In this document: positions 1-64,000 of the stretch, in pieces
Layout of the letters: each line of letters opens with the position of its first letter
Position numbering within the stretch: position 1 is the stretch's first letter
Assembly (NCBI RefSeq): GCF_029633865.1
Contig: NC_079212.1
Span: 88,308,986 to 88,372,985, forward strand
Direction of reading: 5' to 3'
Source: Lampris incognitus
Taxonomy: Eukaryota > Chordata > Actinopteri > Lampriformes > Lampridae
Length of the DNA stretch: 64,000 bases
Made by a program: the position numbers and the translations under genes
The notes under the pieces: generated by a model
What the model saw: the letters and a program-made list of their open reading frames with translations, nothing else
Told to the model about the DNA's origin: nothing
Databases searched by the model: none

Positions 1-441
1 TCTTCATTCATCAGCCCCTCAAAGAACTCCTTCCACCTTCTCAGCACACTCTCCTCACTTGTCAGCACATTTCCATCTCTATCCCTGATCACCCTAACTT
101 GCTGCATATCCTTTGCAGCTCGGTCCCTCTGTCTAGCCAATCGGTACAAGTCCTTTTCTCCTTCCTTTGTGTCTAACCTGTCATACAACTCACCATACGC
201 CTTTTCCTTTGCCACCTCTCTTTTTGCTTTACGCTGTGTCTCCTTGTACTCCTGTCTACTCTCTTCATCTCTCTGACTACCCCACTTCTTTGCCAACCTC
301 TTCCTCTGTATAGTTTCCTGTACTTCCTCACTCCACCACCAGGTCTCCTTGTCTTCCTTCCTCTGTGCTGATGACACACCAAGTACCTTCCTAGCTGTCT
401 TCCTCACTATTTCTGCAGTGGTTGCCCAGCCATCTGCTGTA
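1..441 (-). mobile_element. RTE-clade LINE, 5'-truncated copy running off the window edge
   Basis: The stretch matches, base for base over long runs, the endonuclease-RT linker of the larger RTE copy at 11431-11880. In minus orientation it encodes the same lysine/arginine-rich linker. Similarity stops near 441, so the copy is 5'-truncated there, and its 3' part lies outside the window. The frame is broken. I see no function. Confidence 0.85.
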
Positions 442-1257
442 ATGAAGCCTTGAAATGAGTGAGCTGTTCCACGATTAGTGTAAATGTGGCCGTGGTTCAA
501 GCACAGACAGTGCTCTTTGGGTACTTGTAGAAAGTATAAGGGTAGCATTTGCAGGAATGGGCCCTTGTACATATTGCCGTTGTGTTTGTATGCATGCTAA
601 TATGTGTAGCTGTTAAAGGCTAGTATTAATAAAAACTATTATGGCAGCAGCCTGGGTAACCTCACATTCCACGTGAAGTCACAGCAACCACCTGCAGACA
701 TGCTGCGCCCCATCTTGTAACAATCAGCCTAACTTAACTAGGTGTACAAAATGGTGCGAGGTGAAGTTGCCTATTGGTATCCATTGTGTTACTGTAGTGT
801 TGAATGTGTGAACAAATAGGCTGACTGCATGTTCAAAACTCTCAGACCACCAACATCATCCATCTCTGGAACTGTCACTGAATGTATGCCGTTTCTGAAA
901 GACATGAGTGATGTCTTGCAGTGTATCGGTGACATTACGTCTTACTTGCGAAGAGGAGCTCGCGGTTTGTGTGGTTGAATGAACTGTGCCAGGAAAAAGA
1001 ACAAATCAAAGTAGTGTAACGCCGCCGCTATATCGCAAGACATGCCCGGTAAACCAGGGCAAAATGGACGGAAGTGAAGAGTGAAACTGAAATGCTGTGT
1101 ATATAGACAAAGTGTATGTATATTGTTGTAACATGTATATTGGTAATCTAAGGATGTACTTTTTTTTTACTGTCTCCATCTTTTACATCTTATTAAAAAA
1201 CCATCAACTTCCAGGTCTTCTGAAATTTCCTGTACTTCTTCAAGAATTGTTGTGACT
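442..1257. other. Intergenic DNA, no gene seen
   Basis: AT-rich unique-looking sequence with short T and A runs. There is no long open frame, tRNA box or recognisable repeat. Confidence 0.5.
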
Positions 1258-1384
1258 TTATTCCATCCATCCATTATGCAAACCGCTCGGGGTGGCGGGG
1301 ATGCTGGAGCCTATCCCGGCAATCATTGGGCGGGCAGACGGGGAGACACCCTGGACAGGCCGCCAGGCCATCACAGGGAATACG
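1258..1384 (-). repeat. 3' fragment of a tRNA-derived SINE (V-SINE/Mermaid-like)
   Basis: It holds the (ATCC)n tail followed by the block containing 'gatgctggagcctatccc' and 'gccaggccatcacaggg'. The same block recurs at 20788, 36031, 40360, 43453, 50705 and 56648. The tRNA-like head is missing. Confidence 0.75.
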
Positions 1385-2059
1385 TTTCAGTTTCAGTTTT
1401 CTGCACTTCTGCACAGAAGATGCCTGTTCCCTGCTAAATTTCTTTTCCGGCTCACCAGATTAGATATCAAGCCTGGTGCCTTGTATGTGCCGACCCACTT
1501 AGCATAGATGGAAGGTGTTCTCGGGTCCTGACCTTTGAACTACATCCCCTTCACTTCTCTGAATGGTGTAAGAACCAGGATGGGTTGTGAGGAAACCCTG
1601 TGAAGAAACCGGATGTGGAGGAGCCATTTTTAAACAATATTCCCATTCTTATGTATCCCGGGAACGATGACGGACCAACCCCATAAAAACCCCACTTTCA
1701 TAGATTCACATCTGGTTTAACGCCCAACCCAGCGACAGACGTCTGCTGGGGGCCCTCAGCAGCTTTACTGGGATTCAAACTGGGGGGGGGGGGGTTAGTG
1801 GCCGTTTTCAGTTTGGTGACTTTGTTGTCCTTCATAATGACATCAGGTTACTGCTGGGCTTAGGTTTGTTCACTTTGGATAGCCACAGCCCACACAAGTC
1901 CGATAGGCGTGTGCATACACTGTACCCTTCTTGCTCGACTTCCCGAGCAGGCCTTTAGTGACGGACTAGAGATATTTATTTACCGGTATTTATTTTTCCC
2001 TTCGTCAAAGAGAGCACGACGCCGCACAAGCCAAACGCCACACGACGCAGCACCGTGCA
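1385..2059. other. Intergenic DNA upstream of RFT1
   Basis: No gene seen. It includes a G homopolymer of about 13 nt near 1782 and otherwise unremarkable sequence. Confidence 0.45.
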
Positions 2060-2366
2060 GAGTCCTACGCCCCCCTGGCGGCGGAGACGTGACGTGACGC
2101 GACCCGACGTCATCACGTTACGTCTCATTTTGACGGCATGTACGGAAGTGAAACGGGAAGCTGCGGCGTCAGTCCGGCGTGCCCACTGGGGGAGGCGGGA
2201 GCCGCGGTTTGAAAGCAGTCGCCCCCCGGGTTGGGTTTCTACAGAATGGCGGTTTCGTATCTGTCGCGTTTGCCCTGAGATTATATCCCCTTCTCTTGGG
2301 GGGGAGAAGACGTCCAGCGGGGCTGTTGCTGGGCAGAAAACTCACCCCGTCGGCGAGAACTTCAAA
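2060..2366 (+). promoter_or_regulatory. Probable RFT1 promoter / 5'UTR
   Basis: CpG-rich DNA directly before the RFT1 start codon. It holds a CRE-like 'cgacgtcat' at 2105-2113 and an ETS/GABP-type 'acggaagtg' at 2142-2150. There is no TATA box, which fits a housekeeping promoter. The transcription start is not visible from sequence. Confidence 0.5.
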
Positions 2367-5300
2367 ATGAGCTCCCGGGACGCGCTGAAGAGCGCGTCTG
2401 CTCTGGCGTCTTATAACGTCCTGCTGCAGGTGTGTAGCGCCGCTTAGCGTTATAACGCGCCGAGTTTCAGCTTGGTTACTGTTTGTCTTGAACGGTCGCC
2501 GCCGTTGTCTGAAGTGGGTCTTCCTCGTCGCTTGTTGCAGGTGGTGTTCCGTGTGCTGACCTTCCTGCTCAACGCTTTTACGCTGCGCTTCGTGTCCAAG
2601 GAGCTGATCGGGGTGGTTAATGTCAGGTAAGGCTGACGGCCCGCTGTCCTTGGACCGGAGCTGCGGAAGCCCGGTGCCGCACAGGAGAGTTCTCCCCGAC
2701 ACCCTTCTCCAGTGGTTGTAACCCGTGTGTGTGTGTGTGTGTGCGCGCGCGTGTTGTGTATCAGTGGCGCCCCCAAGGGGTGGCCAGGGGTGGCCACGAC
2801 CACCCTGATACTATCCCTGCCCCCCCCCCCCCAACCACGAGTCGCATAATTATGCAGAATATGCTTCTGGTTATGCAGACTATGCTTCTGACTATGCAGA
2901 CTATGCTTCTGGTTATGTAGATTATGCTTCTGGTTATGCAGACTATGCCTCTGGTTATGTAGACTATGCTTCTGACTATGCAGACTATGCTTCTGACTAT
3001 GCAGACTATGCTTCTGGTTATGTAGATTATGCTTCTGGTTATGCAGACTATGCCTCTGGTTATGTAGACTATGCTTCTGACTATGCAGACTATGCTTCTG
3101 ACTATGCAGACTATGCTTCTGGTTATGCAGACTATGCTTCTGGTTATGCAGACTATGCTTCTGACTATGCAGACTATGCTTCTGGTTATGCAGACTATGC
3201 TTCTGGTTATGCAGACTATGCTTCTGACTATGCAGACTATGCTTCTGACTATGCAGACTATGCTTCTGGTTATGCAGACTATGCTTCTGATTATGCAGAC
3301 TATGCTTCTGGTTATGCAGACTATGCTTCTGACTATGCAGACTATGCTTCTGACTATGCAGACTATGCTTCTGGTTATGCAGACTATGCTTCTGACTATG
3401 CAGACTATGCTTCTGTCTGGTATTTTACATTAGGTGCAGCCAGCCGCTTTTGACCGTCCATCACTGCATCGCACATATACAATATAACAATGAATCGTCT
3501 TAATGCGTCACAATATATACATAACACATTAAAACAGAATTGTTGCGGAACTCAGAATGTGAACTGTACCGGTATTAGTCTATGCACATCAGATATTTAG
3601 TGACATTAACTGTAAAAATAAAATAAAATAAGAAACCAAAGTATTTCAGTGTATGATTCCTTAACTCTCATCTTGACAGTTTTCAACCAGCCTGTACCGT
3701 ATAACTACAACGGCATAATAGAATTCCTGAAATTCAGTCATGGCTTTTGGTTTTGGTGTGCCACCCCAAGATTTTCGGGGGCCCCGTTTGGCCACCCCTG
3801 TGAAACATTTCTGGGGGCGCCACTGTTGTGTATACTCTTACAGGCTGACACTGCTGTACTCCACGCTGGTCTTCCTATCCAGAGAAGCATTCCGGAGGGC
3901 TTGTCTGAGCGGGGGCTCCGGTGCAGGCCGTAACTGGAGACAGGTGATCAACCTGCTGTGGTTGACGTGAGTTGGATCGTTGCGGAAGAGATTTACAAGC
4001 GTTTCACTCGACGCTTAACATCCACTTGAGGCTCCGCATAGTTTTACTGTAAGGTGACTTTCCATCTCTTAGGTTACCGCTCGGCGTGTTATGGGCACTC
4101 CTATTGGTCTGCGTGTGGCTGTGGCTCCTGGAGGCCCCGGATGCCCAGATTATCCCGCACTACGGTCCCGCTGTGGGAATCTTTGCCTTGGCTGCAGTGC
4201 AGGAGCTGCTGGCTGAACCTCTCTGGGTCCTGGCCCAAGCCCACATGTTTGTCAGATTGAAAGTGGTAGCTGAGAGCTTAGCAATGGTTGCTAAGTGCCT
4301 TCTAACTGTGGTCATGGTGGTGTCTGCTCCTGACTGGGGCCTGTACATCTTCTCGGCCGCTCAGGTAAGGAGTGACCCAAAGTGCTCGACACTATCGCTC
4401 TCAATTTTTCTTGCCTATATTTTGATTGTAAGCAATTTTTAACAATACTATCCTGTTCCGTGAAGCACTTTGTAACCTTGTTTAGAAAAGTGCTATGAAA
4501 TAAAGTTTATTATTATTGTAATTCAAAGGCATGGTCTCTTTTAGTTTGTGTACACAGGGTTCTTGGTGCTCTGCTATGTTGTCTTCTTCTGTCGTTTCCT
4601 GGGATCTGAAGACGCCAACCAGAAGTGCTTCCCCCTGCGAGGTGTTGGAGAGCTGCTGCCCCACAGAGCTGACCAAGAGGTAGTATTACTTAAACCTCCT
4701 TAACTCAAACTGAACCTCTGAGCGACACTGCACTGTGCATTTATTACCGCTGGCAAGTCAGAACCATACTGTATACTAAAGCTGTAATATTTGGCTTTTT
4801 ACAAATCTGCAGTATTCTGTATAACTGCAACTCCAAAAGCCCTTTATTCAAAGGCTTACAGTCCATTAAATTACATGGTATATTTGGGTCTCAATATTTT
4901 TTGCTGTGTACAAAAATAAACAAAAAAAGGATCACAGAAAGACAGTAAGGCTAATGACCGCCGTACCTTTGCAAAACCTGCAGTCTTCAAGCCAAAATTG
5001 TCAAGTCTTTTTTTGAAATTATATCCTGTGTGCTGTGTTTTCCTATCTCCAAAGCTGAAGCAGGGGTCTCCTAGTTACAATTACTCCTTAAGAAATACAG
5101 CATCGTTGTGCTATGCTTCATGTCCCCTGTACTTCTGAGAGATACCTGGTATATGATCTTGGTTTTTTTTTTCAGCCATGGACTGACTGGACACTGACCA
5201 AGCTGACGTGGAGCTTCTTTAAGCAGTCCTTCCTGAAACAGATTCTGACGGAAGGTGAGCGCTATGTCATGACCTTCCTGAACGTCCTCAGCTTTGGGGA

Positions 5301-7194
5301 CCAGGGCGTTTATGACATTGTCAACAACCTGGGCTCCACGGTGGCACGTTTCCTCTTCCTGCCCATCGAGGAAAGCTTCTATGTCTTCTTTGCCAAAGTT
5401 CTGGAGAGAGGGCGCGATGTCAGGAACCAGAAACAGGTCTGAATCAGAAATGGAAATTTAATAGCTTCTTTGCCATTGGCTTACTGGGGGTCACATTGTC
5501 TGACTTGATTCTCCATGCGGATTTGCCAACAGGAGGAAGTTGCTATTGCAGCAGAGGTCCTGGAGTGTCTGCTGAAATTGGTACTCGTGATTGGCCTGAT
5601 TGTCACAGTGTTTGGTTATGCCTACTCCCACCTGGCTCTGGACATCTACGGTGGCTCTCTTCTGAGCACCGGGACTGGTTAGTCAGCTGTGGACTTATCA
5701 AATCACAGAAGGCGCAGTAATATTAAACTGGTTCTTTTTGGTGTGTCTAGTCATATATCTTTGGTGTAATTGTACCTTTGATATATTTGTGTCTTTGGTG
5801 TATGTGTCACATGGTGTATTTAAATTTTGTTGAAGGGCCTACGTTGTTGCGATGCTACAGTGCCTATGTCCTCTTGCTGGCTGTCAATGGTGTGACAGAG
5901 TGCTTTGTGTTTGCCGCCATGAGTCAAGAGGAAGTAGACCGGTAAGGATACACAAACGCCCCACACAATACACATACATACATCATTTTTCATTAACATA
6001 CCATGTTTTGTCTGTCAGTTAACTGAGTTTCTTTTCTGCCCTGTGGTTAGATATAACCTGGTGATGCTGGGTCTGTCCGTGTCTTTCCTGGTCCTGTCCT
6101 ACATGCTGACATGGTGGGCTGGGGGTGTCGGTTTCATACTGGCCAACTGTCTCAACATGGGCCTCCGCATCCTGCACAGTCTCTTCTACATACGGCGCTA
6201 CTTCCATTCCAGTCCATGGAAGCCCCTGCGAGGCCTGTTGCCCTCCCGAGTCCTGCTGCTGGTACTCGTCCTCAGTGCGGTGGTCACGGCATTCTCTGAG
6301 GTAGCGACTAAACATGACTCGTTTTACATTTGTGTGTTTTTCTGAACAGCAACAGTCATCCCACAGTAAGGACACAGTTTAATTATTATTCAAATTGAAG
6401 CAGGACTTTTTTTTTTTTGGGGGGGGGGGATTATTTTTCCCCTTTCACTCCCCAATTGTATCTGGCCAATTACCCCACTCTTCCAAGCCATCCCTTCTGT
6501 CAATCCGGGGAGGGCTGCAGACTACCACATGCCTCCTCCCATACATGTGGAGTCACCAGCCGCTTCTTTTCACCTGACAGTGAGGAGTTTCACCAGGGCG
6601 ATGTAGCATGTGGGAGGATCACGCTATTCTCCCCAGTTCCCCCTCCCCGCTGAACAGGTGCCCCGACCGACCAGAGGAGGCGCTAGTGCAGCGACCAGGA
6701 CACATACCCACGTCTGGCTTCCCACCCGCAGACACGGCCAATTGTTTCTGTAGGGACGTCCGACCAAGGTAACACGGGGATTCAGTCCGGTGATCCCCGT
6801 GTTGGTAGGCAACGGAATAGATCGCCACGCCACCCGGACGCCCGAAGCAGGACTTTTCAAACAAAAATACACATTTCGAACACGAGACAAACAAATAGAC
6901 GCGGTGTGTTGTGTTGTGTTCGCACAGTGCAATGTGAGCAACCTTTTTTGAAAACTTCTTATGTTGTTTCGAGTGTACTGCCCGCATTTTTGTCTGGTTT
7001 TTTTATGTCAGTTTATTCTCTGGTTTCAGGGTATGTTGTGCTGTGACAGTGGCTGGATGCTGAAACTGGTCCACATCTGCGTTGGAGGCGTGTGCCTGCT
7101 GAGTGTGCTTGTAACAGTTCTCCTCACAGAGACTCAGCTCGTTCAGTTTGTGAGGACTCAGCTCTTGCCCCATTACAGAAAGAAGCACACGTGA
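2367..7194 (+). CDS. rft1: RFT1 homolog, ER multi-pass protein of N-glycan precursor assembly
   Basis: Ten coding exons join in frame: 2367-2429, 2541-2626, 3844-3966, 4073-4364, 4545-4679, 5176-5436, 5533-5677, 5836-5941, 6051-6300, 7030-7194. Every intron has GT-AG ends. They total 1626 bp, or 541 residues, the length I recall for human RFT1. The protein is strongly hydrophobic with about a dozen likely membrane segments. A highly conserved stretch in exon 6 holds '[16 protein letters not shown]' and '[14 protein letters not shown]'; exon 8 has 'NGVTECF'. RFT1 belongs to the MOP-like flippase superfamily and is needed for Man5GlcNAc2-PP-dolichol use in the ER; whether it is itself the flippase is disputed. 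The start is the ATG after a CpG-rich leader and gives the conserved 'LASYNVLLQ' N-terminus. Intron 2 carries a hAT element and intron 9 a SINE. I found no canonical AATAAA close after the stop. Confidence 0.96.
2857..3418 (+). repeat. 21-bp minisatellite, about 27 copies
   Basis: Tandem units of 21 bp made from the words 'tatgcagactatgcttctg' plus 'gt' or 'ac'. The two variants alternate irregularly, and a few units read 'tgtag' or 'tgcct'. Because 21 is a multiple of 3, one plus frame stays open as a heptapeptide repeat ([14 protein letters not shown]). There are no spacers, so it is not a CRISPR array. Confidence 0.95.
3419..3780. other. Non-repetitive interior of the hAT element
   Basis: AT-rich internal sequence between the minisatellite and the right terminal region. 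No coding potential is seen. Confidence 0.5.
6411..6843 (-). mobile_element. tRNA-derived SINE (family A) in RFT1 intron 9
   Basis: On the minus strand the element opens with a tRNA-like head and closes with a G-rich tail. A 14-bp duplication 'gaagcaggactttt' flanks it at 6397-6410 and 6844-6857. The same ~430-bp family recurs at 7537, 26340, 33636, 35243, 37020, 38839 and 39655. Confidence 0.9.
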
Positions 7195-7536
7195 ATCTCT
7201 CTGGACCCGAGCAGACTGAGCTGGACGCCACAACCTTCCCCTGCATCTCACATGGCGTGGCTAGACACTGGCAGCTGGCTGTTGTGTTGACAGCAGCCGG
7301 TTGTTGTGTTGACAGCAGCTGGTTGTGTCTCAAATCCACAAGAGGACAATGATGTTAGGAAGATCTCTTGCCCATTTGTGGATGTACAGTGCCTTGCAAA
7401 AGTGTTCGGCCCCCCTTGAGAGTCATCACTAACTTCTGGATTCTAAAAGATAACACATCTGTTCCAGAACAACATTATTTTTGTGGACCCATAAGCATGT
7501 TCCCAACGCCAAAATAAGTTATGTTTCACTGACATT

Positions 7537-7766
7537 TTTTTTGGGGGGGGGTTACCCCTTCCCCCCGAACAGGCGCCCCAACCGACCAGAGGAGGCGCTA
7601 GTGCGGTGACCACGACACATACCCACATCCGGCTTTCCACCTGCAGACATGGCCAATTGTGCCTGTAGGGACGCCCGACCAAGCCGGAGGTAACACGGGG
7701 ATTCGAACCGGCGATCCCCGTGTTGGTAGGCAATGGAATAGTCTGCCATGCCACCTGGACACTCCA
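7537..7766 (-). mobile_element. Family A SINE fragment nested in the Tc1 left inverted repeat
   Basis: Its tRNA-like head ('gattcgaaccggcgatcc' in plus orientation) and part of the body interrupt the Tc1 inverted repeat. The repeat resumes on both sides when compared with the right end. It was therefore inserted after the Tc1 copy. The 3' half of the SINE is missing. Confidence 0.8.
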
Positions 7767-8015
7767 ATATAGTGCTTGCATAAGTATTGAAGCCCTTGTG
7801 CTCTGAAAGCGCAAACTTTAGACAAATTATTGCTAAAACAAACTCAGGTAAACACAACTGCACATAATTAGTGTGCACCTGTAAGATATTAAAGTAATGG
7901 TCTGGTTTATGGGTATGAAAAGCACTCTGTGTAAAGTCCATTAGCCAGGTGTGAACTCCATCAGAATATGAAGACAAAGGATCATAATACTGAAGTAAGA
8001 GACGAAGTGATTTAA

Positions 8016-8895
8016 ATGCAGAAGGCGGGAAAGGGACACAAAACAATATCCAAGTGTTTGGATGTCCCACGGAACACTGTGGGAGCCATTGTCAGGAAGG
8101 GGAAGCCGTATCACACCACCCAGACGCTTCGTATGACAGGCCGTCCCTCAAAGCTAAATTTACGAGCAAGACGTGGGCTGGTGAGGAAAGCCACAGATGA
8201 TCCTGCAGTCACTTTGGAGGAGCTCCAGAGGTCAGTGGCTGGAAATGAGTCAACCATATCACGCCTGTCCATATATCTGGCCTGTATGGGAGGGTGGCAA
8301 GAAAGAAGCCGTTGCTCAAAACTACGCATTTAAAAGCACGCTTGGAGTTTGCTACCAAGCATGAGAGAGACCCAGTTAGGATGTGGGTAAAGGCTTTCAA
8401 GTCAGATGAGACGAAAGCTGAAAGTTTAGCTTTTTGGCCAAAACTCAAAGCATTATGTATGGCACAAACCTAATGCCCTAAAAAACAGCCCCCCTACAGT
8501 GAAGCATGGTGGCGGCAGCATGTTGCTATGGGGTTGCTTTTTCATCTGCAGGTACTGGGAACCTTGTTCAAACTGAGGGGAGAATGGATGAAGCTAAATA
8601 CAGGGAAATCTTGAAAGAAGACCTGTTGCAGTCTGCTATAAAAACTGAAGCTTGGGAGAAGGTTCACCTTCCTGCAGGACAATGATCCAAAGCACAAGGC
8701 TAAAGCAACAATGGCATGGCTCAGCAACAAAAAGGTGAACGTTTTGGAGTGGCCAAGTCAAAGTCCGGACCTCAACCCCATTTAAGATCTGTGGCACCGA
8801 CTGAAAATCGCAGTCCAGAAGCACCATCCCACCAACCTGCAAGACCTGTACGAGTTCTGCCGAGAAGAATGGGCAAAAATTACTCCAGAAGAATG
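8016..8895 (+). pseudogene. Tc1 transposase, broken
   Basis: The N-terminal frame 8016-8333 encodes a helix-turn-helix region ('KTISKCLDVPRNTVGAIVRK') and a GRPSKL linker typical of Tc1/mariner transposases. The frame is then lost. Later segments keep the catalytic block words '[13 protein letters not shown]' and 'SPDLNPI' in other frames. Immediately after 'NPI', where the family has the catalytic glutamate of the DDE triad, there is a TAA stop at 8784-8786. It cannot encode an active enzyme. Confidence 0.85.
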
Positions 8896-9186
8896 TAAAG
8901 CTTGTACATACTTACCCCAAGAGAATCATGGCTGCTACTGCAGCAAAAGGGTATTCCACAAAGTGTTGGTATGTGGGGGTTGAATACTTAATGCAAGCAC
9001 TATATTTTGGTTTTTATTCTATTAACAAAAAGTCAGTGAAACGTAACTTATTTTGGCTTTGGGAACGTGCTGTTAGAGCTTATGGGCTCACAAAATAATA
9101 CTGTTCAGGAACAGATGTGTGAGTATCTCTTCTAATCCAGAAGTTAGCGATGACTGTCAAGGGGGTTGAATACTTTTGCAAGGCTG

Positions 9187-9873
9187 TGTGTGTGTGTGTG
9201 AGAGAGAGAGAGAGGATGTGTGTGAGGATGTGCTATGAATGTGTTGAAATACGACCAATGGAACATGGAGGTATGAAGAAGAAATGGCATAATTCCTGAA
9301 TTTGTTCTTTTGCTCCTCACACTCTTGAGGATTTTATTCACTGACTTTGGGGAAACGGCTGCTCTCATTACTGATGCTGAATACTGTGTGTAAAATTACA
9401 CAATCTGATGGGGTTTAAGAGGTATTACAATTTGTAACAATGCAAAAATTATCTTTTTTATGAATGTGGTTATGGATATGTAAATAAGAGGTGCAACCAC
9501 ACCAGACTAAAGCTGGTGTGTATGTATTTGTGCTTTAGGTGAAATTTATAGTAAAAAAACAAAAAACTAGAATGCTTTGACTACGAGAACTATTTTTTAT
9601 TTTGCATGTCTGAACAATGTCATGTGAACTGACCAGTAACTCACTATTGTCCACATGGGCTTTACGTCACTGTGAAGGTGGTGCCGGTAGTCCGTAGGCT
9701 GTTTTAGTCAATGGAATTGTACTGCTAAGTGCCACATTTAAACATGCAGCAACTTTACTTTTTATCTTTTAATGGCAAAATGATTTTGAAACGGTTTCAA
9801 GCCGTACTACACCGGGAACATGAACTACTTCAGAAGATGAAAAGATCTCCCTTTTCTTGTGTAAGTTTGCCAT
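9187..9873. other. Spacer with a short (TG)n(AG)n tract
   Basis: A microsatellite at about 9185-9212 is followed by AT-rich DNA with no gene. It may hold the end of the RFT1 transcript, but no clear polyadenylation signal stands out. Confidence 0.4.
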
Positions 9874-9893
9874 TTACTTGTATACGGTGTGTC

Positions 9894-12800
9894 TACTACT
9901 ACTTTCGGCTGCTCCCGTTAGGGGTCGCCACAGCGGATCATCCGTTTCCATTTCTTCCTGTCTTCTGCGTCTTCCTCTGTCACACCAGCCACCTGCATGT
10001 CTTCCCTCACCACATCCATAAACCTCCTCTTTGGCCTTCCTCTTCTCCTCTTCCCTGGCAGCTCCATATTCAGCATCCTTCTCCCAATATACTCAGCATC
10101 TCTCCTCCACACATGTCCAAGCCATCTCAATCTTGCCTCTCTTGCTTTGTCTCCAAACCGTCCAACCTGAGCGGTCCCTCTAATATAATCGTTCCTAATC
10201 CTGTCCTTCTTCGTTACTCCCAGTGAAAATCTTAGCATCTTCAACTCTGCCACCTCCAGCTCCGCCTCCTGTCTTTTCGTCAGTGCCACTGTCTCCAAAC
10301 CATATAACATAGCTGGTCTCACAACCATCTTGTAAACTTTCCCTTTAACTCTTGCTGATACCCTTCTGTCGCAAATCACTCCTGACACACTTCTCCACCC
10401 ACTCCAACCTGCCTGCACTCTCTTTTTCACCTCTCTACTGCACTCCCCGTTACTTTGGACAGTTGACCCCAAGTATTTAAACTCAAATGCCTTTGTCACC
10501 TCCACTCCTTGCATCCTGACCATTCCACTGTCCTCTCTCTCATTCACGCATAGGTATTCCGTCTTGCTCCTACTGACTTTCATTCCTCTTCTCTCCAGTG
10601 CATACCTCCACCTCTCCAGGCTCTCCTCAACCTGCACCCTACTCTCGCTACAGATCACAATGTCATCCGCGAACATCATCGTCCATGGAGACTCCTGCCT
10701 GATCTTGTCCGTCAACCTGTCCATCACCATTGCAAACAAGAAAGGGCTAAGAGCCGATCCTTGATGTAATCCCACCTCCACCTTGAACCCATCTGTCATT
10801 CCAACCGCACACCTCACCATCGTCACACTTCCCTCATACGTATCCTGCACCACTCCTACATACTTCTCTGCAACTCCTGACTTCCTCATACAATACCACA
10901 CCTCCTCTCTCGGCACTCTGTCATAAGCTTTCTCTAAATCTACAAAGACACAATGCAACTCTTTCTGGCCTTCTCTATACTTCTCAATCAACATTCTCAA
11001 AGCAAACATCGCATCTGTGGTGCTCTTTCGTGGCATGAAACCATAATGCTGCTGACTGATCGTCACCTCTCCTCTTAACCTAGCTTCTATTACTCTTTCC
11101 CAAATCTTCATGCTGTGGCTGATCAACTTTATACCTCTGTAGTTGTTAGAGTTCTGCACATCGCCCTTGTTCTTGAAAATCGGTACCAGTATGCTTCTTC
11201 TCCACTCCTCAGGCATCCTCTCACTTTCCAGGATTGTGTTAAACAATCTAGTTAAAAACTCCACTGCCATCTCTCCTAAACATCTCCATGCCTCCACAGG
11301 TATGTCATCAGGACCAACTGTCTTTCCACTCTTCATCCTCTTCATAGCTGCCCTCACTTCCTCCTTGCTAATCCGCTGAACTTCCTGATTCACTATCCCT
11401 ACATCATCCAACCTTCTCTCTCTCTCATTTTCTTCATTCATCAGCCCCTCAAAGTATTCCTTCCACCTTCTTAGCACACTCTCCTCGCTTGTCAGCACAT
11501 TTCCATCTCTATCCTTGATCGCCCTAACTTGCTGCACATCCTTTGCAGCTTGGTCCCTCTGTCTAGCCAATTGGTACAAGTCCTTTTCTCCTTCCTTAGT
11601 GTCTAATCTGTCATACAACTCACCATACGCCTTTTCCTTTGCCTTTGCCACCTCTCTCATTGCTTTACGCTGCATCTCCTTGTACTCCTGTCTACTTTCT
11701 TCATCTCTCTGACTATCCCACTTCTTCTTTGCCAACCTTTTCCTCTGTATACTTTGCTGTACTTCCTCATTCCACCACCAAGTCTCCTTGTCTTCCTTCC
11801 TCTGTCCTGATGACACACCAAATACCTTCCTAGCTGTCTCCCTCACTACTTCTGCAGTGGTTTTCCAGCCATCTGGCAACTCTTCACTACCACCCAGTGC
11901 CTGTCTTAACTCCTGCCTGAACTCCACACAACAGTCTTCCTTCTTCAACTTCCACCATTTGCATCTCCGGCTGTCTCTTCACTCGCTTCCTCTTCTTGGT
12001 CTCCAAAGTCATCCTACAGACCACCATCCGATGCTGCCTAGCTACGTTCTCCCCTGTCACCACCTTGCAGTCTCCAATCCCTTTTAGATGGCGCCTTCTA
12101 CATAAGATATAGTCCACCTGTGTGCACTTTCCTCCACTCTTGTACGTCACCCTGTGTTCCTCCCTCTTCTTGAAATATGTATTCACCACAGCCATTTCCA
12201 TCCTTTTCGCAAAATCGACCACCATCTGTCCTTCCACATTTCTCTTCTTGACTCCATACCTTCCCATCACCTCCTCATCACCTCTGTTCCCTTCACCAAC
12301 ATGTCCATTGAAGTCCGCTCCAATCACCACTCTCTCCTCCTTGGTTACCCTCTCCACCATGTCATCCAACTCACTCCAGAATTCTTCTTTTTCATCCATC
12401 TCACACCCAACTTGTGGGGCATATGCGCTGATAACATTCGGCAATAAACCTTCAATTTCCAGCTTCATACTCATCACTCTGTCTGACACTCTCTTCACCT
12501 CCAGCACGCTCTTGACATACTCTTCCTTCAGAATTACCCCTACCCCATTACTCCTCCCATTCACACCATGGTAGAAGAGTTTGAACCCACCTCCGATACT
12601 CCTGGCCTTACTCCCCTTCCACCTGGTCTCTTGCACACACAGTATGCCTACCTTTCTTCTTTCCATCATGTCAGCCAGCTCTCTCCCTTTACCAGTCATA
12701 GTGCCAACATTCAAAGTTCCAACTCTCACCTCCACATGCCTACCCTTCCTCCTCTCTAGCTGCCTCTGGACATGCTTTCCCCCTCTCCTTCTCCTTCGCC

Positions 12801-13028
12801 CAACAGTAGCATAGTTTCCACCGACACCCTGCTGGTTAACAGTACTGATGGCGGTCGTTGGTAACCCGGGCCTCGACCGATCCGGTATGTAAGTCTTATT
12901 TATGATCCGCATATTTGATTTGGCAAAGATTTTACGCCGGATGCCCTTCCTGACGCAACCCTCCCCATTTGTACGGGCTTGGGACCGGCACTAAGGATGC
13001 ACTGGCTTGTGCATCCTCAGTGGCTGGG
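9894..13028 (-). mobile_element. RTE-clade LINE, nearly full length, with target-site duplication
   Basis: The element runs on the minus strand from a 5' end near 13028 to a 3' end with a short (AGT)n tail at 9894. A 20-bp repeat 'tttacttgtatacggtgtgt' flanks it at 9874-9893 and 13029-13048; the first three T may belong to the element. It encodes an APE-type endonuclease and a reverse transcriptase, split by one frameshift. The 5' leader and tail match the copy at 58194-61290. Confidence 0.93.
9918..12912 (-). pseudogene. RTE ORF2: APE endonuclease plus reverse transcriptase, one frameshift
   Basis: The N-terminal frame 12912-11887 opens with an ATG and holds the endonuclease words 'LNVGTM', 'QETRWKG', 'GADFNGH' and 'QVDYILCR'. 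The second frame, 11948-9918, holds the RT with 'VPIFKNKGD', 'NNYRGI', 'FVDLEKAYDRVP', 'LHQGSALSP' and the catalytic 'MFADDIVIC', then a C-terminal region ending near '[13 protein letters not shown]'. Comparison with the copy at 60240-60270 shows one extra base near 11955 as the only cause of the split. Everything else reads through. RTE elements copy themselves by target-primed reverse transcription. The family is close to, but not the same as, BovB. Confidence 0.9.
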
Positions 13029-13136
13029 TTTACTTGTATACGGTGTGTACTGTAAATTATTTATTAAGTTTTATATGAGTTGATTTTTAGCAACAAAATA
13101 ACTATAGCTTAAAAAAACAAAACCAAGATGAAACTT

Positions 13137-13534
13137 TTTTTTTAATAAATTTATTTCTGATTTTTCCCTTTTTTCTCCCAATTTAGTGGCCAATCGATCC
13201 CTATTTTAATTCAAACACCCACCCTCGCACTGTATGCGTTCGCCAACTGCATCTCTCCGGGCCGGCAGTCTCGAAGGAGACCGCCTCGCCACTTTCGTGA
13301 CAAGGCGACTCCAAGCCGAACCACTGTTTCTTCCGACACACACAGAGACGCATTCACGTGACGAACACAAGCCGACTCCGCCCCCCTCCCGAAGACAGCG
13401 TTGCCAATGATCGCTGCTTCGTCGAGTCCGGCCATAGTCGGATCTGACGAGACCGAGGCGCGAACCCCAGTCCCCAGTGGGCAATTGTATCGACACAAAG
13501 CCGATGCTTAGACCGCTACACCACCGCGGACCTC
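13137..13534 (-). mobile_element. tRNA-derived SINE (family B) with 16-bp target-site duplication
   Basis: The minus-strand head reads 'ggtggtgtagcggtctaa' (A-box-like) and 'ggggttcgcgcctcgg' (B-box-like). The tail is T-rich on the plus strand. 'aaccaagatgaaactt' flanks it at 13121-13136 and 13535-13550. The short frames inside are not genes. Confidence 0.85.
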
Positions 13535-13774
13535 AACCAAGATGAAACTTGATATGCTCATCGTACCTCCGCTCTCTGGATGGAAGTAGTATCTCTAGAG
13601 GTCACACCAGCAGACTTTATAAGAAAACTGGTGCCGCACCTGCTAGCTAGCACTACAACGACCGGGATGTCACTCCTACCCAAAACGACCACGGGCGGAA
13701 ACTCTATATTCTGTCCAGATAAATACCCAGTTGAGGTATTAATGCACTACATATGGTACTGTAACCGGTTATTT

Positions 13775-13855
13775 TCTTGCCCGGTGCGGGATTCGACACG
13801 GGGTGTACCGCACCTCAAGGCGACATCACTAGCCGCTCGGCTAAAGGGTCAGATC
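13775..13855 (-). repeat. tRNA-like head of a SINE, degenerate
   Basis: The minus strand has 'tagccgagcggctagtg' (A-box-like) and 'tgtcgaatccc' (B-box-like) at tRNA spacing. The ends do not form a clear acceptor stem, so a SINE relic is more likely than a tRNA gene. Confidence 0.4.
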
Positions 13856-14049
13856 CGTTACCTAGGGGCTAACGTGTCTTATTAGTAGTTTACATTAGTA
13901 TGTCTGTTAAGAAACGGACACCAAAAATTAACATTTCAACAACTTTAACTGCCCCCTAACCACCCAGAGAACATGTTAGAACTTCATGTTAGCTACAAAC
14001 GTTCTGATCCATCACATTTCCATCATCAGAGCGACAATATTTGTCTAAC

Positions 14050-14250
14050 AGACGAGGTTCGTGTCTGGTTGCTAAGCGACGCGTTGTCGCGCGTTCTTAC
14101 CGGTCCGATCTGTTCATCACACGCACGCCGCTTCTCGTCTAGCGTCCCCGAGGACGCGGAAGAATGACGTCACTGGGAGAAAAGGAAAGGGGGGCGGTGC
14201 GAGCGACGTGCCTTCGTTTCAACACAGTTCATTTCGTCACCTCCTGTTTT
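14050..14250 (+). promoter_or_regulatory. CpG-rich element with X-box, CRE and GC box upstream of MUSTN1
   Basis: 'gttgctaagcgac' at 14067-14079 is, on the minus strand, a full match to the RFX X-box consensus. A perfect CRE 'tgacgtca' lies at 14165-14172, and a GC box 'ggggcgg' at about 14190. The stretch is much richer in CpG than its flanks. It may be a distal MUSTN1 promoter, or the promoter of an unseen transcript. Confidence 0.4.
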
Positions 14251-14476
14251 GGTCTGTTAAAGTTAGCGTTTGTGACTCGGGGCTGGGAGGGGAGAGGGTG
14301 CTTTAGCTGCCACACTTCATATAGACCCCATGAAGGGTGTCGGAGGACTAAATAACGCCCAGTTTCAGTGCCGTGGCCCTTCATTCCTACATGGTGCTGT
14401 ATAGAGAAGTTCATGCCATGAGAATAAACAGAACCAGAGAGAGAATGGAGGAGGAGGAGGAGGAGTCCCATCCCCC

Positions 14477-14535
14477 TGACTCACCCATTGGCCTTACAAA
14501 CACATTTATAGTCCACTGGAGAGTTGCTGCTGGAC
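14477..14535 (+). promoter_or_regulatory. Probable MUSTN1 core promoter with AP-1 site
   Basis: In order: a perfect AP-1 site 'tgactca' (14477-14483), an inverted CCAAT 'attgg' (14487-14491) and a TATA-like 'tttatag' (14505-14511). The start codon is about 140 bp further on. AP-1 control of the mouse Mustang promoter has been reported, which fits. Confidence 0.5.
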
Positions 14536-14651
14536 TTGGGGTGTGTGTGTGTGTGTGTGCGTGTGCGTGTTTTGGGCTGGGCGTACCAGGCAAAAGAGTG
14601 CGGGTGAGGCAGCGAGGAGCATTTTCCCAAAGATCTCCTCACTCAGCAAAC

Positions 14652-15438
14652 ATGTCACAAGTAAGGCATATGTTTCCTCTCTCCCAACAGCGGACCGAAC
14701 GCTCACATCTGTGAAATGGGCAAAAGGTCCCGAGTGTGGAGCAGTCCAGGTGTGTCTCACGGTATGTTCCCCTGTTTTTTAAAGCCAGGTGAAGGAGACG
14801 AGGAACAGCAGCGCCTTGAAGTGAAAGAGGAGGACCTCATCGGAGCGAGGGACCAGCTGGGCACGAAGGGAGCAGTGAAGAGCAAGACGTTTGAAGTGAT
14901 GGAGGAGTGTGGTGAGCACGACACGCGCAGTGACAATGCTGAGGGGTCAGGGGTCAGCCATGCAGGTAGAACGTCGCTGCACTGTACATCTGGTTAAGAT
15001 ACAGGTCATAGCTGAACCAGCAGCAGTGGTAGTTTGCAGTTGGGCTGCTCAGACGACGCAGAACTTTCCACTCCATATACAGTGGTACAGGGCGGTTACG
15101 ACAGTGGTGGGGCGAGTCCTGTCAAATCTTGCTCCCACTCACCAAATGGGCACATTTTTTTGCAATATAGCTGCTGCATCATCTACCACATCATATGTCA
15201 TACAGTGTTGTATATCGTACAGGTTGTCAAGTCCTTCGGGACTAGGGTGTGAATCTGGGCTACACAAGTACACGTGACTACCGTCTTGTATAATTTACTG
15301 TGAAGTACTTATAGGGCTTTGTTACTTCCCTTTTCTGCAGAGAAGGTGGGGAAAGCGGCCCCTTCGGTGTTCAGTGGGGTGAGATCAGGAGCAGAGACTG
15401 CGTTCAACAAGCCCTCGGCCCGGCCTAGGAAGAAGTAG
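14652..15438 (+). CDS. mustn1: MUSTN1 (Mustang), musculoskeletal embryonic nuclear protein
   Basis: Three coding exons join in frame: 14652-14660 (only Met-Ser-Gln), 14785-14911 and 15341-15438. Introns have GT-AG ends, and the product is 77 residues, close to the 82 of human. Exon 2 carries the family core 'VKEEDLIGARDQLG' and 'KSKTFEVMEEC'. Exon 3 carries 'AAPSVFSGVRSGAET' and ends in a basic 'RPRKK'. The family is small, basic and nuclear, expressed in skeletal muscle, tendon and cartilage, and linked to myogenic differentiation. Its biochemical role is poorly known. The tiny first exon, holding just the first three codons, would be missed by an ORF search. It converges with RUVBL1. In mammals MUSTN1 and RFT1 are also close on one chromosome. 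Confidence 0.93.
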
Positions 15439-15498
15439 CATCCAGTTTTGGCCAAGAGGTCCCGCTTCATCCATCCTTCTCAAATCAGCGAGGCCGCA

Positions 15499-15504
15499 AA
15501 ATAA
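15499..15504 (+). terminator. MUSTN1 polyadenylation signal
   Basis: A canonical AATAAA lies 61 bp after the MUSTN1 stop codon, giving a short 3'UTR. Confidence 0.65.
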
Positions 15505-16090
15505 ACATAGGGAAGTATTTTAGTGGTTGGATTTATGGGTGGCAATGTTTTTCTCTTGTTTTTGTTAAACATAAGGGTAACACGAATGCTTAAACGCACA
15601 TTTCCATCTGGGTAGCAACAACAAGCTTGTGTTTAACTATATTTTTGACTAATTTCAACTCCGCATTTGTAAAACCAGCACGTCTGTAAACCAGCAGTTG
15701 TGTTTCCGAAAGGTTTCGACTAGACTTTGCTGATGCTCGCCGTCGTCTCTCTTGAACCACCGAGAGCAACGGAGTAGCAGTTGTCAACTGCCCCCAAAGG
15801 AGTAATAACATGCAAAATAGCGAGCACTCCATGGGAAAAAATGTGCGACTGAAAACCTATTTATACCCTGCATAGCTGCATGATTAGACGCTGGGATGAC
15901 ATAACGCTATGTCCCTTCTGTGAGCTCATCAATAAACCCTTAAGACACTACGTAAACACATCTTAAGTTGCCTCGTGCTTGTGTTCGCTGTGTGGTGTGA
16001 GGTGCCAGACTCACGTCTGTTTCAGCACACGTCTGCCAGGCTTTTTCAACGCACCTACCCAAACACGCCGAACCCGTACTTGATTTTGCT

Positions 16091-16096
16091 TTTATT
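16091..16096 (-). terminator. Probable RUVBL1 polyadenylation signal
   Basis: 'tttatt' on the plus strand reads AATAAA on the minus strand, about 290 bp after the RUVBL1 stop. A long T run follows on the plus strand at about 16104-16124. Confidence 0.5.
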
Positions 16097-16388
16097 GAAA
16101 AAAATTTTTTTTTTTTTTTTTTTAGAAATCAACAAACTGAATGAAACTCATTTATCAGAACAAAAGCCACTGCAATAAGTCAGGCACAGCCAGGGACACC
16201 TTAGGAAGGGTATTAACAGGAAGAGAAATGGAAAAAAACACAAAGGGCGTGAGACGGACTATACATGGGTGGAGGAAATGTTGGAAAGAAGCAGTTGAAA
16301 ACTTGAAAAAACTAAACGCTTGTCCTATTTTTGAGTTTTTTTTGGGGGGGGGGTTAAGAAGGGAAAAAAAAGGTGGTCATTCAAAGTT

Positions 16389-23066
<6,678 letters not shown>

Positions 23067-26000
23067 ATGGCCGATTCGGGCCACGATCGCACTGAAACGC
23101 TGAACTTCAACGTGGGGGTGCTGGGACACGTCGACAGCGGGAAGACGTCGCTTGCCAGGGCGCTGAGCAGCACAGCCTCCACGGCTGCCTTCGACAAGAA
23201 CCCGCAGTCCCGGGAGAGAGGCATTACTCTGGATCTCGGCTTCTCCTCCTTCACGGTGGATCTCCCGGCTCACCTGCAGCAGAGCGCCGGACAGCAGTAC
23301 GACAGCCTGCAGTTCACCTTGGTGGACTGCCCCGGCCATGCCTCCCTTATTCGAACCATCATTGGGGGTAAGCTCCGAATGTGGAGGCAGCAAGGATGTT
23401 TCTGGGGGTTTCTGCAGAAAGCGTGCAGCAGCTGCTGAGAGAGGCTTTTAGTCCCCCTAGAAAACCCGTGAAATAACTAGTTTGATTGAGAAGATATGAG
23501 GTTTTTTTTCCTCCTTTTTTTGTAAATTGACAGTCTGGTCCACTTTCCACTCCGGGTGGTGGCGGTAATGCACCACATCGTTGTTTGCCAACCGCCAGTA
23601 AACATAGAAAAACAAACAAGAAAGCTCAGAAGGCCATGGAGGTATAATGACACTTGGCTGCACTTGATTTAACGAAGATGCTCACTGTTGTGTGCAAGGC
23701 CAGTCGTGATAGGTTGATAATCCATGTGAATCTGTAGGTAACAACAGCGTCCACGTGAGGTAACGTCCATAGTTTGTGCTGGATGTGCAGAACAACTTTC
23801 ATTGGCCTATAATGTGCCTTTCCCCCTGTTAGCTGGGGTGAATTCACAAAATCATTATTGTGACAAAGGACTAAACAAGACTTAATGCACACTGAAGAAT
23901 CCTGAAATGTCTGTGCTGTATTTGACTCCATGGCCCAAAAAAAAAAAAGAATGCATTTAAAAGAGCTTAAACTTTTTGAGAGTTTAGGCATTGTCCCAAT
24001 AGTTTTTCACTAAATTTTACAATTTAACACACCTCATCAGACTGAACAAGAACTGATGGAAACTAGTGCACTTAGTAGCGCCATCTGTAAATAATAAATA
24101 AATAGGCTGAGTTTATATGTAGCGCTTTCTAGTCTACCGACCGTCACAATGTTTATGCTGTTTGCACTTGAGCTGTCCAGCAGAGGGCGCTTTTAATCTG
24201 CCTTTATTTCAGTGTTTCATTTTGAAGAGATACGGGGATTGCTGGAGAAGAGTACAGTTCTACAGTCTATAAAAGACTATAAAGAGAAAATAGGGACGCT
24301 GTTGCCTTTTGGTCCCCGTCTCTTTGTTAATCCTTCCCTCTCGTTCAAGTCATCACCCAGCTGAAGATTTTAGCTGCCACTTGTGAAACTTGGCATACCC
24401 AAACAAAGACAAAAAATGCATGTAAACACACCGTGGTGATATGTGTTGTGGTATGATAATAAGGTCTAGCAGATGGTGTCAGAGTCATTCACTTATTCAG
24501 TTAATTATTCAAAAAAATATACATTTGGCTGTGTCGTTTAATCCACATACCAAATGGAGCTCATGAGCCTGTGGATGGCACATGCTGTAGATTAAGGAGG
24601 AAGGAAAGTGTGGGGATTGGGGTATGTATTTAACTTCCCCTCCTGTCCCTTGTGGGGTGAACACAGGAAAGAGAGACAGCCAAATAGAAGGAGAGAAAAG
24701 GGGGGAACACAGGAAAGACAGACTGCCAAAGTCAGGAAAAGAAAAGAGGCAAAGGAAAGACAACCAATTGAGCCGGGGCTCTAATTTCAGCCCTCTAGCC
24801 CTTTTCTCCCTCTCTCTTCCTCTCTGCTCCTCTCCCTCGCTTTCCCTTTGTGCACCCCTCCCCTCAGTTCTCTTCTTGTTCTTGTGTTTTTCTTGGTTCT
24901 CCGTCCGTTCCTGTTTTTATTACTATTGTCAACTTCAGCGGCTGTATTTATCAACCTGAAGGTTAGATGCTGTTCTGAGATGACTGTTTCAGGCCTCCTC
25001 AGCCGTCAAGCATGACGTCTTTTCAGAGAAGCCGTTCCTAGAGCCCCAGTCTTGCTCGGAAGCATTCGAGCACTCACTTAAAGTCGAGAGGAAATGAGAA
25101 ATGCATTTTTAACCCTTTTATATCACATCCCTGTTCGTATTGTGCACCTATCTTAACAATATACGCCAAAAAGTACCAAAAAAGTCAATTTCTTTGTATT
25201 TTTATATCAAAATCCATTCCATGTTTTCTTGCAAAACAAAATATGATGCGTGGTTACATAGGCTTGAACGAACTAGTTCCACCCAATAATATCATGGCGT
25301 CCACCCATCAATCAATCTTCAGCTTTTCCTGGCACAGAGCTAAGATTCGTTAGTTAGCTAGCTAGCTAGCTAGCAACACAGCCACTTTTCAATGGTCAAA
25401 TCAAATTCCTCCCAACGAAACGTCCCGCTTGTCTGTCCTGTCCCCCTCGGAAATACGTCACGATGCGGAAATCAGATATTGTCGAAATGCTGTTTCAACA
25501 GGACTTTAATAGTCCAGATATGTATGAACGCACAACACCTCAGAAATAAATGTGGATGGTAGTTGCGTTGGTTACACTCTTTGTTTAAATGCAGCTTTTA
25601 TGATGGACTCAAGCCAGGATGCTTCAAGGGACAGTTTGGACACATAAATGAGGGAAACTGCTCACTTTTGAACTTAAGAGCCATTTCAGTTGGGAATTTG
25701 TCAGGGTCACGGTCTTTCGTAACTGGACATGTAAGTTTTTTGGATGCCATCCAGTCACAGTCACAGTGTACAAACAAGCTTTAGACAGCCACAGAATTAC
25801 AAAAGGAACGTAGCAACCGGAGATGTGGCGGTATTTGGCAGTATTTATGTGTTAGTGTGGACAGACAGTAGATATTGTGTAATTCCAATATTCAAATTCA
25901 GATCTGCAAAACCAAGTTGGGTATTAACCAGTAGGTCTGAGGTCAGTGTTATTCTGCTTCATCAACACTCCTTCCGTGTTTCTCAAGTTTGTGATGTGTG

Positions 26001-27300
26001 TGTTTGTTCTGCTCCAGGGGCTCAGATCATCGACCTGATGATGCTAGTGGTGGACGTGGTGAAGGGGGTGCAGACTCAGACGGCCGAGTGTCTGCTGATA
26101 GGCGAGCTGACCTGCTCTCGCATGGTGGTCATCCTAAACAAGGTTGACTTGTTGGCTCCCAACAAGAGACAGGGCGCCATTGAGAAAATGACCAAGCGAC
26201 TGCACAAGACGCTGGAGAGCACCAGGTACAGGAAAAACACAGACACGAGGAGCCGAAATGCACTTGGGCATGGAGTGAGGAGAAACAACATTTTCCTGTT
26301 TGTGTAGCTCAAAAAATTTGTTTTAATATTGAAACTCATGGGGCGTCCAGGTAGCATAGCGGTCTATTCTGTTGCCTACCAACGCAGGGATCGCTGGTTC
26401 GAATCCCCGTGTTACCTTCGACTTGGTCGGGCGCCCCTACAGACACAATCGGCCGTGTCTGCCGGTGGGAAGCTGGATGTGGGTGTGTGTCCTGGTCGCT
26501 GCAGTAGCGCCTCCTCTGGTCGGTCGGGGCGCCTGTTAGAGGGGAGGGTGAACTGGGGGAAACAGCGTGATCCTCCAGATGCGCTACGTCCCCCTGGTGA
26601 AACTCCTCACTGTCAGTTGAAAAGGAGCGGCTGGCGACTCCACGTGTATCGGAGGAGGCATGTGGTAGTCTGCAGCCCTCCACGGATCAGCAGAGGGGGT
26701 GGAGCAGCGACTGGAATGGCTTGGAAGAGTGGGGTAATTGGCTGGATACAATTGGGGTGAAAAGGGGGTTGCAGTTAACTCATGACTCTCTCTCTCCGTC
26801 GACTAGATTTAAAGGATGTCCGGTGATCGCTGTGGCAGCAAAGCCAGGTGGCCCAGAGGCCCCGGATACAGAAGAGCCACAGGGAGTTCCAGAGCTCATA
26901 GAGGTAATGCCAGGCCATACCCCCCCACCCCCCCCACCGGTCCATTTTCCTTGTTAGCAGTGCTGCCTATGAAAAAGACAGCATACATGAAGTACGCGGA
27001 CGTGTGACGTTTCCCTGTGAAGTAAAACGCGACTTGGGGTCCTAGTTTACTGAGAGTAAACAGCAGGAGAGCTGGCGTTCTTGCTGGAGTGCAGCAGTAT
27101 GACTTGCACATCAGGGGCCTGTCAGACCAGGAGACACCGTGGCAGGCAGTGTTTACGAAGCCACAGGATGGACAGACTCAACACCAGCCAGATATGGTTC
27201 CAATTAAGAGCTTTTGTGTTTTTTTGCGTGTCTGTTGACATACTCAAGATCCAGTCTAGTGCCTGCAGTGAGCAGTGACCTTGCAGTGTTATGGCAGGAG

Positions 27301-27388
<88 letters not shown>

Positions 27389-30300
27389 TGTTTTCTGTCT
27401 CAGCTGCTGAAGAAACAGACGTACCTCCCTCGCAGGGATCCCGAGGGTGCCCTGCTGATGGCCGTGGACCACTGCTTCTCCATCCGCGGTCAGGGAACAG
27501 TCATGACCGGCACCGTCCTCCAGGGTTCGCTGGCTGTCAACGACGTCGTGGAGATCCCGGCCCTGAAGGTACGCTCCGAGCTTGACGAGCGAGCCAGCTT
27601 CCCGGTGCTGGAAGCGTTTGTTTCTGTGCGTGTCAGAGGTTTCGGGAGTTGACCAGAAGAGGAGTAGGGAGGAGAAGGAGGGAGGGAGGGAGGGAGGGCA
27701 GACTGTGGTGAGGGCATGTGTCGTTGTGTGTCTGTAGCGTGGCTGGGGTTGGGACAGAAGGGTGAGGGCACTGCGGCCGGGTTGGCAGCGCAGGAGTTGC
27801 TTAATTTAGACCAGATGCCGTCGCTCATACTTTCAGCTTGGCCGGGCAGTGTTGGGGATTATGAAACTCGCCACTAGGTGGCAGCAGAAGGCCAAATAAA
27901 CCGTTTTTTATGGCCGTCTGCTGTCTTTAACATTTTTATGCTTGGTACGCAACAACAACAACTCAAACCCAGCACTGGCACTACTGAATTCACAAGTACA
28001 GCAAAACCAGATGAGGGAAAAAATCAACATGAAAAATAAAATATTTTTATTCTAATTTTGACCTGTAATTCTTTTAACGAAATGCAATACGTAAAGGAAT
28101 ACTAATGTGTATTTCAAAAGAATTGATTTGGATGTCTGATGATAATCTTTCACAATTCTTGCTTATTTTTTCCCCCAAAATTATCATCCTAATAGTTTCC
28201 TTCATGCTTAATATATATATATACTTCTTAAACATAAATATACTTCATAAGCATAGATGGATTCGATAGATTATTTTATTAGCCATACGACCGAGGCCGG
28301 TGGAATTATGTTAATAGAGAAGGCTTTTTTTTAAGGAAGAAGGTACATTTTGCACTTCTTTTGACATTATAAATAAAATCTAATATTTTAACCAATTCAT
28401 TAATGAACTAGCTAATTGTTTTGATGGATTCAAAAATGCTTATAATTGTTTCTATATTTTGATAAAAAAAAAATTGAGCCTCGTTGCAAAGCATGTGTTT
28501 GTTTAGTACCCTCTGGAAGAGTTTCTTCATGCCGTAGAAAGAGGAGAATTTTATTTTTTTTTGTTGCCCTTAAATATTTTAAATATTGCCTTTCAGAAAC
28601 CTTCATAGCTCACACGTTGTTACTGTTTATGTATTTGTTTGTTTTCCTTTCTTATCAATATGATTGACTGTCCGTCTTGTTGAGATGTCGTGTGTAAATG
28701 AAACGCGTGTCGGGGTCACCCTAGGTCACTGAAACGTGGCGGTCGAAAGTCAGCAAAAAAAACAAAACAATCTACTTTTTCTCATTTGCAGAGACGTTGC
28801 TTCTGGGAGATACGGGCTTTTACACGATACGCTGGCGTCGGGTTTAAATTTAAACAGGAATGAAAAAGCAGATCTCGGTCAATGGTGTTATCTGTCCGGG
28901 GTTTAGTAGTCATGGTCCCTCTGCCTTTTCTGCCATCAGGTGACCAAGAAGGTGAAGTCCATACAGATGTTCCGGAAGCCCGTGTCAGGAGCCCTGCAGG
29001 GGGACCGTGTGGGCGTGTGCGTGACACAGTTTGATCCGAAACTTTTGGAGCGCGGCGTGGTATGCACCCCGGGCTCCCTGCACACCCTCAATGCAGCCCT
29101 CATCTCTCTCAGAAAGATCGGCTATTTCAAGGGCTCGCTCGCCACCCGTGCCAAGTTCCACATCACTGTTGGCCACGAGACCGTCATGGCAAGGGTGACC
29201 TTCTTTGGTCTGCCGCCTGTGGAGACGCCCAAGTCCCCGTCCGTTGCTACACCGTCCCCTTCAGACCCGCAACCCTGCCCTCTGGACTCGCCCTTCTCCT
29301 TTGACCAGGAGTATCTCTACCAGGATCACTACATCACCGGTCAGGGAGAGGCAGGGTTGGGACCCGACCCGCAGCAATGGGCCCTCTTAGAGTTTGAGCG
29401 GCCGGTCACATGCCCCTCGCTCTGCTTGGTGATTGGCTCCAAGCTGGATACGGACATCCACGCCAACGCGTGCCGGTTGGCCTTCCAAGGGCGTCTGCTG
29501 GAGGGCTTTGAGGACAAGGCCTACGCTGAGACCACTCTGCCCCGCCTGCACATCTTCAAGACAAAGAACAAAGAGGGCCAAGTGGAAAGGGTGAGTAGAC
29601 CTCACAGCTACAGGAGTCATCGTGTTTATGTTGGTGCCTCCACTGGTGGCTGAGCAGTTACTGGATAGCACTGACATACTGGATGTTTTATTTTCATGAA
29701 CTCGCCAAAACGTTATTTCAAAATCTTCGTTTAGTTTATTACTCAGTTGTCCAAAACTTCACATTTTATCCCGACTGTCCCCGTCCTCGATATAATTGTT
29801 GCAGCTCTGCCCTCTCTTTCACCCCTTTGGCCCTCTTGTTGCCCTCTTGGTTCTACTTGGATGTTTCTCATTGCGAGTGGCACCGGAGCGTGCTGCAGAG
29901 ACTAAGCCCCTATTGTACGCTCGGGAAGAAAAAAAAATTTCGCGTACATAATCACGCATGCACATGCAGCCCCTGCCGGCAGCGTCTGAGGCATGGGGAG
30001 GTATGCACGCCTCACAATGTGCTGTGACACAAGTGCATCATGTGTGGGTGGCCGCCTGACGCCAGTGGATCTGTCTAGCTGTCAGAAACTGGCGCTGTTT
30101 AGACACACCTGAATGGCACGGCAGTACCCATATGACTCAGTGAATTCACCCTACTTTTTTTCCATCTCCTTTCAACACCTCTCTTTGTCTCTCTCTCTCT
30201 CTCTCTCCCTTTCTTTTTTGGCTTTGTCTCGCTGGCTTTCCCATACGCGCTCACCTGAACACCAGAACGACAGACCCGCTCATTTTGACCGGTTTGAATT

Positions 30301-33300
30301 TTCAGAGTTTCATAACTTGGTGAAAAATAGAAGATACAGACCCGCCGCCGCCGCTCCCTGAATACGCCTAATATTGCATATGTTTTTATTAAAATGAGTT
30401 TTAGATCAGTTGCACACAAAAAAATAATTTTAAGATCTACCTAGAACGACCAAGAGCGGTCAAAATGACGGCTCGTAAGTTGCGCGTCATCGTGCGCGTC
30501 ATGTCAGTATTGATGACGTGTGTTGGCGGCGTCATTTCCTTCGTGAAGTTCGTTGCTCTGTACTAGAAACACACTAGCGCCCTCCAGTGCAGAGAAATAG
30601 TCTAAACTTGGTTTGTGATGATGTCCAACATGTCTGGTTACAGACGCACCATGACTACCACCTAGGCGCTGCAGTATCTACAGGCGTTGGACAGCGGCCA
30701 TTTTAAATTGTTTGAAAAATAGTATTAAAGTTGTTACAATGTTAATTTTGGTGCCAGTTAGTTTCATAACAGACATGCTGACATATGCAGTGCATTAATA
30801 TCCCAACTGGGTATTTATCTTGACACAATATAGAGTTTAAAAACCGTGTCGTTCTGGTAGTTTTAAGTTCCGGGCGTTGTTGGGGACTCTTTCAATATTT
30901 ATTTTCAGTTCTTTTTTTACATGTCACCTTTTGTAGGCCCTTTACATTTGTTGGATTAGCAATATGTGTTTTCTGTGTTGTTTTTCAGGTAAAATTTTCA
31001 CTTTTCAATTTTGTTATTCAAGTCTGGAAGTTTAAATTGGTTAAAAATAGTATTATGGTTGTTAAAATGTTAACTTTAGTGCCTGTCGTTTCTTAACAGA
31101 CACACTTACATATGTAATGCATTCATATCTCAACTGGGTGTTTATCCTGACACAATATAGAGTTTAAACACCGGCCGTCATTTTGACCGCCCACGGTCGT
31201 TTTAGGTAGGAGTGGCGTCCTGCTGTTAATCCGGGTCGTGATTCGGGGTAATTAATATTCCTTCGAGCTGTTTGACTGCGGCTTCGTGCAAACATCTGCC
31301 TTTTATTCACCGATGCTCATGGCACCCTGACCCCTCCGAGCCGACCTAAGCTCGCCTTTCCTTTCCGTGTCGTTTCTCTACAGAGCCGTTACCGTCACTA
31401 CCGGGCCGCGTGCTCCTTGAGCCTGACCCGGTGCCAAGTAGGACACAGGTTGGATATTTTTAGGAAACGCAAACCCGTACAGGCAGAGCTGGCTTGATGT
31501 TTTGAGCCGTTTTCTGGGGGAGAGGTCGCAGGGCGGGCTCGCTTGTGTCAACACGTGTCTCCGGGTTAGGGGGGAACCAGCCGCAGCACACCGGGTTCTG
31601 GTGAGGACACGGCACCAGGTAGCTGGGGGGGGGGTCCGTGGAGAGTCTCTGATTTTACGTCTGTGGAATGCAGACCCGAGGGCACATCTTGACCTGTGTT
31701 TCCAAAAAACAGGGCATTTTCCTGGCTCCAATGAAGGCGGGGGTGGCACCATCCCGATCACGCGCACGTGTGTGCGCGTGCCTTAGCGGGCTCAAGCAGA
31801 CGCTTCTTTCACGAGCAACGTGTTTTGGCAGTTCCACTGATTTTATGATTGAGGACAATGACAGTTATCACGTTAAAGCATATTTTATTTTAAAAAAAGG
31901 GTGCCCTGTTCAACATGAAATTAAATACAACACAAATGCCAATGTGTTAATTTACACACTTAACAGCGAAGTTGTTTAAACTTAAATCAGGTATAACGTA
32001 CTGTAACGTGCATGGATAAGTAGACACGTTGGTCCTCCCTTTAGTCCAGTGTTTCTCAACCGGGGGTCCGCGGACCCCTAGTGGTCCGTGGTGTAATTGC
32101 AAGGGGTCCGTGAAAATAAAATATCTTTAAAAAAAAGATCCTATGACATTTATAGAAATAGGATTATTTTACTCAAATGTGACTGAGACCTTTATCTACC
32201 TAAACTATAAAGGGTAACAGGACTTTTTTCTCTAATTACATCTGTTTCACAAGTGTAATTTATTGTATTTTAATAAGAGATCTCGCTCCCGTTTGCATTG
32301 TTTAAAGTTACTGCATAAGAATTCTGTTGTTACATATATCTGAAAGTTACTGAATACATATTCTGTTTTGTTACATATATCTGAAAGTTACTGAATACAT
32401 ATTCTGTTTTGTTAACATATATCTGAAAGTTACTGCGTAAGAATTCTGTTTTGTTAACTATATCTAAGTGACAACTGAAAGCTCTTATTTTTGCCCCAAA
32501 GAGTGAATAAATGCTATAATGCAATTTAAAATGCAGTTTCTACTGTTTCTATCAAATTGCAACCCCCCTCCCCCAAGATCAGGTGGAGGGGTCCTCAGGG
32601 TAGATCAAAAATACGCAGGGGGTCCAGTACCCCAAAAAGGTTGAGAACCACTGGTCTAACTGGTTAAGGACTGATTAACGTTGTCGCTTGCGGAGTGGGA
32701 GACACGTGTTCGCGTCCCGACTGTGGCGGTTCCCGGACCGCCCTCCGAATTCATTACAATACGTTATTGTTTTCATTTAAAGCTCACATGGGCCCTCTTG
32801 TAGTGTAGTTGAACATAAATACAATATAAAAGACTTTGCTTTAATTTACGCTTTTCACAAAACTGGAGACTTCTGGAAAATTGCAGCTTTTTTTTCCTCT
32901 TCGGCGCTTTTGGCGGCGCCTTTCCAGGTGCACCGCGCTGATTATGATACAGCGCCACCACATCGGCGACGGCGTAACGCCGCAACTGCAGTTAAAAATG
33001 ACATCACCGAGTGCAAGGCTCATTAGAAACCAGTGTTGTTTTTCATGAAGACCCCCGGTGAGAGCTGGAGGCGGGACGGGGTTTGACGGAGGCGGCCGCC
33101 TCGTCATTCTCCACGCAGGAAAACCCCTGGAACAGCCCGTGTTGAGTAACAAGAAAATAGTCGTTGTTCATTTGTGCATTGCGAGTTTCAGGATGGACTC
33201 GCACCAAAGAGTCAAGTCAGTTTTATTTGTGTAGCCCATTATCACAAATTACAAATTTGCCTCAGTGGGCTTTACAGCAACACAACATCCTGTCCTTAGA

Positions 33301-36165
33301 CCCTCTCATCGGATAAGGAACAACCCCCTAAGAAACCCTTTAGCAGGGAGGAAAAACAGAAGTGAGGAGTGAATACCCGTGCTCTTCCTTATGCAAACAT
33401 GCACAACAGCATCACGAGGACAGCGACATGCTCCAGTAATTTACATAATCCCTCCCCACCCCCGTCTGAAAAGAGGCGTAACAATAGATACTGCACGTTG
33501 ACCTTTTTGTTAGGAGCGTTGACCTTTACAGCATCCATAACCATGCACTGAACTAAAACTGGGAAAGGGAGAGTGACTCAGATTCTGAAAGACAACCAAT
33601 GCTGTGGCTGATGACTGATAAGAAACAACCCACGACGGGGCGTGGCGTGGCGTGGTTTGGGACTCCTCTGGTCAGTCGGGGCGCCTGTTCAGGAGGGAGG
33701 GGGAACTGAGGGGGATAGCTTGATCCTCTCACGTGCTACGTCCCCCTGGTGAAACTCCTCACTGTCAGGTGAAAAGAAGCAGCTGGCGACTCCACGTGTA
33801 TGGGAGGAGGCATGTGGTAGTCTGCAGCCCTCCCCGGATCAGCAGAGGGGGTGGAGCAGAGACCGGGACGGCTTGGAAGAGGGTAAGAGGGTAATTGGCC
33901 AAGTATAATAGGGGGGAGGGGGAAGCAACCCACGATGTTATAGTTACAAGTTAAAAAAACAAATATATAAATACGGTACAGATGAAAGAAATTATGTGAG
34001 TTTGTGTGGAGTGGCTGTGGAAAAGGGTTGACCTAAACCCCAAATCCACCTCTTCTTTCATTCTTTGTATAGGAGAGACCGTCAAGTCAAACATCAGCGT
34101 AGCCTTTAGCAATGTAACGCTGCCTTGCTCATCAGCAAACGACTCTCACGGGAAATGACTTAGAACATTTGCTGAGTAGGTAGCGTTCACTGATAAATGA
34201 AGCACACATATGGTCCAGCAAAACCACATGTGGGTGTTACTTTTTTATCCAGGTAGGTGTCCCGTAGGGGTTGGAGTGCCGGAGGTGGGACAGGTTTGGG
34301 TAACAAGCAGTGCTGATGAAGTCAGAGTTTCTGCGTAGAAGTGCTACATGTAGGTCACTTGACCAGTAGGAGGTCTTAAGACGGGGTTGGGTTGTGTTTG
34401 CAGATGGGTCACTATCAGCAATGAAACGATACAAATCAGTGCTGACCAAAAGAACCAGGAGCGTGTTTTCAGGCCTGCAGTGGGGACCGGGCCGGGCCTT
34501 GTTGCTGGGTCCTGCAGCAGCCTCTCTGCATGTGCATGCAGCCTCCGCCTCAGCAGGTCACACACGGGGCAAGGGGTCAAGTGTGTGAACAGGTTTTCAC
34601 GCTGTTAACGCCCCGAGCTGTCGACAGCTCCAGTCACCGACTCGGCAGTTTGAACATGTGCGTGTGTGTGTGCGTGTGGGGTGGGTGGGTGTGAGGTCAG
34701 ACGGGGGTCATGTGACACAGTACTTGTCCCTCCCGCACCCAGAAAAGAGCCGGTCGTGTTTCGACTGTTTCAGAAAAGTTTCCTTTCTCAGTAAACACAT
34801 AACTGACATTGCTGAGATATGACTGCGTCGACTGCCATACTCCACGCCGTAATGTCAGACACGTACAGTGACTAGACTCTTTTATCGGCGCCTGCATCGG
34901 TCACGCCTAACAGAGGCCCGGGCGAGCGCCGCAGAGCGAACACGGGTGAGGCGGTGGCGAGAGGAAGCGGCGGGGAGAGGGAGACAGAGCGGTGCCCTCC
35001 CGTCATCAGATCAGTGACGGTTGAGAGCAAGTTGCCGATGAAAGGATAAGAGAGGGGAGGAGAAAAATACAAACAAATATGGGAGGAAAAAAATGTGCAG
35101 GGGGAGGAAAGCCTTGGGGAGAGACGGAAGGGAACATGGCTGGTGGAGGGAGGGGGGCAGTGAGGAGTAAACAACAGAGGGTCGGGTCGTCTTTGTCGGA
35201 GTGGAGGTATGGAAAGGAAGTGGCAGATTAAAATGAGATCCCGTGGTGTGGCGGTCTAGTCCGTTGCCTACCAACAAGGGGCTCGCCAGTTTGAATCCCC
35301 ATGTTCCCTCCGGCTTGGTCGGGCGTCCCTACACAATTGGCTGTGACTGAGGGTATGTGTCCTGGTTGCTGCACTAGCGCCTCCTCTGGTCCGTCGGGGG
35401 CGCCTGTTCGGGGGGGAGGGGGAACTGGGGGGAATAGCGTGATCCTCCCACGTGCTACGTCCCCCTGGTGAAACTCCTCACTATCAGGTGAAAAGAAGCG
35501 GCTGGCGACTCCACATGTATGGGAGGAGGCATGTGGTAGTCTGCAGCCCTCCCCGGATCGGCAGAGGGGGTGGAGCAGCGACTGAAATGGCTCGGAAGAG
35601 TGGGGTAATTGGCCAAGTACAACTGCGGGGGAATAAAATGAGGTCCCTGCCCTGCTAAAAGACATTCACTGTTGCAACAAGAAAGATGATGCTCATGTAT
35701 ATTGTTTAACACACACACACACACAACCCCCCCCCCCCCGCTGCCAGTATCAGCAGATAAGAAACTGCAGTGGTTGTTTGGGATCAGTTTGTGTGATCAG
35801 TGGAGGCGGTAGCTCATGTAGGTGGAATTGTGCAGCTGTCCCGTCACTGGCATGTTTAGTATAGGAAATGCAGATTTTGTCATAGCTGCAGAAAAACATT
35901 GTTGGGGGGGGGGGTTTCGGTGAAACGCCTTCTATTGAAACAAAGCCATATCGTCCATTTTTTTTCACTCACTCATCCAAGTGAGCAATCACTCTTTAAT
36001 GATATGTTATTGTTCTCCATATGATATTATCTGTTCCATCCATCCATCATCCAAACTGCACATCCTGCTCTCAGGGTCGCGGGGATGCTGGAGCCTATCC
36101 CAGCAGTCATTGGGCGGCAGGCCGGGAGACACCCTGGACAGGCCGCCAGGCCAAAACAGGGCCGA

Positions 36166-36232
<67 letters not shown>

Positions 36233-39200
36233 GGACAATTTAGTATGGCTTATTCACCTGACCAACATGTCTTTGGACTGTGGGAGGAAACCCACACACA
36301 CACAGGGAGAACATGCAAACTCCACACAGAGTTACGACCCGGGATGACCCCCAAGGTTGGACTACTCCGGGGCTCGAACCCAGGACCTCCTTGCTGTGAG
36401 GCGGCCGTGCTAACCACCGCCCCGCCCCGATATTATATGTTATTATAAATGATTGTTCATTTTGTCTCTAGAGTTGAAAAGTCTTCCCGTCTCCCTTGTC
36501 CAGGTGACTGATGACTACACTGTGATTGGACGAAACCTGTTCAAGAAAGAGACCAACCTGCAGCTCTTTGTGGGCTTGAAGGTCACGCTGTCGACAGGCG
36601 AGTCGGGGATTATCGAGGGTGGTTTCGGACAGAGCGGGAAGTTTAAGATTCGGATATCAGGTAAGGAGTTGGCGGAAGTTTACATTTTACATTTTCTCCT
36701 TTAGCAGACTACATTATCCAGGCTGACGTACAAGAGAGTCTGCAGTCAGCCGACTCTCTCAAGTCACGTGTCAATTTATGGGCACCTTAGAGCCCTGAAT
36801 AGTAATCTTGTCATAGCCAAAACTACATGACAGCTGCATAATGAGCACATCAACGTTGGCGTTACAAGTAACGGATGATTTAAAGTAGAAATAGCTGTAC
36901 AGTTCCACAAGTCAGGATCACAGATGTACAGCCAAGATCAAGTGCAAAAAGTGTAAGTGTAATATGTAGATGAACGGTGATGCAAGTAATAGGACCAGAG
37001 GATAAAATTACACAATAGTTAAGACGTCCAGATGGCTTAGCGGTCTATTCTGTGGCTACCAACACAGGGCTCGCCGAATCGAATCCCTGTGTTACCTAAG
37101 GCTTGGTTGGGCGTCCCTACAGACACAATTGGCCGTGTCTGTGGGTGAGAAGCTGGATGTGGGTACGTGTCCTGGTCTCTGCACTAGTGCCTCCTCTGGT
37201 CGGTCGGGGTGCCTGTTTGGGGGAGGGGGGGGGGTCGGGGGGAATAGCGTGATCCTCCCACGTGTTATGTCCCCCTGGTGAAACTCCTCACTGTCAGGTG
37301 AAAAGAAGCGGCTGGTGACTCCACATGTATCAGACTAGTCATGTGGTAGTCTGCAGCCCTCCCCGGATCGGCAGAGGGGGTGGAGCAGAGATCGGGGCGG
37401 CTCGGAAGAATGGGGTAATTGGCCAAGTACAATTGGGTGAAAAGAGGGGGGGGGGATTACACAATAGTCGGATAATACCACCCACAAAGACTGCTCTATA
37501 GTCTGAGACCATCTGTGGATTAAGGTACACCTGGAAAAGGAAAGTGTTTAGTCCCCTTTTTTATTTATTTATTTATTTAACGTAAGTCAATCAGTTGCTC
37601 TGATATAAGATGGGTGTTCAGTCCACCTTTTTGGGACCAGATGGGAAAAACATCTGCCCGTATAGCCCTTTTGAAGGGACTACTGACAGAAGCCCTCTAG
37701 AGGTAGAGAAAAGGGTGGGCGGCAGTGGACATCCTAACACGAGTCGCAGGTAAGTCAGTGTGGTTCCTTAACCTGCTGGGAAAGCCAGCAGCGAGGTTTT
37801 GAAATGGGTGCGGACAGCAACCAGTAACCAGTGTCAGGTTATACAACGTTTGCTAGCTTGATGTTTTCCTGGGAATTTAAGAAAACATGATGGCAGAACT
37901 GTCATAAGACAAAGGGATCAGGGCAGCTCATGGTGAGTTTGTGAGGGATTTGTGTCGAGCTAACTGCAGTTTGACAAGGGAAAGCGGGCGTTGCTCTCTT
38001 GTTTTACATAATACCTGCGTACACATACACATGCAAACACGAAAGCAGCTTCTCTCTCTCTATTTGGATTTCATGGGGTTTTGTGAACCACGTTCAGGAT
38101 GTGGTGAGAGGGGTAGGTCTTGAAATCCCGAGTCGCATTCCCAGGATTCCTCTGGGGATTGCCCGTGTTCCGGGGGATGTATGCTCTCTGTTTATTTTAC
38201 CTTCTGTCACTCCGACCCGCTGCTCCACGCTGGGAGAGAAGGGAAAACAAAAACATTTAGAAAGAGAACCTCACCTACATCCTCTTAACTCACCCACACT
38301 CCCATACCTCGCTCTCAAACGCACCGACACACTGATCCCCCCCCGCCCGCAAGGATGGCAGAGCCATTGAGTAGAGGGGTTTTAGAGGCACTGCTGGGTT
38401 CGGGGAGAGAGGATGGTACTGCCCTGACACTGTGTGTTCCCTCACCCTCGGACCTTTTGTCCCGTTGCCCCAAATGTGTGCCTTCTCTTTTCATTCTTTA
38501 GTCATTCCCCTCAAGGGCACACGAGCGGAGATGTAGAAATTAAAGTGTGTGTGTGTGTGTGTGTGTGTGGGGGGGGGTTGAAAGAAGGACAGTTTGATTA
38601 TTGTACTTAAATTGGTGTTGTCACGCAGACGTACCTGTTAAATCCCCCTCTGTCCCGCCCTAATGCCTCCGGCTCCAAACTCACACCCACAAACTCCCCC
38701 TTCCTACGCAGAGCTCTGGCTCACATCGCCTGGAAGACCTCTGCACCAAGCCCCTGGTCAGTGACCCCAGGTACTGACCTCCACATTCAAGCACTTTAAA
38801 AAGACAAAAATAGGCAACACATGTAAGATTTCTATCTTTGCGGGGCGTCTCGGTAGCATAGCAGTCAATTCCATTACCCCACGAGGATCGCCGGTTCGAA
38901 TCCCCGTGTTACCTCCGGCTTGGTCGGGCGTCCCTACAGACAAAATTGGCTGTTTCTGCAGGTGGGAAGCTGGATGTGGGTATGTGTCCTGGTCGTTGCG
39001 CTAGCGCCTCCTCTGGTCGGTCGGTGTGCCTGTTCGGGGGGAGGGAGAACTGAGGGGAATAGCGTGATCCTCGCACCTGCTACGTCCCCATGGTGAAACT
39101 CCTCCCTGTCAGGTGAAAAGAAGCGGCTGGCGACTCCACGTGTCTGGGAGGAGGCATGTGGTAGTCTGCAGCCCTCCCCGGATCGGCAGAGGGGGTGGAG

Positions 39201-40538
39201 CAGAGACCAGGACGGCTCGGAAGAGTGGGGTAATTATCAAAAATGTACGGAGACCGTATTTTTTGTGGTGCGGCAGCACAGACTCCTGTCAAGCTGGTGG
39301 AAGCTGTTTGAATTCTTGTCCCGTGCGAGTTTTGAAACTCGGCACGGGGAAGGGGAAGGAGGAGTCTGTTGAAAATTATTCGCCTGATTTGTTAGTTCAG
39401 AAAGTAACCCATGAGCTAACTGAGACTGTTAAGGTAACGCACGTCGGTATTTGCCGACCGTGCAGGGAAAACAAAATGCAGAGATGCTGCAAATTAGCTC
39501 ATATTGGTTGTCTGGTGATGAATACTGAAAACAGAAGTATTTTAACAACATGAAAAGAATGTACAACAGGCGGCACAAAGAAGGCAGAAAATCAGCAAAA
39601 GAGTGTAAATAACACTTGTATTTGAATTTCTTTAAGTTTTATTTGAGGGTAATACCCCCCCCCTTTTCTCCCCAATTGTACCCGGCCAATTACCCCACTC
39701 CTCCGAGCCGTCCCGGTCGCTGCTCTACCCCCCTCTGCCGATCCAGGGAGGGCTGCAGACTACCACGTGCCTCCTCCCAGACATATGGAGTCGCCAGCCG
39801 CTTCTTTTCACCCGACAGTGAGGAGTTTCACCAGGGGGACGTAGCACGAACAGGCTCTCCGACCGACCAGAGGAGGCGCTAGTGCAGCGACCAGGACACA
39901 TACCCACATCCGGCTTCCCGCCCGCAGACACAGCCAATTGTGTCTGTAGGGACGCCCGACCAAGCCGGAGGTAACACAGGGATTTGAACCAGTGATCCCC
40001 GTGTTAGTAGGCAACGGAATAGACCGCTACGCTACCTGGATGCCCTATTGAGGGTAATATCTTAAAAGAACAAGCTATATGTTCTTTTCAAATTTGTGGT
40101 CCTCTTGCTTCTTTTTTTTTTTAAAGCACTGGGTTGTTTTCAGTTTTATTAAAGATACTGTATGTGATTTTTTTATTGCTTCCGCTTTGAAAAGTAGCGC
40201 TGGCTGGAATGTCGGGATCATGTGATGCCACTCACTTCCTGTTGGGGCAGCGTTTGACTAGTGCAGTATAACGTCCAACCTTCTGCCTAGGAGAGTAACA
40301 AGCTCCAAAGGACTGTAACCCCACACCAGACTTTTTCTGAAGAGGCAGGTCAGGCCACGATGATCCATCCATCCATCCATCCATCCATCCATCCATCCAT
40401 CCATCCATCCATCCATCCATCCATCTATCCATTATCCGAACTGCTTATCCTGCTCTCGGGGTCGCGGGGATGCTGGAGCCTATCCCAGCAGCCATTGTGC
40501 GGCAGGCGGGGAGACACCCTAGACAGGCTGCCAGGCCA

Positions 40539-40596
<58 letters not shown>

Positions 40597-43500
40597 ACAC
40601 ATATACACATACCTTAGGGACAAGTTAGTACGGCCGAGTCACCTGACCTACATGTCTTTGGACTGTGGGAGGAAACCAGAGCACCGGGAGGAAACCCACA
40701 CAGACACGGGGAGAACATGCAAACTCCACACAGAGGACGACCCGGGACGACCCCTAAGGTTGGACTACCCTGGGGCTCAAACCCTGAATCTTCTTGCTGT
40801 GAGGCGGCCAGACTAACCACTGCGCCGCCGTGCCACAATGATAGATTTTTTTTTATTTTTTGGATGGTATCCATATACAGTACCACTGTTTTAGTTGTTA
40901 TCAGCTCTCCTTGCTCTCCTCTCTAGATGGTATGTCCTGTGAAGTGTCATATCCAGAATGCCGGACAATGTGAGGAGAATCCCTACCCCAGCCAAATGCC
41001 TTAGAGTCCCAAATCCTATGTTAGCGCTAATAAAAAGACCTCCGGGACAGTTGGTGATGGTCGTTTGTGTAACCATTTCCGTTTGAAAAGGTACGCTTAT
41101 CATGCGTAAGTTGTTTAGTGACTTACATAGCTGGGTAGATGCTGAATGCTTGATGTTGACGTGAGGTAGCTTGTAAAAAAATACAGGCCATTTCTTAAAC
41201 ATCTTCTGCCTGTTGTTTCTCTTGTATGTGAACACAAATTACATGGAGTAAGGGTGCAAGTCGGTGTTGCGGATGGGTGGGTGGCATGCCGATCATAGAT
41301 AAGAGACAGAGATATCTGTCAGCCCCGCAACCATGACAACCCTCACGTTAGCATAACCATAACAACGTGAATACTGGCGCCATTATAAAGCTGGGTCAGA
41401 CTGCCGGGGAGTACAGCACTTTATTTGTTGTCACATTTTTTCACCTCCGCGTGTGCAAACTGGCAAAGTGAGCGAGTCAACGCTTTCTTTCTTACATGCA
41501 CAGACACACAGGAGACGAGGAGGCGATCGTGCCATAGAGAAATCCGTGGTACGCACATCTAACAGGAGCATCCGACACCAACCCGCTTGTCAGGGGTCAG
41601 AGAGGGAGAACCGCAACCAATATGCAAACCTAAATAGGAGAACATTGATGAGTGTGGGATCGAGCAGAGAGAAGAAGGAGATGCGGGGGTACAAATGCCA
41701 GGACAAACCTGTGCCATGACCGTAAAGGCCAAACCATTGAGGGGAGAACAAGATTTCTCCAGCTGTTAATCAACAGCATCCAGTTTTATACATATCACTT
41801 GTGTATTTAATGTTGCATTAAGCTGTATTATATTTGATATTAACAGTGAATCTCCCGGCTGGACTACAGCAACTCCCTCCTTGCTGGCGCCCCGGCGTCG
41901 GCCATCAGACCTCTGGAGCTTGTTCAGAAAGCTGCAGCTCGTCTGGTGTTCAACCGCCCTAAGTTCTCCCACACAACTCCCCTTCTCATGTCCCTACACT
42001 GGCTCCCAGTAGCTGCTCGCATCCAGTTTAAGACTCTGGTGCTAGCCTACAGGGCAGTGAAAGGAGCAGCTCCTTCCTATCTCCAGGCCATGGTCAAGCC
42101 CTACACCCCCGCCCGACCACTTCGCTCTGCTGCCTCGGGACGCCTGGTTGCCCCGTCGCTCAGAGGCCCCTGCTGCCGATCGACCCGGTCCCAGCTCTGT
42201 TCTGTCCTGGCCCCACAGTGGTGGAATGAACTCCCCACCGATGTCAGGACAGCGGAGTCTCTGCCCATCTTTCAGCGCAGGTTGAAAACTCACCTCTTCA
42301 AGAACTACTACCCTGTTACTTGTTCTTAGCACTTATTGTATTCACTCATTTAAAAAAAAAATCTCTTTCTTGCACTTTTACTTTAGCACTGCTTTTGCTC
42401 TTAGATGCTGGTTTAGATGCACTTATGACCTCTGATGACTAGTAGTTCTCCTGATCTCCTACGTTAAATGATGCACTTATTGTAAGTCGCTTTGGATAAA
42501 AGCGTCGGCTAAATGACTGTAATGTAATGTAATGAATCAAACGACTCCTTGCGATGTGAAAGAATTGCTAATACTGCAAATCCCACTGAGAATCAACATA
42601 GAGAAAAATGTATCTTAACTTTCGGCTCATTGTTTGGCATTGCTTGTCCATCAAAGGGCACCTTCCTCTCTGGTTGAGTCCCTCCTTCTCTTACCAGTCC
42701 CCCCGTAAAACCATTTATCAATGTTCACAACTCTTCTGGGTTGTGAGAGTACGCTGCCTGCCACGTCTCCTCTCAATATTTTAAATTATATTTACTAGTT
42801 GGCATTGCTAGTTGATATTTTGATTTTAGGATTTTAGCCATTTATTTATTTTTACATTCCGCTGCTTTAGTCTGCTCGCTGAGTGCTGAAGATTGTTTTA
42901 AGACCTGCCTGTTTCTCTGGACTCTACCAGTTCATTCATTCTGGCGAGGATGAGAACCGTGTTGACTCTACCATTTTTCCTGACCTGTTTACCGGTAGAA
43001 TATTCATATGATCCTCCACTGGAGTTCCTTTTTGGATTCCAGCCTCTGATTTACCAAGCTTACTACCCACATATCTTCACCTTATATCTCACCTGGATTG
43101 ATCTCTCTTACCAGGACTTTGCTGTCTTGTTTGGATTTTACTCTACTCCCGGACCACTCACCAGGCTCTTGGGATTCTGACATGAGGATGGTGTGTCGAG
43201 CTGCCTACTGCCATGGGGCTCACACAGAAAATATATATTCCGCGAGTCACTGAACTGCAACATTCCCTCATTCTGGATGACTGCTCGTCTCCCAAACAAA
43301 TACAGTAACGAATTGCCCTGGTATTAATGTTAACTCCCTTAAAACTGTGGATAAAGTGACAAGTTTTCCATCCCCTGCCACCTCACCTACTACACTGAAA
43401 GATCATTTGTGCTGTTCAATACTCACGCTCTCAATAGCAAATCACTCCTGATATCCATCCATCCATTATCTGAACCGCTTATCCTGCTCTCAGGGTCGCG

Positions 43501-46500
43501 GGGATGCTGGAGCCTATCCCAGTAGCCCTTGGGCAGCAGGCTTTCGGCTGCTGCCATTAGGAGTCGCCACAATGGATCATCCATTTTCATCTCTTCCTGT
43601 CCTCTGCATCTTCCTCTGTCACACCAACCACCTGCATGTCCTCCCTCACCACATCCACAAACCTCCTCTTTGGCCTTCCTCTTTTCATCTTGCCTGGCAG
43701 CTCCGTCTTCAGCATCCTTCTCCCTCTGTACATGTCCAAACCATATCAATCTCGCCTCTCTTGCTTTGTCTCTAAACTGTCCAACCTGAGTTGTGACTCT
43801 AATATATTCATTCGTAATCCTGTCCTTCTTTGTCACTCCCAATAAAAATCTTAGCATCGTCAACTCTGCCACCTCCAGCTCCACCTCCTGTCTTTTCATC
43901 AGTGCCACCGTCTCCAAACCACACAACATTGCTGGTCTCACAACCATCTTGTAAACCTTCTCTTTCACTCTTGCTGGTACCCTTCTGTAGCAAATCCCCT
44001 CTGACACTGTTCTCCACTCACTACACCCTTCCTGCACTCTCTTCTGCACTCCCCGTTACTTTGAACAGTTGGACCAATAAACTGATCAACTGCAGTGGCA
44101 AAGTTCTTAGGGCCAATTAAAAGAACTTCAGTTTTGTCGGGGTTTAGATGGAGGAAATTAAGGGATAACCAGTCTTTGGTGGCAGCTAAGCAATCGTGGA
44201 GGGATGACAATTGATTCAGGTTATTGGGTTTGGCAGAGAAATAGATCTGAGTATCTTTGGCATAACAGTGGTATGACAAGTCTTGAAAGTGACCAAACAA
44301 ATGACTCAGGGGAAGCATGTATAAAGAGAAGAGGATTGTCTCAAGTATAGACCCCTGAGGGACTCCACACAGTAGGGGAGCTGACAAGGATACAAGGTTA
44401 ATACAAACATTAAAATATATTTTAGTCAGATAAGAGCGAAACCAATTTAACGCTGTACCCAAAATGCCAAGCCAGTTCTCCAACCTATCAAGTAAGATGT
44501 CATGATCGATAGTGTCAAAGGCAGCGACTAAATCTAGGAGAATAAGAATCGAGTATTCACCTTTATCAGCATGCATAAGACTGTCACTGAGCACGCTTAG
44601 TAATGCAGTCTTGGTACTATGCTTGTGACGAAAGCCGGATTGAAATTTATCAAAAATGTTATGACCCTCAGTCAGCTGCAGGATTTGGTCTGCAACAGTT
44701 TTTTTCAAGGATTTTGGATAAAAAAGAAAGTTTGAAAATTGGTCTATAATTCTCTCTACCCTTGCCGGATCAAGAGAATGTTATTTGAAGAGGGGCTGAA
44801 CACAGGCAATTTTAAAGTAGTCAGGTACAGACCCGGATGTGAGTGAGCAGTTGATGATAGAGAGCAGGCTGGGACCTAAGCCAGAGAGGATGGATTTTAA
44901 AAATGTTGTCGGAACTATATCACGGGAACTGGAGAAGGGACGCATAAGATCTACAGTATTAACAAGGAGCTGTAGAGATACGGGAGCAAATTCCCACATT
45001 AAAATCGGATGGCTGAAAGGGGCGGCGGGGGGGGGGGCAGTGGGGGTAAAATTGGACCTTAGACCACTGATCTTGTCAACAAAGACGAGACATTTTCAGT
45101 CATTAGCAGGATAGGCGGAAATGGTAGGAAGAGAGGGATTCACAAGCTGATTGATAGTACTAAACAGAAACCTAGGGGTATGTTTATTACTCTCAATCAA
45201 GTCAGAGAAGTAAACAGCTCTCGAATCTTTAATAGTTTGATTCAATTTCGATAACAATTCCTTCATATGGAGTTGATGAACTTCAAGAGCAGATTCTTTT
45301 CCATCTGCGTTTGGCCTTCCTATATTCCCTTCTTTTTTGACGGATGTTCTCATTGATCCAAGGGGTTGTGTTAATAACTCGGACAGCCCTGGAAGTATAT
45401 TGAGCTGAAAAATCAAGGGCAGATGTACACAAATCATTAAACCAACTAACTTGGTCATTAATGTTGGTGACGGGAGGAGGGCAGCTGGCCAGACTGGAAA
45501 AGTAACTTGAAAACATGGTTGCTGATTGCTCATTAAAGATGCGAGAGTTAATTGTATGTTTCTGGGGTAGTGTAGTAGGTGATAAAGAAGCATCAAAGGT
45601 AATACATTTATGGTCAGAGACAAAATCCATCTTATTCAGGGAATTAAGAGACATGTTCAGAGTGAAAACTAAATCAAGGTTGTGCCCACGGTTATGTGTG
45701 GGGCCAGTGACATGCTGCATGAGGTTAAAAGTTTTAGCAATATTTAAAAAAAAATCTATGACAGATGAGTTAAAAGGTTTATCAATATGCATGTTGAAAT
45801 CAACTATAATGGCCCTATCAAATTTAAGAACAAGGGGACAATACCTCAGAGAATTCATTGAGAAAACCTGTGGATGAACTGGGGGGGTCGATAAATGATT
45901 ATACAGCAAATTGGGTTGTCGCACACAATAAAAAGAACCAAAAGTAAAAGGAATACCAGTGTAACGGTTCTTAAACGCAGCTACTATACCCCCACCACGA
46001 CCTGTTAACCTGGGTGCATTCAGAGAATTGTAGCTGGGTGGGCAGAGCTCCACGAGAGAGGCGCGCTCCCCAGATTTAAGCCAGGTCTCAGTAAGAAATA
46101 GAAAGTCAAGGTGGAGGAAAGTAATTAAATAGTTGAGAATAAAATACTTGTTTGACGTGGATTGGGCATTTAAAAGAGCAAACACAATTGGAGCAAGGGG
46201 CTTAGTTGGACTGCAGTCACTACAGTAGACTGTAATCAAATAATCTGGCCTGACAGTTGAAGACACGTAGTGCAAAGGGTCGTGGGTATCAAATCGTGGC
46301 CCAATCCTAACAGGAATATTGTGAGAGCCATGGGATGAGAGAGAACTCACCTTTAGAAGAGCTGGCTTACACAGGGCGACAGGTGATAATTTGTTTAATA
46401 ATAATATTTTTTAATCTATACCTATAGAACTAACCTGGGGGACTGTGTGTAGTCTAAATAGTCATTCATGAATACCGGACCACACTGCGTAATGAAAATT

Positions 46501-49500
46501 GGCCACTTAATGTGCAGCTACCCAGCTTGTTGGGGGTGGATACCATCTCTTCTAAAAAAGGAAAAGCGTTCTCAGAACAAATCGAAATTTTCGATGAAGC
46601 CCAAATTATGAGCTCTGCAGGCAGACTGGAGCCAAGTGTGGAGGTTGCGGATTCTGCTGAAGCACCCTACTCCACGGGCCACTGTGGGAATAAGACTGGA
46701 AATAAAAACGGATTTTCCAGAAGAACTTAAAAGGTTAAAAAGGTTGTTAAAATCCTTTTTAGTCAGTTCAGACTGCTGACAAGCTGCCTTGTTAGTCCCC
46801 ACGTGTACTATCACTCGGTTGGTAGAGGATGGGAGTGAGCTAAGCAGCCCCGGGAGCTTAACCGGGATGACGGGGACCACGGCTCCAGGGAAACAGTGTG
46901 TAGCTGCGTTAAAGAAACGGATGTTCCTGATTATGGAATCCCCCACTATTAATGTAGTTGGAGAGAAGGGGGGACGGGGGGCTGACGGCTGTGGGTTCTC
47001 GGGGCTGGAGAGGGCATAATCTGTTTCCGCAGGCTGTGTTAATGTCGCTGGCTGATGAAGGGGTGTCTGGGCTGGCAAGTGTTGTGGCGAGGCAGCGACA
47101 ACAGACCTGTGAGAGGGATTCCCTGCCGACTCGGGACAAGGAGGAAGACTTCCATGTCTGAGCACAGCCTCTCTCAGAGTCTTACGACGGGAAGTCGTTG
47201 ACCCGGATGAGGGCCGATGATTTGGCTTTGCAGTGGAGCGGCAAGCCACCTGAACATTGCTAGCCACAGGAGGTGTGGAAGCTGCGGTGTCGGCACACAT
47301 CGTTGTAGGAGAGGGGTTCGGAACAGGAGCATCGGCTGGGTTTACGGGGGTGTCGTCAGACAGTGTCGCGTAGCAGTTGGAGAACCTTAGGCGAGGGGGA
47401 GAGGCAGCTCCGTCCAAGTCTCTCTTATGACCACGGAACACCATTTTGGCCCAGGATGACTTGTGGTTACGTGTCAAGCAGGAATTAAGCTGTGGGCTAA
47501 CGGTGGCATTAGCATTGTGCTCACTGACAGGCAGCTCATCTCTAGAATAATAAACCTGTTCTCCAGCCTAACCTCTGTTGAGACATCGGTGGAACTCTGC
47601 TTGTTGTGTCTGACTCTTCTTTTACCCCGGAGAACGTCTGTCCAGAGCTCAGGGTTTGACACTGCGGGGGTCGAACATGTCTTTGGTCTTGCTCCTTGGT
47701 TTAGCCAACAGCACCTATCCAGATCCGATGTGGTGTCGGTCTCAAGCGGGTTCAGGCCGGACCAGGGAATAGTGTCTGCATAGTCATCGGCGTGGGGTTT
47801 CATGTCCCTGGTTCTGATCGTCAGCCGGTTCCGGGACATCAGCTTGGGAAGCAGCGATCAGAGTGTCAATAACGTTTTCATCCTCTTGTATTTGGTAAAG
47901 CATAGAGATTCTTTCTTCAAGCTCTGTGGTTTTCTGGCTGAGCGTGGCACAGCTGGTCCATTCAGTGGCGGGAGAAGAGAGGGGAGGTGTTTTTTCCCAA
48001 GGCCTGAAGACTGAAAATGGGAACAAGGCTGTATTTCCAGAAATCACACAAAAACTCAGAGAGGAAGTATAATAAGACCGCCAATTACGGCCATTGCAGG
48101 GGGCTGAGTCCATGCAGTTCTCGCCACACACAGCGAAAGCACTCCAGAGTCAGAGACTCCAGTGCGATCAAGTCCATGCAACAATCAGTGATCTGATAAA
48201 ATCCAGAAGACAGTACAGGCAAGCCATAAAATTAATTAAAAGTTGTTAAAAGTAATGTAATGTTGAGGCTAAAAACTAGATAAAAATGTCAATTTATGAC
48301 AGACCTTCTAGCAGTAAAACACAATGCCGATGCCGACACAACGCCGGCGTGTGCGAGATGGAAGCAAAGTTATTTTGCAATCAAGCGGATATGGCAGAAT
48401 AAGCCCATAAATGAGCTCTACGAGGAGATACTATAACAGCTGCAGAAACCGGTTCAACCAAGTTTGTTTGTTCGGTGGTTCGGCTGACGCAGCCACACTG
48501 TGGACTTGGTTTCATTTTGAACAGATCTCTGGGATTTAGAGAGCTCAAACACAACTGCAGTTACCATGTCTCACCATAGGCGGCAGCAAGTAAGAAAAAA
48601 AATCTCAAGGATTCTAACTTAAGGATACTTACCTAGCAGGGGAGATACCATGACCAAGAAGGTGGTTCACCCAGGGCAAGGCTTAACCATTTCACTCCGG
48701 TTGTGCCGACCCCTGCGAACTCCCCAAATGTGGGAATCTCGACTGCATAATTTCTGGTAGTGTGGGACTGCGTTCGCGCTCTCCCCTGTTATTATTACCA
48801 AATTTGACCTCGGGGATGAATAAACTATTGTGATTTAACAAGGTGGAAAACACACGAGTCATTTTCCAGTTCATACACACTGAGATTACAATACAAATGA
48901 CAATACATTAGGGAGCATTTGTGTAAAGCAGTGTTTCCCAACCCAGTTCTCAAGGACCCCCTATCCTGCAGGTTTTCTTTGCAACCCTGAATTGGGTGAG
49001 GAGAATGAGGCAACTCTGCTAACAGCCCTCGATGCCGTAGATGATGAGAACCTGTCTCCGTTTGATACACTTCCCGACTCGGACCTTCTGTCGGGTCAGA
49101 AGGGCAGAGAACACTCCGACTGGTGGACTGAGTTCTGCAAACTACCTGTTTGTAGTTATTCAACCAATCAGCAATGAATTATGTCAGATTTTGCACACCT
49201 TGCATAATTAAGTGCTGTGGGATGATTGGTTGAGTAAGTACAAGCAGGGCTACCTTTGCAGGGTTACAATGAAAATCTGCAGGATAGGGGTGCTTGAGGA
49301 CTGGGTTGGGAAACACTGGTATAAAGCATGATCTGTCTATTTCTTTAACGTGGTTCTGGGTGTTTTAGGTTTAATGTAATATTTCAGATGCCAGTCTTGC
49401 CTTATTATCTCTTTATCTTTCCGCAGAGGGTCTTGGCCCAGAAACCAAGCAGCTATTGTCCTCCACCTCGAAGAAGAAAGGAAAAGGTGAGGGCAGAGGC

Positions 49501-49608
49501 GACGCAGCGAAAGGCGACGAGCCCAAAGCAGACTCCCAGCCAGTCGGCATTCACTTGCACTTCAAGCGATACGTCTTCGATCCCCATAAGAAAATGGTTC
49601 AGTCCTGA
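23067..49608 (+). CDS. eefsec: EEFSEC, selenocysteine-tRNA-specific elongation factor
   Basis: Seven coding exons: 23067-23367, 26018-26225, 26807-26903, 27404-27568, 28940-29590, 36504-36660, 49427-49608. They total 1761 bp, or 586 residues (human 596). All junctions are GT-AG and in frame. The GTPase domain shows 'GHVDSGKT' (20-27), the switch I region '[11 protein letters not shown]' (49-59), 'DCPGH' (87-91) and 'NKVD' (141-144). Domain II carries '[16 protein letters not shown]'. Domain III has a proline/serine-rich loop at about 349-375 unlike the human loop. The C-terminal domain IV (about 475-586) ends '[17 protein letters not shown]' and is basic, as expected for SECIS/SBP2-linked function. 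The protein delivers Sec-tRNA to UGA codons in selenoprotein mRNAs in the cytosol. The start ATG has G at -3 and +4. Introns are large and full of repeats. Confidence 0.97.
23368..26017. other. EEFSEC intron 1
   Basis: 2.65 kb without a recognisable gene or element. It has a short (GCTA)n run near 25353-25375 and a purine-rich then pyrimidine-rich stretch at 24660-24900. Confidence 0.5.
26340..26776 (+). mobile_element. Family A SINE in EEFSEC intron 2
   Basis: It starts with a tRNA-like head: 'tagcatagcggtctattc' (A box) and 'ggttcgaatcccc' (B box). It ends in an 'aaaaggggg' tail. A short repeat 'aactcatg' flanks both sides. The SINE makes up about three quarters of the 581-bp intron and ends about 30 bp before exon 3. 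Confidence 0.85.
27302..27387 (+). repeat. (TG)43 microsatellite beside the EEFSEC exon 4 acceptor
   Basis: An uninterrupted 86-bp TG run. It is separated from exon 4 (27404) only by 'gtgttttctgtctcag'. Confidence 0.97.
27569..28939. other. EEFSEC intron 4
   Basis: No gene or clear element. It holds a (GGGA)n tract near 27680-27698 and an AT-rich middle. Confidence 0.5.
29591..30436. other. EEFSEC intron 5, first part
   Basis: No gene seen. A (CT)n tract lies near 30180-30210. 'cattttgaccgg' near 30276 resembles the terminal repeats of the element starting at 30437. Confidence 0.4.
30437..31209. mobile_element. TIR element (MITE-like) with internal direct duplication
   Basis: 'ctacctagaacgacc' and 'gcggtcaaaatgacgg' at the left are matched, inverted, by 'ccgtcattttgaccgc' and 'ggtcgttttaggtag' at the right. 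Inside, a block of about 165 bp ('gacacaatatagagttta' and flanks) occurs twice, about 325 bp apart. There is no coding sequence. The TIR resembles those of piggyBac-like elements, but no flanking TTAA pair fits, so the superfamily is uncertain. Confidence 0.6.
31210..32046. other. EEFSEC intron 5, middle part
   Basis: No recognisable gene or repeat. It is GC-rich near 31500-31650. Confidence 0.4.
32047..32653. mobile_element. hAT-type non-autonomous element with internal 53-bp repeats
   Basis: Ends 'cagtgtttctcaaccggggg' and 'ggttgagaaccactg' are inverted and Charlie-like. Inside, a unit of about 53 bp carrying 'tatatctgaaagttactg' is repeated three times (32320-32460). I could not see a matching 8-bp duplication outside. 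Confidence 0.65.
32655..32720 (+). repeat. Possible tRNA-like SINE head
   Basis: 'gtgttcgcgtcccgac' resembles a B box and 'ctaactggttaag' lies about 50 bp upstream. The element behind it is not recognisable. Confidence 0.25.
33205..33375 (-). repeat. Dispersed repeat, unclassified
   Basis: The block from 'gtcaagtcagttttatttg' to 'gcagggaggaaaaacag' is a sequence I recognise as repeated in many percomorph genomes. It has no coding sequence. The class is not certain. Confidence 0.45.
33636..33925 (+). mobile_element. Family A SINE, internally shortened
   Basis: A 10-bp duplication 'caacccacga' flanks it (33626-33635, 33926-33935). The head is reduced to 'ggcgtggcgtggcgtgg', joined directly to the body at 'actcctctggtcagtcgg'. 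Confidence 0.8.
33936..35242. other. EEFSEC intron 5, later part
   Basis: No gene seen. GC-rich near 34900-35000. There is a purine-rich G/A stretch at 35040-35220. Confidence 0.4.
35243..35633 (+). mobile_element. Family A SINE
   Basis: The head is 'ggcggtctagtccgttgcc' with a weaker B box 'gtttgaatcccc'. The flanks read 'taaaatgagatccc' and 'taaaatgaggtccc', a 14-bp duplication with one change. Confidence 0.85.
36031..36428 (-). mobile_element. V-SINE-like element with internal (CA)n
   Basis: In minus orientation it has a tRNA-like head with 'gggttcgagccc', the 'ttggactgtgggaggaaacc' block (plus strand), a (TG)n run of about 55 bp and a (GGAT)n tail. 'gatattat' flanks it at 36023-36030 and 36429-36436. 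It ends 75 bp before EEFSEC exon 6. Confidence 0.85.
37020..37455 (+). mobile_element. Family A SINE with 13-bp target-site duplication
   Basis: 'attacacaatagt' flanks it at 37007-37019 and 37456-37468. The body is complete from head to G-rich tail. Confidence 0.9.
37469..38838. other. EEFSEC intron 6 DNA, no gene seen
   Basis: Contains (TTTA)n at 37560-37578 and (GT)n with a G run at 38548-38578. No other structure is recognised. Confidence 0.4.
38839..39235 (+). mobile_element. Family A SINE
   Basis: It has the head 'ggtagcatagcagtcaattc', the B box 'ggttcgaatcccc' and the usual body. The tail is cut after 'gtggggtaatt'. No clear duplication flanks it. Confidence 0.8.
39655..40047 (-). 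mobile_element. Family A SINE, reverse orientation
   Basis: 'ttgagggtaata' flanks it at 39643-39654 and 40048-40059. It reads head to tail on the minus strand. Confidence 0.88.
40360..40840 (-). mobile_element. V-SINE-like element with (ATCC)n tail and (CA)n core
   Basis: A full-length relative of the copy at 36031. The tail (ATCC)n spans about 40362-40430, the (CA)n core about 40541-40590, and the tRNA-like head ends near 40835. Confidence 0.85.
40841..41835. other. EEFSEC intron 6 DNA, no gene seen
   Basis: No recognisable element or gene in about 1 kb. Confidence 0.4.
41840..42535 (+). mobile_element. L2-type LINE, 3' end
   Basis: A plus-strand frame open at 41946-42329 encodes the C-terminal tail of an L2/CR1-group polymerase, with '[15 protein letters not shown]' and '[10 protein letters not shown]'. 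The 3'UTR ends 'agtcgctttggataaaagcg' followed by a short (TGTAA)n tail, a classic L2 terminus. It is 5'-truncated. Confidence 0.85.
42536..43449. other. EEFSEC intron 6 DNA between two LINE insertions
   Basis: No confident feature. A 76-codon plus frame (42950-43180) is rich in aromatic residues and leucine, but has no recognisable family or splice context. Confidence 0.35.
43453..43538 (-). repeat. V-SINE-like 3' tail joined to an RTE 3' end
   Basis: (ATCC)n plus the 'gatgctggagcctatccc' block, ending at 'ggcagcag' and running straight into the RTE terminus without a spacer. Confidence 0.75.
43539..44072 (-). mobile_element. RTE LINE 3' fragment inside a chimeric retroelement
   Basis: The minus strand encodes the RTE C-terminal region ('[18 protein letters not shown]', '[10 protein letters not shown]'), matching 10250-10450 and 58530-58740, with frameshifts and no (ACT)n tail. 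At about 44070 it passes directly into L2 sequence with only 'acagttg' as shared or ambiguous bases. Confidence 0.85.
44073..46350 (-). pseudogene. L2 ORF2: APE endonuclease and reverse transcriptase, degenerate
   Basis: The frame 46350-45283 encodes the endonuclease with 'LLNAQS', 'LFLTETWL', 'GRGGGI' and 'SDHKC'. The next pieces (45623-45096, 44999-44781, 44708-44073) are in other frames and carry '[14 protein letters not shown]', 'GVPQGSIL' and '[12 protein letters not shown]'. The RT active site reads YAKD in place of YADD. The frameshifts and this change make it inactive. The family replicates by target-primed reverse transcription. Confidence 0.85.
46572..48131 (-). pseudogene. L2 ORF1 with coiled coil and SGNH-type esterase domain
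   Basis: Three overlapping frames (48131-47784, 47839-47474, 47477-46572). The first has a heptad-like stretch '[19 protein letters not shown]'. The last ends in an SGNH hydrolase-like domain with '[11 protein letters not shown]' (nucleophile Ser block) and '[10 protein letters not shown]'. Such esterase domains are known in ORF1 of CR1/L2-group LINEs. The middle is a proline/serine-rich linker. Broken by frameshifts. Confidence 0.75.
48569..48588 (+). promoter_or_regulatory. Possible snRNA proximal sequence element
   Basis: 'tctcaccataggcgg' lies about 55 bp before the U1-like sequence, the position of a PSE. It resembles the 'ACCAT/ACCGT' core of vertebrate PSEs but is not a clear match. 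Confidence 0.3.
48625..48788 (+). ncRNA. U1 snRNA-like sequence (variant or pseudogene)
   Basis: Exactly 164 nt, the length of vertebrate U1. It starts 'atacttacct' (the 5' splice-site-pairing end) and ends 'cgctctcccctg'. Long stretches match U1: 'gcaggggagataccatga', 'ccccaaatgtggga', 'gactgcgttcgcg'. Against human U1 from memory there are over a dozen changes. Some, such as 'ggttcaccc', may be normal in fish. Others hit binding sites: the U1-70K loop reads GACCAAGAAG (nt 28-37), the U1A loop reads ATTTCACTCC in place of ATTGCACTCC, and the Sm site reads AATTTCTGG in place of AATTTGTGG. No A-tail or clear 3' box follows. It lies in EEFSEC intron 6 on the same strand. A pseudogene is more likely than a working gene. 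Confidence 0.85.
48929..49318. mobile_element. hAT-type MITE, 390 bp
   Basis: Long inverted ends: 'cagtgtttcccaacccag' and 'ctgggttgggaaacactg', extending about 45 bp inward to 'ctatcctgcag' and its complement. The 8-bp flanks are 'gtgtaaag' and 'gtataaag', one mismatch. It ends 108 bp before EEFSEC exon 7. Confidence 0.88.
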
Positions 49609-50245
49609 CCCGTTGCACACAATATTCAGGGTTAGAAAAGAAAAACCTGTGTAGAGGAAGAGGAAGTGCGTTCAAGATGACATGGTGTGAAAGTGTTGAA
49701 AAGACTTGCCTGTGCACTTGGGGTATGTTGGCTTTCATCGTCCTCCTCCTCCTCCCTGGTAATGGAGTCATGGTACTGAGCCGCGGTACTTCTCGAATGT
49801 TGAGACGAACAAGGAAATTGTGATTGTGTTTGCTGGCCTTCATATGTGATTAATCTAGTTTACCCTGTCACATGGACGAGGCTTTGCCCCGTACGCTTCT
49901 AGTGACAGGATCTACACTGACACTGTTGGTCAGATGTTGCCGTCGAAATCTGAGTCTCTTACTTGTCTGTAGTACAAATCAGAACCTCTTCTAAATGAAT
50001 GTTCCCTTTCTATCCGCGTGGCTAAAATTCTGCTGGACATGAAGAGATTCCTGGAAAATATCGCATATCATACCAAGCTGGATTTAGATGCCAGTATTTT
50101 CCCGGTTCTGATTCTTCTGCTTCTGTCGCATGATCCCAAAGTGACTTTTGATTTTCTTTTAAATGAATTTACTGGAAACCTTGGCTTTTACCCCGATGGG
50201 CCGATTTTGTTACAGTTGCTGTGAGTTTATTTGAGAACTAAGGCG

Positions 50246-50251
50246 AATAAA
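50246..50251 (+). terminator. EEFSEC polyadenylation signal
   Basis: A canonical AATAAA about 640 bp after the stop codon, the first good one downstream. It sets a 3'UTR of roughly 650 bp. Confidence 0.55.
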
Positions 50252-50269
50252 ACTGCTAAAAGTCCCTCC

Positions 50270-50704
50270 CTGATTTGTCATTTGTGATCAGTGTTATAAT
50301 CAGTGTTAATAACCCTGTCGGGGCAGATAAAGGATATGGTTACGACATTCAGTAGTTGTGTCCAGAGAAACTATCCTCACAGCGTCCTTGCACGTCCGGA
50401 ACAACCTGGAAAATATATAGTTTTCCAGTTACAGAAAACACCTGGAAATTTCTAAAATTGATCAAATGTACTGGGAATATTATCGAGGCCATGGAATATG
50501 ATGGAATTGTGTTACATGATTGTATTTTTATCCCCTGAGATTGCATATTTCTGGTGTACTTTTTTGCTGAAATATTTTTAGCCTGAGGTTGTACACTTTG
50601 GGGCACTATGTTCAAGCTAAAAGTTACACAGTCCATGTTGAAGACTGCTGAGGCGTGACCGTTGATACTGAATAACATGATCCTCCATGAGCAACTACAT
50701 ATGT
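50270..50704. other. Intergenic DNA after EEFSEC
   Basis: AT-rich, with no gene or recognisable repeat. Confidence 0.4.
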
Positions 50705-51045
50705 TCATCCATCCATCATCCAAACTGCTTACCCTGCCCTCATGGTCATGGGGTGCTTGAGCCTATCCCAGCAGTCATTGGGCAGCAGGCGGGGAGACAC
50801 CCTGGACAGGCCGCCAGGCCATCACAGGGTCAACACACATTTTAGTACGACCAATTCACCTGACCTACATGTCTTTGGACTGTGGGAGGAAACCGGAGCA
50901 CCCAGAGGAAACCCACGCAGACACGGGGAGAACATACAAACTCCACAAAGAGGACGACCCAAGGTTGGACTACCCCGGGGCTCGAACCCAGGACCTTCTT
51001 GCTGTGAGGTGACCGCGCTAACCGCTGCGCCACCGTGCCGCCCCA
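50705..51045 (-). mobile_element. V-SINE-like element without (CA)n core
   Basis: Complete in layout: (ATCC) tail, body, 'ttggactgtgggaggaaacc' block, and tRNA-like head with 'gctcgaacccaggacc' on the plus strand. The (CA)n core seen in other copies is just 'caacacac'. Confidence 0.85.
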
Positions 51046-51342
51046 AGAACATACATATCCAAGTAAGTTTCCTGTAAGATCCTGGAGAGTAATCTAAAGA
51101 AAAAAAAGTAGAGACCTTGCATCACCAGAAATGTATATGCAGAAGCCAGTCATGCCTGTGTCTGGTAGGGCAGATGTGTGCATAATTCCAGCAAGAATTA
51201 TCCATACAATCCGTAACTTGTACTTCACATTGTTTAGGTACATGTAGATGATATGTCCAAATATGACAACTGTGAAACACTAAAATCAAAACCATACTGA
51301 AAAAAGTGCTGATCCAAGTGCTGACCCATATGTTGCTCGATA

Positions 51343-52380
51343 CACTGATGAGCCAAAACATTATGACCACCTGCCTTATATGCAGTTGGTCCTCCATTTG
51401 CTGCCAAAACGGTGCCGACCCACTGAGGCATGGACTCTATAAGACCCCTGAAGGTGTCCTGTGGTATCTGGCACCAAAATATTAGCAGCAGATCCTTTAA
51501 AGTCCTGTAAGTTGTGACATGGAGCTGCCATGGATTGGACTTTTCGGTCCAGCCACAACCCACCGATGCTCAGTCGGATTGAAATATGGAGAATTTGAAG
51601 GCCAGGGCAACACCTTGAACACTTCCACCCTGTTCCTCAAACCATTCCCAAACAGTTTTTCTTAGTGTGGCAGGGCAAATTTTCCTGCTGAAAGAGGCCA
51701 CTGCCATCGGGGAATACCACCGCCATGAAGGGGTGTACTTGGTCTGCAATGATGTTAAGGTAGGTGGCACATGTCAAATTGACATCCACATGAATGGCCA
51801 GACCCAGGGTTTCCCAGCAGAACATTGAGCATCACACCCCCTCCACCGGCTTGCCTTCTCCCCACAGTGCATCCTGGTGCCACCACTTACCCAGAGAAAT
51901 GACGCACACGTCCATGGCCATCGGACCAGGCGACTTTCTTCCACTACTCCAAGGTCCAGTTCCAACGCTCGGATGCCCATTGTAGGTGCTTTTGACAGTG
52001 GACATGGGTCATTATGGGCACTCTGACCGGTCTGCAGCTATGCAGCCCCATACGCAGCAGGGTGCGAGGCACTCTGTGTTGTGACTCATTTCTCCCATAA
52101 TCATCATTCAAATTTTCTGTAACTTGTGCCACAGTAGACCACTTCTGGTGGTTCGGACCAGTGACTTGTGCCACTGTGACTTGTGCCACAGTAGACCTTC
52201 TGGCAGTTCGGACCAGGCAGGATAGCCTTCGTTGCCCTTGCACATCAACAAGCCTTGGGCTCTCAACACCCTGCCACCAGTTTGTGGTTTGTCCCTCCTC
52301 GGACCACTCTCGGTAGGTACTCACCACTGCTGAATATTTGGTTCACTTGTGAGGGATCATAATGTTTTGGCTCATCAGTG
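51343..52380 (-). mobile_element. Tc1/mariner element, both inverted ends present
   Basis: 'cactgatgagccaaaacatt' at 51343 is matched inverted by 'aatgttttggctcatcagtg' at 52361-52380. TA precedes the left end. The coding strand is minus. The 1038-bp size is short for an autonomous copy. A 'tgtgccac(t/a)gt' segment near 52130-52195 is locally repeated. Confidence 0.88.
51376..52327 (-). pseudogene. Tc1/mariner transposase, degenerate
   Basis: Minus-strand fragments keep 'YLNIIADQVHPF', 'FPDGSGLFQQEN' (the D block, with QDN changed to QEN) and 'ILVPDTTGHLQG', but in several frames with stops. It is the same family as the remnant at 56580. Not functional. Confidence 0.8.
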
Positions 52381-52823
52381 AATGTTTTCTTCACAACATT
52401 ATTATTTTACTTTGTCCTGCTTAAAGTTTTCCTAATGTCTTTGGTACAACACGGTGCTGTCCTTATACTATTCTTACATGCACCTTTTACTGGTACATGC
52501 AGTTTGTGAAATTCCCCCACTAAATCCTTTTCATATCCATCGCACCGGAACAGGTTTACTGCTCAGCAGGAATACATCGTGCATCTTGTGACTCATCGCT
52601 TCACTCAATCCCTGTTTTAACATTCATTTTTGAGATGCTGACAGAGAAAAAAAATGGCTTGGCCTTAACTTTTAACATGTTTTTCACACTGAAATTATTT
52701 ACTCCCAGATGGCATGTGATCATACAGTATCATATTTACCCAGAGTATGTCCCAAATATGTGTATGACATACTCCTATGTCTCTCACTGACGTTCATTCA
52801 TTGATGACTCATTCATCTCTCAT

Positions 52824-54178
52824 TGATGGCGGCGCGAATTCACGTTTGCAGCGGCCTCACCCAGCACCGGTGTGGGAAGATGGCGGCGCACACTTGCATT
52901 GTGGCGGCCTCGCCCAGTGCCGTCCATGCTGTGTCTTTGTTCACGTCTGCGTCTAGGTTTGTTTTGTCTTTGTTTGATGGCTGGGAGAGCTGGTGCTGGA
53001 TCGGCTGAGAGAGCTTGGTCTGCTGCGTCCTGTGGGCCCAGGGACCACGGCCCTGCCTGGAGCTGCACCTGAGGAGGTAACGCCAGTGGGAAGCGGGGCA
53101 GGCTAAGCTAACTGCTAGCCCATGCAGACCAGCAGTTCCAATAACACCGAGGGCGGTCTGGCGGAGGCCTCACCTAGCATTGACTGTGTTTTCGGTGTGG
53201 TCGTGTGCGGAGTGAGGAGAGCTGATGTTGGAGCGGCTGTGGGAGCTTGGTCTGCTGCATCCGGTGGGCCCAGGGACCACGGCCCTGCCTGGAGCTGCGC
53301 CTGAGGAGGTAACGCCAGTGGGAAGCGGGGCAGGCTAAGCTAACTGCTAGCCCATGCAGACCAGCAGTTCCAATAACACCGAGGGCGGTCTGGCAGAGGC
53401 CTCACCTAGCATTGACTGTGTTTTCGGTGTGGTCGTGTGCGGAATGAGGAGAGCTGGCGTCGGAGCGGCTGTGGGAGCTTGGTCTGCTGCATCCGGTGGG
53501 CCCAGGGACCACGGCCCTGCCTGGAGCTGCGCCTGAGGAGGTAACGCCAGTGGGAAGCGGGGCAGGCTAAGCTAACTGCTAGCCCATGCAGACCAGCAGT
53601 AACACTGAGGGCGCTCTGGCGGAGGCCTCATCTAGCATTGACTGTGTTTTCGGTGTGGTCGTCTGCGGAGTGAGGAGAGCTGGCGTTGGAGCTTGGTCTG
53701 CTGCGTCCAGTGGGCCCAGGGACCACGGCCCTGCTGGGGCTGCGGCCGAGGAGGAAACACCGAGGGCGGTCTGACAGGACGCGGAAGCGGGGCAGGCTAA
53801 GCTAACTGCTAGCCCATGCAGACCGGCAGTTCCGACGGTCATCCTGGCTGGCGTCCGTTCTCCTGGACAGTGGGATTTCTAGACTGTGTTGCACTGAGTG
53901 GACCGTGTTGTTAAATGTAAGTGTTTTTTTCTGCTTTGTTCTTTCTGTTTTTGTATGTTTTTAGTGAATTGGGAATTTTGGATGTGTGTTTTTGTCTTTT
54001 GTGTCAATCAATTAATCAATCAATCAATCAATGAAGTTGCGTTTCATATCGCGTTTTTCTAGCTGCAGCAGCCAGGCAAGGCGCTGTCGCACCGCTGTGT
54101 GCTGGGGGAAACGGGATTCCCTTTCTTCTGTGTCCGCAAATACACGACAGAAATGACAAATTGTTCCTGAGTCCTGAT
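52824..54178 (+). mobile_element. Dispersed monomer element, copy A (four ~232-bp tandem units)
   Basis: It starts with two head units ('gaagatggcggcgc' and 'cggcctcacccag'). Four units of about 232 bp follow, marked by 'gcccatgcagaccagcag' at 53118, 53350, 53582 and 53812 (last one varied). The 3' part runs from 'gtcatcctggctggcg' to 'gttcctgagtcctgat'. About 80 bp near 54006-54085, including an (AATC)n run, interrupts the 3' part relative to copies B and D. No long protein is encoded; short frames repeat with the units. Related copies are at 55009, 61360 and 63023. Confidence 0.75.
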
Positions 54179-55008
54179 TGTGCGCTGATTAGTAGTATGT
54201 ACTCATTTTTACATTTCAATGTCTGGGTTGTTGGGAGAGACTAAATACAAAATGGCAGTGTGGAAAATTCTCCCCGTAATACAGTGCAAGAGAACCTGAT
54301 TAAGGTATTAATTAGCCAGCTGTTGAAGCGACATTGTGATGACATGAAGGGGTGGGGGCTGCGGTGTGGCTTATACCTCATGTTCTGCATGCCGATAAGC
54401 CTCCATTAGCACACAGCAAACACCGCTGAACTCGAGTCCTGCACGATGGCGTGCTCGCGCACGGGTGTGCGCGAGCATAAGCGCGTGTCGATGGGTGATG
54501 AGGCGGAAGTGTTTTGGGGGTGGGGGTGGGGGGGGTGAGGGTGTAGGACGATCTGAATGTAGCAGGTGGTGTCAGGGAGCATCCCTGTGGACGCGCGCTC
54601 TATCTGGGCAGGAATCTGTGGAAATTGGAGAGAGGGAGCGCGAGGAGGGGACAGTGGTGGGATTGTCCCTGTGACTGACAGTCCTGTTAGTCTTATCTCC
54701 TCTCCCCCCCTCCTGCGGAAACGCAGACCGCCAACAAGAAAGGGAAAAGAAATGTCTTGTCTTTTTACTCCTGTTTCCTTTCTAGCTCCACCAGCTCCAT
54801 TGAACGTCCCTGCTATTTTTTTCTTTCTTTCATTTTACACCGTCCATCACTGCCCCCCCACCAGATTTTCTGTGTGGTTTCGGTCAACAGATCACGACTG
54901 TGTACGTCTTCCTTTGTTACTATTCTGTATCATACACATTACTGTGAGTATATGAATATTCTGTACCATACACATTACTGCCAGTATATGAGTATTTTGT
55001 ATCATATA
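54179..55008. other. Spacer with a short tandem duplication
   Basis: No gene seen. Near 54925-55007 a unit of about 39 bp ('catacacattactg' and flanks) is repeated about twice, ending at the start of copy B. Confidence 0.45.
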
Positions 55009-55500
55009 CTTCCGGTGTGGGAAGATGACGGCGCGAATTCACATTTGCGGCGGCCTCACCCAGTACCGTCCATGCAGTGTCTTGGTCCACGTTTTTGTCT
55101 AAGTTTGTGTCTTGGTTTGATGGCTGGGAGAGCCTGGTCTGCTGCGTCCTGTGGGCCCAGGGACCACGGCCCCGCCTGGAGCTGCGCCCGAAGAGGAAAC
55201 ACCGAGGGCGGTCTGACAGGACGTGGAAGCGGAGCAGGCTAAGCTAACTGCTAGCCCATGCAGACCAGCAGTCATCCTGGCTGGCGTTCCTTCTCCTGCA
55301 CAGTGATTTATTTAGTTTTAGTTTAGATATGTGTGTGAGTTTGGACATGTGTGTTAGACTGGACATGTGTGTTCTTGTAGTTTCTGGATATGTGTTGTTG
55401 TCTTTGTGTTGCACTGCTGTGGGCTGGGGGGGAAACCATGTTGTGTTTCATTTCATGCGTGCAAGTGCATGAAGTGACAACGTGTTTCTGGTTCTGATTC
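55009..55500 (+). mobile_element. Dispersed monomer element, copy B (single unit, full layout)
   Basis: It begins 'cttccggtgtgggaagatg', has one monomer, then the 3' region with repeated 'atgtgtg' words. It ends in a hairpin-like 'tttcatgcgtgcaagtgcat' and 'ctggttctgattc'. It is the simplest complete-looking copy, about 490 bp. Confidence 0.75.
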
Positions 55501-56575
55501 TAATACGTCTCACCAAGACAAGTGCACACAAATATACAAATGGTCAAAAAGCAAATTTGATGTTTTACTAAAGCCAAAGTTAAATAACTAGAATACACAC
55601 GTAAACCCTGATAAAGATGAGGTCAAGCAGAGATACAGAGATTTTCTTTCATCCCCCCCTCCCCTTCCCCCTATCTTAATAAAGATCTTCTCTCATTAAT
55701 GCAGAGGAGAGGGTGTGGGTGCACATGCTTTCACCACAATATGATTTAACATGCATGCTAATCCTGTTTGTGTGTGTGTGTGTGGGGGGGGGGGACACTC
55801 TAGTTCCTTCTGAGCTTAGGTGAGGAGGTTTGGCTGGACTGTATAATCCTCTTTCAGAACCATGGCTGATTGTGGCATGCAGGCGGAGACAGACATGTAG
55901 GCGATGGGACTGCAGCTGGTAGGGTGTTCTCACCTCGCCCCAGAGCCACGATGTCACGCTGAGGACGGGACGGACACCGGACCAGTGAGAAATTGGGGGG
56001 GGGGGGCTCTTATTTCCCGAGAGTACCCTGATTCCAGTACTGCGGCCTGTGAGTGGGGTCAGCGCCGATACGCTTCCAGGCGTCAGCAAATGTCGAATAG
56101 CTGCCCTACAACTTCTCATCGTAACTGCCCCGTTTACCAGTTTCCATTGTTCCTCCACAGTGAGATGGGGGGAGGTCGCTGACACCCTTCAATCACCCTG
56201 TCTCTTTGTTTTTTTTTCCTGCCAAAACCTCCAGGTCATGCTGGGGTCAAGGATCAACCTCTTGACATCCAGATGTTTATAGAAAGGAAACGGTCGGAGA
56301 TGTGCAGATATTGAGCAGCCGAGCGAAAGAAAGAAAAGGATGAAAGGGGGGGGTGGATAATTGACAAGGCAAAGGAAGAGAAAAAATACTTAAAGCGGTG
56401 CAAGGCAAAGGAGATTAAAATGACTAATTAGCAACCAGACACATCGTTAATTAACAATTTAACCAGTGGGAATTGGGCTGGGCTACCAACACAGTTTCCT
56501 TTGCTCAAACAATGTAGTCCTCGCTTACCCACTTCTACACACTGCTACACTTCTTCTCTCTTTGTCTAGTGGCGC
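55501..56575. other. Intergenic DNA, no gene seen
   Basis: It holds short (GT)n and G runs near 55770-55795 and a G run near 55997. No coding or element signature. Confidence 0.4.
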
Positions 56576-56647
56576 GATACACCGATGAGCCAAAACATTA
56601 TGACCACTCACAGGCGAACTGAATAGCACTGATCATCTCCAAACAAG

Positions 56648-56928
56648 CAACTCACAGCAAGAAGGTCCTGGGTTCGAGCCCCGGGGTAGTCCAACCTTGG
56701 GGGTGCTCCGGTTTCCTCCCACAGTCCAAAGACATGTAGGTCAGGTGAATAGGCCGTACTAAATTGTCCCTAGGTGTGAATGTGTGTGAATGTGTGTGTG
56801 GGCTCTATGATGGCCTGGCGGCCTGTCCAGGGTGTCTCCTCGCCTGCCGCCCAATGACTGCTGGGATAGGCTCCAGCATCCCCGCGACCCTGATAGCAGG
56901 ATAAGCGGTTCCGATAATGGATGGATGG
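56648..56928 (+). mobile_element. V-SINE-like element nested in the Tc1/mariner copy
   Basis: The body runs from 'gggttcgagccccgg' to (GGAT)n. Flanks 'atctccaaacaag' (56635-56647) and 'atctccatacaag' (56929-56941) form a 13-bp target-site duplication with one mismatch. The first part of the tRNA head is missing. Confidence 0.85.
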
Positions 56929-57109
56929 ATCTCCATACAAGGGCACATGTCAAGGTCTGGGTAGACTAGACGGTAAGTAAACATAGGTGTCAACGTGTTG
57001 GATGCAGGAGAAATGGGCAGGAGTAAAGACCTGTCAAGGGGCAAATAGTTATGGCCGGACGACTGGTTCAGAGCATCTCTGAAACAGCGGGGCTTGTGGG
57101 GTGCTCCTG

Positions 57110-57808
57110 GTCAGCGGTGGTGAATACCTACCGACAGTGGTCCGAGGAGGGACAAACCACAAACTGGCAACAGGGTGTTGGGCACCCAAGGCTCATCAAT
57201 GCGTGAGGGCAACAAAGGCTATCCCGTCTGGTCCGAGCCGACAGAAGGTCTACTGCGGCAGAAGTCACAGAACATCATAAAGATGGTTACGGGAGGAAGA
57301 CAGTGCATCACAGCTTGGTGTGTATGGTGCTGCATAGCTGCAGACTGGTCAGAGTGCCCATGATGACCCCTGTCCACCGTCGAAGTGTCTACAATGGGCA
57401 AGTTGGCATCAAAACTGGACCTTGTAGCAACGGAAGAAGATCGTTTTCTTTTAGATCAGGTGGGTGGCTGTTTAAGTGTGCGCCGTTTACCTGGGAAGTG
57501 ATGGCACCAGGATACACTGTAGGAAGACGACAAGCCGGTGGAGGAAGCGTGATGCTCTGGGCAACGTGGATATCAATTTGACACGTGCCACCTACCTAAA
57601 CATCATTGCAGACCAGGTCCACCCCTTCTTGGCAACGGTATTCCCTGATGGCAGTGGTCTCTTTCAGCAGGATAATGCCACACTGCACACATTGTTCGGG
57701 AATGGTTTGAGGAAGATGATGAAGTTCAAGGTGTTGTCCTGGCCTCCACATTCTTCAGATCTCAACCCAATTGAACATCTGTTAGATGTGCTGGACCGAC
57801 AAGTCTGA
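57110..57808 (+). pseudogene. Tc1/mariner transposase, degenerate
   Basis: Plus-strand fragments in different frames. The best, 57476-57808, encodes 'YLNIIADQVHPFLATVFPDG', the D block 'GLFQQDNATLH' and 'PPHSSDLNPIEHLLD' with the catalytic Glu kept. Upstream frames are broken. Not functional as it stands. Confidence 0.82.
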
Positions 57809-57950
57809 TCCATGGTGGCTCCACCTTGCAACTTACAGGACTTGAAGGATCTGCTGCTAATGTTTTGGTGCCAGATACCACAGGACACCTTCAGGGGTCT
57901 TGGAGAGTCCATGCCCCCAACGAGTAGGTGCTGTTTTGGCAGCACACAGG

Positions 57951-58193
57951 AGTATACTTTGCACTATTATAGCAGATCTAAAAATAATATATTTCTCATT
58001 TGTCCATGGGTCTTGGGATTAGCCATGTCATACACAGTCACTGATTAAATATCACTGACAGGCGGCTGTTGTTAAGTACTTCAAATCTGGATACTTAGAC
58101 TACCTTCATTGTGCTGATGGGCATTGTTATAAACATAATCCTCCTCATTTCTTCACATCTCGCCTTTACCGGGTGTTGTATTTAGCGCTGATT
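57951..58193. other. Short spacer
   Basis: No feature recognised. Confidence 0.4.
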
Positions 58194-61100
58194 AACTACT
58201 CCTACTACTTTTGGCTGCTCCCGTTAGGGGGCGCCGCAGCGGATCATCCGTTTCCATCTCTTCCTGTCTTCTGCGTCTTCCTCTGTCACACCAGCCACCT
58301 GCATGTCCTCCCTCACCACATCCATAAACCTCCTCTTTGGCCTTCCTCTTCTCCTCTTCCCTGGCAGCTCCATATTCAGCATCCTTCTCCCAATATACCC
58401 AGCATCTCTCCTCCACACATGTCCAAACCATCTCCATCTTGTCTCTCTTGCTTTGTCTCCAAACCGTCCAACTTGAGCGGTCCCTCTAATATACTCGCTC
58501 CTAATCCTGTCCTTCTTCGTCACTCCCAGTGAAAATCTTATCATCTTCATCTCTGCCACCTCCAGCTCCACCTCCTGTCTTTTCATCAGTGCCACTGTCT
58601 CCAAACCATACAACATAGCTGGTCTCACTACCATCTTGTAAACCTTCCCTTTAACTCTTGCTGATACACTTCTGTCACACATCACTCCTGACACTCTTCT
58701 CCACCCACTCCATCCTGCCTGCACTCCTGTCTTCACCCCTCTCCTGCACTCCCTGTTACTTTGTACAGTTGACCCCAAATATTTAAACTCATTTGCCTTC
58801 ATCACCTCCACTCCTTGCATCCTCACCATTCCACTGTCCTCCCTCTCATTCACGCATAGGTATTCCATCTTGCTCCTACTGACTTTCATTCCTCTTCTCT
58901 CCAGTGCATACCCCTACCTCTCCAGGCTCTCCTCAACCTGCACCCTACTCTTGCTACAGATCACAATGTCATCCGTGAACATCATCATCCATGGAGACTC
59001 CTGCCTGATCTCGTCCATCAACCTGTCCATCACCATTGCAAACAAGAAAGGGCTCAGAGCCGATCCTTGATGTAATCCCACCTCCACCTTGAACCCATCT
59101 CTCATTCCAACCACACACCTCACCACCGTCACACTGCCCTCATACATGTCCTGCACCACTCCTACATACTTCTCTGCAACTCCCGACTTCCTCATACAAC
59201 ACCACACCTCCTCTCTCGGCACCCTGTCGTATGCTTTCTCTAAATCTACAGACACAATGCAACTCTTTCTGGCCTTCTCTATACTTCTCAATCAACATTC
59301 TCAAAGCAAACATCACATCTGTGGTGCTCTTTTGTGGCATGAAACCATACTGCTGCTGCTGATCATCACCTCTCCTGTTAACCTAGCTTCTATTACTCTT
59401 TCCCATATCTTCATGCTGTGGCTGACCAACTTTATACCTCTGTAGTTGCTGCAGTTCTGCACATCACCCTTATTCTTGAAAATCGGTACCAGTATGCTTC
59501 TTCTCCACTCCTCAGGCATCCTCTCACTTTCCAAGATTGTGTTAAACAATCTAGTTAAAAACCCCACTGCCATCTCTCCTAAACACCTCCATGCCTCCAC
59601 AGGTATGTCATCAGGATCAACTGCCTTTCCACTCTTCATCCTCTTCATCGCTACCCTCACTTCCTCCTTGCTAATCCACCGAACTTCCTGATTCACTATC
59701 CCCACATCATCCAACCTTCTCTCTCTCTCATTTTCTTCATTCATCAGCCCCTCAAAGTACTTCTTCCACCTTCTCAGCACACTCTCCTCGCTTGTCAGCA
59801 CATTTCCATCTCTATCCTTGATCGCCTTAACCTGCTGCACATCCTTCGCAGCTTGGTTCTTCTGTCTAGCCAATCAGTACAAGTCTCTTTCTCCTTCTTT
59901 AGTATCTAACCTGTCATACAACTCACCATACGCCTTTGCCACCTCTCTCTTTGCTTTATGGTGCATCTCCTTGTACTCCTGTCTACTTTCTTCATCTCTC
60001 TGACCATCCCACTTCTTCTTTGCCAACCTCTTCCTCTGTATACTTTGCTGTACTTCTTCATTTCACCACCAAATCTCCTTGCCTTCCTTCCTCTGTCCTG
60101 ATGACACACCAAGTACCTTCCTAGTTGTCTCCCTCACTATTTCTGCAGTGGTTGCCCAGCCATCCGGCAAGTCTTCACTACCACCCAGTGCCTGTCTTAA
60201 CTCCTCCCTGAACTTCGCACAACAGTCTTCCTTCTTCAACTTCCACCATTTGATCTTCGGCTGTGTCTTCACTCGCTTCCTCTTCTTGGTCTCCAAAGTC
60301 GTCCTACAGACCACCATCCGATGCTGCCTAGCTACGTTGTCCCCTGTCACCACCTTGCAGTCTCCAATCCCTTTCAGATTGCACCTCCTGCATAAGATAT
60401 AGTCCACCTGTGTGCACTTTCCTCCACTCTTGTACGTCACCCTGTTTTCCTCCCTCTTCTTGAAATATGTATTCACCACAGCCATTTCCATCCGTTTCGC
60501 AAAATCGACCACCATCTGTCCTTCCACATTTCTCTCCTTGACTCCATACCTTCCCATCACCTCCTTATCACCCCTGTTCCCTTCACCAACATATCGATTG
60601 AAGTCCGCTCCAATCACCACTCTCTCCTCCTTGGGTACCCTCTCCATCACGTCGTCCAACTTACTCCAGAATTCTTCTTTCTCTTCCATCTCACATCCAA
60701 CTTGTGGGGCATATGTGCTGATAACATTCAGCAATACACCTTCGATTTCCAGCTTCATACTCATCACTCTGTCTGACACGCTCTTCACCTCCAGCACACT
60801 TTTGACATACTCTTCCTTCAGAATTACCTCTACCCCATTTCTCCTCCCATTCGCACCATGGTAGAAGAGTTTGAACCCACCTCCGATACTCCTGGCCTTA
60901 CTCCCCTTCCACCTGGTCTCTTGCACACACAGTATGCCTACCTTTCTTCTCTCCAGTCATAGTGCCAACATTCAAAGTTTCCGACTCTCACCTCCACACG
61001 CCTACCCTTCCTCCTCTCTAGCTGCCTCTGGACATGCCTTCCCCCTCTCCTTCTCCTTCGCCCAACAGCAGCATAGTTTCCACCAGCACCCTGCTGGTTA

Positions 61101-61290
61101 ACAGTACCGGGGTCGGTCGTTGGTAAACCGGGCCTCGACCGATCTGGTATGGAAATCTTATTTATGATCCGCATATTTGATTTGGCAAAGATTTTACGCC
61201 GGATGCCCTTCCTGACGCAACCCTCCCCATTTGTCCTTGCTTGGGAACGGCACTAAGAATATACTGGCTTGTGCATCCTCAGTGGCTGGG
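58194..61290 (-). mobile_element. RTE-clade LINE, second near full-length copy
   Basis: On the minus strand it shares with 9894-13028 the same 5' leader ('ggatgcccttcctgacgc' on plus), endonuclease, RT, and 3' end ('ttggctgctcccgttag'). The (ACT)n tail is short. A clean target-site duplication is not visible; only 'tatttag' is shared by the flanks. Confidence 0.9.
58224..61174 (-). pseudogene. RTE ORF2, several frameshifts, altered active site
   Basis: The frames 61174-60938, 60926-60063, 59873-59313, 59291-58914 and 58889-58224 cover endonuclease to C-terminus. The endonuclease-RT linker reads through here where the first copy is broken. The RT active site reads FTDD in place of FADD. Several frameshifts split the RT. 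Not functional. Confidence 0.88.
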
Positions 61291-61359
61291 TTTGCATATT
61301 TAGACTTAAGTTAATTCTGTGCTACTCTAGATTTGTAATTTTCAACCTTATTTTTTCCG

Positions 61360-62117
61360 CTTCCGGTGTGGGAAGAAGGCTGCGCAAATTCACGTCTGCG
61401 GCGGCTTCACCCAGTACCGAAGATGGCGGCGCGAATTCACGTTTGCGGCCGCCTCACCCAGTACCGTCCATGCAGTCTTTGTCCACGTCTGCATCAAAGT
61501 TTGTCTTCGTTTGATGGCTGGGAGAGCTTGGTCTGCTGCGTCCTGTGGGCCCAGGGACCGCGGCCTTGCCTAGAGCTGTGCCTAGAGAGGTAACACCGAG
61601 GGCGGTCTGACAGGACGCGGAAGCGGGGCAGGCTAAGCTAACTGCTAGCCCATGCAGACCGGCAGTTCCGATAACACCGAGGGCAGTCTGGCGGCGGCCT
61701 CGCCTAGTCTTGACTGTGTTTTTAGTGTCGTGTGGAGTGCGGAGAGGTGTGTCGAAGGTGTCTGGCTGGGGGGAGCTGGCGTTGGATCAGGTGGGAGAGC
61801 TTGGTCTGCTGCGTGCTGTGGGCCCAAGGACCACGGCCCTGACCGGAGCTGCGCCAGAGGAGGAGGAAACGCCGAGGGCGGTCTGACAGGTCGCGGAAGC
61901 GGGGCAGGCTAAGCTAACTGCTAGTGCATGCAGACCGGCAGTTCCTACAGTCATCCTGGCTGTAGTAACCGCCAGGACAGTGAGTTTTTTATTTGTTTGT
62001 TTGTTTGTTTAGTTTAGATATATGTGTTAGTTTGGATATATGCGTTCTTGTAGTTTTTCTTTTCATGTGCGCAAGTGCATGAAATGAAACGACAAAATTA
62101 AGTGTCTGTGATTCTGA
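61360..62117 (+). mobile_element. Dispersed monomer element, copy C (two units)
   Basis: It begins 'cttccggtgtgggaaga', with two head units (61360-61420, 61421-61475), then two diverged monomers with 'gctaagctaactgctag' at about 61633 and 61908. It ends with 'catgtgcgcaagtgcatg' and 'gtctgtgattctgat'. Confidence 0.72.
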
Positions 62118-63022
62118 TATTTCAGCTTACCTGTTAACTATATTTGTGCTTTTCACCCTAATTGAAGGGTTTTGAATAGAATGGGTTAAATAAAGCTGGC
62201 CAGGGTCGACAAGTTGGAAATGGGAAATAAAGTATTTTTTCCACAAGTATGTCTCTGTTTATCAGTCTGTTATAATAGCCATCTTAAGAGAAACAAGCCT
62301 GTCATCCAGATCCCCAGTTATTTGGAAAGACGTTGTGCTTTTGCAATATATTTATAAGCTTCCTTGACAGATTGCATCTCTGCAGTAAGTACACAACTCG
62401 GTTTTAGGAACGATGGGAAAATTTAAAGTTCAGATTCCAAAGCCACATGCTTTGTTTAAGTTGCGCATTTAAGCTCATTAATTGGTCCCTTCAGAAATTC
62501 CTCGCATGGTTTGGGGCACAACACCCCGGTGAAAGACAAGCCGTTGACCTTTCAAGACCACCATTGTACTCCGATCACCTTGGACTTGTTTGCATATCTG
62601 CCCCTGTCTCATTACGCAGAGGTAGCGTTCATTCATGCAAATCAGGGCTGGCACCTCGATAAAGCAATTTATTGATATGCTGTTTCCTCGTGACAGACAG
62701 ACACACACACACACACACAAACTTCTTGACCTAAAGGTGTAGTGTTGTATCTCTGCTTTCTTTGTGTTTACTGTCCGTCATCCTTTTCTATGAGGCAAAC
62801 AAAAAAAAAGGGGGGGGGGCAGTCTGGGAAAGGCAGAAGCTGATGGCCCAAGAATAACATACGAATAATAATCACCGCCGAGCAACATGGCTCTGGGAGA
62901 TGCAAAGCAGGATTTCACGTGTCATTCTGTCTGTCACTCAAATGCCGGTGAGTGCCCCCCTCCTGGTCGAGGGGGGCACGGGCATGTGACATGTCTACCT
63001 TGATTAACCTTCAGCTGCAAAT
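62118..63022. other. Intergenic DNA, no gene seen
   Basis: Contains (CA)n at 62700-62718 and an A/G run at 62800-62818. Nothing else is recognised. Confidence 0.4.
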
Positions 63023-63570
63023 ATCAGGGATCAGGAACACTTTGTCATTCCCGAAACACCGTTTCCCCCAGCCCACAGCGGTGCAACACAAAGACAAAAA
63101 CACATCTCCAAAAACTACAAGAACTTCAAGTAGACAAACTAACACATATATCTAAAATGGAAAAAAGAAGAAAGAAAAATCACTGTCCAAGGGAATGAAG
63201 GCCGCCAGGATGACTGTGGGAACTGCCGGTCTGCATGGGCTAGCTGTTAGCTTAGCCTGCCCCGCTTCCGCGTCCTGTCAGAACGCCTTCGGTGCTTCCT
63301 ACTCGGGCGCAGCTACAGGAAGGGGCCGTGGTTGGTCCTTGGCCCCACCGGACGCAGCAGATCGGGCTCCCCCAGCCAATCCAATGCCAGCTCCCCCAAC
63401 CAGACACCCTCGAAACACCTCCCCGCGCTCCACACGATGACACCAAAAACACCAAAGGTGAGGCCGCCGCCAGACCGCCCTCGGTGTGATCGGAATTGCC
63501 GGTCTGCATGGGCTAGCTGTTAGCTTAGCCTGCCCCGCTTCCGCGTCCCGTCAGACCGCCCTCGGTGTTG
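63023..63570 (-). mobile_element. Dispersed monomer element, copy D (reverse, 5'-truncated)
   Basis: On the minus strand it shows two monomers (with 'ggtctgcatgggctagctg' on plus at 63230 and 63502), then the 3' region. It ends at 63023 with the plus-strand word 'atcagggatcaggaacac', the complement of the end of copy A. The head is absent. Confidence 0.72.
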
Positions 63571-64000
63571 ATAAATAATAATAAATCCGCGCTGGTTTCA
63601 AGGTGCGAAGTTCCACTGACACATCAGCACAGTGGGGGTGCCAGCACCGGTCTTAAAGGGTTGGAATACCATGGGATGGAGGAAGCAGCAGTTACTTTGG
63701 GGAGCTCTTCCCTGTGATGTACTCTTTTACACCTTGTATCCCACTCATGAGCCTCATCACCACCCAGCTTCTGTTTCCATGGCAGTTGTTCTCAGAATAT
63801 ATTCCACCCCGCGAAACAAAACCAAAAGCTGCAGCTGACGGCGTGGTCCGGTACTGGAGCTGCTAAGCTGGAGCTGCAATGCAAAAGCATGTCAGTAGCT
63901 CTTCCTTCTGTCGCTAAGTATGTGTTAAGATATGTTTAAGTATATTCTTTCGTGTCATTAGCTTATAATGTATATTGCTTCCATCCCAGATAGCATCCGG
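63571..64000. other. Intergenic DNA to window end
   Basis: No gene or recognisable repeat. Confidence 0.4.

Follow-up and report, generated by a model that had tools for sequence, protein, structure and literature searches.

A probable chimera of U1 snRNA and a LINE-like tail in an EEFSEC intron of Lampris incognitus

In the fish L. incognitus, an intron of EEFSEC carries a full-length copy of U1 snRNA that is followed, five bases downstream, by a short repeated 3' tail. The copy is best explained as a processed pseudogene that was made from RNA, with the type-A U1 of this genome as its source, and it most likely has the form of a U1/LINE-tail chimera. U1 and the tail presumably entered the intron in a single event. 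The features are listed in Table 1, where the window is the whole 64-kb stretch of DNA that was analysed.

Table 1. Features of the U1 copy and its surroundings, in window coordinates
Feature	Position	Strand	Basis or comparison
Probable U1 snRNA retropseudogene, nt 1-164	48625..48788	+	8 changes vs the genome's type-A U1
T30C, U1-70K loop	48654	+	differs from the genome's own U1
G68T, U1A loop, ATTGCAC -> ATTTCAC	48692	+	differs from the genome's own U1
Sm site AATTTCTGG, unchanged vs the U1 genes read	48749..48757	+	comparison with type-A and type-B copies
5-nt linker TTATT, U1 to tail	48789..48793	+	sequence
LINE/SINE-like 3' tail, 42 nt	48794..48835	+	38/42 positions identical to tail copy L050
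PSE-like region of the sequence-only reading	48560..48590	+	unlike the conserved PSE of the genome's U1 arrays
EEFSEC exon 5' of the host intron	~36501..36665	+	PF21131 positions 17-71, C-terminal domain
Stop-to-stop ORF with C-terminal EEFSEC exon	49375..49605	+	PF21131 positions 70-119; 5izk residues 554-615 of 616

The Rfam covariance model for U1 (RF00003) matches the copy with 146.7 bits (gathering score 69.5; E 1.9e-37). The match covers positions 1-166 of the 166 in the model, which places the copy in U1 by descent. Besides U1, no Rfam family matched up to E 1 across 48400-49000. An earlier sequence-only reading of the window had asked for this search, and had described the copy as exactly of U1 length, with an intact 5' end for splice-site pairing, no trace of poly(A), and sense placement in an EEFSEC intron. 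Each of these points is borne out: the model is matched over its full length, the 5' end is intact, no poly(A) run is present, and the copy lies in the sense orientation between EEFSEC exons. Pfam was searched with every forward frame of 36.0-48.6 kb and with one forward frame (of three) of 24-36 kb; the EEFSEC exon gave the sole match.

Several other features are present in the window. An inverted-repeat element lies just 3' of the U1 copy at 48924-49323, with arms at 48924-48989 and 49259-49323, and is presumably hAT-like. A UnaL2-type LINE 3' element is found at 42469-42522 (Rfam RF00436, 57.9 bits). A long element is present in two copies (9893-13031 and 58199-61293) that are 93% identical and appear to contain a reverse transcriptase-like reading frame on the minus strand. 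RFT1-type coding stretches occupy 4053-4439 and 5938-6342 on the plus strand (Pfam Rft-1).

The U1 genes of the same genome serve as the reference for the copy. The 1.48-Gb genome (537 contigs) contains two types of U1, each in a separate array on contig C26, and at least one single copy on contig C22. The type-A array (10.44-10.50 Mb) has at least 13 copies, and the type-B array (28.9-29.1 Mb) has at least 28; these counts are lower bounds from 42 scored copies among 21,760 first-look candidates. All 13 scored type-A copies were read; 10 are identical and the other three have one or two base differences. The four type-B copies read, out of 28 scored, differ from type A at five or six bases. 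In one type-B copy, pair 50:89 is changed from G-C to C-G and pair 51:88 to G-U, and no pair is broken. The two types could be stage-specific forms of U1.

The window copy is 95% identical to type A and shows 13 or 14 differences from the type-B copies. It departs from type A at U1 positions 11, 30, 54, 61, 68, 83, 96, and 139, which correspond to 48635, 48654, 48678, 48685, 48692, 48707, 48720, and 48763. All of these except 48654 and 48692 lie outside the positions that the sequence-only reading had named as diagnostic. That reading had proposed changes in all three protein-binding sites, which is correct for the U1-70K and U1A loops and incorrect for the Sm site. In the U1-70K loop, 48654 (T30C) is a true change and 48657 (A33) is normal for this genome; in the U1A loop, 48692 (G68T) does depart from the genome's own U1. 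The supposed Sm-site change at 48754 (C130) is found in 13/13 scored type-A and 4/4 read type-B copies. Since both types carry A33 and AATTTCTGG, 48657 and 48754 are normal, and a variant Sm site was rejected. We assign 48654 and 48692 to the two loops from established knowledge; U1 positions 30 and 68 fall in conserved Rfam columns.

A transcribed variant U1 gene, with its own promoter and a predicted weakening of U1-70K and U1A binding, would agree with the full length, the intact 5' end, and the intact Sm site of the copy. The helices, however, argue against function. Three of 44 pairs are broken in the window copy (54:86, 96:112, and 139:162), where the 44 are the Rfam structure minus two pairs that lack standard pairing in type A. 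None is broken in types A and B. When eight random changes were simulated, a mean of 2.43 pairs were broken, and three or more were broken in 45% of the simulations. The three broken pairs are thus at the neutral level that random mutation predicts. The loop changes at positions 30 and 68 are consistent with the same decay.

The upstream region also speaks against a gene. Arrays A and B share the proximal sequence element (PSE) GGCACCGT(G/C)AT(C/A)CAGATAGATGTG, located about 60 to 38 bases upstream of U1. A matrix built from 11 type-A and four triple-weighted type-B promoters gives 38-42 bits for the genes, a range in which the training genes scored themselves, and -24 bits for the C22 copy. 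The window copy reaches -12 bits, close to the random-piece median of -11.6, and 56% of random pieces equal or beat it. The best place in the 120 bases scanned is at -101 and not at the PSE-like word of the sequence-only reading, which does not resemble the PSE of this species. The PSE was not found at -120 to -1 of the window copy, and a PSE-driven gene copy was rejected by the comparison of -12 with 38-42 bits. Together with the flank comparison described next, these results make a transcribed variant gene very improbable.

The homology runs exactly from nt 1 to nt 164 and stops at the ends of the RNA. When 450 bases upstream of the copy and 200 downstream were compared by BLAST with the flanks of the array genes, no convincing match emerged (best E 0.015, antisense). 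Because of these exact ends, the missing PSE, and the lack of convincing flanks, the copy is considered to be RNA-derived, as is typical of processed pseudogenes. The sequence-only reading had preferred a dispersed snRNA gene copy over a retropseudogene, a preference that these results do not support; the full-length pseudogene that it had offered as the alternative is right. Segmental duplication of an array U1 gene at the DNA level, followed by divergence of the flanks, would explain a full-length U1 body but nothing beyond it. The body is still 95% identical to type A, yet the immediate flanks have no convincing homology, although even arrays A and B still have a conserved PSE region in common. 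Such a duplication is the least probable of the origins considered here.

At its 3' end, the copy runs through the linker into the 42-nt LINE-like tail, so that the missing poly(A) is no argument for a gene copy. The tail is a repeat in the sense orientation that resembles SINE ends, and it is presumably the end of a LINE. The genome contains 554 occurrences of its 25-nt core, CCTCGGGGATGAATAAAGTATTCTG, against 0 of the reversed control. Four of these 554 places were read (L050-L053), and all align to the tail of the window copy. When about 3 kb was taken around each of the four, what they had in common was limited to about 45-55 bp at the tail; the sequence directly upstream differs, and other repeats are found further up in some pairs. 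The body of a LINE with this tail was not found in these stretches. The putative source LINE would end in CCCAATTTCCCCTCGGGGATGAATAAAGTATTCTG(ATTCTG)n. Among the papers listed in a literature search, none deals with this tail, judging by title and abstract.

Another dispersed U1 copy, L046, has a related tail. In a comparison of this tail with 20,000 random 64-nt pieces, the score of the window was reached by one piece, which was the window locus itself. A hand-trimmed L046 tail had six matches in 214 kb (the sample plus the window). The window locus scored highest. Each of the five remaining matches is the 3' end of a tRNA-headed SINE, which we take to be V-SINE/Mermaid-like; the tRNA-like head is likewise our own reading.

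The U1 copy and the tail may also have arrived in two steps. In that case the U1 retropseudogene would have come first, and a separate, later insertion would have placed a very short piece of a LINE tail 5 bp downstream. The 554 tail cores in the genome are in favor of this origin. However, the five other matches on both strands in 214 kb put the chance of a sense tail within 25 nt of any chosen point at only about 3e-4. Furthermore, of the seven long dispersed U1 copies described below, five lead into a tail or SINE in the sense orientation, with a linker in between that is short (4-14 nt) or, in L046, A-rich.

Target-site duplications give the two-step origin some further support, as no duplication enclosing U1 together with the tail or SINE was found. 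For the window copy, no significant duplication was detected. The best candidate, a gapped match between 48610-48624 and 48832-48843, was reached by 405/5000 random pieces and 1145/5000 pairs of the same geometry, and by 122/3000 pieces or 366/3000 shuffles in a narrower test. It was rejected as proof of insertion because random sequence reaches it too often. A composite duplication was also not found in L013, L034, L036, and L044. In L013, the SINE alone seems to be flanked by TATTTTTGT (5/3000 random pieces, 63/3000 shuffles), which favors two separate insertions at this locus, with the SINE as the later one. In L034, the A-rich linker recurs after the SINE, at the level of composition only (46/3000 pieces, 1188/3000 shuffles). 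The tail of L046 could be a separate event because an A-rich stretch separates it from U1. As the composite duplication and the LINE body are missing and the exact junction is seen once, the two-step origin is kept as an unlikely but serious alternative to a single event.

The dispersed copies were sought with a U1 5'-end pattern outside the arrays, and 5'-truncated copies are therefore represented only by L044. Fifteen non-array U1 5' ends were obtained, including the window, and all were read; eight are short and seven are long. Two of the seven long copies, the window and L046, are followed by this tail; L046 covers U1 1-133. Three others (L013, L034, and L036) are followed by a SINE within 4-14 nt, and two (L032 and L037) have neither. 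L034 carries about 35 extra bases near U1 nt 83-87. Because there are only 13 SINE heads in 214 kb, or 15 if two partial matches are counted, it is far above chance that three of the six other long copies run into a sense SINE head. In L044, found through its SINE, TTTATTTTT connects U1 nt 92-164 with the SINE, the arrangement expected if copying began on the SINE side and ended early. An intact U1 end joined exactly to the tail core occurs once, at the window. SINEs with snRNA-derived heads were reportedly described by Kojima in 2015, and in them, too, an snRNA-derived sequence precedes the tail of an element. An amplified U1-headed family was not seen here, since the linkers differ among the copies read.

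The eight short copies are 34-40 nt fragments of the U1 5' end. Seven of them (L033, L035, L038, L039, L047, L048, and L049) have flanking repeats of 15-17 aligned positions, which are matched by at most 41/2000 random pieces (five by 0, L033 by 1, and L039 by 41). L045 has no such repeat. These fragments represent a second route of U1 copying.

A single-event origin of the window copy can be pictured as follows. The reverse transcriptase of a LINE would start target-primed copying on the tail of a LINE (or SINE) RNA. After about 42 nt, it would jump to the 3' end of U1 snRNA by template switching and copy U1 completely to nt 1. The product would be inserted into the EEFSEC intron, where the U1 copy, without a PSE, would decay neutrally. 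More generally, the reverse transcriptase of one tail-recognizing LINE might repeatedly capture U1 3' ends. This would yield independent U1/LINE-tail and U1/SINE chimeras with short A/T-rich linkers, next to the second route that leaves short 3'-truncated fragments with clear flanking duplications. We put this more general scheme forward only tentatively. U1 RNA with an oligo-adenylated or oligo-uridylated end may have been the template of the A/T-rich linkers.

Template-switched snRNA/LINE-tail chimeras are an already known class. PMC4476161 defines four groups of snRNA pseudogenes, mainly of U6, and group IV consists of snRNA/LINE or snRNA/SINE chimeras for which template switching is proposed. 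L2 and RTE LINEs, as well as SINEs, take part in them. In group IV, the snRNA copy precedes a non-LTR element, usually a truncated one, in the same orientation, and the window copy resembles this arrangement if its tail is such an element's end. The window copy is a U1 in a fish, and no significant flanking duplication was found for it. In that study, 33 U1 sequences include no template-switch U1/L1 chimera. The short copies resemble the 3'-truncated pseudogenes of group III, with eight in this genome and 7/8 having a flanking repeat, whereas the window copy spans all of U1 and carries a tail. According to PMC13174262, U1 is among the RNAs already reported in LINE-1 chimeras (U1-U6 snRNAs); these are mammalian, whereas the window copy is from a fish and has another type of tail. 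The human variant U1 genes in PMC13172311 are likewise divergent U1 paralogues, but they are studied as functional ones, and the tests of promoter and helices argue against such a function for the window copy. No fish U1 chimera appears among the literature matches listed, as far as titles and the starts of abstracts go, which is no proof of absence. A U1 word had 0 hits in the genome-contig collection scanned, and U1 and tail words had 0 in the viral-contig collection.

These results remove a candidate variant U1. The reference for such copies must be the U1 genes of the species itself and not human U1. If the chimera is true, U1 and a fish element would join the template-switching products that are known mostly from U6, and the linkers may reflect the state of the RNA 3' end at the time of capture.
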